This document shows, one piece after another, positions 1 to 64,000 of a stretch of DNA of 64,000 nt. A program made the position numbers and the translations under genes. The stretch is from positions 1 to 64,000 of the forward strand of contig BPQB01000066.1 of NCBI GenBank assembly GCA_019973155.2, read 5' to 3'. Numbering within the stretch: the stretch's first letter is position 1; every line of letters begins with the position of its first letter. This DNA comes from Phanerochaete sordida (Eukaryota > Basidiomycota > Agaricomycetes > Polyporales > Phanerochaetaceae). The notes beneath the pieces are model-generated. The model worked only from the letters and a program-made list of their open reading frames with translations, did no database searches and was not told the origin of the DNA.

Positions 1-2
1 GC

Positions 3-2813
3 AATGACAAGAAAGAGCATCGCCGGATAGTCCACGAAGTGTTGCAGCGACTGGAAGACAACGACCTCTTCGCCAAGGCAGAGAAGTGTCTCTTTGAAAA
101 GGACAAACTCGCGTACCTCGGCATGATAATCTCACACAATCATGTCGAGATGGACCCTGCCAAAGTATCAGGCGTAATGGATTGGCCCGTACCGACCAAG
201 GTTAAGCACGTACAGGCTTTCCTTGGGTTCGCGAACTTCTATCGCAGGTTCATCAAGGACTTTGCGAAGATAGCGAAGCCGCTCACAACTCTCACGAAGA
301 AAGATCAACCCTGGGTTTGGGAATCTGAGCAGCAGAAGGCATTCGACGACCTGAAAAAGGCGTTCACCTCTGCTCCAATCTTACGAATTCCGGACGATGT
401 AAATCCGTTCAGGCTCTCCACCGATGCTAGCGATTTTGCTATTGGCTCGGTTCTGTCACAACTCGACCCCGAAGATAATCTCTATCATCCAGTCGCCTTT
501 CACTCTAAGTCGCTCAACGTTCACGAGAGGAACTACGAGATATACGACAAGGAAATGCTGGCTATAATTCGAGGGTTAGAGGAATACAGACACTACCTGG
601 AGGGGCATCCCGCGAAATTCGAGATTTGGTCAGACCACCAAAACTTGACTTATTTTAAGCAAGCCCAGAAATTGTCTCGACGTCAGGCCCGATGGGCACT
701 GTACTTAACGAGATTCTACTTCACACTTCACCACAAGCCCGGTAAAACAATGGAGGCCGAAGATCCTCTGTCCAGGAGACCAGATCATGAGGAGGGGGTA
801 GAATTCGACAATCGCGACCACATTCTTCTAAAGCCAGAATTTTTCGCCAATTTGCTTGAAGTTTGCGCGATCGACTCCTCCCACGACACCCCAGTAAACG
901 ATGATTTACTACTCCACGACGTCAAGAAGGCATTGTTAACCGACGAAGTGACCAAGAACTATCAATCATTACTCAAATCAGGCCCACGCGAGTTCAAGAA
1001 ACCGTTGGAGGAATGGAATTTTGAGAATGGACTACTACTATTCAGAGGTCACATATACATCCCGAAGGATACAGACGAGGATTTACGTCGACGTGTAACC
1101 CAAATGCACCACGACCACCCATCAGCCGGACATCCTGGCAGATGGAAGACCTATGAACTCTTATCCCGCAACTATTGGTGGCCGGGAATGTCTGTTTTTG
1201 TCAAGAAATACGTAGCAGGTTGCGACACATGCCAGCGAATGAAGAATCGCACGCAGCAGCCCTACGGACCACTCAGGCCCAACAAGGTTCCTCACGGACC
1301 TTGGGAAATCATTACCATTGATTTAATCACTCAACTCCTACCGTCGAGAGGCAAAAACGCTATCCTAGTCGTTGTATGCCGACTCACCAAGAGAGGACGC
1401 TTCTTCGCAATCACCAACGAGTTCTCGTCCACCGACCTTGCTAGGCTGCTGATGGATAGAGTATATCCTATCCACGGTTTGCCCCTGCAGATAATCTCGG
1501 ATCGAGGCACTCAGTTTGCGGCAGAACTATTCCAAGAGTGGTGTAAACTACTGGATATCGAGTCAGCAATGTCCACAGCGTATCACCCTCAGACCGACGG
1601 TCAAACGGAACGAGTAAATCAAGTCTTGGAGCAATATCTCCGCTGCTTCGTCGATAATTACAATCACGAGGATTGGGTCGACTTCTTGCCTACGGCAGAG
1701 TTCGCCTACAACAACGCAGCGCACGAGAGCACCAAGGAAACTCCTTACTTTTTGGAGTATGGTAGACACCCACGGGCTGGTCCTACACTCGTCAAGCAAG
1801 CCAAGCGCACAGACTTGAACGAGATATTCAGACTTAGACAAGACGCCCAAGACAAGGCCAAAGCCGCCCTTCAACTGGCAGCGGATCGCATGAAGTGGTA
1901 CTACGATCAGTACAAGCAAGAAGTCCCCTTCAAGGTTGGCGACAAAGTGTTGCTCGACTCCAAGGACTATCAGACCACTCAGCGTTCGCTGACACCGCGG
2001 TATCTTGGGCCGTTCGACATCATCGAGCAGCTCTCACAGGTTACCTTCAAGGTGAAATTGCCTGCGAAATACAGGGCTATTCACCCGGTGTTCCACGCCA
2101 GTAAACTCATCCCCTATTCGACACCATCCATCGTCGGGCAGAAGCAGGCACCGCCTGAGCCCGAGGAACACGACGGGCACACGGAGTACGTGGTCGAGAA
2201 AATTCTCAATCACAAAACTACCGGCCGTGTCAAGGTCAAACATTGGTACCTTGTACGATGGAAAGGCTATGGGCCTGAAGAAGACTCATGGGAACCAGAA
2301 TCAAATCTGGAAGGCGTCAAGGATCTCATCGAGAAATTCCGAAAAGAGATACTCTACCTTGCGCCTGGGAAACTGGAAATACAGCACCTCGATCTCGAGG
2401 ATACTCTTCAGATCGTACTCGAAGGCGGAAAACCACCGCATAGAGGCTCCACCGAGGCAGCAGGCTTTGACCTGTATGCAGCAGAAGACACTGTCATTCC
2501 AATTGGTACTCGAAAACCCATCAACTCAGGCATTCGCATCAGAGTACCCGCAGGGACTTATGGTCGAATTGCACCAAGATCAGGGCTCGCACTCAAAGGC
2601 ATCGACGTTGGCGCAGGCGTAATCGACCGGGACTACACTGGCGTGATCAAAATACTACTCCATAACTCAAGCGACCGTGACTTTTTGGTCACAACTGGAG
2701 ATAGGATCGCCCAGTTAATCCTGGAGAAAATAGCAAATGCAGCCATCGAAGTCGTCGATGACTTAGCAGCCACTGAACGCGGCACGAGCGGGTTTGGATC
2801 CACCGGAAAATAA
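3..2813 (+). CDS. Ty3/gypsy retrotransposon polyprotein, 3' part, with chromodomain and dUTPase
   Basis: The frame is open from the left edge, so gag, protease and most of reverse transcriptase lie outside. Counting from residue 1 at base 39: RT thumb/connection (about 1-115), RNase H (about 120-240, with DAS and SDHQN motifs), an H2C2 integrase zinc finger (HHDHPSAGHPG ... CDTCQ, about 357-399), integrase core with D428, D488 and E524 (D-D35-E spacing kept), a GPF/Y-like module, a chromodomain near 705-760 (VRWKGYGPEEDSWEP), then a trimeric-type dUTPase over the last 135 residues. All five dUTPase motifs are readable: AGFDLYA, PRSGLA, GVIDRDYTG, GDRIAQLI and RGTSGFGSTG. No stop or frameshift is present, so this part looks intact. 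Chromodomains target integration to chromatin in this clade. dUTPase-bearing metavirid elements are known from basidiomycetes; the enzyme presumably keeps uracil out of the cDNA. Confidence 0.95.
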   Translation, partial: NDKKEHRRIVHEVLQRLEDNDLFAKAEKCLFEKDKLAYLGMIISHNHVEMDPAKVSGVMDWPVPTKVKHVQAFLGFANFYRRFIKDFAKIAKPLTTLTKKDQPWVWESEQQKAFDDLKKAFTSAPILRIPDDVNPFRLSTDASDFAIGSVLSQLDPEDNLYHPVAFHSKSLNVHERNYEIYDKEMLAIIRGLEEYRHYLEGHPAKFEIWSDHQNLTYFKQAQKLSRRQARWALYLTRFYFTLHHKPGKTMEAEDPLSRRPDHEEGVEFDNRDHILLKPEFFANLLEVCAIDSSHDTPVNDDLLLHDVKKALLTDEVTKNYQSLLKSGPREFKKPLEEWNFENGLLLFRGHIYIPKDTDEDLRRRVTQMHHDHPSAGHPGRWKTYELLSRNYWWPGMSVFVKKYVAGCDTCQRMKNRTQQPYGPLRPNKVPHGPWEIITIDLITQLLPSRGKNAILVVVCRLTKRGRFFAITNEFSSTDLARLLMDRVYPIHGLPLQIISDRGTQFAAELFQEWCKLLDIESAMSTAYHPQTDGQTERVNQVLEQYLRCFVDNYNHEDWVDFLPTAEFAYNNAAHESTKETPYFLEYGRHPRAGPTLVKQAKRTDLNEIFRLRQDAQDKAKAALQLAADRMKWYYDQYKQEVPFKVGDKVLLDSKDYQTTQRSLTPRYLGPFDIIEQLSQVTFKVKLPAKYRAIHPVFHASKLIPYSTPSIVGQKQAPPEPEEHDGHTEYVVEKILNHKTTGRVKVKHWYLVRWKGYGPEEDSWEPESNLEGVKDLIEKFRKEILYLAPGKLEIQHLDLEDTLQIVLEGGKPPHRGSTEAAGFDLYAAEDTVIPIGTRKPINSGIRIRVPAGTYGRIAPRSGLALKGIDVGAGVIDRDYTGVIKILLHNSSDRDFLVTTGDRIAQLILEKIANAAIEVVDDLAATERGTSGFGSTGK

Positions 2814-2853
2814 TCAGTCTTCTCTCAGGAGCTCGAATCTGAGGAGGGGGTAC

Positions 2854-3374
2854 TGTCACAGTTTTCTAATTCCCTACGGTTTTATTCCTTCAAGCGCCCT
2901 ACATGGGGTTAGGGCTAGGGAGCAGGATTGGGATAGACGCACACACACGCACGCAACACGGTCACGTGACGGTCATGTGCTGGGAACGTTCAGATGGACT
3001 TATCTTATCGTTCTGTTATCTTATCTAGATTAGATAGTGGCTTCGGACCAGGGTAGATTAGATAGGAAGGTCTGGAACCTTAGCTGTGTAAGTAGTATAG
3101 TGTAAGCGGTCCGGGACGACTCATCACTCGGCGAGGACACACCGATTGCTGAGCGTCTTCATCATCATGGAGTAGTCAGCGGCCCGAGGTAGTACGCGTC
3201 AGCGCGCGTCAGCCCACAGTGCTAGAGGTCCCGGGTAGTACCAGGGGTCCTCCCCTCCATGTATATATACCTACCTGAGCTGGGCCTAAGTCCCCAGCAT
3301 CATCAATCTCTTCGTCTCTCACTTGCACTACTCGTCACACACTTGCAGTCAAGCCCACCCCATCAGCTACTACA
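2854..3374 (+). repeat. 3' long terminal repeat of the Ty3/gypsy element
   Basis: About 40 bases after the polyprotein stop a purine run (GAGGAGGGGG, 2841-2850) looks like the polypurine tract. The next TG (TGTCACAG) opens a roughly 520 bp segment ending in CTACTACA, giving TG...CA ends. A TATA-like TGTATATATAC sits near 3258-3268, as expected for an LTR promoter. The 5' LTR is outside the window, so the ends and target-site duplication cannot be confirmed. Confidence 0.65.
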
Positions 3375-4542
3375 GGTAAGTAGCGGGGTGATCTTTGACA
3401 CATTCTGACTTTACCTCAAGCTCATTTTAATGTTAACAAGTTCTGCTGATCTATATTTATGGGTATAATGTACCAGTTATTCTTACAGTCAGCCCTAAGG
3501 TGGTGTAGTGACTCATGGGTACACAAGTCTGCTCGTGTGTTCAGTCACATTGTTGATGATTGAGACTATTGTGCTGTGATAATAATGGGCTATGCTGAGT
3601 ACACACTCATTCAAGACATTCACCATGCCTTTGTAAGCATGGGCAAATGTATTGTGAGCTGCTGCAGATATAGATTATCAGTTATCTGGCACTGGCACAG
3701 ACACTGCACAACATAGCAAAGCCACCTCGGGCTACAAAGCAGCAAGATCCACCGTGCAAAATCACATTGATCACATTGAGCCACAGTGAACTCAGGGTCA
3801 GTAGGCGCGCTGCACTCGGGTGACGAGGTCGCAGCCTGTCTCTGGAGAAAGTGTCGAACACTCAGGCTCAGAACACCTCGCATCCATGCACTCACCACAG
3901 CGAAGACCCAACAGTAAATAATCCTATGTATAGTTGCAGCTATAGTTCTAATCTATCTAGACGGAGCGGAGTCAGAACATGCTTTGCAATCCCACAACGG
4001 AGACTAGTGCCAATGGCAACAAGTACAGAATCTGACTCCAATGTTGGCAGTGGCGGCGGCAGCAACAGCAGGACCTCTCAATCACACATAGATTTTGTCC
4101 ATTGATCAAAAGACTGTTATTAGGCAACGCCACGAGACTGATACACCCGACAAAGGAAGTATGAACACCGACCGTCCTCTAGCGCATATCCGCGCAGCAG
4201 GCTACACGAGTTACAGGGGAATATATGGGGAGAAGGAGACTGGGGCCCGCACCGCAAGATGTGATATGATCGGCATTTCGCCGCCGGCTGCCTTGTACGT
4301 CGTCGATGGAGATGAGTACGGGACCCGAGCACGGACACGAAACACAGCGGAGGGGACGGACTGGTGATTCCCGTTCTCTCGCACTCCCCTCATCCGCTCG
4401 CCCATTCGCGATGACGACCTAGGACACCTTCAACGATGCGGACATTTACGCGCACGCACCATTAGATCTGAGTGTTCGTTAGCGTGAGGTCAAAGCGGAG
4501 ACGCAGGTGACGAACCTTTCGGCAGTGTAGTATCGTATCCAG
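3375..4542. other. Intergenic, no gene recognised
   Basis: Short overlapping reading frames occur on both strands but none has a recognisable domain, splice pattern or codon bias. It separates the LTR from the 3' end of the BuGZ-like gene. Confidence 0.5.
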
Positions 4543-6012
4543 CTACAAGAAATCTTCCGCCCTCGCACGCTTCTTCCCTCGCGACTCGCCCTCCTGACCA
4601 TGTCCACTGACCTGCTGATTTGTCGTGTCCTTCGGGAAATGGTATTTCGGATGAAGGGCACGATGCTCCTCCTGTGATATCAGAAGTGAGTACATACCCG
4701 CGACGATGGTAGGGAGAAACGCACGGGAGAGAAGTTTGCGTCCGGCCACTTGAGGACGGTCGGCTTCTTGAACGGTGCATTCGTCTGCTCGAGGCTGGGG
4801 TCCGGCAGTTTGAGCTGCGGCGCGGGGGTAGTCGCCGCGGTGGTAGGCACGCTCGGCGGGGGTGCGCTACCGATTGCACTTGGTGTCACGCTGGCGGGCG
4901 GGGGCGGTGGTGGAGCGAGGCCACCAGCAGGGACGAAGGTCGGCGGAGCCGGTGGAGTGACAGCCGAAGGCGGGGGCGTGAAGCCAGGAGGCGGGGGGAT
5001 ACCCGGAGGCATGAACGGCGGCGGAGCGAAGGGCGGACGCATACCAGGCGGAGGAGGGAACGGCGGCATTGGACCGCCTGGCGGCATCATACCCAGAGGC
5101 GGCGCAAAAGGAGGCATGCCGGGAGGGATAGGGGGGAAACCTGGCGGAGGAGACGCACCGGGTGGAATACTACAGGGTACGGTCAGCATACGGTAAGGCT
5201 CGGCAGGCGAACGCACTTACGGAGGCATCATTCCGGGCGCAGGGAATGGCGGGACTGCATAAGGCGGGGCAAAGGGAGGCGCACCTGGAGGCATCATGGG
5301 CGGCATACCAGGCGGCGACATGGCAGGTGTCGGGACGGCGGGCACCGGTGGAGAGGCGTACGACTGCGCGGGAGCTCCGTAGACGGCAGAGCTTGGTTCA
5401 GCGGCGGGGGCCGCCCCCTCGGAGGCACCCATGAGGGCCTTGTGCGCTTCGAGCTGGGCGCGCAGCTCGTCCTCGGACAACGGGCGGTTCTCGACTTTGG
5501 GACGCTTGTTAGGGGGTGCGCTGATGCTCCCAGGGTTGAGGCCGAGCTCGATCTCCTTGCGACGCTTGTAGTCTGCGACGTCTGGCGCGGGTATGCCTTC
5601 CATACCGAAGATTTCTACTTCGTAGCCATCGCGGCCGGGGAGGGCGTTCTCGATGCGGGGCAGACTGTGAAAGAATGTCAGGACTCCGAAGAAGCGCATA
5701 CATTGATGACGTACTTCTCTGGTTCCAGCTTGTGCACTTGCTGGATATGGACTGCAAGGCCTCCCGCGGTGTTGAGGCGTCGCGGGCAGAGGTTGCATTT
5801 GAAGTGCTTCGCCTTTTGGTGCTGCATCAGAACTGCGTGGCGCACGGCGTAAGCAGATGGCGACGCAGGAAAGCACGATGACGCACCTTTCTCATCTTCG
5901 AACTCCCGCTCACAATACCAGCACCACGGCCGAAGGATCTGTTGGACGATGAAACGGCTGCGCAGAGAGATACGGAGGGACCACTCACCTGCTTGTTTTT
6001 CTTCTTGGCCAT
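4543..6012 (-). CDS. BuGZ/ZNF207-like C2H2 zinc-finger protein
   Basis: Six exons read on the minus strand: 6012-5989, 5938-5887, 5832-5715, 5664-5221, 5169-4725 and 4671-4543, all GT-AG and phase-consistent, giving 403 residues. The start MAKKKNKQ leads into [14 protein letters not shown] and [13 protein letters not shown], the paired C2H2 fingers typical of BuGZ. The family motif [11 protein letters not shown] follows. Residues about 140-350 are Pro/Gly/Met-rich low complexity, like the disordered coacervating tail of animal BuGZ. The C-terminus KYHFPKD...[10 protein letters not shown] is basic then acidic. In animals BuGZ binds Bub3 and microtubules at spindles and also acts in splicing; the fungal role is inferred. 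The gene is divergent from the hydrolase at 6326 across 313 bp, which probably holds both promoters. Confidence 0.88.
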
Positions 6013-6325
6013 CTCTACAAGCCTGGGATACGGAGGGGTGCTGAGACGGAGGGGGGCGACGAAAGGGACGGTGCTGGCCTTGTGTTGGGCGACGGACGTG
6101 CGAGATGGGAGTCCGGGACAAGTTTGCGTGCGCGGTGGGCAATCGCAGGGCGCAGCACCGGCCCCGGCCGGGCGCCGGTGACGCCGGCCGGGGACGTCCG
6201 CTGAGGCCAGGAACGTGGGCGCTTACGGGGTATGACAGCTCCTCAGTCGCAGCGAGGATGGCACCAAGGAACGAAAAGACGACGTTCATGACCCCCACGA
6301 CCGCGCCGCCTGCCTCTCGACGCCG
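6013..6325. promoter_or_regulatory. Divergent promoter region between BuGZ-like gene and hydrolase
   Basis: The two start codons face away from each other across 313 bp with no gene between them, so both promoters must lie here. It is GC-rich around 6150-6230 and shows no clear TATA box. Confidence 0.45.
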
Positions 6326-8034
6326 ATGATTGGCCATTCTTTCCCTGAATATGTCTTCATTCGCTTGTGCATCGTCTGCCTCCGCCTCATCGCGCCGCTC
6401 AGCATCACCTACGTCGCCGCATGCATCTACTCCGGTCGCTGGCTATACTCGCCCTGGATTGGATACGCAGCATGCGTGGAAGCGTCCTTTTACCTCTTCG
6501 TGTATCTTCCAAGGAGCTATTGGCTGCAGAAGGTGAGTGCCTTGCGCTGTGGGACCATGCCTGTCGCGCGAGACTGCGCGCTGTCCAGCTCACAAGCAGA
6601 GGATGGCCCGCATATATGCGCCTGTAATCACGTCATACATACCAGCTCACACAAGTCTTGCAGTCTGCAACGCCCCCGGAGCCACTCACGCGTGAAGAAC
6701 GCGAAACGCTTTTCGCGAAGTGCTTCGCCCGTGTGCGCGACACCGACCTCGCAACAGGCTGGTTCTACTTCTCGCCGTCACATGCCATTCGCCGAGAGAA
6801 CGTCGTCGAATGGATCCTCTGGGCCTTCTTCTCGTCTTCGCGCGACCAGCTCCGAGACGAATGGCGCGAGGAAATCGAAGAATACATTCACGCACTCGAG
6901 AATCTCCTTGGTCGCAAGATCGAACCGGGACGAAACCAAGAAATCGACTGCATGAAGGTCTCCTTGGATCCCGTTACTTCCCTTCATAGGCCGTTCCTCT
7001 GGTACTGCGTGAGTACATCCGAGCTTTTCGCTAACAGGGCGCAAGGCTGACGCTTTGCAGATTGTGTATCTAGTAGACACCTACACGACATTATACCTCG
7101 CCTTCCATGGCTTCAGACACTATACCCTTCATAGATGGTTCTGCTATTTCCCCATCCGCGTACTCAGCACTGTCTGGACCCGCTCTCCCCATCCGCAACT
7201 CTCCTACTGGTACCGTCCGCACCGCTCGAAGACGAAGAAGCCGATTATCTTCCTGCACGGCATTGGGGTACGTATGTCACAAAATGGCCGGCTCATATAT
7301 ACTGACACAGGACGCAGATTGGACTATGGCCGTACCTCCCATTTCTGCAGGAGCTCGCGGCTCAAGACCCCGACGTCGGCATTCTCGCATTCGAGAACTT
7401 TCCCATGAGCATGCGCATATCACCGCCGCCACTCACTAGGCTGGCCATGCTCGACGCCATGCAAGTCGTCCTCAAGCACCACGACATCGACGAGTTCGTC
7501 GTCTGCGGACACTCGTACGGCACCGTGCTCGCCGCGCACATCATGCGCTCGCCCACGCTTGCGCAGCGCGTCACGGCATGGCTACTTGTCGACCCTATCC
7601 CATTTCTACTGCACCTACCCGCGGTCGCGTACAACTTCGTGTACCGCGCGCCGCGGACGGCGAACGAGTGGCAGCTGTGGTACTTCGCGTCTCGCGACCC
7701 GGACATCGCGCGCGCGCTCGCGCGGCACTTCTTCTGGGCGGAGAGCATCCTTTGGCGCGAGGACCTTGCGGGGCGCCGCGTCGGCGTCGTGCTCAGCGGG
7801 CGCGACCAGATCGTCGACGCGGACGAGGTGCGCCGCTACCTCACGCTCGACGCGGACCCTGCCCCGCGCTGGGTGGCCGACCCAGGCGATATCGCGCTCG
7901 AAGTGCTGTGGTACCCCGACCTCGACCACTCGAAGGTGTTCGACACGGCCCGTGACCGTGCGCCCATGGTGGAGATGATGAAGCGCTTCGTCGACTCACC
8001 CGCGCTCGAGCCGAAGCCAGGGCTTGCGAATTAG
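6326..8034 (+). CDS. Membrane-anchored alpha/beta hydrolase
   Basis: Four exons: 6326-6532, 6664-7008, 7061-7267 and 7318-8034, all phase 0, coding about 491 residues. The N-terminal 70 residues contain one or two hydrophobic segments ([20 protein letters not shown] and a second before YWLQK), so the protein is probably membrane-bound. The hydrolase core has the oxyanion-side motif IIFLHGIG, nucleophile elbow GHSYG (Ser), a candidate acidic residue after [11 protein letters not shown], and a C-terminal DLDHSKVF histidine. The set fits a Ser-Asp-His triad of the AB hydrolase-1 superfamily. The substrate cannot be read from sequence; lipid or ester hydrolysis is likely. Exon junctions lie between clear GTGAGT/GTACGT donors and CAG acceptors. 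Confidence 0.85.
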
Positions 8035-8426
8035 ATCCCCGTACGTACTCTTGGATGGACTTACTACTGTATATACATGTCACCTGCTCAATCTACTTGA
8101 TGCTTTTTAAACCTCTCCGTGATTATGGATCGTTTTGAACGCATTGCTGAGGCTGAGGCTGACGAATCGCACAGAAATTGCCGTAGAGGTCCGTCAGCCT
8201 TTTCCAGTGAATCGACGTTATTGACAGCCGCCTTGTAGATCAGCCTCTGGGAAAGCCTTTGCCGCAAGTGCACACGGACTGACAAGACTTCGCGCAGGTT
8301 CACACGCCTATCGGCATCCATATGCGCCACGCAAGGCTGGTCTCACGGCCGCCAGGACAGCTTGCAGGATCATTGCCATATCACGCGCGTAAAAATCGTC
8401 CCTCTACCCTCACCCACCACAGGGCC
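8035..8426. other. Intergenic between hydrolase and monooxygenase
   Basis: About 390 bp without a supported gene. It contains the 3' end of the hydrolase transcript and the promoter of the monooxygenase on the same strand. A CCACCACAGGGCC context directly precedes the monooxygenase ATG. Confidence 0.5.
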
Positions 8427-10607
8427 ATGCCTCTCGTCCACGACACGGACGCCGTCGCGGAAGCTTGGCTGTCGACGTTCGCGCGCGCCGTCGAGGGCGC
8501 CGACGCTCAGGGCGTAGCAGGGACGTTCCTTGCCGGCGGCTGGCTGCGCGACGTCCTCACTTTTTCCTGGGATACTCGCTCCCTGCGCGGGCGCGATGCC
8601 ATCGCACGCTACCTCGCCGCGGACGACCGGCTCTCCAACACACGCCTCACCAACATCGTCCTCGAGACGGACCCGCTGTTCGCGCCGCAGCTCTCGCTCT
8701 CGCCGTCAGGCGAACAAGTTGGCGTTGAGGCCGGGTTCACGTATGAGACGCGGCACTGCGTCGGCCGCGGGTATGCGCACCTGCGCAGAGATGCGGATGG
8801 AGCCTGGCGCGCCGTCACGGTGGGAATGCTCGTGCTCGACCTCAAGGCGCACCCCGAGCCGCAGAACGTCGCCGCGGATTGGGAGGCGTCGGGAAAGACG
8901 TGGGCAGAGCTCGAGCGCGAGCGGAAGGCGAAGGTTGAGACGAATCCGCAGGTGCTTATTGGTGCGTATTCCGCGTTCCAATCCGAGTCTGTACCAATTC
9001 GCAAGGTGCAGTCGGGGCCGGGCAGTGCGGTCTGATGACCGCCGCGAGGTTTCGCCAAATGGACATCCCAGCTTTGGTCATCGACAAGAACGAGCGCGTC
9101 GGCGACGGGTGGAGGAAACGCTATAAGAGCCTTTCCTTACACACGCCACATTTCTACTCCCCGAGTACGTCTCTCGCAATCGTCTTCCACACGCTGGCTA
9201 ATAGAGCGCAGTGCTATACCAGCCGTTTCCGTCTCATTGGCCTGTCTACGCCCCAAGGGACAAGGTCGCAGACTGGTTCGAGACTTACGCGGTCAATCAG
9301 CACCTCAGCGTTTGGAAGAAGAGCACTTTTGCCGACAGGCCGCGGTATGACGAGGCTGAAGGTGCATGGCGTGTCGTCGTCGATCACGCCGGAAAGCTGG
9401 TCGAGCTGCGTCCAAAGCACATCGTGCTCGCCACTGGTACTCTCGGTGCGCCTCGCATGCCCGACCTACCCGGGCGATCCAACTTTCAGGGCGTCGTGAT
9501 GCACGCCGCAGACTTCATCGAGCCCGCGCCGTTTGTTGGGAAGCGCGTCGTCGCCGTCGGCGCGGGTAACTCGTCGATCGATGTCTGCCAGGACCTCGCG
9601 ACCGGCGGCGCGGCGTCGGTGACGATGGTGCAGCGCTCACAGACCGTCGTCGTCTCGCGAAGCTCCGTCCGCGAGGACCTCAGCCGGTTCTGGCGGCCGG
9701 GCGAGCCCGTCGAGGTCGGCGACTTCAAGTACTCGGCGCTGCCGCTCGGGTACTTCAAGGAGGTGAACCAGAGCATGACCGACACACTGTGGGCGCGCGA
9801 GACGGTGCTCCACGAGAAGCTGCGCAAAGGCGGCCTCAAGCTCCATCAGGGCCCTGAGAACGAGGGACAGTTCCTCATGTATTTCTCGCGAAGCGGCGGT
9901 GAGCTATCTTTTGACCCGTATCGTGTACGGCTAGCTCATTACGCTTTATCGCAGGATATTGTAAATCGTCGCATCCCTTGACCTGTGCGGTAGCTGACGC
10001 AGGGGCTGCCCACAGGGCTGGACAAAGGCGGCGCAGACCTCATTGCGGACGGCCGCATCAAGATTAAGCAGGGCGCCAGCCCTGTGTCGTTCACCTCAAA
10101 CGGACTTATATTCTCTGACGGGTCCGAATTAGCAGCAGACGCGGTGATATTTGCGTGTGTCCGATGTTTCTGGCTGTCATAGAACCCTTCGGCTGACGCG
10201 CATGACAGGACGGGATACGAGCTCATTCGCAGCGTCAACAAACGTACCTTCGGGGAGGACATCATCGACCGCACGAGCGAGGTCTGGGGGTTCGACGAAG
10301 AGTGCGAGATCCAAGGATGCTTCCGGCCCACTGGCCATCCTGGGGTAAGCGTCTGACCCGTCTACTACTAGAGCTTCGCGCGCTGACCCCTTGCAGCTGT
10401 GGTACGCCGTCGGCGACTTCTTCAATTGTCGCTTCATGTCCAAGCAGCTGGTACGTGCGCGGGCACTCGGCGTTGATTCGGATGTCTCACGCGTCTTCAT
10501 AGGCGATCCTTATCAAGGCAGCAGAACTGGGACTGTACGACGTAGACAAGGTACAACGCGGGGTATTCATCAAGGACCCAGATGGTAATACAGCAAGTAA
10601 GAAATAG
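8427..10607 (+). CDS. Flavin-containing monooxygenase with NTF2-like N-terminal domain
   Basis: Eight exons: 8427-8961, 9012-9164, 9212-9898, 9955-9960, 10016-10154, 10209-10344, 10397-10450 and 10503-10607, coding about 604 residues. Residues 1-175 resemble a SnoaL/NTF2-like cone (SLRGRDAIARYL), common at the front of fungal FMOs. The FAD Rossmann motif IVGAGQCGL is assembled across intron 1. The NADPH motif is VGAGNSSID, and FATGYE is assembled across intron 5. Exon 4 is only 6 nt (GATATT), giving GYWLDKGGADL; skipping it breaks the frame. The enzyme class oxygenates nucleophilic N or S atoms or does Baeyer-Villiger chemistry; the substrate is unknown. The stop is 30 bp from the stop of the convergent deaminase gene, so the 3' UTRs must overlap. 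Confidence 0.88.
9955..9960 (+). other. 6-nt micro-exon of the flavin monooxygenase
   Basis: GATATT is flanked by TTTATCGCAG upstream and GTAAAT downstream. Joining GGC-G, GATATT and GGCTGGAC restores the conserved GY(Y/W)LD block that precedes the long conserved stretch ADLIADGRIKIK. No other junction tried keeps this block in frame. Confidence 0.75.
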
Positions 10608-10637
10608 ATCAATATGTAACTTAGTAACCCCTCCGTA

Positions 10638-12710
10638 TTAGCAAATGACCGAACATAACCAATGAAATCTGTGTTTTGTCTCGACGTTATCATCATCGTC
10701 TGCGGACTCTTCGCTCTTCTCCAGACGCTCACGCAGTGCGTCGAGGAGCGTGGCGTCGAGTGTCCGCAGCTCTTCGACGGGGACGCCGCGCGCTGCAACC
10801 CACGGGCGGACGATACCGTGGGTACCGGACAAGATGACTTGCAGCCCGGTCTTCTTTGAGACGTACTCCGCCAGCGACCAGCAGCAGAAGCAGCAGTTAT
10901 GGGTACTCCCGATGGAGAGATAACCTTGCTAAAATGCGAGGAGCGCATCAGCAAGAGGGCCTGGGTCAATACTGCAGCTGCTTACTGGGAAGATCGAGCC
11001 CACGTCCTTGAATGTGTGCCCGTTGTGCTCGAAGATGCGGCGCACGTCGGGGAGCGCCTCCTTCGTCTCGTCGACGAGGATGCCGAGCAGTGCGGACTCG
11101 GCGTGAATTGAGTCCGTGAGCGGACGGCGGCGTCGCTGCTGCACGTCGAAGAAGGCCTGCGCGCGGCGCGCGGCAGGGGTGTCCTCGGAGTAGCGCCCGA
11201 GGATGTCCTGGCGAACGGAGTTGAGCGCGGAGAACTCGCTCGTCGTCTCGCTCGGCAGGTGGACGTGGTAGACCTCGACGGGCACGTGGTTCCGGAAGAC
11301 ATCGTGCTGTGCGACGGCGAGGATGGCGGAGACCCAGGAGACGATGGCGCGCAGGTACCGATAGACGTGCTCGCCTTCGGTCTCGACTTCTCGACGACGC
11401 GCCTCGTCGGAAGGCACACCACCGTCTGGACCTGCTACAGAAGAGGTCAGTAAGATAGCATCCGTAGCGATAAGCGAATGGCGGCCCACCATGCTTAGGC
11501 GTGGGCTTGGGATTGGGCACAGGCTGCTCGTGTGCGGCGGCAGATGCGTCCACAGTCCGCGCTGGCTCGAGCATCTCGGTATACGACTTGTGTGTCAGGA
11601 TGGCCTGTATTGGCGGCAAATCCAGTAGAACGGAGAAAGTGTCCAAGTAGTCAGCGACAACGTGAATGGAGTCGACGTCCATGGTGCCGCGCGGCATGAC
11701 CTTGATTTCTGTACCCTCGAAGTACGGCGTGAATAGCCGCTTTTCGAGCATCCCATAGAGAGCGCATGTGATCTGCGCCCACTGGCCAACATTGTCGGAG
11801 TCGACATAGAACGTCTTACGGTCTCCCTGTTCGCTCGCCGGGGTGAGCCCGTATAGCGAGATCGTCGCTTCGAGGATCTGGTGGTGTATGCTGAACTCTT
11901 CGCGCTCGAAGTGCGCGCCGTTGGGGTGCCAGTCACTAAGGACGGCCATGGGGTGTCTCTTCCATATCCTTTCCCCGTTCTGCATGCGTTCGGCGATCTT
12001 GCTATGGCATCTCCGTACGATGAAGCGTAGGAAATGCCAGTACGGCGAGGGCTGGCTTTCGTCATGAAGTGTGTCATGGAAAGTTCTAAGGGCATGAAGT
12101 AGATCGGCAGCGTGGGTCTCGAAGTCAATCGTGGCCGAGTCAGATCTGCACTGGGGTCAGCTTCGAGCACAACGAAAGCGTAGGTTTGCACTCACGGCAA
12201 CGACCCCAAAGTCTGGATATCAATAGCTCGCTCCTGGACGCGATGAACTTGTGCTGGGGTATGAGGGGCTTGTGCGTGGACGTTGTCCTGCCTCGCCCGG
12301 CCCGTATGTACGATGATGCACCTCACGAGGCCCGGTAGCAGGACTGCCGTGACGGCGCAGTTCTGGTCGAGGGATCCTGTCGTCAGCAGGGTCGCGAGGT
12401 AGTAGTAGAAGCGAAGCTCTTCGTTCTCTTCGAGATCTTCGGGGTCGAGATTGGAGATGGGGATGCGGCACGGGTATTTATCGAGGAGATGGGTGAGAGT
12501 CCGGATGCGAGCCTCGTAGTGCGCGAACGCGGCGTTTGACTCTGAGCCCTTGAGCGGGTCGTGTGGCTGCATCCGGGGTGTGCTGGGTGGGAGCGACGGT
12601 GAGAGGGCTGGGTATGGGAGGGGAAAGGGACGTACGCCATCTCGAGCCGGGCATTCATCTGCGGATTCACCAGAGGACCCACGGAACCTTATGGGAACAG
12701 TTGATGTCAT
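10638..12710 (-). CDS. OTT_1508-like nucleic acid/nucleotide deaminase domain protein
   Basis: Exons 12710-12636, 12566-12196, 12145-11490, 11431-10986 and 10928-10638 give about 612 residues with consistent phases. The first intron is 69 bp and could be read through, so the N-terminus is uncertain. The N-terminal two thirds match no family I recognise. The C-terminal part carries HAESALL (zinc-binding His plus proton-shuttling Glu) and, about 45 residues later, IGSTHNCCFCCW, which supplies the zinc cysteines. That pairing is the signature of the OTT_1508-like branch of the deaminase superfamily, expanded in agaricomycetes. The substrate is unknown; activity on nucleic acid or free nucleotides is inferred from the superfamily. 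The second motif only appears after splicing the intron 10929-10985. Confidence 0.72.
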
Positions 12711-13105
12711 AGAACGAGCGAGCGGATCACTCCAGAGAGTCTATCAGCATCGAGGGCGTCCTCTATTTCTTGCGAATTTGTGGAGTTTACGAGGAATGGC
12801 GAGCTGCAGGCGGGGAGGACATGGTGGTCAGAGCCAAATTCCGCCGTTCCGCACCCCGGGCAGAATGCTATAGACGCCCAAGCAGCGGAACGCAGGGACA
12901 TCCGCGAGGTTCGCGAACTCTGTCAGCGCAGACGATACGAGCACAGTACGTCGTGAGATTCGTGATTTGATTTCTGACATGCAAATAGCGTCTGTTACCC
13001 GGTGTATCCAGGTCTCAGTACTCTGTGCCACAGGGAGGCATCGAATCCACGCCACATCGGAGCCAAGGAACCTGGCTCGCAGAACATATCCCAGGTCTAC
13101 ACACA
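12711..13105. other. Intergenic between deaminase and dynamin-like gene
   Basis: About 395 bp on which no gene is supported. It holds the deaminase promoter and the 3' flank of the dynamin-like gene, both on the minus strand. Confidence 0.45.
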
Positions 13106-16100
13106 TCACGATTCGAGCCCGAAGTTCAGTAGCTCAGCCTGCACAGCCTCCAATCGCTTCTTCTTGCCCGTGAGCTCTTCCCGCTCTGCGACGACGACGG
13201 GGTCCTCAGCAAGATACGCCGCACAGCGTGCGCTCGAGTTAGGCCCTCCGATGCCGAGCTTGGAGAGCAGGAACTCTTGCAGGCGATTGCTGAACATCGT
13301 GAGGAACTTGTCTTCGATGGCCATGGGCACGTCGTCGATCACCCGCTGCCCAGCCGCACCGTCAGCAAAATCACTTGCACCAGAGTGACGGGAGCAAAGT
13401 CGTACCTTGTACGCGACCTTGAAGTACGCGCGGACCTCGGCCATGACCTCGAGCTCCTCCTCGTACATGTCCGGCGGGCGGAGCTTCGCGAGGTCCTCGA
13501 GCGTGAGCGAGCCGTAGCCGAGCACGGCGAGCGCGGTCAGCGCCTGGTGCTCGGCCCGCCTGCGCTCCTCCTCGTCGAGCTCCTGGTTCGCCTCGAGCCT
13601 GCGCTTCTGCAGCACCGTCGAGTCGGAGATCCGGTCTTCGAGCGACTTGGCGGACGACGCGGCCGCGCCGTTCGCGGGCGCCGCAGACTTTGGGGCGGGC
13701 GAATTGGAGGGGGCTCCGGCGCCGAAGGGGCTGGGCTGGCCGAAGGCGGGCTGGGCAGCAGTCGCGGCGGGCGGACTATATTGAAATGCTTGGGGTGCCT
13801 GTCCTTTATTCCCTGTATTCTGCGTCGCGCCCCCATGAGATGATCCAGGCCTCTTCTGTGCGGCAGGAGCAGCAGAGGTACTGCCGTTGGCGCCTTCTAT
13901 TTTCCTCCGCTTCATCGCGGGCTCCTGGATAGCGTCGGCATTGCCTTGCCGCGCGCTCTTGTACATGGAGAGGAACTTGTCTTTGGAGGCCTGGTAGTAG
14001 TGCTTGTTCTGCGTGAACGGCGTCTTCTCGCGGTCCAGGATGTCCTTGACCCGCTCCCAGGCGACCTCTTTCTGGACCTCGAGGAGGGCTTTGACGACCT
14101 GTCTATTGCACGAAAGTCAGCTTAGGGCTCGCGTGTTGAGTCGCGTAGCACATACAACATCCGGCCCTTGAGCTCGTGGTACCGCTCGAAACGCTGCTGC
14201 ACAAGCTTCGACAGCGTGGCGTCGAACGCCCGCTGGACATCCACGAAGCATTTGCGACAATCCAGCTCCCAAGACGTCTGGAACTCGCGGATGAGCGAGA
14301 CCTTCGCACCGTAGGGCACGTTGCCGGGGAGCTCCTTGCCGAGGGACCTGCTGATGTGCCGGCGGACGTCCTGGAGTGTGACTGGCGCGCGCGGGGCGGG
14401 CAGCTCGGCGTCGCTGTCGGTGAGGTCGACGAAGTCCGCGCGGCCGTCATCGTCCTCGTCGTCGCTTTCGGCGGCGGCGTACCGCGCGAGCCCCGCACGG
14501 CTCGACGGCGGAGAGGGCGAGGGGACGAACGGCGGCGCGGTGCCGCGGATGTCGTGCTTGAAGATCGCGTACGTGCGCCGGTTCTGCTGGACGAGGCTCG
14601 CGGTGTCGGGGCCGCCGTCGACGTACGCTGCGACGTCGCGGCAGACGTCGGTGACGAGGGTGAGCACGAAGGATGTCGGTTCGGCCGTGATAGCGGGTGG
14701 TAACTCCTTCAGGCGCTGCAGGCAGGCGGTCAGCTGGGCAGCAGCCTCGCTGCGCAGTTTCGGCATTCTAGGGCACGGTCAGACGGGCCAATTACGCGGG
14801 CAGCAGATGACATACGTGTCATAGATGATCTGTGTGAGCAGCCGGCTCAGGTTCGCGACCAGTTGGGCCGTACCAAAACGCTGCCTCTGCGAGGACTTCG
14901 ACCACGGAGAGTGTTCGCGGAAGAAGGCCATTTCGGCTTCGCGAGCCTCCGCATTCGATATGCCCCTGGCTCGTTCGTCGTCGTCTGGCTGGCGCGTGCA
15001 GTAGTAGCCATGCTTGAGCGGGAAGCGGCGGCCTTCGATAACATCCAGCCAATTGTCTCTAGCTTTGGTTGAGCCGGGAGGAAGCGTATCCGGTTTTGTC
15101 ATAACGCCTGTGAAGAGTGGACCGGAAGTCAGGAAATGCGGAAGGCTGTATACGGCGAGCCTGACCGATAGTTCGCAGACCAGATGGGTCAACTTGCTTT
15201 GCCAATTGCATCGCCTTCTGGTTCTCAATGTCATCTTCGCACCGAGGCCTTCAGTTTCGCACAACGGGCAGAATATCCCTGGTATGACGTACCACTCATA
15301 GGCAAAGTAACCAAAATGAGGCAGTTTCCCTTGATATGAGACTTGACGAGGTCTTCGACCAGCTGAACAGTCTCAGCAGAAGCATTCTGAATGATACCTG
15401 CGAGACCACGTCTTTCAGGTACGGGCATTCGAGTACGGAGAAGCACTCACCAGGAAGATCCACAAAGGCAAGGTCCGTCATCTCCGGCCCTGATATGTCC
15501 ATGCACACCGCATTGCGTGAGAACTCTAGCGCATTTTTGAGGCCTCTCAGCTCCTCCAGCGACATGCCGACGAATTTCGAAGATACGACAGCCGGGTTGA
15601 GCACCGCCGCCTGGGCGCGACGCAGCATGAGCTCCACTTGTGCCTTGTCGTGCAACGCAGGGCCGAATTTCTGCTCAGAAACGATCTCACACGGCCGTCC
15701 GTCGGCCGCGAACTCCTCGCGGATGGAGATCTGGCACGTCCACGGCTGGGCCGCGGACGCGAGGCGGCACTCCATGGGGCAGCGGGTGCACGTCCCGGCG
15801 TCGCGGGGGACGTTGATCTGCGGGCCCAAAGTCAGCATGGCGCGGTCTCGGCGCGGAGGCAGTCGCGCACCCCCGAGATGGCCTCGACGAGGCTGGACTT
15901 GCCGGCGGACTGGTTGCCGATGACGGCGACACGGGGCAGGTCGAGCTCGGTCTGTGCGCTGGCGGGCGGTCAGTGCCGCCGGCGGCATGGGGGCAGGGCC
16001 GGACGCACCCTATCGCGCGTAGCTGGTTGATGAGGGCGAGGTGCTGCTTTCGGCGCTGGGCGTACTCGGTGTCGGTGCCCGTCAGGATCGAGCCTGAGCT

Positions 16101-16172
16101 TGCTTGCCCTGCCGACATGGCGTGCTTTGGGATCGTCGTTGCTTTCTCGAGTGTAGAGAACGGTGCGCTCAA
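13106..16172 (-). CDS. Dynamin-like GTPase
   Basis: The protein starts MSAPFSTLEK at 16172. Exon 1 (16172-16009) joins 15958-15871 and 15817-15451, and several more exons follow down to 13106. GTPase motifs are read in order: G1 GNQSAGKSS, a G2 region after GTCTRCPMEC, G3 DLPG (split by an intron), and G4 TKPD. A DIENQKAMQLA segment typical of dynamins precedes G4. A middle/stalk region follows, interrupted near residue 480 by an acidic Ser/Asp insert (AAESDDEDDDG). A low-complexity Pro/Ala/Gln insert with a basic KRRK patch comes next. The C-terminal GTPase effector domain reads DMYEEELEVMAEVRAYFKVAYK...NRLQEFLLSKLGIG. There is no PH or Pro-rich domain, so it belongs with the Mx/dynamin-related branch rather than Vps1. 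Membrane remodelling is the expected role. Confidence 0.88.
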
Positions 16173-16682
16173 GAGTCAGAGAGCAAATGCTGAGTACAGA
16201 AGACTAGAAGGCAGCGGCGAGGACGTGATGTTGGCGGTGAAAGAGACGCGACGCACGACGACGCGACCTCGCAAATGAGTCACGTGCAGAGACTGCCGAC
16301 TGCGCAGCCAGTCAAAATATTCGCAGGTCAGGGCAGATTTTCAAGGGAACGCAATGCAAGCATTAGAGACTGTACACAAAGAGAACGAAAAGAAGATGAA
16401 TTCATGATGAGATCTAGCTATGTAATATATGAGTCCATTGGCGTTGCAGCAAAGAGACAAGGCAAGGAGAAAGACTTTCGAAAGCGCAAATAACGGATCG
16501 AGGACCGGCAAGGGTAACATGCGCGTCCGGTGCAGAAGGCGGGGAACCGTAGTGCAGAGCAGCAGAGATGGGACTGAGAGATCCGGGGTACATGAGCGAG
16601 CGGAGAGGGAGATCCAGGACGGGACACGGGGGTCTGCGCGCGCGGGCCGGCGGTCGCAGCCTCGCGCGCGCGGCACGACGTC
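16173..16682. other. Intergenic between Rho2-like and dynamin-like genes
   Basis: About 510 bp: promoter of the dynamin-like gene and 3' flank of the Rho2-like gene. AT-richer than the neighbouring coding sequence. No gene is supported. Confidence 0.45.
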
Positions 16683-17982
16683 TCAGCACACGACACAGCA
16701 GCCGCCCTTGGTCTGCTCCCACTCCTCGTTGGCGCGGCCGCTGCTCTTCCGCCGGTGGTGCGCCGCGGTGGGGACGCCCTCGCGCATGAGCATCGACGCG
16801 CGGGTCGCGGCCTCGAAGACGTCGTCGACGCCCTCGATCTTGAGCGCGGAGCACTCCTTGTACGCCCGCGCGCCGATCTGCTGCGCGACCTGCTCGGCCT
16901 GCGCGCGCGAGACGAAGTTCGACGACGTCGCGCTGCCCTCGGGTGGCCGCAGGTCGGACTTGCAGCCGACGAGGATGACGGGTATCTGCGCGCCGCAGAT
17001 CGAGCGCACCTCTTCTATCCACTGCAGGCCGCGTTTAGATGGGATTGGTCCAGAAGGTTCTGGGACGCACCTTGACCGTGACGTTGTCCAGCGAGTCCGG
17101 CGTGTCGATGGCAAATGCGATGAGGATAACATGTGATTTCGAGTAAGACATGGGTCGTAGCCGCTGCACAAGACGGTCAGCACCGTCCCCTACGCATCGC
17201 CGAAGAACCTGCACTTGCCTCGTATTCTTCCTGGCCGCTGCAGTGACGTGATCAGCGATGGTCAGCATGACTTTGGCGAAGTTAATTTGCGGAGCACTGT
17301 GCTTGTACGACTTTTCCGCCGGCGAGCGCGCGGTGCGTGCCTGCTGTGCGGTGGAGCGCGGCGAGGGTCACGACCGCCTGTGCGCGGGCAACGGCGGCCG
17401 TCCTGTCCAGACAGACCCGTCCCCTGCACGGCGCTTGGGAAACCCGCGTTGATGTTGATTGCACAAGCACAGCGACCTGCGAACGAGCGACGCAGAATGA
17501 ATGGCAGACTCACGCAGTATCCCATAGTGCCAGCTGCACAGGTTTTCCATCCAGTCTGATCTCAGCTACGTAGTTCTCGAAGATGGCTGCGGGGGCAACT
17601 CAGTCAGGCGTGCGCTTCGGCGCGGGTGCAGAGCACGCACTGGGTTGCTGGGCGGGCGCACGCTCGTCAGGCGGGCAGCGGGGCAGGCACACGGCGCACT
17701 CACGTATTCCTTTGGGAACTCTCCCAGCGCAAACGAGCACAACAATGACGTCTTGCCGCAGGCGCCTGCGCGGTCGCGGTGTGCGGTTGCCAGCGGGGGC
17801 GATAAGCGGGGAGGCAGGCGTGGGGCGGCGCGCACGGGCCCTGGTCAGCGAGCGGGCGCAGCGGCAGGGCGGAGCACGCACCGTCGCCTACGATGACGAG
17901 CTTCCGGCGGATCTGGGGGCACGGTGAGCTGGCGCGGGCGGCGCGGACGCGGGGGCGCACGCACCGCGTTTTGCGAGGACAT
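16683..17982 (-). CDS. rho2: Rho2-type small GTPase
   Basis: Eight exons: 17982-17965, 17912-17882, 17765-17704, 17647-17641, 17586-17514, 17237-17219, 17163-17071 and 17021-16683, coding 213 residues. Read across the junctions it gives GDGACGKTS (P-loop), EYQPTIFENYVAEI (effector loop), LWDTAGQEEYERLRPMSYSK (switch II), VGCKSDLR (NKxD-like) and ECSAL (SAK-like). GQEEYERLRPMSY followed by ...ATRASML resembles S. pombe Rho2, a regulator of cell-wall alpha-glucan synthesis. The C-terminus is CCVVC: a CaaX box with an upstream Cys that may be palmitoylated. Exon 4 is a 7-nt micro-exon and intron 6 is GC-AG, both described separately. Confidence 0.88.
17641..17647 (-). other. 7-nt micro-exon in the Rho2 effector loop
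   Basis: On the minus strand CAACCCA lies between a CAG acceptor and a GTGCGT donor. It supplies Gln-Pro and the first base of Thr in EYQPTIFENY, the invariant effector loop of Rho GTPases. Without it the preceding and following exons do not join in frame. Confidence 0.78.
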
Positions 17983-20900
17983 GGCCGGGGGTGCGGGCGC
18001 TGTGTGGTGGTGGGTGCGCGGCCGGGTGTCGGAAGGCCTGTGTGGGTGGGTGTCGTGCGCAGTCGGCGGCTCCTGTCGTGCAGCAGGCGGGCGGTGCAGC
18101 GCGGTGCGCGCGTGCGGTGTGTAGGTGTGCGGCGGAGGCTTGGTGGGGCGCAGGGCAGGCGGCGGCGAGGATGCGGGGGCCGCTGTGTTGGGCGGGCGGG
18201 GCAGAGGAGAGAGGAGGAAGTGAACAAGAGATGGGACAACGAAATAGAGCAGGAAATTGTGCGAATATTCCGCCGCCGGAGTCGCGCCGACCGCCACCAG
18301 ATTAGGTAAGCAGGCCAGGCTGTGTTCCCGTCGTGTGCAGAGCGGTGCTCACCAAACACCGTCCGCTTCCTCCTCGCTCCCGCCTCCGCTTGCTGCGGTC
18401 CCTAACCGCTCCCTGCTTCTGTCTTGCTCCCCCAGCAGCCTCAGCCTGCGCGACGGCAGCGACAGCGACTACGCGAAAATTTCTGCTGCTCGCTGGAAAC
18501 CTCACGACGCCCTCCTGCCTGCCTGTGCACCGCCACCTTTGTCATTATGCTAAACGCGACCTGTCGAGACCCTGTGTCCCTTTTCGCGCTCCGGTGTAAA
18601 CTCTCCGCGCGGATGTCTTGGGCGAGCTCAAGCTCCCGATGCATCGGTTCTCCAAGCCGTCCCACCTCCTGTCCATCCGCCAGGCTGCGTACACCGTACG
18701 CAGCATACAGCTCTGCAGCGCGCACGCAGCCATGCCCAGTCTCGGACGCAGCATTCGCCACCTCATATCGCGCTTCGGCGCGTCCGTTCTCGCCGAACGT
18801 TGGCTAACTCAGAGTTTGCAGCCTATGCACATCAGGCTCAGGCTCATGTGCCTCTGTCGTTGATCTCGTAACCCTTCCCTGTGTACCTTGGACGGATTTC
18901 GCACACATGCGCCGTCTTCGCAGCAAGACGCCAATCCAGTGCTTCCCCATGCACTGATCTTCGTGGGCCGTACATGCTTCTTAGGTTAGTCCCCATGAAC
19001 AAGGTGCGCCCTGCACGTTGGACCGGCGTATTGAAATACCTATATTTTAGGCAATTAGGTTCCTCCTCGCCCGGCGAATTTTGCGCACCGGTGGTTTGCG
19101 GCGCAGACAGACCGTCGCAAGGCGTTGCGTTGACGAATGGAACCTGCGAGCATTTTTGGCGAAAACGGTCAGCAGCGCACTCACGCAGGCCCGTGAGCAT
19201 TCGATGTGTAGATTGTATAGCGAAGCCCGCGACTGACGTTCTTCGATCCGGCAGTTAGCCTTCAGCAAGCGTGGCAGGCCCGCGGCCGGTGGCTGTGGCA
19301 GACCCAGCGGCCTGGTACGCCCGCCGGACGCGATCTGCTCGTCTGCGTCTCGCGGCTTCCCACACGGGCAGCGCGGCAGGGCCAGGGGCCATGCGGGGCA
19401 GCGCGTCGCGCAGGGACAGCGGCGCGCTGCCCTGGCACGGGGTGCGGCTTCTGCGCGTCGTGGCGGCCAGCTTCGCGGGGCGGGTCAGCGCGGCGCGTGG
19501 TTCAGCACCCGCCGCGTTCCCAGGGCATTGTCTGCCCCGACAGGCCTGGTGCGCCGCCCGGCTTCCCGTGCACCCTGCACGGACCCTTGATGCCGCCGTT
19601 ATCGATGCGAGCGTCGCGGCAGCCCCCCGGCATGCGCAGGGGCTGCCCTGCCGCGCCGTCGCTCCGCGTGCCGTCGGGCTTTGCGCCCTTGGTGCAGCGA
19701 CCCGTACGTAACGCGGATCGCGCGGCGTCGGCTTCGGTCCGATATCCAGAGGCTGGGTATATGCATATATCCCGGAACCATGTCGAGCTAACACCGTGCT
19801 CTGCTTTCGCTCACCCTGAGCAGCGGACGATTGGCTTTGCGGCTGGCAGCGCTCTGAGCTTGTCTTCCCCCGTCTTCACCTCCGCCGTTCACTGTCGCCT
19901 ATGTCCACCCTTATGTCGTAACGGCTGTTGGAAACCTTCGGCTTGACGCTCGCTGCGGCCATATGGGTGGAAGGAAATGTGGCTGCCTATATGCGCCCCT
20001 GGAGTCTTCTTGCCAACGCGTCAAGAGGCCTTTTAGCGTTACTGGATCCCATCCGCTCGCCCGGGCGTCCGTTGTCGTAGCGTTGTCACCGTGTCGACCT
20101 GGCTGTGCGGGGACATGGCGGGACGGAGGAAAGAAGCGCGGCGGACGACCAGGTAACTGCCGCGGTTTATATATGGCCGGGCTGACAGTTGCGGTCTAGG
20201 GGCGTGCCCGGCATCGCCGATCGCGCGATGGTCAGCTTGCGTCGATGGCGACGCGAAGAGGCCGCGATCGGCGGCTGGCAAGGTAGAAGTCGAACACATC
20301 GGCGGCTGGCGCGCGACGCGACGCGATCGCGTCGGCGCTCGTGGCGTCGGTGGCGAACCGGGTGGGGCGGGCAGAGCTGACGCGCCCTTCCCGTCGTGGC
20401 GTCGTGCGTCATGCACACGCGCGGCGTGTGTCCCTCCGTGGCGCGTACCGTCTGCGTGGCGAATGGGGTGATCTCCAGGCGAGTCCGCAATAACGTGTAG
20501 TAACGGCACGACGAATCCTATTTGGTGGGCAGCAGCCCAAGGTCTTCGAAGTGCTTCGACGCATTCCCCTGTGCTGACTACTATGCCGTCAATAATCCTA
20601 TGCGCGACGTCCGTCTATCTCGCATCGACGAGCGTCGTAGACACGTGGCTGACGGCACGGATGACTCAAGTCACGAATGTGATTCTTGTGAAGTGTCCGA
20701 ACATTCCGCTGCAAGTGCAGCTACAGGTTGCAGCACCTACACGCCTTCCAGGATTTTCACAGCGCTGTGGGATGCGCATTGCACAGAATGGTCGCTCTTA
20801 CTGTAGCTAGTCAGGCAACAGCCGTTCTTGAACACATCTCTATAGAACCCTCCACGCGTACGTCAGTAATGAACGCGACTTGGAACGAAGTGTCGAGAAG

Positions 20901-21052
20901 TGCTATCAACGGAGCGTCACGTGCCTTGACGTCAAAGGCCGACTGAGCCGAAAGCGTCCGCGCGCCATAAATCGCGTTGCAGACGTCAGTCCAACACTCC
21001 CCACTTCTCGACGTCCAACACACGCCCGACGCTCACAAAAACGACGACCACG
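17983..21052. other. 3-kb region with no recognised gene
   Basis: 17983-18250 is the C/T-rich (on the minus strand) promoter of the Rho2-like gene. From 18300 to 20500 there are several overlapping reading frames of 100-180 codons on both strands, notably 19255-19794. They are Ala/Arg-rich translations of GC-rich DNA without domains or intron signals, so I do not call them genes. 20950-21052 is the Mn-SOD promoter/leader and contains CCATAAATCGCG near 20966. Confidence 0.45.
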
Positions 21053-22003
21053 ATGCTCGGACTCGTTCGCGCCGCTGCCCGCCCCACGCGCCTCGCCAGC
21101 TCCTTCGCGAGAGCCTCCGCCTCCGTGCACACCCTCCCGAAGCTCGACTACGCCTACGATGTGCGTGCCGTCTGGCAGTCTCTGCGGTGCGCGTGTATGC
21201 TGATGTTCTCACTGCGCAGGCTCTTGAGCCGCACATCTCTGGCGAGATCATGACTCTCCACCACTCTAAGCACCACCAGGCCTATGTTACTGGCCTGAAC
21301 ACTGCCGAGGAGCAGTACGCCAAGACCGAGACCCCCAAGGACCGCATCAAGCTGCAGGCGGCCTTGAAGTTCAACGGCGGAGGTGCGTGGCGTGCTGCCC
21401 AGCTCTCGACAGCCGGACCCCTGACGTTCCTCCGCAGGACACATCAACCACTCCCTCTTCTGGAAGAACCTCGCGCCCGAGTCCCAGGGCGGAGGCAAGC
21501 TCGCGGACGGGCCCCTCAAGAAGGCCATCGAGCGCGACTTCGGCTCCGTCGACAGTACGTCCGCGCGGGAGCCGGGAGGGCGCGCATGTCGCTGACGAGT
21601 GCACCCGCAGAGTTCAAGACGAAGGTGAACACCGCCACGGCGGCGATCCAGGGCTCCGGCTGGGGCTGGGTCGGGTACAACCCCGAGACGGGCAAGCTCG
21701 AGGTCGTCACCACGGCGAACCAGGACCCGCTGCTCTGTGAGTGTGCTTGCGGCACGCGCGTGCGAACGCTGGGCTGACCGTGTGTCGCAGCGCACGTTCC
21801 CATCATCGGCATCGACATCTGGGAGCACTCGTTCTACCTCCAGTACAAGAACGTGAAGGCTGACGTGAGTGCCCGTGATTGCTGCGCTGCCCGGACCGTG
21901 CTGAGTACTCCGTGTTTGCTCGCAGTACCTGAAGGCTATCTGGAACGTCATCAACTTCGGCGAGGCTGAGCAGCGCTTTGTCGAGGCTACCAAGTCTGCG
22001 TAA
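21053..22003 (+). CDS. sod2: Mitochondrial manganese superoxide dismutase
   Basis: Six exons: 21053-21160, 21220-21382, 21438-21554, 21611-21736, 21791-21864 and 21926-22003, coding 221 residues. Residues 1-27 form an Arg/Ala/Ser-rich presequence without acids, expected to target the mitochondrial matrix. The mature domain starts with [22 protein letters not shown]. Metal ligands can be seen: the His in [18 protein letters not shown], the His in [11 protein letters not shown], and the Asp and His in [15 protein letters not shown]. The WEHSFYLQY block is the Fe/Mn-SOD signature. Length and order match fungal Sod2. It dismutates superoxide in the matrix. The start is chosen because it gives the presequence and has a purine-rich context. 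Confidence 0.95.
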
Positions 22004-22332
22004 ATGGACGGTGCATATATGCTACACAATCTGTACACTAGTCATTTCTACTGAGGACAGTTCACCGAGCCATGGCATTAGTAAGCGCGGGAGTAAACAT
22101 GTCAGTGAAACAGGATAAGCTTTCATGCTTATCGTATAAGCTCCTTGTTGAAGCACTGGTAAGCTTTAATGTGAAGGGGTCGTTTCCCCATCTGCTTACT
22201 GCTAGTGAAAAGCGGTAACAAGGCTTTGTAACAAGGTAGACGCCCATGTAACTGCCCTCTGCAGAACAAACTGAACTTTGGACTCACCTTTCTTCTCTCC
22301 CGTTTCTCTGGTCTGCTTATTTATCGTCCGTC
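22004..22332. other. Intergenic between Mn-SOD and PHD-SET gene
   Basis: About 330 bp with several GTAAGC/GCTTAC hexamers in both orientations near 22120-22200. No gene is supported. Confidence 0.45.
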
Positions 22333-25300
22333 GTGGCCTCGCCAACGTTTCCTCATGCCATGACGATGGTGAACGATGCCACAGAAGCTGCTCTGGGACT
22401 CCTGGGGCTAACCGGCAGTATCGACTTCAGGACTACCCCGACGATCCCCCTCAAACGAAAGCCGTCGACCCCCTTCCTACCCCAACCCGACGACGACCCA
22501 GATTCATCAAACAACAGCTCCGACTCCATCAACTGCATCTGCGGTTACACCTACGATGACGGCTTCTCAGTAGCATGCGACGACTGCTCGCGTTGGGTCC
22601 ATGCAGCTTGCTTCGACATCAGCGAGGGCGAGGTCCCTGAAGAATGGCGATGTTGGGTCTGCCAGCCACGGAAGGTGGACAGGGAGCGAGCTGGGCGGAT
22701 ACAAAGGCAAAGGCAGAAGAAGCTGCAGGAGGAGGCAGAAGGGGAGAAGCAGAGGCGTCGGGTGAGCAGTCCGGGTGTCGACAGGAAACGTCGCGCGAGT
22801 GCCGCAGCCATCGACGGGAGCTCAGCAACGAAGAGGAAACGACGTTACTCTGTCAACACTACCCATGTTCTCCAGCAGCAGGCCGAGCGGCAGCAGTCCG
22901 GCGGACACCAGCAGCCCGCCGTACACCAGCCCCAGCACTCATCCATCGAGGACGAGCACATCGACATCGACGAGCCCTCGACGCACAGCTACGTCCACAT
23001 CGACAAGGACATCGTCCCGCATCAGTACACCCGCGACAAGCTCAAACGGCTGGCCCAGCACTGGCGAGGTGTGACTGCGCTCGACGCCGCCACCATCGAC
23101 GACCCGACCGTCCCCGTACTGCTCACCCCCGACGAATTCCCCTCAACTCCGCAGACATCGCTGCATACGCTCCCCAAGTCGACGTATGCTCATCCGACGC
23201 TCTCCTCGCACATGAACCCCTCCGTCCGCCCGCCATCCTACACCGTCCGCACGACCCAGCCCATCCCGTCCTCGGGCCTGATCGCACCCTACACCTCAAC
23301 CATCATCCCGTCGACCGTCTACCTGTCTGACCCGCTCAACTCGTACGCCCACCTCGGCATGCCGAAGCCCTTTGTGCACCTCATGGGCCCGCCACTCGAT
23401 CTGGCACTGGACGCCCGGCTCGCAGGGAATGGCTCGCGGTACGTTCGGAGCGGGTGTCGTCCCAACGCAGTGCTTCGCCCGATGCTATGCCGCCGTGCGC
23501 GCAAGAACAGCGAGGACGAGACGCTCACGTTCGGGGTATTCGCGTTGCGCGACCTGAAGGCGCACGAGGAGGTCGTGCTCGGGTGGGAGTGGGACGACGG
23601 CAGTGTGATACACCATCTTCCGGCGCTGATAGACAGCCCACACATCTTCGGGTGCGTTTCCGTCCTTTGTCCGGTGTGATGGGGTCGCTAATGGGCTTTG
23701 CGCGTGGCGCACATAGGCCGCCGCGCTTCCAGCAGTTCCGCCACCAGATGACCTCGATGCTGCACGCGCTCTCGTCGACGTTCACGACCTGCGCGTGTGG
23801 CGCGAAGACGAAGGACTGTGCACTCAACCGCCTCGCCGAGTTTGTCGACGGGCAGACACCACCGACACCCTCACCTTCGCCACCGACGCATCATGCCGAA
23901 GACCCGCTGATGCGCGCAGAGACGCAAGACAGGGAACACAGCTGCAGGAACAAGGCTGACCTCGGTCCCTTGGTTGGCGTGGAGCGCGGCTTCAGGACGC
24001 GCGAGCGGGTACCGATGTCGGGCGGAATGAGTGGCGTCGAGATGGTATCTCCAGGGAAGGGGTGGAACGGCTGGCACGACGAGCAGGGCCCCGAGGCGGG
24101 ACCATCCCGGCTGTCACACGATGTGCAGGCGCCACTTTCGCCGACGTCGGTGACGTCGAAGACCTGGGATCGCAAGGGCAAGGGGCGCGCGACCGACGAC
24201 GAGATGGACGTGGACGAGGCGCACCGCAGCGAGACTGCCAAGCGCGCGACGAAGGGCCGGCCGAAGCGCAAGAACGGCGCTGTGAAGCCCACCTCGGCGT
24301 CGTCTGCGTCCTCGTCGCACTCGTCGCACTCGTCGCCGCGAACGCTGCCGGTACCGCAGCTGGTGCCCGAGAACGAGGAGAAGCTGCCGCCGAAGTTCCG
24401 GAAGAAGTGGATACACGAGAAGGCGGACTCGCTGTCGGACTCGCCGACGTCGCCGGTTGTGCCAAGTGCGGTACGGAGGAGAGACGGACGGGGCAGAAAG
24501 GATGGAACGGATGTCGAGGAGCGGTCGGATGGTGCGTGCTTGCGTGGTAGAGGTCGGGCTGTTACTAATTGTCCGGTCTTGATAGATGCTCGGATGCCCC
24601 CACCGCCGCTACCACCGCCGTCTAGCGCCTCACCCGCTGCCCGTCTCATGCGATTGCCGAACCTATCTTCCCCTATCCCCAATCACATCACCGATCCAAC
24701 GTCCCCCACCGCCTCCTTTGCCAACCTCTCGCTACTCTCTCCTGCCGTCAATGGCACGCCGAGCTCCTCGAAGGCCAAGTCCCCACAGTCGGAGCAGGTC
24801 GTTTGGGCTAAAACGGAGGTCGTCGAGGATGCAGAAATGCAAGACGAACCTTCGGTGTTGCCGTCTGCCCTGTCACGTCGACAAGCCTCTCCAATTCCTG
24901 CCCCACCACGGGCAGTCCCTCCTCGAGCTTCATCGCCTATAGAAGATCGCCAGAGGCGGCGTGCTGCAAGTCTAGTGCAACATGTCGACGTACCTGTATC
25001 GCCGGTGTTCGAAGGTCGCCCGAGTCACGGTCCAGCTCCTTCCGATGATATGCAAACCGACGAGACCCACGTTGGTATGCCCGAAGCCTCGTCTTCCGAA
25101 GAAGCCTCGAAAGACCATGAGGATCCTCCTTCGGTCCCAGGCGTTCCCAAGGATGAGCCACAACCATCGGTAGAGCCTCCGGCAAGACAGCCTTCTGAGG
25201 AACACGAGGCCGTCAAAGTTGAGCCGCCGAAGACACCTCCACGGCCTGTCGAGGAGCCGCCTCCGCCGAAGGTGAAGCTGTCGCTGAAGGACTTCGCAAT

Positions 25301-26348
25301 GCGCAAGCGCAAGCAGCGCGAGGAGGGGATGAAGGCGAGTGCGTCGCCATCAGTACCCGTCGCCCATCTTGGGCCCGAGCCTGAAGCGGTACACCCGGAG
25401 CCGACGACCAAGGAGACGGATGAGACTGCGGCGGTGCCTGTTGTCGAGTCATCATCCAAGGAGCCCGAACCGACAAGGGACGTTCTATCTGCGCTCGTCG
25501 CCCCCGCTCCAGGTGTCGACGAGCGGAATGGCCCGACGCAGGAGGTTCATGACGTCAGGATGGGCGATGAAGAGAAGGTGCCTGGCGTCGACGCCGCGCC
25601 CGAGACCCGCGATACTCAAGCAGAAACACCCGTTGACGTCGTCTCGCAGCCGGCTACTGCACCAGACGTCAGTATGGATGTTGACGAGGCTCCTGTGTCA
25701 CTCACTACAAAGGTCGAGTTGGTGGAGGCAAGGATACCAAGTCCCTCGCCTCCTAAGATTGTTGTGGAATACACGCCGTATTCGCCACGATCGTCACCAA
25801 CACCACCAGCGCCGGCGAGGAGACCAGAGCTGCTGGCGGACCCTCTCCACTCGACCTCTCCACAAACAAATCAAGAGAACACCGAGCCTCGCCGCGCGGA
25901 GGCTCGTTCACCCATCCCGTCACATACGCTCGCTCGCACAGTGTCTCGGGAAGACGGCGAGATCTTCAGTCCGCCCCCTCCGAAACCGCTGCCACTAGCG
26001 CCGCGTGCGCACTCGCCGCCGACACATCCTCGATCCTTCCACGCAGGGAGCACGTCACCCGTGCGTCCCCCACAGCCGCCCCCGCCTCCGCGTCGACCAT
26101 TGCAGCCCGCGCCGCACCGGTCGCAGCTGCAGAACGGTCCACCAAACTCAAGACCGCTGCCGAGCGGGCCTCGTGCGCTGCGCGGGCTCAGCGGCAGCGG
26201 CAGCCACTACTACCCGCCCTTCTCGGGCGGCGGTGGGGCCCCGCGGGCTCCGTCTGCTGACCGCGATCGTGACCACCGGATGGACTGGGATCGTGACAAC
26301 AGACGCGGGAGCTCGTGGGGCCGAGGTCGCGGCGGCTGGGGTCGGTAA
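22333..26348 (+). CDS. set3: PHD-SET protein, Set3/MLL5-like
   Basis: Exons 22333-23651, 23717-24531 and 24586-26348 give about 1298 residues; the last intron is 54 bp, in phase, and has a TACTAAT-like branch site. A PHD finger (about residues 70-115) reads CICGYTYDDGFSVACDDC ... WVHAACF ... WRCWVC. A SET domain follows near 350-480: YVRSGCRPNAVLRPMLC then FGVFALRDLKAHEEVVLGWEWD. The canonical NHSC of active SET enzymes is replaced by RSGC, as in the non-catalytic Set3/MLL5 group. A post-SET-like CACGAKTKDC follows. The remaining 800 residues are disordered, Ser/Pro/Glu-rich, and end in an RG-rich tail. In yeast Set3 scaffolds a histone deacetylase complex; here that role is inferred. Confidence 0.85.
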
Positions 26349-27075
26349 TCCTGGACCTACCAACCCTCTGCATTCTCCTCTCCGTCGCATTTTTCTTTGC
26401 TTATCCTGTAGGTCTAAGACTTGATTCCTCCTTCCTCTATCGTTATCGTGTTGAGCGCACCTGCACTACTCCGCTGCTCTCTGTAATAACCCGTGTGCTT
26501 CATAGGTACCGTACGTCTGTGACAGTCTCTCCTCTCCTTTAATCGGTCCGTCGTCGCTGTTTTGCTTGCTCCTCCCCTCTCGCTGCAGTACTCTTACATA
26601 CCAGTAGACGTGTAGTTTGATATGTTCTTATGTGCCTCTAGGTCTACGACATGCAATGCAATACGAATATGCGGTTTGGCGGGCGGATGTGAAAGCCTTT
26701 ATCTTCGCACGGTCAGTGTCGACAGGGACGCCCGGCTTGGCGTTGACTCGGACTGTCATGAGCTTTCCATGTGGACAGGCATGTACCGGAGACAAGCAGG
26801 TACCATGCGGTGCGTTTCCGACTATTCATTGTATTTCTCCTTGAAAATAACTCGCTGAAGCTGCCAAGAATGACTTACGCCAGGCGTAGACAAAGTGGGC
26901 GTGGAGTGGAGGAGCCACCTAGCGGCGACGCGCTGGACGGGCTCCGATTTCATTCGGTGGGCGTGATGCACTCGCAGTTTAAATACTGAGGAGTTTTGGT
27001 CGATACGAGCAAGAACCAATCTCTCTCACGTCCCAAGCATCGCTATCGCCCTCTATACGCTCTGTGAACACAGCG
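26349..27075. other. Intergenic before farnesyl diphosphate synthase
   Basis: About 730 bp. No supported gene. CAGTTTAAATACTGAGG near 26975-26991 lies about 90 bp before the next ATG and contains a TTTAAATA that could serve as a TATA element. Confidence 0.45.
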
Positions 27076-28375
27076 ATGTCTCCGCAAGTTGATCGCAAGG
27101 CGCGTGACCGCGCGCGGTTCGAAACAGTCTTCAAGACTGTCCGCGACGAGCTCGTAGAGCACGTCAGGGAGCTCGGTTTTCCTTGCGATGTAGTAAATTG
27201 GTTCTCAAAGGTACGTTAGCTTATAACCTCGCTCATGCTTCGCTCATTGGCGACAGAACCTGGATTATAATGTGCCCGGCGGGAAGCTCGTCCGCGGGCT
27301 GAATGTCGTCGAGACCGTCGAGGTCCTCAAAGACCGCCCTCTTACATCGAAGGAGTACTTTCAGGCGGCGGTTCTGGGATGGACCGTTGAACTAGTGAGC
27401 ATCTCGAGAATCGCCTGTGAATATCGGATTAACAGGAGACCGACAGTTAGAGGCTTGCTTCCTCGTTTCTGACGACCTCATAGATTCCAGTGTCACCCGT
27501 AGAGGTCGCCCATGCTGGCATCGCACTTCCGGTGTCGGCCTCATTGCCGTAAATGATGCGTCCATGCTCGAGAGCTCCATATATTGGCTGTTGAAGAAGC
27601 ACTTCCGTGCCGAGTCCTGCTATGTCGACATTCTCGAGCTTTTCCACGAGGTCAGATACCTTAACACGGATGGCCTCTTATATCGCTGATCCTCGCCTAG
27701 ACGATCATGCGGACTGAGATAGGCCAGCTGTTGGACCTCATCACTGCATCGGGCGAGAGAGTTGGCCTGAGTACATTCTCGCTCAGCAGGTACGACCTCG
27801 CTGCCGGTGCTGTCTATGCGTAGCCGCTCACATTCTTTAGACATCACAAGATTCTGCTCTTCAAGGTTGCGTACTACTCGTTCTACTTGCCAGTCGCACT
27901 CGCCATGCGTCTCTGTGGAATCCCGAATCAGCAGGGTCACGATGATCCGTACAAGGCCGCAGCGTCGGTCTTGCTCCCGCTCGGCGTGCACTTCCAGGTG
28001 CAGGACGACTACCTGGATTTCCTGGGAACATCAGAGGGAAGTGCTGGCACGGATATCGTCGAGGGTAAATGTACGTGGTGCATCTGCACGGCGCTTGCTG
28101 TCGCGTCTCCTGCTCAACGCGGGGTGCTCGACGCGCACTATGGACGTAGGGACGTCCAGTCCGAGCGCAAGGTCCGGGATATCTTTAAAGAATTGAGCAT
28201 CCAAGAGCGGTTCTCTGTGTATGAAGAGAAATCGCTTGAAAGGGTCACGTTGCTGCTGAAGAGGATTGAGGAAGGCGGAGCAGAGCAAAGTCGCGGCGGC
28301 AGTCACAGCGAGCGGCAGCTGAGGCGGGAGGTCTTCAAGATAAAATTTGACAAAGTTCATCGCAGACTGAAATGA
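27076..28375 (+). CDS. erg20: Farnesyl diphosphate synthase
   Basis: Five exons: 27076-27210, 27257-27394, 27447-27650, 27701-27789 and 27841-28375, coding 366 residues. It condenses IPP with DMAPP and then GPP to make farnesyl diphosphate for sterols, quinones and CaaX prenylation. The first Asp-rich motif is DDLIDSS followed by TRRGRPCW, and the second is DDYLDFLG. The chain-length region just before the first motif ([10 protein letters not shown]) has aromatic Phe, as in FPP synthases. [11 protein letters not shown] and the Lys of [10 protein letters not shown] match diphosphate-binding blocks. In the last block the usual D-N/D before Lys is replaced by E-G, a small divergence. The C-terminus KVHRRLK parallels the usual K(I/V)Y(K/R)R. 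Confidence 0.93.
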
Positions 28376-28724
28376 CTTCGGCTTGACGATTCTTGTGTCT
28401 CTCATAACACGTAGTCATTCGGAATATACAGACAAGCAGTGCGCCGCGGTGGTCCGAAGCTCTCAGATACATCCGTCTCCCAAAAGGGTAAGTCCGCCAT
28501 GCAGGCCGCCATCGCTTCGCCGAGGCGCCGACTCTCGTTCAGCGACCACCTCCTTTCCATCTGTCGCTCGAAGAAGGCCCTCGGAGCCCAAGCTTGCGCG
28601 GGGGAAGGTGCTCTAGAAATTCAGGAACATTTTGACGCATCTCATGTACGCTGGCGTTTCCTCGGGTTCCTGGTATACGCTTGCGAGCTCACGTACTAAA
28701 CCTGCCATGGCAATGTGAAGCAGT
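28376..28724. other. Intergenic between FPP synthase and F-box gene
   Basis: About 350 bp with no supported gene; short frames at 28383-28699 are unlikely to be coding. Confidence 0.4.
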
Positions 28725-30509
28725 ATGAACCATCTCCGCAGGTATAGCGACATACGCTCAGAGCTGGAACTCGAGGAAGCCATCGCCTCTCGTAACCAAC
28801 GTATCGAGACGCTTCATCTCGAGGTCTGCGACTTGAAGACCCAGCGAAACGCAGTCGCTGCGCGGATCTCCAGACTGCCAGTCGAAACGCTCGCGCAAAT
28901 CTTCAAGGAGCTGCAGACGACTGAAAGAGAGAAGCATCCATTTCGCTGGATTGTCGTCACACATGTTTCTCGGCATTGGCGGTCCGTCGCCCTCGGCTCT
29001 GCGAACCTTTGGAACCTCATCCGCTACACTCCGATGCGCAACGACCGCGCGCGAGCATTCATGCAGCGCTCAGGCCAGACACCTCTTAGGATCGTCTGCG
29101 TGCAAGATCATGATCTATCTCCCTCAACCTTCTTGTCGAAGGTAGCCCAAGAGGCGCATCGCATTCGTAGCGTCGACCTCTCCACGAAGCATCCCAACGC
29201 TGCTCTACTCGAAGAGCTGCCTGTCTGGAATGCCACACGACTCGAGCACATATCCGTGCGAATCAATGGATACCACGACGAACTCCCGGATCGCCCTGAC
29301 CTTGCATTCCTGTCGGCTGCAGACCTGCCAGTGCTGAAGTACTTGCACCTGGAGGGTTTAGGGGCTGCTGGCTTCAAAGCCTTCCTGCGGCCGACGGTGA
29401 CTCACTTAGTCATTCACACCGGCGGTCGAGATCTCGTGGTTCCGCTCTGGGTGCGGCTGGTACGGGAGCTTACGCTCCTGGAGCAGCTCGATCTCGCTGG
29501 CCCATTCGCACTCGATGAGCATTCCATTCCCCCGGTATCCGACACGGTATCCTTGCCTCGACTGGCCAACGTCACCCTGCGAGATACCTCTCGAACGGGC
29601 TACAGTATGGCATTCCTGGAACACCTTGTGCATCCGGTGGGGTGCCGAATCTCTCTCCGTACCATCGGATACGATCTGGAACACATGGAAAGTATTCGAC
29701 AGAGCATCGCGGTCGTTGGCAGCAGGCTGAAGTGTGGAGGAAGCATGCAGTCTTGCCGCCTCCGCCGCGAAGACACGCTTTCCCTCGAGCTGTGGCGCTC
29801 CGTCATCGACTTCGAGGACAACGGGGGTGCCAGCATCCCAGAGCCGGACTTTCGGGTCGTCAGTCCCCGGACCTACTACCATGGCGACTCGCAGGCCTTT
29901 CGCGAGCTTGTGGCGCTACTTCCGGGGGCGGACGTGCAGAGGATGTACTATCGTCGGGGGAAAGAGATGGCTGACGATGAACTGCTCGACCTCTTTCCGG
30001 GTGTGGCCGCACTGGTGTTCAAGTGCACACGGCCCGCGGGCTTCCTCTCGCGACTTGCCCGACGCTCCAGAGGCGGTGCTATGGTACCGCTGCTCTTCCC
30101 GGCCCTGCGCTCACTCACGCTTCACGGCGCGCGTTGGCATGAACATGATGCCTCATGCCTGCAGCCGTATTCCGACTCTTCGCTGGCCACCCTCGTCGAG
30201 GTGTTGCTGACAGCAAGGGCCGCCATGGGCGTGGCGCTCGATGAGCTCCACCTCCATGACCTTCGGAACGTCGAAGAGCCATACGATCACCCCGACATAG
30301 AGGCGTTTTCTGCGAAAGTCGCCGCTTTTTCATGGAGCTCGGCTCCACTGGACGGCGTAGTCGATTCCGATGGCGACCACTCCGGTCAAGACGACTGCCA
30401 GCTTTGTTTGATCGACGCCGGCCTCCACCACCAGATATTCGGATCCGATACCGAGCTGTCGGACGCAGAGACGTGGGACAATGCCTCCGTGGATTCAGAC
30501 ATGGAATAA
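28725..30509 (+). CDS. F-box-like protein, agaricomycete type
   Basis: A single uninterrupted exon of 594 residues. A short coiled-coil (about 10-45, LEEAIASRNQRIETLHLEV) precedes the F-box core ISRLPVETLAQIFKEL, then HVSRHWRSVALGSANLW, the layout seen in the large F-box-like families of mushrooms. The rest is a series of Leu-rich segments ending in an Asp/Ser-rich tail with DDCQLC. F-box proteins are substrate receptors of SCF ubiquitin ligases; the target is unknown. It faces the paralogue at 30716-32503 tail to tail. The lack of introns contrasts with all neighbours and would fit a retroposed or recently expanded family. Confidence 0.78.
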   Translation: MNHLRRYSDIRSELELEEAIASRNQRIETLHLEVCDLKTQRNAVAARISRLPVETLAQIFKELQTTEREKHPFRWIVVTHVSRHWRSVALGSANLWNLIRYTPMRNDRARAFMQRSGQTPLRIVCVQDHDLSPSTFLSKVAQEAHRIRSVDLSTKHPNAALLEELPVWNATRLEHISVRINGYHDELPDRPDLAFLSAADLPVLKYLHLEGLGAAGFKAFLRPTVTHLVIHTGGRDLVVPLWVRLVRELTLLEQLDLAGPFALDEHSIPPVSDTVSLPRLANVTLRDTSRTGYSMAFLEHLVHPVGCRISLRTIGYDLEHMESIRQSIAVVGSRLKCGGSMQSCRLRREDTLSLELWRSVIDFEDNGGASIPEPDFRVVSPRTYYHGDSQAFRELVALLPGADVQRMYYRRGKEMADDELLDLFPGVAALVFKCTRPAGFLSRLARRSRGGAMVPLLFPALRSLTLHGARWHEHDASCLQPYSDSSLATLVEVLLTARAAMGVALDELHLHDLRNVEEPYDHPDIEAFSAKVAAFSWSSAPLDGVVDSDGDHSGQDDCQLCLIDAGLHHQIFGSDTELSDAETWDNASVDSDME

Positions 30510-30715
30510 AGCTTTGCTTTGAAAATTTTATCTCATAGCACTCTCAATTTGCATACTGTACTACTTCGATTCTCGTAGGAGAGGCCCTAAAAGTAGGCCA
30601 CGAATCTTCCAAACATTGCATATGGTCCGCCACTAGTAGGAGGGAGCCCGAAAGGCGCAACGATTTGTTGCAGGCTATAATTCGAACTGAGCTAGCAATT
30701 GAATCTTCTTTGGTA

Positions 30716-32503
30716 TCAGGGCGAGGGTAAGTCTTCGAACAATGGAAAGCCACTTTCCTGACGGCATAATTCGCATGAATCGTCATAGTCAGAATCGGCG
30801 TCGCGGTCCGGATCGAATGTCGAGGCCGTCCATGTAAACCGAAGCGACTTCGTGGCTATGTCTTCGAACCACGGACGGTCCTCGGGCCAGTTGATATTCG
30901 CGACGGAGTGCAGATAGAGTTCCTGAAGCGGCCGACCCATCGACTCCCTCGCCGCGAGCATGCGATCGACGTCTGAGGCGAGCGATGGATCTCCGTACGG
31001 GTTGGGGCACGAATCGTCGTGCTGGTGCCACCATGGATCGCACAACGTCAGCGAGCGCAACGCTGGGAAGAACATGGGCTGAGCTTCAGCGTCGCGCCGC
31101 CGTCCAAGTCGCTCCAAAAAACGGTCAGGCCGTCCGCTCTGGTATACGAGCCGCGTCACATGGGGGAAGGCCGCGTACATCCCGCTGTTCGCGAGGCCAT
31201 AGCGTTCCGATAGGTAGAGTTCGCGGACGCCGGATGTGGGTAGCGGGGAGAGTAGACCAGGGAGCATCTGTCTGAAGCTCTGCATGTCTGGTACTTCGCT
31301 GAAGGAAAGGCGGAAGACGGCGCGCTTCTCGTAAGCGTACGCATGTTCGCCTGAGGTGAGGATATACCCATTGAGGTCTTCGGCGTTCTTCCACAGCACG
31401 AACTCAACCTTCTTCATGGCATCGTCGGTTACGCTCCAGAATGGTAATCGTGGATCAGCCTTGAGCTTGCGAGCGACAGTCGAGAAGACGCAGCGGTAGT
31501 CTTCGAGGCTGAGCGAAGGCTGAATGTGACCACCGCCGTAAAAGGCGAGCCAGACATTGCAGCACGGAGGATAGTCTAGCATATCGAGAAGGGCTGCATT
31601 CCCCGTACCCCCAGACGTGTCGTACAGCGTCAGTGTCGACAAGCTGGGTAGCGACGTGCTTTGGCCAGCGAACACAGGCGACTGTCGTGCGTTACCATCC
31701 ATTCGAAAGCTTCCAGTGAGATAAAGGTCTTCCAAAAGCGGCAATGACCCAAGTAGCTTCAGCCACGAGGGCACTTGAATGCCTGTAGCGAGGCCTGTGA
31801 TGGACAGATGGGTCAGAGTGGGACGGAGAAGGGGGATTCCACATGCAGCCGGGAAGCCAGAGAGCTGCACAGACTTCAGGAATAGAAACTCTTTATGCTT
31901 GAGGAAAGCCATGTCTGTCGGATGTTCGATGTGGTTGGGTGCGTCCCAGGATATTCGTTCAAGGGAGGGTGCATTCCAGAACGGAAGTCCTTCAATATTA
32001 GACATGTACGCAGGGTCGCCGTTCAAACGAACAGTGCGGATTCTCCGCCACTCGACGGAGAGGAGGCGTAGCGCATCCATCGAGTACATGCGGCCACAGT
32101 AGTCTCGATGGCCGCCGACGATATCTAGGGGTGCCGAACGCGACCGCTCAATGAATGCCTCGACGAGGTTGATGTCTGGGAAGCATCGAATGTAGCTCCA
32201 GAGATGCGGAGTACCGAGGGCAAGCGTGCGCCAGTGGGCACAAATCCTCGTGACGACGAGCCATCCGGGCGAAGAAAGCCCGCCAGCCCTTTCCTGCTCG
32301 TCTGACGACTCAAGCATCAGCAGGAAGAAGATCTTGGCCAAAATTTCGGTTGGGAGGCGGGAGATGAGGGGCGAGAGGGCGTTACGACGTGTCTGTAAGC
32401 CGATTATCTCCTGACTCAGCGCTGCGATTTGCTGCCGGCGGAGTGCAATCGCTGCATCGATGGTAGAGGTAGTGCTGAGGTCTTCGGCCTGTATCATGCT
32501 CAC
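30716..32503 (-). CDS. F-box-like protein, paralogue of the 28.7-kb gene
   Basis: A single exon of 595 residues, one residue longer than its convergent neighbour. The same order is seen: coiled-coil AAIALRRQQIAALSQEI, F-box ISRLPTEILAKIFFLL, RICAHWRTLALGTPHLW, Leu-rich repeats, and an acidic tail with DDSCELC. SLPLLEDLYLTGSF in this protein matches LTLLEQLDLAGPF in the other, and both have the LRSLTL block followed by W-H-x-H-D. The sequences are far diverged, so the duplication is old. Expected role: SCF substrate receptor, target unknown. Confidence 0.78.
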   Translation of the reverse strand: MSMIQAEDLSTTSTIDAAIALRRQQIAALSQEIIGLQTRRNALSPLISRLPTEILAKIFFLLMLESSDEQERAGGLSSPGWLVVTRICAHWRTLALGTPHLWSYIRCFPDINLVEAFIERSRSAPLDIVGGHRDYCGRMYSMDALRLLSVEWRRIRTVRLNGDPAYMSNIEGLPFWNAPSLERISWDAPNHIEHPTDMAFLKHKEFLFLKSVQLSGFPAACGIPLLRPTLTHLSITGLATGIQVPSWLKLLGSLPLLEDLYLTGSFRMDGNARQSPVFAGQSTSLPSLSTLTLYDTSGGTGNAALLDMLDYPPCCNVWLAFYGGGHIQPSLSLEDYRCVFSTVARKLKADPRLPFWSVTDDAMKKVEFVLWKNAEDLNGYILTSGEHAYAYEKRAVFRLSFSEVPDMQSFRQMLPGLLSPLPTSGVRELYLSERYGLANSGMYAAFPHVTRLVYQSGRPDRFLERLGRRRDAEAQPMFFPALRSLTLCDPWWHQHDDSCPNPYGDPSLASDVDRMLAARESMGRPLQELYLHSVANINWPEDRPWFEDIATKSLRFTWTASTFDPDRDADSDYDDSCELCRQESGFPLFEDLPSP

Positions 32504-34013
32504 TGGAAGGGGTAATGTAGTTTGAGTAGGGGCCCGGTATGTCGTGGATGAAATTTGGGTTCTCTACCTGAGGCTCGAGCAGCTCTGTTGCGTGTCCGTG
32601 GGGGGCGAATGTCCGCCGTGTGTGAGTAGTGTTATTCCAATGCGGTGTCGTCTATGGCATGCGAAGAAGCTCGTCAATTCGCGTTCAGGTGACCAGAATG
32701 CGCTCATGCTCACCTTGGTGCAGTGAAAGGTACGTACAGAGCAAAGCTTTCGAGGTAAGATGAAAGTGCGATACGAGAGTTGGTAGACGCTGAGCGCCAC
32801 GAAGCTCGCCGGTTCGAGAGCCGACTTCGCGGATCACGTTGTAGCCTCGAGGGTCAAAGATAAATGTGACATAATCCGTGGTACAGCTTGCACCCCGATG
32901 CCACTGCGCACCAGCGGCGCAATATTTTATCGCCAGCGACGCTGAGTCTACAAGGGCGAGTCATGAGGGACCGGTGATCAAAGAACACATCTGCCACGGT
33001 GCCACCGTTCGAAACCTACCCACACCGGAAGACCGCGTCTTCGCCAGGGCGACATGTCTGACGGCTGGCGGGGCAAAGTATGAATTCACGGCATTGCAGG
33101 CCGTCCATCTGTCATTTTCCCCGGGACACAGCCGCTGTGCGCTTGCCCAGGCTCCATGCGGTGCCGACGACCGCGAGAGACTGTCGCGGAGCGGTTAGAA
33201 AACCTACACATTACCGGTAATCTCGACTGGTCTCGTTTGTCGCTCCGCATCTGGACGAAGGCTAGGGCTTTAAGAATCTGTAATTGCCCCTGATTGTGAG
33301 ATTAACAGACGGGAACGAGGTTAATGAACGCTCGACATGCCGAGCCGTGGAGGAAGTTACAGATGAGCGCTGTGAATGGCACGGAGACTTTGAGGAATTG
33401 CTTTGGCAACCCGATGCATGCTTCTCGCGAACCGCCTTCCTCCTCTGGAGCTGGAGTAGGGTTTCTGAAAAACGCAATGTCAATAGCGTATTCAGCGAAG
33501 AGTGATGCGATGCGTTCATACTTACCGCAGCTCAGGAGATCAACGCTAGATGTAGAGCTCAAGATGGTACCTGGGCTTTGGTTCCAAGGTAGAGCCACCC
33601 CAACACCATACAGCACACGGGCCGACACGGTCCAGCGCGCGAACATAGCCCAGCGTGTGTCCGCATTCCCATAGGGAGTGGGTCCGAGGATCGAGGCGCT
33701 CCTCAGTGTGGAAGACTTGCTGCCCAGATGCGTGAATGCCGAAGGCGCTCTCATCGGGGACCCGGGCGCATTGTCGGTAGCTTCCCACACTGTCAAGGCA
33801 ACGCAGTATGCTGGTGCGCGCCGGGAGGCATGCTGTCGTGTAAACGTCGCCCCGCGGAAGTCCCGGCACCGCTACGCTCTCATGATGCGTGGCCCCTGGG
33901 AATGACGTCGCGCCCGCTGCTTCGTATATTATGCCGCGGCATTGGCGTGTTGTCCGCGCATATCCCATCCCTGGTCCCCGACCGTGAGCCGGCCTTGGCA
34001 AAAGACTGGACAG
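32504..34013. other. 1.5-kb intergenic region
   Basis: No gene is supported. Overlapping frames on both strands (for example 33302-33796 minus) have no domain or splice logic. A tRNA-like D-loop/T-loop pair near 32776-32820 does not fold (see rejected items). The last 150 bp hold the promoter of the coiled-coil gene. Confidence 0.4.
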
Positions 34014-34977
34014 ATGGATCCCCGCACCGAAATGACGCTCGAGCCCAAGGACTCGCGGAGCACGCTCGTCGACGAGGGCGACAAAGCAGACAAGGCGCCC
34101 GAGCGCGCCGACACGCCGCATCCGCTCACAAGCAGCAGCACCTCGACGACGCCTGGCACGCCATTCAGCGCATCCTTCGACCCGAACGGGCCCACACCGC
34201 TGACGCCACCCGAGGGCGGGATGTTCTCGCCGATGTCGATCGCGCTGTCGCATCAGACGCCGCAGCTCGCGCTGGTCGCGCCCGCGAACGCCGAGGCGTG
34301 GCGGAGCAACGTCGCATCGTCGTTGAACACACTCGCGGCGCAGTTTGCAGTCGCATCGCAGGCGCTGGCTACGCTGCCGACGCCCGAGCGCGAGAGTCCG
34401 GTGTTCAACACGACGCTGACCATCGTCGAGCAGGCGCAGGCGCGCCTGCGGGACGAGCTCGACGGGCTGCGGGAGCAGGTGGAGTTCTTGCGCGTGCGGG
34501 ACAAGGGTGTGACGGAGAAGGGGCGGGAGCGAGCGCTGCCAGACGTGCCCATGGACGCGTACGAGGAGAGGTTGCAGGCAGTGGAAAAGAAAGTCGGTGA
34601 TATTGCGGAGGTCATTCGGCTCGAGTACGTCGCAAATCTAAGTCGAGAGCCGCCTGCTAACTTGCGATGTGCAGCCAAGCTCGTCTGTACGCCCGCCTGT
34701 TAAACTCCACCATAACAACGAACAAGATGGCACTTACGCCGCTCGTAATGGCAAATGGCAAGACGCCGCAGAACTTCCCGGCGACGAAGGGCGAATTCGA
34801 GCACCTGACGAGTAAGTACTGCATGATAGCTTCGCGCTGTGTGCTGACCGTGACCCTCCGGTAGAGGAGCGGTACGAATTCTTGCTCAAGTCGTATAACG
34901 TGCCTCTTAGAGGCGATACCGCTGCCAAAAGGCAGCTTCTACGTGAGTTCATCGGGCTGAGCCCCGCGAAGCCTTGA
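34014..34977 (+). CDS. Conserved-looking coiled-coil protein of unknown function
   Basis: Exons 34014-34624, 34675-34811 and 34865-34977 give 286 residues with correct phases. The first 75 residues are Ser/Thr/Pro-rich (TSSSTSTTPGTPFS), probably disordered. Residues about 90-210 are helical with heptad-like spacing (VEQAQARLRDELDGLREQVEFL, YEERLQAVEKKVGDIAEVIRL). The C-terminal part has LTPLVMANGKTPQNFP and ends KERYEFLLKSYNVPLRGDT...FIGLSP. I do not recognise a named family. An in-frame ATG at 33942 would add 24 residues, but MDPRTEM at 34014 is the better start. Confidence 0.6.
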
Positions 34978-35355
34978 GTATATAGGCGTGAACTCCTTCG
35001 GCGCCGTGACGCGAATATGACCACCTTTCACGTACGCAGACGCAGGTCTGGCTCAATTATATCCTAGACGTCTCGTATACCTCAGCATCAGGACTTAGCA
35101 GATATATAGAGGTTTGCTCACATGTATGTTGGCTTCACGTCCGTAAGGGCGACCGTGTTGGCCGACGCTGTTGCTCCTTGGTATCTCCTAGCAGCCCATC
35201 TGAGAATCAGGACAAGAAATCACATAGTCCTTCACGTAGCTGAATACATGCGAGTGATAATTAGCGCGAGTCGTAAAGCTCTAGCTGTCGTGCGGAGTAG
35301 TGGACCATGCAAGCGAAACCCAGTGCATCCAGAAGAAACAAAGAACGTGACGCGC
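34978..35355. other. Intergenic, convergent 3' ends
   Basis: About 380 bp between the stops of the coiled-coil gene (+) and the UQCC1-like gene (-). No gene is supported. Confidence 0.45.
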
Positions 35356-36655
35356 TTATTCGCGCACCTGCCCGAATCTCAACAGAAGTACCGCATCCTT
35401 CCCGCCCTTCACAATTTGGTCCGTGGGGATCTTCTCGAGGCGAGCGAGCTCGCGATGCACGTACTGCACGATATCGGCCATGAGCTCGGGGTACTTGACG
35501 TACTTGTCAGCCTCGTCGGGCGCGAAGTCGTGCACACCGGAGCCGTCGTCGCGCGCCTCCTCGACTTCGAGTCCGATCTTGTCAATCTTGGCGACCTTCT
35601 CGACCTCGCCGCCGACGAGGTTCACGCTGCGGCGGTAGTAGGGCTTGTCGCCGCGCGCCTCGGGCGAGGACGGGTACACGATGCCCCGCGCGCCGCGCGC
35701 CCCGAGGAAGTTGCGCCAGACGGCGGACGCCATCTCCGCGTCGCCGCGAATGAGGCCCAGGTCGAAGGCCATGCCAAGCCCCGCCCACTGCTCCTTCAGG
35801 ATCTTCATCTGGCGCGTCACGAGCCGCTCGGGGGCCTTGCCCTTCGGCCGCTTGTCGGCGTTCGCGATGGTATAGAACGTCGTGGGTACGGTGTATGTGC
35901 TCTGCGGCGCGGGCTCTGGCGGCGCGTTTTTGGGTGGGGTGGCTGGTTGCAGGACTTGACGAATGCGGTCTTCGACGTCCAGGAAGAAGTGGTCGACGAG
36001 GGCTTGGATGTAGTACTTGCCTATTGGGTCGGGCAGGGCGCGGAACCGGACGGTAAGCATCCAGATGTGCAGGTTCGTGACAGAGAACCAGGACTGGAAC
36101 GTCGGCGGCAGATCACATCCTACGTGTCTCGGTTAGCATAACTTCAGGTGTCGAAGCGCGAAGCGTGCAAAGTATATGCATATGTGCAAGCAGCATGGCG
36201 GTATAGCGCGCCCGTGTCGAGGATTACGACGTCTCACGCTCGGAAAGAGAGCCGCAGGAGGGCTCCAGGAGGCAGGACGAGGAAGAAAACGTAGCTCAAC
36301 GCGTAGAACAGCAGGACGTACCATCCTGCCAGAATGCACTGTCCTCTTCCGCCTTGCGCACACACAACTCCTCGTACATCATGTATGCGCGCCGGCCAGC
36401 GATCTGCTTCGGCGAGTTGAAGCCGAGAACCGAGGCGACGTTGAAGAGCAGCTTTTTTGCGGTAGGTGACTGGCGCAGCTTCTGCTCTATCCATGACCGC
36501 TTCGGTTCGGGTTTTGGGGGAGGACTCGGAGGTGTCTGCGGCGTCGCCGGCGCAGCTTTTTGGTGAAGGAGTGGGGACGTCGAGAGCGAGCGACGCGCGA
36601 CGTTTTGGAAGTGAGCTTGTCGCAGACGACGAGCGAGAATTGACCGTGCAACCAT
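35356..36655 (-). CDS. cbp3: Ubiquinol-cytochrome c chaperone (UQCC1/Cbp3-like)
   Basis: Two exons, 36655-36322 and 36119-35356, coding 365 residues. The N-terminus MVARSILARRLRQ...RRSLSTSPLL is an Arg/Ser-rich mitochondrial presequence with an RRSLST processing-like site. The chaperone domain reads MMYEELCVRKAEED, LPPTFQSWFSVTNLHIWMLT, VRFRALPDP and LVDHFFLDVEDRIR, which matches the Ubiq_cyt_C_chap family. Cbp3 acts with Cbp6 on mitochondrial ribosomes to help cytochrome b synthesis and complex III assembly. The intron is 202 bp, three to four times the usual length here, but its junction reconstructs QDGCDLPPTF exactly. Confidence 0.88.
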
Positions 36656-37003
36656 GGTGGACGGCGGAGGCGAAGGTGAAGACGAACGCGCTCCGGTCGC
36701 GGATTGACGCTGCGCGTCAAGACTTCAAAGCGTGAGTTACCTCATCGGCATAACAGCTTACCACCGCGCTGATTGGATACGATTTTGAGTAAAGCTCCAT
36801 CAGCTTTAAAGCTTACTAGTACCCTTACCTGGTAACATTCAGCTTCTACCGTAAGACCCGTTCTCAGCGCGCGTGGAACAGGAATGTCGACTGCAATCAA
36901 TGCAACTGCGACAGCCAAGCTCACGAACAACCTTCAACGCATTAATAAATGGCAGTAGAAAGCGAGGCGGGGCATCGACAGCATTCAATATTGTATTAGG
37001 TGT

Positions 37004-38714
37004 TCATACCGCCGCCTCGAACCAAGGATCGCGCAGAAGATCCTCAGCACTCGGACGGTCTGCGGGGTTCAAGCAAAGGCATCGGTGGAGGAATCGTGCG
37101 GTAGAAGAAATCTCGTTGGCCGGGACGAGACCCCGCTGCCTCAAGTATCTCATAAATCCCTGGGGTCGAGGTGGCGGGAGCGCGGTCATATCACCTACAA
37201 TACGGGAGAAGTCAGATTTAGCTGTACATTCGCGAGAATAATTTGAGAACATACATGTCTCCTCAAACCATTTGTCCGCATGCGCGCTGGAAGTGAGCTG
37301 CTCGGGCGAGAAGTCCTCGCCTGTGTGCGTCAGCATCTGGTAAAGCATGGATTCATCCGGATCCTGGATGACTGCGGGCACAGTCATCCCTTCGTGACAA
37401 ATAGAGCCTCGCCGGACAAGAGTTCGTATACCTGCCCACAAGGTCACAAATCTAGCCATCACTGAGCAAAAGGAAAGACGTGCCATGCATCCAAACATCC
37501 AGATGTCTACCTTCTCGTCCCACGGGCCGCCGAGGATGACTTCAGGAGGGTGAACGTACGGCGGAGCGCTGATTTTCTTGAACGTTCTCCGCTCTTTGTC
37601 AATTGGCTGGGCTAAGTGACTGAGGGTCAGGCTCTGATCATGGTGAAGTTCATGACGTTGACTCACCAGACCCGCAATCAGCGAGAATATATCTGCGATC
37701 CATTACCTCATCGAGGGATGCAGGTAATGGCAGCGGTTGAGAGACCACGCTTTGCACGATACACCCGTCTGATTGCTGCGGGGGGTTCAACCTGGCGGGA
37801 TCGGCTTCCATCCATGCAGTAACATCACCCACAGTGTGCCCTTTGCGTAAAGAGAAGAGGACATTGCTAGGCCGGATGTCTGCGTGAATGAAGCCGCTGC
37901 GATGCGTATGTGCGATACCGCGGAGGGTATGCAAGAGGATGCGCTTGGCTAGCAAAACCGGCAACGGGCGTGGCGGCTCGCTGTCCGCTGGGAGTGTGAG
38001 CCTGGACGAGGGTAAATGCCGGAGTGCCTCGACGCTGCCGCCCATGAGGTCGGTGACGAGGCAAATGTGCTCGCCGTCGCTTTCCTCCTTCCCTTGGACG
38101 CGAATCGTGTGCCGCAGCTCCAAGACATGTTCCGCGAAGGGTGACTGCGTGTTCGCAAGCGCATCAAGCGCGTCCGCCTCCCAGTAGCGGTTGTGGTCAT
38201 TCATCGCTGTTGCGAAGCCTGTGAGGAATTTCAGTGCGACGTAGCGCGGTTCGCTGGAGATACATCAGGACATGCGCACCCACAGAATAATAACAGAAAG
38301 TGCCCACGTAGTGCCAGCGAGCCAGACGCTGCTATGCATACCCCATCCAAGCTTGCGAAAGACGCAGTAAGCCGTCTTTTTCTCTGCGTCACGGGCGCCG
38401 AGGCAGTCATTGAGCGCGATGCGCGGCCAGCCCGCACCGCCGCCCCACCACAGGCCGAGCGGCTCTTCCATGAAGTTGAGCCCGGTGTATGGCTTGAGAT
38501 CGCGGTCTAGGAAGCGGCCTGCGAGCCGCCATTGGCCGACAGGGTCCTCCGCGGATGTGCCGTGGTCTGCGGCGCTGGCGGGGTGTTGCTCTGGGTCCAC
38601 AAGCGAGGCATATCGTGCAGCCAGAACTGAGGACCTCCACGGAGCTGGTACGAAATACTTGTATGAGAGGTGTCCGCGACTCGCGAGCCTCAGCATGATG
38701 GTGGCACGTCGCAA
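37004..38714 (-). CDS. SRPK-like protein kinase with altered catalytic motifs
   Basis: Starts at 38714 (or Met at 38696). Exon 1 ends 38308 and exon 2 starts 38253; at least three more introns follow, ending at 37004. Kinase motifs: Gly-rich loop RKLGWGMHSSVWLA, catalytic Lys in YVALKF, HADIRPSN in the catalytic loop (HRDxKxxN in ordinary kinases, with K replaced by R), and ADCGSAQPID in place of DFG, which parallels the DLGNAQP of SRPKs. The segment PPYVHPPEVILGGPWDEKVDIWMFGCM matches the SRPK APE region and subdomain IX. The C-terminal lobe includes FLHRCLCLNPADRPSAEDLL. SRPKs phosphorylate SR proteins; basidiomycetes hold many divergent copies of unknown target. Confidence 0.78.
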
Positions 38715-38866
38715 GACGAACCAAGCGTCTACGGAACTCTCAGGCGCCGTTACCTCTGCTCACATCGAAGTCCCCGAACCACAGAATCTAGTTCAAATAG
38801 CCAAATCGAAGATACTTGTGTAAAGATGGACATCATATGATGCGCTATACGCAGAAGAAATCACCA

Positions 38867-41659
38867 TTACTTGAAATCTGCTAGAATACGCCTCATCCCG
38901 CTCGCAGCGCCTTCGAGACCATCCAGCGCACCGTCCAGGGCGAGCCCTTCACCCTCATCGAAGTGCTCGTCGAGCGCGGCGTGTGCACGCGCAAGGCGTT
39001 CGCTCAGCGTCGCGAGAGCGCGCCGCGCGGACTTCGCCTGGACGAGGTTCTGCCCGAGCCGGCGCACGCAGCTGGCGATGGTACTGAACTCGCGCTGCAC
39101 CGGCGTGGGCAGCGCAGCCTCCGACGCGACCGCGGCAACGACCTCGTCGTGACAGAGTGTCAGCTCTGCGTATGCGCTTTGAACCTCGGGCTGTGCTGAG
39201 GAGGGCTGGCCGGCTGATGGGGCCGCGGCTTGTGGATTAAGCGACTGCCGTATCGGAGCAACGCTGGAGCTTGCTGGGGCGACCTGGGGACTCTGATCCG
39301 CGGAAGAGACAGATGCGCCTAGTCAGGGTGTCAGAAGAAATGTTGGAAGACGAACCCCAGAACGAACGACAATAAGTCTCACCAGACAGCGATGAATTCG
39401 CCGACTTTGTAGCTCTCTTCGTGTCAGTGGTACCAGAGCTTGCTGGAGCCAACCGCGAAGCCGAGCTTGCGACTGATTTAAAGAGTCCTTAGTGGGCAGT
39501 ACACTGTGAACACAAAAATCATCTTACCCAAAGCCACCCCTGTCTGACCACGAGCAGAGGCTCGTCTCTCACGCATTTCCTTCGCCTGTTTCTCAGGGGT
39601 TTCGGGTACAGAAGTGAGCTCCGAGAGCTCGGTCGACGCGCTGCGCCTGTGCGACGCAGACGTTTCCGCCTGTGCCGTCCTCTGCCGCTTCACAGCGGGC
39701 CCAGTTCCAGCCGCACGGCCCTTGCCCAGCGCGAAGAGCTGCGCGGCCGACAGTACGAGAGGCGCACGGGCGGGGCGGAGGCCGTCGGGCGGCGGGACGA
39801 CGAGCACGGGCGAGTCGGCGCTGGGGTCGAGCGGGCAGCGGAGGAGGTCCGCGATCTGGCGCGCCCGCGAGAGCCAGCGCGGCGCCGTGTCTGCCTGCGC
39901 CTTGCGCTTGAGCTTGCGCCTGAGGACCTGCTCGGCCTATCGGCGCGTCAGTGCACGAGTGCGGCGGTAGTTGGAACGGTGCGTACCTCGCGCAGCGCGG
40001 GCGGGTCCCACCATGCCGGGTCGACGGGTGTCTGGGGCGTCTCGGCGAGGCCTGCGACGTGCGCGACGACGCCGCTGATGAGCGCGAGGTTGCTGTAGCC
40101 GCCCTCGAGCACGCTGACGAGGCGGCCCTGCGCGGCGCGGTCCGCGAGCGCGCAGGCGTCGCGCGTGAAGCGGTGATAGAACGCCGTCGGGAGGTAGCAG
40201 CCGTGCGTCGACATCTCGGCGTGCTCGTGTGGGGACGCGGAGAAGCCGCAGCTGGGTGCATATATCAGAGGAGCATCGCAGGGCGTGGAGGTCCGTGGCA
40301 AACCTCATGAGCACCATTGTTTTCTCTGGCTTGGCCTGCGTCTGCGCGATAAACTGCTCGGCGCGTTCGATGAGGCCAACGTAGCGGTCTTCGTAATGCG
40401 CCCAAAATTCATCGTCAGAGGCGTAGGGTTGTAAATGGATGTTCTCAATCCATTGGCCTCCCTCGCCTTGCACCGAGAGGGAAGCTGCTGCGGTTTTAGC
40501 CTCGTCCCCGGTCTACGTGCTTGATCTTAGTATCTCAGAACATAAAGTAACAGCTTACACGTACCGCACAAGGATACGCTTGTATGTCGTGAATGCTTCC
40601 GTAGAACATGATAGGCCGCCCATCCTTGTAGTCGTCATCCGGAGGATCCGCCTGTCGCTGGGCGTTAATGTCCCAAACGACTTTCTGCGTCCCATTTCCT
40701 GAATTGAGAGGTCTCGTGACCGTCAGACGATGGGAGACATGGTACAGGCGCACCGTGGTGAAGGTCAATGTCGAAGATGATGACATGCGTGTACCCGTGC
40801 TGGTAGAAGGCTGTGTCTGGTCAGAACGCTGTCCAGGCCGTTATGGATGCAAGGGATCACCATGCACGGCTCCCACAACTACCGTATTGACAAAACCTAG
40901 CCCTGCAGGAGCACCCTACACTCTCACGATTAAGACGTAACAACAGCGGGTAAGAAGAGACATACCGAGATACAATGATGACCTGGCGGACGAACAGCGA
41001 CAAAAGCACGCGTCCCGCACGGCCCATCAGCAGACGTATCCAACGAAGCTGGTTTAGAGGCGGCAGCGACTGTGTTGACGGCCTCGCAGACTGTGCCCAT
41101 TGCAGCCTTAAAGGCGCTGAAGGATTTTGGACAAACTGGATGTATCTCAGCGCAACACCACAAGCGACAATATATTCCACTCACGGTACAAGTCCTGCTC
41201 TAAATGGGGAGGCAGCTCACGTTGTCGGTGCGCAATCATCTGCCGGCTCTGCTGAGACCAGTCCTCGAGGACCTGCGCATACGTCGGGCCGTCTTCAGAT
41301 TTGATGTGGAGGACCGTACACGCGGCAGGGTGCTCTGGAATGTTCTCTATGGTCGCGGTACTCCGGACGATAGTAAATGGCGCGTTATCGTCTTCGTCTG
41401 TGGAGCTAGACGAGGCCGTCGCGCCGGCTTCCTCAAGTCTCGAGTAGATCGCCGCGACTCCTGCATTTACTGCGTAAAGGCGCTCGGGACGCTCGAGACT
41501 TCGCTTTGCACCACCTGGCGCGATGTTCGTGTGCATTAGACACGCGTCCTGGGTGTAGACGATCGGACGCCGCTTCTGGAAGCCTTCCTGGGCTGCGACG
41601 CGGCTGCTTCCGGTGCCAGCGGATTCATGACGCGCTGCCGTCTTAATTTTGGCTGGCAT
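38867..41659 (-). CDS. Hos3-like histone deacetylase paralogue A, third zinc ligand lost
   Basis: A multi-exon gene (about nine exons). The N-terminus MPAKIKTAARHES is followed by RRPIVYTQDACLMH. Catalytic-site blocks: RPPGHHCIS joined to GAPAGLGFVN, then HVIIFDIDLHHGNGTQ across two introns, SCGFSASPHEH, and LEGGYSNLALISG. Order and context match fungal Hos3 (class II-like). Two of the three zinc-binding positions (Asp and His of DIDLHH) are kept, but the Asp of the usual GFDA is Ser. After the domain comes PRWLSRARQ, then a long Ser/Ala-rich linker and a C-terminal helical segment (VQREFSTIASCVRRL to the end). Paralogue B at 46453 shares all of this. It may be catalytically weak or a scaffold. 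The kinase start lies 152 bp beyond its stop. Confidence 0.85.
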
Positions 41660-42236
41660 TTCTGCTATTTTCGGGATGAGTATTTGCCATGATACAAGGA
41701 GTAATCCTCAGCCTACTTGACGATGTAATCACGTCAGGCCAGCATCTCTGCTCCTGTTGCTTGAGGTGATGGCGGAAGACGCGACGGTCAGGTCTCGGTA
41801 ATTATCAGCTTACGTAAGATGAAGTCATCACAAACCTTCTGCTTACTCTCCCTACAACAGAAGTCTTACCTGATAAGTAGCGTTGGGTTATCTTCACAAG
41901 TAGAGCTTCGCTAGGCTTCAACCTTTTCTTACCAGTGGCCTCCTGCCCTGATGGTGTCACACACCTCGCTCTACTACGTCGAGCCATCTACCCCGCGCAC
42001 ACTCGAGGCAATAAGCGTTATGCAAAAGTCTTGAAAACCGTGTAGACTGGCCGCAATCGCCATCATTTGCGCGAGCGTGGAACGAAGTAAAATGGTCTCT
42101 CGTCTCAACGACTAAAGCGTCACAACTTTGCGAAACGTTCAGCCCTAATGCCAGCACATCATGGAATTGTATTGCACCTGCATCCTGCCAAGTGCCTACT
42201 ACAACGAGCCGAAGTTATCTTTTGGGCTCAACCACC
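41660..42236. promoter_or_regulatory. Promoter region of deacetylase A with a TTACGTAA palindrome
   Basis: Upstream of the minus-strand start at 41659. A perfect 10-bp palindrome CTTACGTAAG lies at 41809-41818, the core of bZIP-type sites. GCTTAC, CTTACC and GATAAG hexamers are scattered over 41800-41950. Similar CAGCTTACGT strings recur upstream of paralogue B. Confidence 0.35.
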
Positions 42237-44066
42237 TCACACCGCCGCTGTCTTCCAGATGAGGTACAGGCACGCCCTCCCTCGTCCCTCGTTAATGTCC
42301 GTGCTCATCCCCTGCCAACCCGACGGCGCGCTGCGCAGCGGCCGCTCCACGCGCAAGAGCTGCGCCTCGGCGATGCGCCCTTTCGCCTTCCCGTCGTACT
42401 TCGGCGCGATGTAGCGGAAGCGGCCGCCGAGCGTGCCCTTCGAGATGTCCGCCTGCGCGAGGTCCGCGATGCGCGAGATCGTGACGGCGAAGGACGTCGC
42501 GGCCGCGTGCGCGTCTGTCGTGTATTCTGGCACGAGCCAGACGAATCTGGACGACAGGGTCAGTCTCCGGGCAGGTCTAAGAGAGCGCGGCGCTCACTTT
42601 CCGCCCAGTTGATGGTTCAGGTCGGCGCTCTGGCCGTTGTACTCGTAGATGGCGCCCTCGGGCATATCGTCAAAGCTGTCTCCGTAGCACACCTGGTGAG
42701 CGACCGGTCAGAATCTCTGTGCGAGTCCAGACGGCGTGTCGCTCACAGTCAGCGTTTTGATGTACTTGCTTGTAGGACTTGAAGATCTAAACGGGCTGAT
42801 GGACCCCGGGAGCGAAGCGAACGACCTGGCACGACGGTTCCTCAGCACACACTCCCGGCTTGCATTTGAGAGTGCTCACCAGGAATTCGTCGACGCGGTC
42901 CTCCACACGACGTACAGGCAGCCCTTCTTGCGGCCTTTGTTGAGGTCGTTGATGGAGAAGCCGTGCCAACTGGCGGGCGGGCGGGCAAGCGGGGCGTCGG
43001 CGCGCACGAACGCGACGTCGGCGATCTTGTCCGCGAGCCTGCGGTCCGCGCGCGGGACGACGTAGCGGAACTCGCCGCCGGCGCGCTTCGCGAGGTCGCG
43101 CAGCTTCGGGTCCTCGAACGCCTGGACGAGCACGTCGAAGGACGTCGCGGCCTTCGCGGCGTCGGTCGTGTAGTGCGGCACGAGCCAGACGCATCTGCAC
43201 GTAGGAACGGCGGGTGAGTGCGCCGCGGAGATGCAGGAGAGAGAGACGCTGACTTGCTGCCGCCGTTGAAGTCGAGGTTGGGGCTGAGCCCGTTGGCCTC
43301 GCGGATGCAGTCGGGCGGGGCGTCCTTCTCGTCGTCGCCGTAGACGACCTCGAGGCGCTGCACGTACTCCTTTGGCCCTGAGCTGTTGCGTGTCGAGATG
43401 TTCCTGGCGACGGCCGGCACGGCGAGCGACAGGCGCGAGCTGGAGCCGGCGCTGCTGCTGGGACCCATCATGAGCAAAGTCTCGACGGTCGACAGCCAGT
43501 GCGCACCTTGCGACCGGGCCGTCGCCCTCCGTCATCTTCATGAGGATGTAGAGGTACGACCTGCGGCGGTTTTTGTTGATGTCTTCGCTGATGGCGTCCC
43601 AGCCGGGCGGCGCGGCGAGGACTCTGGTCGACGAGCGCAGGAGGACGGCGTACGTCGTCTTGCGGGGCGCGTCCGGGTCGCTCTTGGCGAAGACGTAGCG
43701 GTAGCCGCCGCCGGTGCCCTTCGCGATGTCGTCCATGCCGCCGGAGGCGCTGTTCTGCACGACGACGTGCAGTGACGTCGCGGCGGCCGCGGGGTCTGTC
43801 GTGAAGCTCGGTACGAGCCAGACGTGTCTGCAGTGGGGTTATGATGGGCTGCGTGTAGGGGACAGGAGGGGCGCACTTTCCGCTGAACTGGTGGTTCAGG
43901 TCGTTGCTAAGCCCGGTCAGCTCGCGTAAAGCGTTAGGTGGAGCATCGGATGGAGAGTCGCCATATTTGACCTGCGAAAGTTTATGTCAGTCAGTGTCCC
44001 TGTTCAAAGAGACTAGCATACCTTGAGATCGCTGATATACTCTCGTCTAGGCTCGACGGAGGGCAT
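42237..44066 (-). CDS. Three tandem beta-prism-like (MABP-like) repeats
   Basis: Exons 44066-44022, 43971-43877, 43827-43507, 43457-43254 and from 43194 onward. Three repeats of about 150 residues share a pattern: YGD..(D/S)..P, then G(L/Q)S..LN...GGK, (H/C/F)VWLVP.(Y/F)TTD...AATS(F/L).V, a YRYV/FRYI block, P.(S/G)W, and (D/S)(I/L)N(K/E)(N/G)R..YLY. The DIN-K...YLYILMK stretch recalls the MVB12-associated beta-prism (MABP) domain, where (D/N)LN precedes YLY. Each repeat has an intron at the same spot, just before VWLVP. The junction between repeats 2 and 3 (around 42770-42890) is uncertain: the best donor plus the TTTAG acceptor would create a stop, so a CAAG acceptor a few bases on is needed, or the gene is damaged. 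No signal peptide. Function unknown. Confidence 0.6.
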
Positions 44067-44957
44067 GTTTTGGAGTGGTCGCTAGCTGAGACGGAGAGGA
44101 CTGTGTGGAGTCCACCGTCTTCGGACGGCAACCCTATATATGAACGCGCCACGCGCGAGCGACGAGGCAGCAAGCCGTGCTTCTGCTTCCTGATGCCACC
44201 CATCGATGGCGGCCGGCGATTGCAGTGCAGGGCAGCGCAGAGCACTCCCAGCGCCACAGCGGAGCCTCACAGGCGGCCGCGCACCTGCTGCAGGTGCGTG
44301 TGGCCAGGGTCTGCTCCCGATTCCGACTACGACTCGGACGGCGTAGGTCGCGCGTTTAGCGGAGGGCCCGACATGGGGATAATGAAAGGTCCCAAGTGCG
44401 GCCGATCAAGCGTTCCAGCGTTCTAGCGGCCGCATGCTAGTATCGCTGCGGAGTGCACAGCGCCTGTGCCTGCGATCGCGAGGTGTAGCGGGATGCTTGT
44501 GCAGGGCCCGAGCGCCACAAACCCTGGCGCGACGCCCAGGCGCGCAATGTCGCGCATACACGCGTGCGTGCGCCGCCGTCCGCATGTCAACCTTATCGAC
44601 ATGCGTATCTGGTATGCAGTGTCGCTAGCGATGTCTGAGTCCCTTGATTGACACGACGCTACAGGCCGAAGTACACGAGAGATCACTCGGTGCGACCCGT
44701 AGGGTACGCAGGGGTGGCGTGCGGTTGCAGGTTCGGGGCGCCTCGAAATCGCTTTGGGAGACCTCTCGAAGTATTCCTGCGTCTCGTTTCGTAGCTATGC
44801 GACTGCGAGTATGGCGTTCCTTCGAAATATGGTTAACTGTTTAATACGATGAGTGAGAGCAAGCATCTCCCTGTCAGACTAAGGCAAATACAGCACTTGA
44901 AAAGGTTATGAGGACGGAAACTGCTTACAGAGCTGGGGTAAAGATATTTCTTCGTAT
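44067..44957. other. Intergenic upstream of the beta-prism-like gene
   Basis: Holds the promoter of the beta-prism-like gene; CCCTATATATGAACGC near 44129-44144 is a TATA candidate about 70 bp upstream of its start. The rest (44200-44957) has no supported gene. Confidence 0.4.
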
Positions 44958-45488
44958 TTAGGTACTAGAGGGCATACTTCCGGCCATAATGCCATGTAAG
45001 TATGAAATGTCCTCGCGGATGAAAGTAGCTGAGTCGGCGTGCATCTTCAGCGTAAGCGACCAAGATTTGATTGTCAGTCTTGCGTGCGCCGCATCAGGCC
45101 AGTCACGGGCGCAAACCTTGAACGTACTGCGTATCACGCCGATGAAATCAATGCGCTCGCGCGGGCAGATCGTGAGTCTTGCACGGAAATTAGACGTCCT
45201 TCTCAGCTCTGCGTACTCAGCAGTGTACGACTCACATTCCGATGCCCGCACGGTCCAATTCCAGACTGAGCACTGGAAATAGATGGTCAAGTGCGACCTG
45301 TCGAATATGTATAGGAGCTTGGAGCGGTCTAGTGATGGGCTTAGAGCAATCCGCAGCAAACGATTATCGTAGAAATGTATATCAATTCTGATCCAGAGAG
45401 TTACTGCAAGCTCTACTCGCGATGATCTCTGGGACATCCGAATTCTTAAGCTCGGTGACCGACGTTTAGAGTTCCTACAGGGGTGCAA
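44958..45488 (-). CDS. Possible hypothetical protein
   Basis: A 176-residue open frame in DNA that is less GC-rich than its surroundings, so length alone is more telling here. It has FDRSHLTIYFQCSVWNWTVRASECESY and STFKVCARDWPDAAHARLTIKSW, which look like folded protein rather than GC-rich noise. I do not recognise a family. It may be one exon of a longer gene beginning near 45890 (MKNDADILLVDTGS), but I could not find a convincing splice path. Treat as tentative. Confidence 0.3.
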   Translation of the reverse strand: MHPCRNSKRRSPSLRIRMSQRSSRVELAVTLWIRIDIHFYDNRLLRIALSPSLDRSKLLYIFDRSHLTIYFQCSVWNWTVRASECESYTAEYAELRRTSNFRARLTICPRERIDFIGVIRSTFKVCARDWPDAAHARLTIKSWSLTLKMHADSATFIREDISYLHGIMAGSMPSST

Positions 45489-46452
45489 GGACCGACACTT
45501 TCACGATCATTTCCAGCGATTCGGGTGAAAAGACAAGCCCATGGTCGTTGGGCATGCTCTGACGGGACGACACGGCCCAGGGCTGGTGAGAGTGCGTGCT
45601 GATTGTCAATTGATCTCAACAGCCATCTGCATGTGGGCGCCACAGAGATACGGAGTGGCACCGCAAGATTGGATTCCTCTGTGGTCGATGTCAACTGTCG
45701 TTGTGGGAGGATAATGATGAGTTTGATTTGGAGATTCTGAATTCTCTGTCCGATACATGGGACGCGGGCCGCAAGTGTGCAGACAACAGACAACAACGGT
45801 TTGGAAGGTTACCAGTCTAGATCTCGCAAGTGAGACAGCTGGAAGCACGGAACCCGTGTCGACGAGTAATATATCAGCGTCGTTCTTCATATCTCAGCCC
45901 AATATCAGAAAAGAAGAACAAGCTTGAAGGTTGGGAGCTAGGACTGAATGGGAGGAAGGGATGTCGATGAAGATCTCTGATAACCAATGAATTGCTCGGT
46001 TGTTTACCTGTCGTTTACATACCTCAGCTTACGTCTGCTTACAGAGACTGACTGAAATAGACGCCACGTAAGTAAAAGGCTTACCTCGCTTATCTCCCGG
46101 CTTACACCCGTTCTTGATTGCCTTTCCAGCACTAAACAATTACGGAAAGCGCGACTTTTGCTCCCGCCCACTTCCTCTCCCTATTTATCGCGGGCTTGTT
46201 GCGTCGTCTTCGACGCTGGTTGTAACAGTATCTGCCACGGGTACTTTGTCGGACTTGTATAACTATCTCAAAGTGAGTTCAACACGCTCTAGGTCTCGTC
46301 GGCACCGCGTAGAAGGTTTGGCAGGGATCATGAGGAGAGGGGGCGGGGGCGCGTAGGGTTCGTGAATCGAGGAGGGGCTCCGACGTGTGGCGAAACAGCG
46401 GTCGTCGAGGGGTATTGTCCAGGGCTGATAAGGATTATCCGCAGTATCCGCG
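45489..46452. promoter_or_regulatory. Upstream region of deacetylase B
   Basis: CAGCTTACGTCTGCTTAC at 46025-46042 and GTAAGT/GCTTACC strings to about 46110 resemble those upstream of paralogue A. Whether a gene lies at 45500-45890 on the minus strand is unresolved. 46120-46330 is CT-rich and may hold the transcription start. Confidence 0.35.
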
Positions 46453-49334
46453 ATGCCTTCGGAGGGTCGCAAGCGTCCGACAGTGTACTTCCAGGAGTTG
46501 CACGACAAACACAGAAACTACACGAAGAAGGACGACTTGGAAAGTCCTCAGCGCGTCAAAGCCGTTGAATATGGCACGGCAGCCCTCCTCGCCCGCCTAG
46601 AAGAGGCCTACCCGAACGACCCCCACCTAATTAAGGTCGTCCGGAGCACGGCTACCCTCGAGAACCTTTCTCAAAACATCGCTGCACATATCATGCTGGG
46701 AATGAAAGACGAGCGGGACCCGGAGGGGGAGAGTTATTTGGAGAAGATTCGACGGTGGTCGAAAGATTGTGCTCTTCCACGAGACAAGTTCGAGAGGGAT
46801 CTATACAGTGAGTCCCATGCTTGTCGTTTGAGAGGCCGATAATCAACCACTCGCCCCAGTCTGCTCTGGGTCATACGCTGCATTTGCCGGAGCCCTCGCC
46901 ACTACATGTCAAGCTATCGATGATGTTGCTACTGCAAGTACCACACCTGGAGGCGGCAATACGCGCGCGTTCGTCGCAATTCGCCCTCCGGGACATCATT
47001 CTAAAGCCGTACGTGCGTTGTTCCCGGAGTGGGCCTGACTCACGATGCATATAGAACGTCCCTGCAGGGATGGGCTTCTTGAACAACGTATTCCTTGGCG
47101 CGATACACGGTACATCTCTCGCACGCTTTCCTCCGAGCGCGAAGTTGATCCATTCCTGCGGCAGCCAATGTAGTCCACCGATATACGCACGTCATTATCT
47201 TCGACATAGACCTGCACCATGGTACGCCTCGAAACGAATTGTCGCTTTCTGCGCCGGGCTGACTCTGCCTAGGAAACGGTACACAAGCGATGGTTCGGCA
47301 ACATAACGATGGCATCCACCGTCACCCGACTGGAGACAACGATCCGCTCATTTTCTTCGGGAGCATGCACGACGCTAATCTCTACCCTTGCAGGGAAGGG
47401 GTCAGTAGCCTCTTCGCTGGTCCCGCCGACCCTCCCGCTCAACCAGGTTCTTCTCCCCCCCAGGACGCGTCCGGCAACAAAGAAGACCCGCGTCTCTGTC
47501 TACGTGGCGAGGGTGGCCAGTGGATTGAGAATGTCGCCATGGAACCGAACCCGAACGACACCAAGGAGAACGGCTTTAGGTCGTTCTGGGACGCGTACGA
47601 GGAGAAGTACAAGACCCTCCTCACCAGGGCGGCCGAGTTCCTTCAGAAGACGAACGCGCGACCTGAGGGCACCATCGTCTTCATTAGGTACGGCTCGTCG
47701 TTCGATGCATATAGGCACAGTGCTAACGATTTGCTCAGCTGTGGCTTCAGTGGGTCCGTATACGAGTACGAAGGCGTTGTAGGCGACTGCCGCGTCCCAC
47801 CCGAATTCTTCGAATGGTTTACGCGTGGTGCGTCAACGCTCGCCGACGCGCACGCGCAGGGCCGTCTGGTCAGCGTGCTCGAAGGCGGCTACAAGGACCG
47901 GGCTCTGTTAAGCGGTGCGATGGCCCACGTCGCTGGCCTCATCGACGACGACGTGAAGGTAGAAACCTCCTGGTGGTCCGAGCCGAACCTTATCGAGGTG
48001 AGTATATGCGTATATCTACTCCATCCAGGCCAACCTGAGCTTCATCGCAGCTCGAGAAAGTATGCTCTCGCAAGAAGGGCCGGCGGCACAACCTCGACAA
48101 GCTCCCGCGCTGGGTCCAGCGCGCACACCAGGCCGTCACTGCGCTGCACGAGGCCCTGCCGGCCGACGCGTCAGAATCGCCCGTCCTGGCTCTCCCTCCG
48201 TTCGTACCATTCCCGTCACCCTCAAAATCACCAGTGAAGGTGAAGGTGCAACAGCAGTGGGCGACGCTGCCATCGGCGTCGATATCCGCGCCAGTCGCGT
48301 CGGGCTCTGCGCTGACGCCTGCGCCCGGCGCCTCGAGCTCGACCTTCCGGGTGCCCTCCGCGTCCGCCGCGCTACCGGCGCCGTCACCAGGCGAGCCCCG
48401 CACGAGCGACCGCCTCGAGGAGAAGAAGTCGAAGAACTTCAAGCATATCCGGCCGTGGCTCCCCGGCGGCGACAGTGAGGAGGACGAGGAGGACGATGAC
48501 GATGATGACGACGACGACGACGGCGAGGAAGAGGTCGACCAGATGGACAGCTCGGATGAAGAGTCGGACCCGGCGCCCTTGTCTGTCCGCGGGCGAGGGC
48601 GAGGACGCCCGCGTGGACGTGGAAGCCGTGGCGGGCGCGGACGTGGCTCACGCGGAGGGCCCGGGAGTCGTGGGGGACGTGGTAGTCGTGGTGGACGTGG
48701 GTCGCGGGGCGGACGTGGTAGAGGACGCGGGCGTGGCGGCGCACACGTCGTACAGAGTCCAGAGGACGTAGAGATGAAGAACGCGACGCCTCCACCGGCC
48801 ACACCCGCCCCGGCGAGCTCAATAGCACAGCCCTTGCCCGTAGCGCCGTCCGCATCTGGATCCGCACCTGCCCAGCCCGTCGCGGGCCCCAGCAACAAGC
48901 GTCCGCCCGACGATGCGCTTGCCGCTGAGGCGCAGCGCAAGCGGCTGCGGCAGGACTCGACGCAGTCGGAGGCGACGACGGCGGTCGCGGGGTCTGCCGC
49001 ACGGAACGGCGTAGGCGCAGGGGCGGGCGGCGTGCTGGCGTCGCTCGAGCGGTCCGTCGGCGACCTTGCTAAATGCGTCGACGAGCAGTCGGCGGCGCTG
49101 CAGGAGAGGCTGCAGCGGACGGTGCGCGGCGCGCGCGGGTGCCTCGCGAAGCTGTCACGCTTCGCGGACGACGCGCGGCTCGTGGAGGAGACGGTCGAGC
49201 TGCTGCAGGAGCTCAACGACGACGCGTACAAGGCGTGCGGCGCGATCGAGGACAAGCGCGCGGCGCGCAGCCTGCAGTTCTGTCTAGTCGATCTCGAGGG
49301 TGCGATTGTCGAGTTTGGGGGCAAGGTGCGGTGA
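46453..49334 (+). CDS. Hos3-like histone deacetylase paralogue B with acidic and RGG tail
   Basis: Exon 1 is 46453-46807, exon 2 46860-47008, exon 3 starts 47055, with further exons to 49334. Blocks parallel paralogue A: RPPGHHSKA joined to NVPAGMGFLNN, HVIIFDIDLHHGNGTQ, SCGFSGSVYEYEG, LEGGYKDRALLSG and LPRWVQRAHQ. As in A, the GFDA Asp (third zinc ligand) is Ser. After the domain comes a Pro/Ser linker, an acidic run (EEDEEDDDD type, about 48475-48535), and an RG/RGG block (48590-48750) of perfect RGRG and SRGG repeats, which A lacks. A final helical segment matches the end of A. RGG boxes usually bind RNA. An inactive or weakened deacetylase with an RNA-binding tail is my inference. Confidence 0.85.
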
Positions 49335-49687
49335 GGGTGTTGTTGTCGTGGCAGCAGTCTGCCCTTGGGCTGCTCCTGAAAAGCTGGTGAAAGTAGAGTC
49401 TTCGGATGGGCCCTCTTGCTCTTGCTGCTGAGTTTGTGTACGATTACTCATGGCGACGTTTGTAGCTTTCTCGTGGTCGTGAGCTATGTAGGATTTCATG
49501 GCATTGATGCGAGACCTGTGAGCGCGGGTGACACACGAGCAACGTAGGCGGCAATCCGATAATCGCGCGTCGCGTTCGGGTTCTTGGCCGCCTCATGCGT
49601 AGACACACCTTGGACCTCGACACCCATGTCGCCGCCCTGAAGGCGCGGAAATCCACCGATTCAACCTGACAGCTGTTCTCTATTGCC
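49335..49687. other. Intergenic between deacetylase B and F-box-like gene 1
   Basis: About 350 bp, 3' flank of deacetylase B and promoter of the next gene; no gene is supported. Confidence 0.4.
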
Positions 49688-51065
49688 ATGAGCGACGACC
49701 TTTGCCTTCCGCCCGAAGTCTGGTGCATTGTCGTTGATCATGCCATCTACGGCTTCCTCGAAGAATACTGGACTTGCCCGCCGAATGCTGCTGCGCTTTC
49801 TAGCGAGCCTATTCTCCCAGTAAGCCCTGTATATACACCTAACGTGCGCTTCTCAAGAAAACGGATCTGCATGTAGCCGAATCCTGTCCCCAACCTCCTT
49901 GCTGTCTCGTCCTCAGTCCGATATATGACCTTGCAGGCGATGGCAGAACACACCGGGCTCGGATACGATTCAGAGGGTCTAGGACGGTAACTGCACCCCC
50001 TGTTCATAGAGCAAATGCGTGCTAATCTCCTGCAGTCTTGATGGCTCCGCTCGCGAGGCGGTTGCCGCCGTCAGAAGGCTCTGGTATCCCGAGAGCCTAA
50101 AGAAGCAGAACGCTGAAGTCCACCGGCTTAGCCAGCTATCCCCGACTATGCGCGTATTGGCTCACGTAGTCGCAGCGCTTCAGCAGTGCCGCGGGGTATT
50201 GCTGGCGAGACTTGATGCATACGAGGCCGACGACGCGTCACAGATAGCGACACTGGCATCTCCGCAAATCATTGCAAGGGAACAAGAAGTACTCTTCGAC
50301 AGTGTTCCAAACTTATACGCGAATGCCCTCTTGCTCCCCATGGAGAGTGAAGGAGGAGACACACCCTGCCTGAGGGCACTTGGCGCTCGCTTTGGGAGCA
50401 GCAGAGGGGACACGTCCTACGCAAAGGAAGTCGAAGCCCTCTACGAGAGCGTGGGGCTCCGAGGTGATATGCTCTCACCCGTGTCATTGAGCTTGCAGTA
50501 CAAACTGTATCTTCTGTGTACGTAACACATATTCTCAGTGCCGAGATCAGTATTGGTCTGATTGTGCGAGGACGACAGCCTGTCAAGGATACTATCTAAC
50601 CATGGTGCACATGGCCTATGTAGTCTATCCTCGGCATACAGGTCTGGAGCGGATTCCTACAGACGAATTAGCGAAGGTGAGTGGCGCACACTTGTCGAAA
50701 CAATGTTCACATTGTGTTAACGCGCATCTCCGTCAGGACACTTCGTTTGTAAACGTGTCCGCATATCTCCTGCATGATGAACTCGAACTGCTACTCGAGT
50801 CAAGCCCAACGAGCACGATCTGGGTACGGTGGACGCAGCTTGTCGACCGACGCAATGTATGTACCCTCCATGTTCCCTCCGCACTTTCCGATAGTGAGCT
50901 GATGCTGAGCGATAGCTGGGGCGGATAGCGATCGTAGTGAATAATGCGGAGGCATTCATAAGAGGGACATCAGAAACGCCAACTGGGCTCCACCAGTCTC
51001 TAGTGTCTTGCAGCGGCTCCCTGGAAAAGATGATGAAGCGCATGGACGCCCCTTTCCCTGGCTAG
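49688..51065 (+). CDS. F-box-like helical protein 1 (tandem family)
   Basis: Six exons: 49688-49819, 49877-49986, 50036-50517, 50579-50676, 50737-50856 and 50916-51065, coding 363 residues. The N-terminus MSDDLCLPPEVWCIVVDHAI is F-box-like (LPxEVW), followed by EEYWTCPPN. Exon 2 encodes PNPVPNLLAVSSSVRYMTLQ, a segment shared with three other loci in the window. The rest is predicted helical: LWYPESLKKQNAEVHRLSQL and HDELELLLESS. The tandem neighbour at 51584 has the same six exons, with identical sizes for exons 1 and 2 (132 and 110 nt) and the same phases. Function unknown; the F-box suggests an SCF adaptor but no substrate domain is recognised. Confidence 0.65.
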
Positions 51066-51583
51066 CATCTCCGCGAGCGAAGGGAGCTGGGCATACGCTT
51101 TCAGGCGGACGATTCTCAGATATTTACGTTTTTGTCTCGCAGATAGTACACTGTAGAATAAACCCAGCTCAGTCATATATTTTCTGATCTTCCAGCGGGG
51201 AAAATGTGCGCAGGCATGCGCTGAGGTATATCTGGAGGCGGGTGGCAATGGCGAGAGTCGTGATTATTGCATGTCGTGACCTCGCGGCGATGATGTCACC
51301 CTCGCCATCTACGCACAAGTCCACGCATCGAGCGTACTGTACAATTGGCTCGGCTCGTTTGTAACTTGCTGACGGCTTTCCGCTATACAAAATTATACTC
51401 ATTAATCGACTTTTGGACGAGCCTGAACGCTACAGACTGGATACAGGTGGCGAACCAAGATAGGCGTGTCCCGTTTGGTCCAACGACGCGCGCTAACCCG
51501 ACTTGGACCTCGACCCCCATGTCGCACTTTTGACAACATCACATTTACTCACTTTGACGGTCTTCAGAGCACCATCTGCGACG
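51066..51583. other. Intergenic between tandem F-box-like genes
   Basis: About 520 bp. The block before each ATG (CCCGACTTGGACCTCGACCCCCATGTCGC here, ACACACCTTGGACCTCGACACCCATGTCGCC at about 49601-49632) is shared, so the duplication included promoter sequence. No gene is supported. Confidence 0.45.
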
Positions 51584-52840
51584 ATGCACAACAATCCTAG
51601 TCTTCCTGCCGAAGTCTGGCTCATGGTCGTCGATGATGCCGTCCACAGCTTCCTCGACGAATATTGGACCTGTCCTCTGAACGCTTGGGCGCCCGACGCT
51701 GAGCCACTCCTCCCAGTAAGCTACATATATGCGCTATATATGCTTGAACTAAGCTTTGCATAGCCAAGCCCCGTTCCGAATCTTTTGGCCGCTTCATCGA
51801 CTATCCGGCATGCCACTCTGCGAGTCTTGGCTCAGCATCTCGGGCTCAAGTATGGCACGCAAGGGATTGGGAGGTCAGTGCGCCTCTGATACGCGGCACT
51901 CGTGTATGTTGACTGGCTGCAGCCTTGATGGTAACCCATTCGGAGTCTCCTCTGCCGTACGCAAGCTCTGGCACCCCGAGAATCTCGAGAAGCAGAACGC
52001 CGAGGTTGAGCGGCTGTGTCAGCTGTCCTCGACACTCGACGCGTATGCGCACATCGTCGCCGCCCTGCAGCAGAGTCGAGCACTTCTGTTCTCAGTACTC
52101 GACATATACAGGCTAGAAGGAAGGTCTCACCTGGAGAGGTTGGCACAAGACGCTGAGAAGAGCAAGCTGCTCCTCGACAGTGCTGGGGCCCACTGCAGTA
52201 GTGCGGCCGCTCGGATCATACGGAAGAAATTGGAGAAATTGGACGCGGAAGAACTGACAGGGCCTCTCGTCGTACCCTATATGCTACGAAACCTAGGTAT
52301 GCTTTCGCTGCTCTTGGCAGGGGATACAGGCCTGACTGTGCGATAGCAGGTGTGGTACGGTATCTGCACATCTTGCGATTCGTTTGCGTCATCGATCCAC
52401 AGCTGACGGGCATTCCGCCGCCTGCATACCTTAGTGCTGGGACTTGGGAGGTGAAAGCTCAATAAACACTTGGCGACAAGACCTGCGCTGACATAGAACT
52501 TCAGGACGCGATCTCTGGCCTTCTCGAGACGTTGGTTTTGCTGCTGAGGGATCTCGAACTGCTTCTCAAGATGACACCGCACGATATCCATTGGGTGACA
52601 TGGAGACGGTTGTTTGACATGCACAGCGTATGTACCATTTTGCCTTTGTGCTTCCTGTCTGCAAATGCTGACTCCGGGCTCTAGCTCATGCAGATAAAAA
52701 CCGTACTGGAAAACGCAAGGATTATTCTACGGCGCACATCTCGTAATGTGATCAGGTTCGAACTCATACTCATTCTCTCGAGAGGTGTTCAGTTATTGGA
52801 CACGCTCATCGTACGCCAACTGAGTCGGTCAAACGGGTGA
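51584..52840 (+). CDS. F-box-like helical protein 2 (tandem family)
   Basis: Six exons: 51584-51715, 51764-51873, 51923-52296, 52350-52450, 52505-52627 and 52685-52840, coding 331 residues. F-box-like start MHNNPSLPAEVWLMVVDDAV then DEYWTCPLN. Exon 2 reads SPVPNLLAASSTIRHATLRV. Exon 3 has VRKLWHPENLEKQNAEVERL, close to gene 1, but then diverges. The C-terminal exons are Leu/Ile-rich helices (LLETLVLLLRDLELLL; ILILSRGVQLLDTL). A clear tandem duplicate of gene 1 with faster change in the second half. Confidence 0.65.
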
Positions 52841-53074
52841 CGTCACCGCAAGGAGAAGGGGTTACACACATCCCAAGTGGATGGACATTTGACACTGCTG
52901 AATGGGTTTTCATTACATCTTTCTTGTACCACGCATTCTGATCAAGAATCAGTTCTAAATCTCCCGCACTCTGCCACTTGCTCGCGATACGCCTGTAGTC
53001 AGTCAAAGATCCAAGATGCGTATTCGACCCTACAAGCACCAACACCAGCACAGCCACTTCATGCCTGCAGTCGC

Positions 53075-54017
53075 TCAGATCCCCAGTCCGCGCATATCCC
53101 GCGTAATGCTGTCCATGACACCGTGCACCTCCTGCTTGAAGCGCGCCACGCCACAGGCCGCGATCTCGACGTGCTGCACGAGCGCGCTGAGCGTGCGGAA
53201 CTGCGCGGCGCAGCCTCCGTACGTCACAGGGCAGCGGTAGATCTCGTCCGCGTGCGCGGGGCTCGCGAGGTGCTGGTCGAGGCGCGGGAGCGTCGCAAAC
53301 GTGCGGTGGCACACACAGCACTCGAACGCGGCGCCGTTCCACGCGTCCGCCGTCGCCCACTCCGCGGCGGGCGCGGGCGGCAGCACGAGCGCGCCGTCGG
53401 GTCCCGCGATGAGCCGCGCGCCGTCGGTGATGACGCGCGCCCTGTCGTACGCGACGACCGCGGCGTTGACGGCATGGCGAGTGACGCCCTTGCGGCAGGC
53501 GCCGCTCTCCATGTGGTGCACGAGGTCCGCTGGCAGGGCGAACGCGCGGCGGCACTTGCGCGCGGGGCAGAGTAGGTCTTTCGGAAGGTGCGTGCGCGCG
53601 TGGTGCGTGAGAGTATTCTCTGCCTTGAAGCCGCGCGTGCAGCCGGGGCTGATGCAGTAGAAGTGCGGCCGCGCGGCGTGTTCGGCGTCCATGTCTTCCT
53701 GGGCGTTGTAGAACTGGGGCGCGCTGAGCGCGTGTGCTATAACGTACGCGTGCGGGACGTACCTTGTTGCAGACGCGGCAGTACAGGTGCGTCTCTTCAA
53801 GATGCATATCGAGCGTGTCTTCGTCCGCGAAGTGCAGCGCGCACCTGTCGCAGTAGTGGTGCGCGGCGTGGTCGCGGTAGTGCGCGGCGCGGGCCTGACA
53901 CGAGACGAACTCCCGGTCGCACTGCGTGCAATAGCAGTGCGCCGGGGAATTCGTCTTGTGGTTGGCCAGTGCCTGCGCCGTGACGAAGTTTTCGTTACAC
54001 TTCTGGCAGAGCGGCAT
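53075..54017 (-). CDS. C2H2 zinc-finger protein
   Basis: Two exons, 54017-53763 and 53713-53075, coding 297 residues. At least six C2H2-type units are visible: CQKCNENFVTAQALANHK, CTQCDREF.., YCDRCALHFADEDTLDMHLEETH, then in exon 2 CISPGCTRGFKAENTLTHHARTH, CPARKCRRAFALPADLVHHME, CCVCHRTFATLPRLDQHLASPAH and YGGCAAQFRTLSALVQHVE. The C-terminus FKQEVHGVMDSITRDMRGLGI resembles other basidiomycete zinc-finger proteins of this build. DNA or RNA binding is expected; target unknown. The start is set by MPLCQKC, since upstream in-frame Met would add a long unstructured leader. Confidence 0.8.
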
Positions 54018-54531
54018 GGTGCGATGTGGGAATGGGGCGGGTGTGCAGGCGCTGGAGGAATTCAAGCTGTGAGCGACCGCACACAGAATACAGCTGGAGA
54101 GCAGACGGAGACCTGTGTCGAGGGTGGAAGCGTCGAAAGTTACGACGAGGGCGAAGGACGTGGCAGTAGGGAACAGGTTGGCGACGCCTTGTTCGACGCA
54201 TTTATACCCGGGGGCACGAGGCGTCATCAAAGAAGACCGCTCGTACGTAATTCGTGGGCTCAGCAAATTGTCCCACGCTGACAACCGCAGATGAATTCTA
54301 GGCTCTGGAAGCTACAGAAGGAACGACGATGACAGTTTGACATCCGAGCCTGCCAAGAGGTCCAGCACCCTAACAGTGGCGCACAGGGACGGAGACAAGG
54401 TAAGTTTTTCTGCTAGGATACCGCGTCTAATCCAACAGGCTGACGATATGTTACATTCATGCAGTGAGAATAACAGCGAGCAGTGCTCGCGAAGTGCATG
54501 TCCACGGGGAGACATGAATCACATTATGACT
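54018..54531. other. Intergenic between zinc-finger gene and CaaX peptide cluster
   Basis: Promoter of the zinc-finger gene; TTTATACCCGGG near 54199-54210 is a TATA candidate on the minus strand. No gene is supported. Confidence 0.4.
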
Positions 54532-54600
54532 GCAGATACTACAGAAAACGTCTCGAGATGCAGGGCTAGGGCAGAGCTATCGCTCCTCTGGGACACTCCA

Positions 54601-54938
54601 TCAGGCAATGACGCACACGGTGCCCGACGCTTCCTACAGCAGGGCAGCACGCGTCAGCAGAGGTTACAAGATGCAGCACGACCAACCACGGCACGCACCT
54701 GCACAATGACGCGAGCGCGGCGCGTTGCTCTGGTGCGCTCGTCTGGGGAAAGGTGACGGGGCTCGGGCACGCCGCCCAGGTTCTCATCGCACGGCGCGGC
54801 CGCCATCTTCTCGGTCAGGGGCATAATCGCGGTGTGCGGCACGTTCGGCGCAGGAATGGGCATGCTGGGCTGTAGGACACGGTCAGCAGCGTGGAGTGCG
54901 ACGCGTACGTCTGGCGGACGTACCGCTGGCATCGGCAT
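54601..54938 (-). CDS. CaaX peptide 1, candidate lipopeptide pheromone precursor
   Basis: Exons 54938-54924 (MPMPA), 54869-54699 and 54633-54601 give 72 residues ending EASGTVCVIA then stop. CVIA is a farnesylation-type CaaX box as in basidiomycete mating pheromones. Upstream lies a basic run ERTRATRRAR, so processing after ER or RRAR could give an 11-19 residue mature lipopeptide. The last exon is exactly 33 nt. The start is set by a TATA box (55033-55040) 95 bp upstream; an ATG at 55018 is too close to that box to be in the mRNA and is in another frame. Versus copy 2, most changes in this frame are third-position, which supports coding. No receptor gene is seen near it, so the pheromone role is inferred from build alone. 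Confidence 0.62.
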
Positions 54939-55032
54939 CTGGGCTGGTAGGGTTGGTGTAGAGAGCGGCGGTGGGTCTTCAAAAGCTTGTCTTCAAACTG
55001 GGAGCTGAGGCTCGACATCGCAGAGCACAGTG

Positions 55033-55040
55033 CTTATATA
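55033..55040 (-). promoter_or_regulatory. TATA box of CaaX peptide gene 1
   Basis: TATATAAG on the minus strand, 95 bp before the ATG at 54938. The same element sits at the same distance from gene 2. Confidence 0.55.
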
Positions 55041-55656
55041 CATTGTCGCCTACCCTGCGGCCGCGCGTATGTGCGCTCTGCGTCGGTGCAGGCGGGAAGA
55101 GTGATGATGGCGAGCGAGGCATCATGCCGGTGCGCATCACGGAACGAGGGGTCCCCATCCATCCGGTCCCAGCAGCGTGCTCACCGACCTTCCCCCACTG
55201 CTCGCGATGCGGATGGCAAGGAGCGAGCACTGTGTCGTGCTGGAGCCGTACCTCCCGACAACGCGCACCTGCGAAGGCGCTCCGGTACGGTCGCGGAGGA
55301 GAACACCGTGCGCGGACGGGCGGGTCAAGTAGAAGCATACTGAGCGGCATACCAGCGCGAGCGCGCATCGTGGTAACCGCCCGTGGAGGACCATCGGAGT
55401 GCGTGTAACGGCGGCTACGGCAAATATGCGGGGATGATTATTCTCGAGATTGCGGACCGATGGACTCAGAAACATAGCATTATACGGAGGCTCTTGCAGA
55501 TCGATATGATCGCATTATTCGCGGCCAGAGCGAAGTCTGCCTGCACAATAGCTCCTTCTCAGAAGGACGCCGGCCCGAGGCCCTGAACCCGGCCACAGGC
55601 TCGATTGGGCCAGTTGTCTACAGCGGGGAAACCAGTGGCTACAGGCATGATGGTAA

Positions 55657-56212
55657 TTACAGCACCACGGAGTCAATGGTCCAGTTCCCAAATCCAATGT
55701 CATTTACAATGCCCAACGCAGTTGTAACCGCAAGCGTGCAGTCGAGAGCATAGAGCGGACATGTGGGACACTGCGTCGGTCGTCAGCGAGACTCGCACCG
55801 CGAGTGCTGCTCCTCACCTCGTCAACGATGACAGCCTGAACGCTCTTTTCATTGAGAGATATTGTGATTTTAGCAAAGCAGAGGCTTCCCTTCGTAGCTT
55901 GGTACTGCTGCGAAGTACATTGCGATGTGAGTATGATTACATGGGTGGACGGACATCGATCATTTACGGGTAAGTTCAGTGCAACGGCCTGGTAAATTAC
56001 TGGCGTGAGTTAAACAGCGGCAGCATAGCGAGGACACGCACAAAGTCAGCGTTGTGCATGATTTGACCGCACGAGCCGAGGGCACCCTCTGGATAATATT
56101 GTGTGAAGCGCGCATTTGTGAACACGTCTCCAGGCTTCGCCCCCGTCGCAAGCACGGCATCTGCTGCGTCGCTCGAGGCGGCCAAGATATAGCCAGCGAA
56201 GACTATGAGCAT
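55657..56212 (-). CDS. Small RlpA/barwin-like double-psi beta-barrel protein
   Basis: Exons 56212-56042, 55988-55968, 55907-55818 and 55770-55657, all phase 0, give 131 residues. A short hydrophobic start (MLIVFAGYILAASSDAADA) could be a signal peptide. The domain reads FTQYYPEGALGSCGQ, HNADFAVALNL, LCFAKITISLNEKSVQAVIVDE and CPTCPLYALDCTLAVTTALG. That matches the G.A(T/R)FY..GxGACG, N.D..VAL, C.K.I.I...GKSV.A.VVD and CP.C....(I/L)DL pattern of RlpA-like barwin/expansin proteins. Such secreted proteins are abundant in mushroom fungi and may act on cell walls. It lies between the two arms of the CaaX duplication. Confidence 0.7.
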
Positions 56213-57365
56213 GAATATAAGAGTGGAACAGCATCGTACGGAGTGGAGTAATGAGCGGGGATCGGTTGCTAGGTATTATCGCGGCTTTGCAATGTGACCT
56301 TTATACCTATTGCTCTCGGTAGCCTGGTCTAGTACCGCACGATAGCGCCGGGCATAAGAGTAGAGTATGTCAAGGTTTCTCCTTTTTCGAGGAGATATGC
56401 TCGGCTACACGTCATCTAAATCGCGAGCACTACGCAATGCGGCAGCGCGTGACACGTACGCTCTAGGTAAAAGGCAATAAGATAGCCTGCATCGTACAAG
56501 AACCACAAATTTACGTACCGCCACATCTATCTCTCCGACATTCGACATATTAATATAAGCATTCCCGGCAAGCTTACTCATAGTGCCGATGGTTCCGCAG
56601 ATGCAGACATGGCACGAGGCATTGTAATCAACTCTGTATCAGCCGTCCAGTCAAACTAATGGTCCGCTCGGTGGACAGAGAGGACGGCATTACCTCAAAG
56701 GGAGCCGAAAACACACGCTTGAGCGGTGTACAGCGCGGTCATAATACGGCGGTCAAACGTACAGCTCATCAGAGAGATCAAAGGTGCGCCCTCCTGGCCT
56801 GCAAGGAGAACCGCGGCTCGGAACTGTCCAGGTGAAGGTTTCGCAGATGCTGGTGGGAATGAACATGGGCTCCGAACCGGCGTCCAGTGGCGACTGGAGC
56901 GTACGCAAAGGGGAAAATTGAAGTAAAATTGAAGCGAGTTACGCCACGCAAGCCCCGGGAGAATACTGTATAATGACGACGAAATCGGATGTCATCGGTC
57001 ATAGGACCTCCATCCGATTTGCTATATTGCATTTGTTAGGTGTGGTTGAGAGCTCATCCGGTAGTCATCCGGTCATCCGGTTCGGTGCGTGGCTACCACT
57101 GTCATACCACCATCCGATTTGGTCGTATTTCGACAGTATCTCGCTACCGATCCGCCGGAATATATGCCCCAAACTGCCCCGCTCCCTCGCACCCCGGTCC
57201 ATCTGACCGAGATGACTGTGTATGTGTAGCTTCTCTCATGCCGGGCCGTCATAGGCCTCACGCAGCGACGTAAGATGCGCCGGACCCCTCCTGCTACGAC
57301 CGGCCCACCACAGTGAGACATCAGCACTGCACTCCACCAATAATTCATATCGTTGTAATTGGTTG
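56213..57365. other. 1.15-kb gene-free stretch
   Basis: Mostly AT-richer DNA without a supported gene. 56981-57121 carries two copies of CATCCGATTTG (57011 and 57111), an inverted AAATCGGATG (56982) and three CATCCGG strings between them. Confidence 0.4.
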
Positions 57366-57432
57366 CAGATAGTACAGAGAAAGCTCCAGATGCAGGGCCA
57401 GGGCAGACCAATCGCGGCTCCGGAGAACTCCA

Positions 57433-57770
57433 TCAGGCAATAACGCACACGGTGCCAGACGCCTCCTACCACGGGTCAGCGCGCGTCAGCAGAGGTTATA
57501 AGATGCGACACGGGCAGCGACGGCACGCACCTGCACAATGACGCGAGCGCGGCGCGTCGCTCTGGCGCGCTCGTCCGGGGAGGAGCGACGGGGCTCGGGG
57601 ACGCCGCTCGGGCTCTCGTCGCGCGGCTCGGCCGCCATCTTCTCGGTCGGGGGCATGATTGCGGTGTGCGGTGCGTTCGGCGCGGGCATGGGCATGTTGG
57701 GCTGCGAGGTGCGGTCAGCGTCGTGCAGCAGGATGCGTACGTCCGGTGGACGTACCGCTGGCATCGGCAT
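57433..57770 (-). CDS. CaaX peptide 2, candidate lipopeptide pheromone precursor
   Basis: Exons 57770-57756, 57701-57531 and 57465-57433: the same sizes (15, 171 and 33 nt) as gene 1 and 72 residues. The C-terminus EASGTVCVIA is identical to gene 1. The middle differs at about a dozen residues (for example MPIPAPNV here reads MPMPAPNA), while the basic run RARATRRARVIVQ is kept. A TATA box at 57865-57872 is again 95 bp upstream of the ATG. The conservation is strongest over the last 25 residues, the part expected to be the mature peptide plus CaaX. Confidence 0.62.
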
Positions 57771-57864
57771 TTGGGCTGGTAGGATTGGTGTAGAGAACGG
57801 CGGTGAGTGTTCAGAAGCTTGTCTTCAATCTGGGAGCTGAGGCTCGACATTGCAGGCTGCGATG

Positions 57865-57872
57865 CTTATATA
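57865..57872 (-). promoter_or_regulatory. TATA box of CaaX peptide gene 2
   Basis: TATATAAG on the minus strand, 95 bp before the ATG at 57770, as for gene 1. Confidence 0.55.
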
Positions 57873-58561
57873 CGTTGTCACCTACCCCCCAGCCGCGCGC
57901 ATGTGCGCTCTGCGTCGGTGCGAGCGGGAAGAGTGATGATGGCGAGCGGGGCATATTCGCGGTGCGCATCACGGAATCAGAGCTCCCCGCGCGTCCGGTC
58001 CCAGCGAAGTGCTCACCGATCATGCGCAGGACCTCTGCGCACCGCCCGCGATGAGGACGGCATGTGGAGAGCACGGTGCCGTGCTCCCGACAAAGCGCGT
58101 CTGCGACAGCGCCCCGGTGTTGCCGCGGATAACTGGGCTTGCTCAGCGCGCCTGCGTACGCGAGAGGGCCTCGAAAGCGCATCGGGCGGGGTGCGGCCGC
58201 GCAGGCGCACGCCGTGGTGGCGTCTGATGGAGCGCGGCCGGGGCGCGCGTGAGGGCGACCGCGAGGTACGGTTCACGCGAAGATCGCGTACCAGGGCTAT
58301 GCGACGCACCATTCGACATACCGTCTGGGGTGCGTCCCTCGGCATTTGTCCCAGAGGCAGTTATTGCGCCACACCAGCACGCCTGCGTTCCGGCCGTGGT
58401 GCGGCACGAATTGAACGGACCGGCTCATGTCAAAGACCCAGGTATATAATCCACGTCTGCATTCAGTCACGTTGAATACCAGTCGAGGCAGCGATATGTT
58501 ACTAAACCTCCCTTCTCTCTCATGTTATCCGGCTTCGCGCCATCTCCCGCCGTCCGCCAAC

Positions 58562-58835
58562 TCAAGCAACGACGCACGACGCGCCAGACGCCTCCTACCA
58601 CCCACCACACATCAGCACCGCTCACCAGCAAGCACGAAGCAATTACAGTACGCACCGTGACGACGATCCTCGCCCGCCTGGCCGCACGCGCGCGCTCCGC
58701 CTCTGCGCCCTCTCCAGGGCGCGGGGGCTCGGGCGCGTCGGTGGGCACTGCGCTGCGCGCGTGCGGCGGCGCAGCCTCGCTCGAGATTTCGGTGGTCGGA
58801 GAGGCGTCGGGGCGGGTGGTACTGGGTGCGTGCAT
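58562..58835 (-). CDS. CaaX peptide 3, candidate lipopeptide pheromone precursor
   Basis: Exons 58835-58656 and 58594-58562 give 70 residues from MHAPSTTRPD to EASGASCVVA. An in-frame ATG at 58862 would add nine residues; CATACGCAGG just before 58835 could also be an acceptor. The N-terminal half differs from genes 1 and 2, but ERARAARRARIVVT lines up with ERARATRRARVIVQ. The final exon is again 33 nt after a GT-AG intron of 61 bp. TATAAAG on the minus strand (58961-58967) lies about 125 bp upstream. CVVA is a typical farnesyl CaaX box in mushroom pheromones. Confidence 0.58.
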
Positions 58836-58960
58836 CTTCCTGCGTATGCTGTATCTACACACTTCGGTCAGCTATGCGCCCGCGCGAACGTGCGCGAGTG
58901 GGGCGTACCGTTCGCGGTGTCCTGGGGTGAGATGGCGGATGGACGCTGCGCCGTCGGGGA

Positions 58961-58967
58961 CTTTATA
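58961..58967 (-). promoter_or_regulatory. TATA-like element of CaaX peptide gene 3
   Basis: TATAAAG read on the minus strand, 126 bp upstream of the ATG at 58835. Confidence 0.4.
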
Positions 58968-59980
58968 CGTGTGCGCCGCGGCGGCCGGTGGCTCGGCGGG
59001 ATAGGCCGCGGGGCCCGCAGAAGCACGCCGTGGTACGGTCCCAGAAGCCCACGGGCGGAAGAAGCTCGCAGACAGCGTAGACGGCGAAGCGCAGCGGCCT
59101 ATCGACGCGGCGGCCGGTCGCTGACGGACGGCGTGCACCAGAAACGGCGCGGCTGCCCTAGAAGCAGCGGGCCTGACGCCGCGACAGGAATAGACGTGCG
59201 CGCCGGCCGCCGCGCGCAGCCCTGGCGATCCGCACAGTGGTGCAGCTTTGCGCACGCGCGATGCGTCCACAAATAGCCCGCGCGGGGGCATTGTCGGCGG
59301 CGTCGCGCCGGGTGCCGCGAGATGGACGACGGGGAGGCGGGCGCGGATTGGCGCGGCGAGCGGCGGGGCGTGGGAGGGCGCGTGTGCCGCGTGCGCCGGG
59401 AGGTGGCGTGGGAGGCGCGGGTGGGATGGCTCGTTGCTCGTGCGCGATGCGCGGTGGCCGGGCAGTCTGGGCTGGGTCGTGCGCGCTGCGTGCGGTGCTG
59501 TAGGTCGTGTCAGCTGGGACGGAGGTTACGCAGATCCAGAGCCGCACAAGGCCTCTCGGCGGCTCATGTGTTTGTCTCTAGCGGTCGCCGCCAGAGGTCC
59601 TTGTGTACTGAAGGTGTTCTGGAATCGCTTCCGCAGAGTTACAGACCGAATCTGCCCGCCTTCAGTACAATATAAAATGCGTACATTTACGCATCTAACC
59701 CACCCGTGTGGGGCGTCAGGCAAGGTAGAAAATGCTCACAGGATGGGTGAGTACTCACCGATCCAGCTGGGCATGATGTGAGCTGAGTCACGCCCATAAC
59801 TGGACGTCTGGGTCCCGACGAGGCAGACGCACACTGCGTGTAGAACGCGCCAGCGCCGCAGCGCGTGCGCACGATCTGCGCTGTCCCCGTGCGCGCAGGT
59901 GCGCCCCCCGCACCGACACACCTCACACTCTTCCTCTCCACACTCGCACCCGCCGCTCTCGGACCGCGATGCCTCCCGAC
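58968..59980. other. GC-rich gene-poor stretch
   Basis: Contains long Arg/Ala/Gly-rich frames on both strands (for example 59158-59547 minus and 59248-59781 plus) that lack domains and look like by-products of GC-rich DNA. No gene is supported. Confidence 0.4.
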
Positions 59981-60350
59981 GCCCGACGCTCGCGCGCCCG
60001 CGGGCCACAGCCGGCAGTGACCTGTCCGCCGAGCTGTGGGACCCGATCGCCGCCCGCGCCGTCGCGGCCTACGCCGACGCGCTGCTCTCGCGCGTCCCGA
60101 GCGTCGACGGCGTGGCCCTGCACACGTTGGACGCGGTGCGCCTCCACACGCACGCCCGCTTGCCCGCCGCAGGCGCCGCCGGACCCCGTCGCGAGCCTGC
60201 TACGCTGCGCGGCACTTCACGCTGCGCCTGCTCGCCCGCGGCATCGACGCGTCCTCCATCTCAGACGGGCACGGCCGGCTCGTGCCCCGTCCGCCCACAC
60301 GTCCCCCAGCCCCAACATGCGCCCGCGCCCGCGCACTCGTGCGCGCGCTC
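59969..60350 (+). pseudogene. Decayed copy of the F-box-like tandem family
   Basis: The segment SDLSAELWDPIAARAVAAYADALL matches the LPPEVW...VVD start of the 49.7 and 51.6 kb genes. A CCGCAG acceptor is followed by PPDPVASL, then AARHFTLRLLARGIDASS in another frame. Compared with the 63.9-kb copy, which reads HPVASLLRLSYTARHVTLRV, 11 nt are missing after GTCGCGAGC, which shifts the frame. The donor that ends this exon in the other copy (CG|GTACGT) is GCTCGT here. The only nearby ATG (59969) is out of frame with the F-box-like segment. No downstream exons are recognisable. Three independent lesions make this a pseudogene. Confidence 0.6.
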
Positions 60351-60545
60351 TGACGTGACTATCAGTCCACCAATTTGTCGTTGGCGCGGCTGGTGTGCGT
60401 CCGCGGAGGCCGTCTCGCCGTGGGACATCCGATGCATATATTCGCGCCACGCCGACACAATAAATATACGACCCCGTCCATAACTCCTTCGCAGCCCGTC
60501 CGCCGCGCCCCCACCCGCCGCCGCCCCGTCCTCCCGCTGCGCGTC

Positions 60546-60807
60546 TCACGCGATAATGCACGTCGCGCCAGTCGCCTCCTGCGGTGCCCCGCCACGTTAG
60601 CGCACACACAGGATGATACAGGCTGCGACGTACGTTCACGACGATGCGCGCGCGGCGCGCGGCGGCGACGCGGTCGTGCGCGACGGGCTCGTGCGCATTC
60701 TCGACGGAATGCTGGGTCGCGTGCTCGGGGGCCGACGCGACGGGCGTGCTGGACGGCGCGCAGTCGTGCAGAGACGGGAGCGGCGCGGGGCGCTGTGTGG
60801 CGAGCAT
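60546..60807 (-). CDS. CaaX peptide 4, candidate lipopeptide pheromone precursor
   Basis: Exons 60807-60634 and 60578-60546 give 68 residues ending EATGATCIIA. The block AAARRARIVVN precedes the last intron, matching genes 1-3. The N-terminal part (MLATQRPAPLPSLHD...) has diverged beyond alignment, while the final 20 residues remain conserved, so selection seems focused on the peptide end. The last exon is 33 nt, as in all four. HDR at residues 44-46 could replace the ER processing site. It lies just downstream of, and convergent with, the decayed F-box-like copy. Confidence 0.56.
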
Positions 60808-62756
60808 TATCGTTGTGCTGGATCGGGTGTCTCGGGTGTTCTGGTGTGCGGGCGATGGCTGAGACGCTGCGAGGCTTGCTGGTCTCGGCGGCGGCCCTGC
60901 GGGCTTATGTACTGGTGCGCGGCCGGCGGGAAGGGGTTGGGTGGGAGTCGGGCGTGGTGCGAGACCGCAGCGGAGGTGCGGTTGCGAGGCGCATCAGGGC
61001 GCACTGGACGGTGTTTATTGCGATGGGAGTGGGCGGTGCGGCACGCGCGGGCGTATATTGCGCGGATGCTCTTCCGGCGACATGCACACGGTGACGGACG
61101 CTGCGCCGTGTCGCGATCGTTCCACGCGCGGGCACGTCCCCGATCTTGTCTCGCGATGTAGCGTAGCACCGCACATGTGCTACGTGCACGCAATCAAACC
61201 AAACGCGAAGTAGCATCCCCCGGGCACGCCGCATCAGTGATTCCCAAGTCGGCACTGCCCCACAACGCCAAACACAGCGCGAAGGACGCTGTGCGCGGTG
61301 CTTTCGGGCAGCGTCCAGCGGCCGCGCGCCACCGACGCAGTTCTGTGGCAAGTGCCGGAGCCGCCCGGGCACCGCTCCCGAAGCCCAATTGCGCGCACCA
61401 GAGCCCACCACGGCGGGGACGCCTCTAGCCAGCGCCGCCCTGCGCGTCGGCAGCGTCGGCGGTGCGTTCGCACGCGCGCACTCAGCTGGAAGCGCGAGCT
61501 CCCGGCCGCTATCAAGGTGTGCGTCACATCAGCCGCTACTGCTGCCGCGCACTCACGCGGCCTCTTTATGGCGAGCCCTCTGGGCGGACGCGACTAGGCC
61601 CGCGAACGGGTCACAAGTGCTTCGCTGGGCCCTGGTGCCATCAACGCATCTCCCTAGCGTGCGAGTCTGCGGCCCCGCGTGTTGGGAACTCTATCACTCC
61701 TTTGGCTTGGTGCGCAGCGATGGCGCGTGCCTCGAGGCCCGCGTCGTTCCCAGCGTGCGTCCTGGCTTGACCGTGGACGACGTCGACTAGGACCTACAGG
61801 TGCGCCGTTTGACGTCATGCGTGCCGTGTTGACGTCTGGGTACGCCGCGTGCAGACGACAGGACGCGACAGACATGCTCTGCGCCGCGCCGATAGCGCAG
61901 CCGAACCGTGCGCCCCCGCCGTACGAACAGTTCCCGCTCGTCGCGCTCCCTCGGCGCGACGTGACGGAAAGAGTGCCAGAATCCGAGGAGCAGCATATAT
62001 CGAGCAAGGAAGTACGTGCGGACGACGAGAAGGGTCGTGTAGCTCAGACCGTGCCGGTGGTGCGTCTGCAGTCTGATTTTCTGACGTTTGAGCTGACTAT
62101 ATGCGCAGGAACAGAACCGGGCGGGGTCTTCCTGTATCATAGCATGACTGAATTCACCCACCGCACCTCGTATCGTGCGTACCGCGCGTACCGTCCCGCG
62201 TGCATCACAGGACGCGAAGCGCAGCATCTCTGTACCCTGCTGGCCGCGTACAACAAGGATAGCGTCGGCCGGCGGCCGGCGCTGCTGCGTCCACCTCGCA
62301 TCCGCGTCCCATGCCCTGTAGCAAGGCTGCCTCGATTCGGAGACGGCATGCGTCGCTGACTCTACGCGGCAGCCCTACGCCACCGTGACGCGCTCGGCGA
62401 GGCGTTCTGACGGACGATTGCGAGGCTCGGGAGACACGGGCGGACGTGGCGGTGAATGCACGGCGTCCTCTCTGGAGCTTTTCGAATGGCGTTTGGCGGA
62501 CATCGGGGCATTCACTGGCACCTGCTGTGCCAAAGTTCCTCGCTTTTATCCTTCAAGGCCCGCGCAAAGTAGATGGCGTCAGCCTGTCCTTGTTCATACG
62601 CTCTTCAGCGCAAAGCATGCTCTTCGCCGCCTTTGACGAAACCTTTTAGGTGGTTGCTCCGAGCTGCAATCCCATGATAACATGCTCTATGCATCGTTCA
62701 CGTGTGTATCCTCAGCTCTTCTGCTACGTGCAAGCTACGTGACAGCGGGCAGGCCG
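60808..62756. other. 2-kb GC-rich region with no recognised gene
   Basis: The longest frame, 61679-62359 (+, 226 residues), has APPPYEQFPLV and RAYRAYRP but no domain, and an equally long frame opposes it. I do not call a gene. The region lies between CaaX peptide 4 and the last F-box-like gene, where a receptor gene might be expected but is not seen. Confidence 0.4.
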
Positions 62757-63957
62757 CTCACACCAAGCGCGAGGCGACGACGACAAAGAGCGTGTACAGA
62801 AACACCGCGCGCACCGTCCCCGGCGCCCACGCGGGCATGCGCAGCGGCACGAGCGCCGTGTCGCCGTCCACCGCGTACGCCCCGTGGAGCGCAAACCATT
62901 CTGCGTGCGCCGCGAGCCGCGCCGCGGCAATGTCCTCGCACGCGCGTGCGTCCGCGGGGAGAGCCGCATGGCGCGGCTCCGGAAGCTCGAGCCGCCCGAG
63001 CTGCGCGAAGGCCGGAATAGCATGTTTGAGCTGCGCGTGTGGTGAGCTGGGGGCGCGGCGCGGCGGGCAAAAGGCGTACGGTGCGTCCGCCGAGAATGGC
63101 GTCGATGAGGGTGAGTAGGTGCGCGCCGTCGGCGCGGCGCTGGGCGCGGGCGTGCTCCTCGGAGAGGCGGGCTATGTGCGGGGCCAGCTTGTCGAGCCAG
63201 GCCTGTGGCGTGTGTCAGCGACGCGTGGAGACGGGCGCAGCGCGCGGCGCACCGGGATGAAGCCGTGGTTGAACACCACTGGGATACGGCTCAGCGGCAC
63301 CTCCGCGGCGGCGGCGAAGTACCTGCAGACGGCGGTGAAGCAGCACGCGTGTGCGATCGCCAGGGCTAGTCGCGCGGATGAGCCCGAATCGCAGCACCCA
63401 CGCCAGAACGAACCCACCGCACGCGTCGAGCAGCTCCATGAGCGGCGCATGCCAGGAGTCAAACCGCTCACGGACGAGCGCCGGGCAACGCGCATCCGCC
63501 GCCGCGTCGCGCGCAGCGCAGAACGCGCCGTGCGCGTCGTCCGCGTAGCCCGTGACCGCCCAGTGGTAGTTGACCGCATGCTGCGCGCCCGTCCAGCGCG
63601 GCTCGGGGCGGAGGAGCTCGCTCGCGAGCGCCTGGACGGTGCGCACGCCGTGGGCGCGGTGCGCGTACGCGGCGAGCACGGGCCCGTGCGTGCACGCGCG
63701 GTCGCGTGCGGCGCGCTGCGCGGCGTCGCTGTGCACGCGCCAGAGCGCGAGCACGAGCGCGAGGCGCGCCCGCGGGTCCGTGCCGAGGCTGCGGGGCCCG
63801 TCAGCGAGGCACGGCGTAGCGGCGAGGCGGGCACGTACCGGCCGGCTCCGGTCGGGATGTACGGCGCGTCGAGGTACTGGGCGAGCACGCGCAGCGTGAC
63901 GTGCCGCGCGGTGTAGCTGAGGCGGAGCAAGCTCGCGACGGGGTGCGGCGCGGGCTC
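62757..63957 (-). CDS. F-box-like family member, partial at right edge
   Basis: The first exon lies beyond 64000. The exon 63957-63839 begins after a CACCTAG acceptor and encodes EPAPHPVASLLRLSYTARHV, the equivalent of exon 2 in the 49.7/51.6-kb genes; it is 119 nt (110 in those) with the same phase. The next exon starts at 63788 with RLGTDPRAR, matching RLDGSAREA. The following 180 residues are Ala/Arg-rich helical sequence (LALVLALWRVHSDAAQRAARD). One or more further introns lie near 63250-63420 and 63020-63240. The last part reads QLKHAIPAFAQLGRLELPEP and ends FLYTLFVVVASRLV, a hydrophobic C-terminus. Internal splicing is uncertain. The function is unknown. Confidence 0.5.
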
Positions 63958-64000
63958 CTAGGTGGCATCAGTCGGGCGGGCGTGCGCGCGGCGTGCGGAG

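What the first reader, a model, noticed from the sequence alone, without database searches (positions are those of the whole stretch)
54601..60807. Four-member family of small CaaX peptides that look like mating pheromone precursors
Four minus-strand genes encode 68-72 residue proteins ending VCVIA, VCVIA, SCVVA and TCIIA. They share A-R-R-A-R-(V/I)-(I/V)-V-(Q/T/N)-E-A-(S/T)-G before the CaaX Cys, while the N-terminal halves diverge. That is how basidiomycete B-locus lipopeptide pheromone precursors evolve. Each motif appears only after splicing a short intron, so standard gene finders would miss them.
Basis: partly seen in the sequence, partly recalled or inferred. Interest (0 to 1): 0.9.

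Follow-up and report, generated by a model that had tools for sequence, protein, structure and literature searches.

The report
Five intron-split farnesyl-peptide genes
A wood-rotting fungus carries a small cluster of genes that look built to make short fat-tailed signalling peptides like fungal mating pheromones, but the cluster was not found beside the known mating genes and each peptide is split by an intron, so usual pheromone searches would overlook it.

Summary
The window is part of a Phanerochaete sordida YK-624 contig. Four minus-strand genes, once a short phase-0 intron is removed, encode 68, 70, 72 and 72 aa proteins ending [AT]RRAR[IV][IV]V[QTN]EA[ST]G[TA][VST]C[VI][VI]A-stop. A six-frame listing and a splice-aware scan show a fifth CaaX gene on the plus strand (61874-62147, ...EQNRAGSSCIIA) with the same architecture; the scan with 12 decoy residues in place of Cys found none in 219 kb. 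In the C/D duplicate pair the last 26 codons look held by selection (dN 0.018, dS 0.276) while introns and flanks drifted by 18-28%. The interpretation needs correction. The cluster does not look like a B mating locus: STE3 matches lie on contigs C4, C11, C50 and C137, the HD/MIP locus on C3, MD-starting precursor-like ORFs on C35 and C150. The MD start is absent (0 of 5) and the presumed mature part of A-D is conserved, not diversified. Two of the four genes are already annotated as hypothetical proteins. Best reading: non-mating, pheromone-like farnesyl-peptide precursors. Splicing, lipidation, secretion and receptor are inferred. New variant of a known kind; interest about 0.5.

The parts
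60634..60807 (-). gene A exon 1 (58 codons, ends ...ARRARIVVN)
60579..60633 (-). gene A intron, 55 nt, GTACGT...CGCAG, contains CTAAC
60546..60578 (-). gene A exon 2: EATGATCIIA-stop
58656..58835 (-). gene B exon 1 (60 codons, ends ...ARRARIVVT)
58595..58655 (-). gene B intron, 61 nt, GTGCGT...GGTAG, contains CTGAT
58562..58594 (-). gene B exon 2: EASGASCVVA-stop
57756..57770 (-). gene C exon 1a (MPMPA)
   Evidence: agrees with annotated P0001
57702..57755 (-). gene C intron 1, 54 nt, GTACGT...CTGAC...GCAG
   Evidence: agrees with P0001
57531..57701 (-). gene C exon 1b (ends ...TRRARVIVQ)
57466..57530 (-). gene C intron 2, 65 nt
57433..57465 (-). gene C exon 2: EASGTVCVIA-stop (NCBI PsYK624_131890, 72 aa)
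57258..57290 (-). decayed extra exon 2 (EGSGASYVAA-stop, no Cys); no exon 1 seen before it
54924..54938 (-). gene D exon 1a (MPMPA)
54870..54923 (-). gene D intron 1, 54 nt (left unspliced in the NCBI 90-aa model)
54699..54869 (-). gene D exon 1b (ends ...TRRARVIVQ)
54634..54698 (-). gene D intron 2, 65 nt
54601..54633 (-). gene D exon 2: EASGTVCVIA-stop (NCBI PsYK624_131880)
61874..62059 (+). gene E exon 1 (62 codons from this ATG; another in-frame ATG lies at 61817; start uncertain)
62060..62108 (+). gene E intron, 49 nt, GTGCGT...CTGAC...GCAG, phase 0 (an acceptor 6 nt further on is also possible)
60904..60911 (-). TATA-like TACATAAG, 104 nt before the ATG of gene A
58962..58967 (-). TATA-like TATAAA, 132 nt before the ATG of gene B
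57867..57872 (-). TATA-like TATATA, 102 nt before the ATG of gene C
55035..55040 (-). TATA-like TATATA, 102 nt before the ATG of gene D

Best explanation
A local cluster of five small genes (A-D in tandem, E divergent) encoding precursors of farnesylated signalling peptides of the pheromone-like, non-mating-type sort. Shown from sequence: small spliceable genes, a TATA-like box before A-D, a CaaX end, and a C-terminal part that looks held by purifying selection in the C/D pair. Inferred: splicing joins RRAR..V to EA[ST]G..CaaX; the Cys is farnesylated; the last three residues are removed and the end methylated; a protease cuts upstream, near the ER/DR/DE dipeptide or after RRAR; the C-terminal lipopeptide of about 11-19 residues leaves the cell and acts on an STE3-type receptor encoded elsewhere, outside mating-type recognition. 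Because the intron splits the peptide, an unspliced transcript would lack the CaaX box, so splicing could control whether the peptide is made.
For: C[VI][VI]A-stop 5 times in the window against 0.13 expected. Splice-aware scan: 5 Cys genes, 0 for each of 12 decoy residues in 219,258 bp (A-D guided the scan's design, so only E is an independent hit). C/D codons 47-72: dS 0.276, dN 0.018; chance of at most 1 nonsynonymous change at a neutral rate of 0.18 is 2e-4; upstream 17.9%, intron 2 18.5%, intron 1 27.8% diverged; exon 2 has three differences and identical protein. Charged dipeptide 20 residues before Cys in 5 of 5, of the kinds listed in PMC8305134. No strongly hydrophobic N-terminus by hydropathy alone (highest 9-residue mean in the first 40 residues 1.44). 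[quoted passage not shown] Weak support: 25 PF04140 (ICMT) matches in this genome, though the two tested also score for phospholipid methyltransferase.
Against: No RNA reads, no mass data, no orthologue found. 0 of 5 start MD, no PF08015 match, no STE3 match on the contig. The dipeptide lies 20 residues before Cys, not the 10-15 given in PMC5473757. Gene E is only weakly similar to A-D (hhalign probability 14%, P 0.0019, 11 columns). The selection result rests on the C/D pair; its two halves do not differ significantly (Fisher P 0.073), and over the last 20 codons the other five pairs of A-D have dN 0.20-0.32 with dS 0.47-1.77, so constraint there is only moderate. 8 of 25 ICMT matches lay in stretches I scanned and none had a spliced CaaX gene beside it.
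Confidence: 0.6

Rival explanations
1. Small uncleaved membrane-anchored proteins: the RRAR basic patch plus a farnesyl Cys tethers them to the inner membrane, as at the ends of Ras-type proteins (recalled), and nothing is secreted.
For: RRAR 11-14 residues before the CaaX Cys, invariant in A-D; no MD start and no strongly hydrophobic start.
Against: No Pfam match; in C/D the N-half changes while the C-terminal peptide is held; the EA[ST]G between basic patch and Cys is not needed for anchoring (inference); gene E lacks RRAR.
Confidence: 0.2
2. True B mating-type pheromone precursors whose receptor is on another contig.
For: CaaX, size, charged dipeptide, clustering of several genes. A fragmented assembly (222 contigs) could hide longer-range linkage.
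Against: No STE3 match on the 193.6-kb contig; no spliced CaaX gene in the held stretches around the STE3 matches (L017-L026); MD-starting CaaX ORFs on C35 and C150; C-terminal parts of A-D alike rather than diverse.
Confidence: 0.1
3. Precursors of another processed-peptide product (RiPP-like or defence peptide) in which RRAR is a Kex2-type cutting site.
For: RRAR in A-D; hybrid precursors with Kex2 sites and CaaX exist in Trichoderma (PMC3068285, passages).
Against: No strongly hydrophobic start; gene E has no RRAR; no biosynthetic enzyme recognised in the 20 ORFs tested with Pfam, all to the left of the cluster.
Confidence: 0.06
4. Chance or decaying sequence: no expressed genes, CaaX ends coincidental.
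For: No transcript seen; a decayed exon copy is present.
Against: 5 observed against 0.13 expected, only synonymous change between C and D over the last 20 codons, consistent splice signals, NCBI models for two of them.
Confidence: 0.04

Closest known systems
[quoted passage not shown] passages seen in PMC8305134 and PMC4101180)
   Same: Small CaaX precursors, paralogues with similar C-termini, not linked to the mating-type loci found, charged dipeptide upstream.
   Different: Pycnoporus ones start MDA/DF and are 39-65 aa; Agaricus ones are 44-54 aa with G-rich mature peptides and an expected MDS/AF cut. Here no MD start, no G-rich peptide, and an intron splits the peptide.
B-locus (P/R) mating pheromone precursors of basidiomycetes (Pfam PF08015)
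   Same: CaaX end, size under 100 aa, charged dipeptide, several genes together.
   Different: No STE3 match on the contig, no MD start, no PF08015 match, C-terminal part alike among A-D instead of diversified.
Hybrid-type precursor HPP1 of Trichoderma (passages seen in PMC3068285)
   Same: CaaX plus a basic site.
   Different: HPP1 has three copies of its motif and two Kex2 sites; no such repeats here; ascomycete.

Membership tests
Basidiomycete lipopeptide pheromone precursor | C-terminal CaaX box | tested here: met
   5 of 5 genes; E was found by this feature
Basidiomycete lipopeptide pheromone precursor | Short precursor (up to about 100 aa) | tested here: met
   68, 70, 72, 72, 74 aa
Basidiomycete lipopeptide pheromone precursor | N-terminal MD(S/A)F-type motif | tested here: not met
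   0 of 5; starts are ML, MH, MP, MP, ML
Basidiomycete lipopeptide pheromone precursor | Charged dipeptide (ER/DR/EH/NH/EE/DE) about 10-15 residues before CaaX | tested here: inconclusive
   DR, ER, ER, ER, DE in A-E, but 20 residues before the Cys; noticed after the fact
Basidiomycete lipopeptide pheromone precursor | Pfam PF08015 match | tested here: not met
   0 of 5 at E<=10; weak test: of 3 MD-type CaaX ORFs of this genome 1 also fails and 2 are below cut-off, and the whole-genome search has 3 matches, none over cut-off
Basidiomycete lipopeptide pheromone precursor | Farnesylation, cleavage, secretion, receptor activation | not testable with these tools
   needs mass spectrometry and receptor assays
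B (P/R) mating-type locus | STE3 receptor genes beside the precursors | tested here: not met
   15 PF02076 matches on C11, C4, C50 and C137, none on C66 (the search scores only its best candidates)
B (P/R) mating-type locus | Allelic diversity between mating types | not testable with these tools
   one strain only
A (HD) mating-type locus | HD genes and MIP nearby | tested here: not met
   two PF05920 matches and a peptidase M3 (MIP-type) lie together on C3 within 5 kb; a third PF05920 match is on C23 and a second M3 peptidase on C106; none on C66
[quoted passage not shown]
   A-D similar, E only weakly; linkage tested at contig level only

The most novel reading that the evidence does not exclude
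A class of lipopeptide signals, distinct from mating pheromones, whose peptide is split by a conserved intron so that splicing decides whether a farnesylated ligand or a CaaX-less protein is made; these would be ligands of the orphan non-mating STE3-like receptors, in a genome with many ICMT-type methyltransferase genes.
Probability: 0.15. Interest if true: 0.75.

Novelty: new variant of a known kind. Interest (0 to 1): 0.5.

Why it matters
Pheromone surveys look by pattern for ORFs ending in CaaX (passage in PMC5473757), and at least one discards hits far from STE3 or longer than 200 bp (passage in PMC8970355). Genes like these would fail such filters, so similar peptides may be overlooked in other mushrooms. 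Whether the non-mating STE3-like receptors of Agaricomycetes respond to pheromones is described as unknown (passage in PMC8305134); these peptides are concrete ligand candidates that can be synthesised and tried.

Tried and rejected
Homologues: two searches of about 5.8 billion proteins returned only the window's own C and D proteins (250 candidates, 3 candidates) and one returned nothing (7 candidates). This does not show that the family is absent elsewhere: gene models may miss such genes and so short a motif scores near the limit. A scan of viral contigs gave 25 pattern matches and no relative.

More copies in this genome: C as DNA finds only itself and D; B, A and E as DNA each find only themselves. 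Protein queries with C and with B exon 1 gave only weak hits outside C66 (best E 0.09; 0.49). Distant copies could be missed.

Link to prenyl-methylation genes: 25 PF04140 matches, one on C66 about 110 kb away. Five stretches (L048-L052, 25.9 kb) holding 8 of the 25 held no spliced CaaX gene; one unspliced CaaX ORF of 44 aa in L051 lacks the motif. The two ICMT matches tested also score for phospholipid methyltransferase, so some may not be true ICMT.

Promoters: no 8-mer shared by the 350 nt before A, B, C and E; the two shared 7-mers are GC-rich. ACAAAG absent in the 300 nt before the A-D start codons. No TATA-like box seen by eye in the 160 nt printed before E.

G-protein gamma subunit or Ras fragment considered and dropped for want of any Pfam match. 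Structure prediction was not tried (short, Pro/Ala-rich). Literature: only listings and passages seen. Agaricus precursors have a 3'-UTR intron (PMC8305134) and Grifola precursors have 2-5 exons (PMC10607315), so introns in such genes are not new. I saw none described inside the mature peptide in searches or in the passages; a search for P. sordida, genome and mating listed no paper on its pheromones by title. PMC3067404 (P. chrysosporium mating locus) is not held.

Full report
What is there. The window is the first 64,000 bases of contig C66 (193,647 bp) of a 40.8-Mb assembly in 222 contigs. Two proteins on a contig of that length carry the names PsYK624_131880 and PsYK624_131890, Phanerochaete sordida. 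Removing one short GT...AG intron from each of four minus-strand genes gives proteins ending EATGATCIIA (A), EASGASCVVA (B), EASGTVCVIA (C) and EASGTVCVIA (D). In all four the intron is in phase 0 and lies directly before the Glu of EA[ST]G. C and D have a further 54-nt candidate intron after MPMPA. The alignment of A-D has 16 invariant columns of 72, and 10 of them lie in the last 18 positions.

A fifth gene. Listing every C[VI][VI]A-stop in six frames of the window gave five, not four. The fifth is on the plus strand, about 1.07 kb from the start of A and divergent from it. Its model (61874-62147) ends ...GRVAQTVPV|EQNRAGSSCIIA, with a 49-nt phase-0 intron whose GTGCGT donor is that of B, C and D. 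A scan for a broad set of CaaX endings, any intron phase, basic splice signals and an ATG-started exon of at least 25 codons, over 219,258 bp (the window plus loci L014-L029), returned nine models of exactly these five genes (alternative acceptors included), all in phase 0. The same scan with each of 12 other residues in place of Cys returned none. A-D shaped the scan, so only E counts as an independent hit. Sequence similarity of E to A-D is weak (hhalign probability 14%, P 0.0019 over 11 columns), and its start codon is uncertain.

Selection. C and D are copies of a 779-bp stretch, 80% identical. Between them, upstream DNA differs at 17.9% of sites, intron 1 at 27.8%, intron 2 at 18.5% and the 3' flank at 18.8%, but the last 30 nt of exon 1b at 3.3% and exon 2 at 9.1%. 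Codons 47-72 have dS 0.276 and dN 0.018; codons 1-46 have dS 0.249 and dN 0.124. The last 20 codons have four synonymous and no nonsynonymous change. At a neutral rate of 0.18 the chance of at most one nonsynonymous change in codons 47-72 is 2e-4, though the contrast between the two halves alone has Fisher P 0.073. Among the other five pairs of A-D the last 20 codons have dN 0.20-0.32 and dS 0.47-1.77, a weaker constraint. A stray exon-2 copy at 57290-57258 reads EGSGASYVAA and has lost the Cys. Together this suggests a protein-level need for the C-terminal peptide in the intact copies.

Apparently not a mating-type locus. PF02076 (STE3) matches, 15 in all, lie on C11, C4, C50 and C137, none on C66. 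Two homeobox (PF05920) matches and a MIP-type peptidase are together on C3; a third homeobox match is on C23 and another M3 peptidase on C106. CaaX ORFs with an MD start are on C35 (two) and C150 (one); two of the three match PF08015 weakly, below its cut-off, and one does not; none of A-E matches it. The genome-wide PF08015 search gave 3 matches, none over cut-off. Of 20 ORFs left of the cluster tested with Pfam, those recognised are ordinary: histone deacetylase, two protein-kinase pieces just under the cut-off, a ubiquinol-cytochrome c chaperone, two F-box-like ORFs near the cut-off, a PHD/SET protein and a retroelement, besides two weak matches under cut-off. ORFs to the right of the cluster were not tested with Pfam.

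How it probably works. The features that can be read from sequence (CaaX, size, charged dipeptide, no strongly hydrophobic start) are those of precursors that are farnesylated in the cytosol, trimmed, methylated, cut upstream and exported (established knowledge of fungal a-type pheromones). The passage in PMC8305134 lists ER/DR/EH/NH/EE/DE as cutting dipeptides; A-E have DR, ER, ER, ER and DE, each exactly 20 residues before the Cys. That is farther than the 10-15 residues given in PMC5473757, so the real cut may be nearer, for example after RRAR in A-D, which would leave an 11-residue peptide. [quoted passage not shown] All steps after transcription, and splicing itself, are inferred.

The genes are not all missed by annotation: C is annotated with both introns removed, D with only the last one removed. 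The pattern of evolution is not that of B-locus pheromones, whose precursors are described as very distinct in sequence. The motif in C and D is TRRAR. There are five CaaX genes, not four.

Limits. One genome, no transcripts, no relatives found in three protein searches. The contig-level absence of STE3 does not exclude linkage at larger distance. The search for further copies elsewhere in the genome was limited to DNA and protein similarity and to the splice-aware scan of held stretches.

Noticed in passing
genome-wide; C66:172359-172547: PF04140 (ICMT, isoprenylcysteine methyltransferase) has 25 matches in this genome, with close sets on C40, C22 and C47; the two tested also score for phospholipid methyltransferase.
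   Followed up: partly
window 39-2813 (+): Ty3/gypsy-type polyprotein frame with RNase H, integrase, chromodomain and a C-terminal dUTPase domain (E 2e-39).
   Followed up: no
window 57290-57258 (-): Decayed extra exon-2 copy in which the CaaX Cys codon reads Tyr, downstream of gene C.
   Followed up: partly
window 58129-57364 and 55297-54531 (-): 779-bp duplication (80% identity) that includes upstream region and whole gene of C and D.
   Followed up: yes
L027 near 4902 (C150); L029 near 7786 and 334 (C35): MD-starting CaaX ORFs of 50, 37 and 60 aa that look like ordinary pheromone precursors, on contigs without a listed STE3 match.
   Followed up: partly
G000:C11:662402-672908, G000:C4:5565-6621: STE3 matches near the end of contig C11 and near the start of contig C4, which may be one broken locus.
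   Followed up: no
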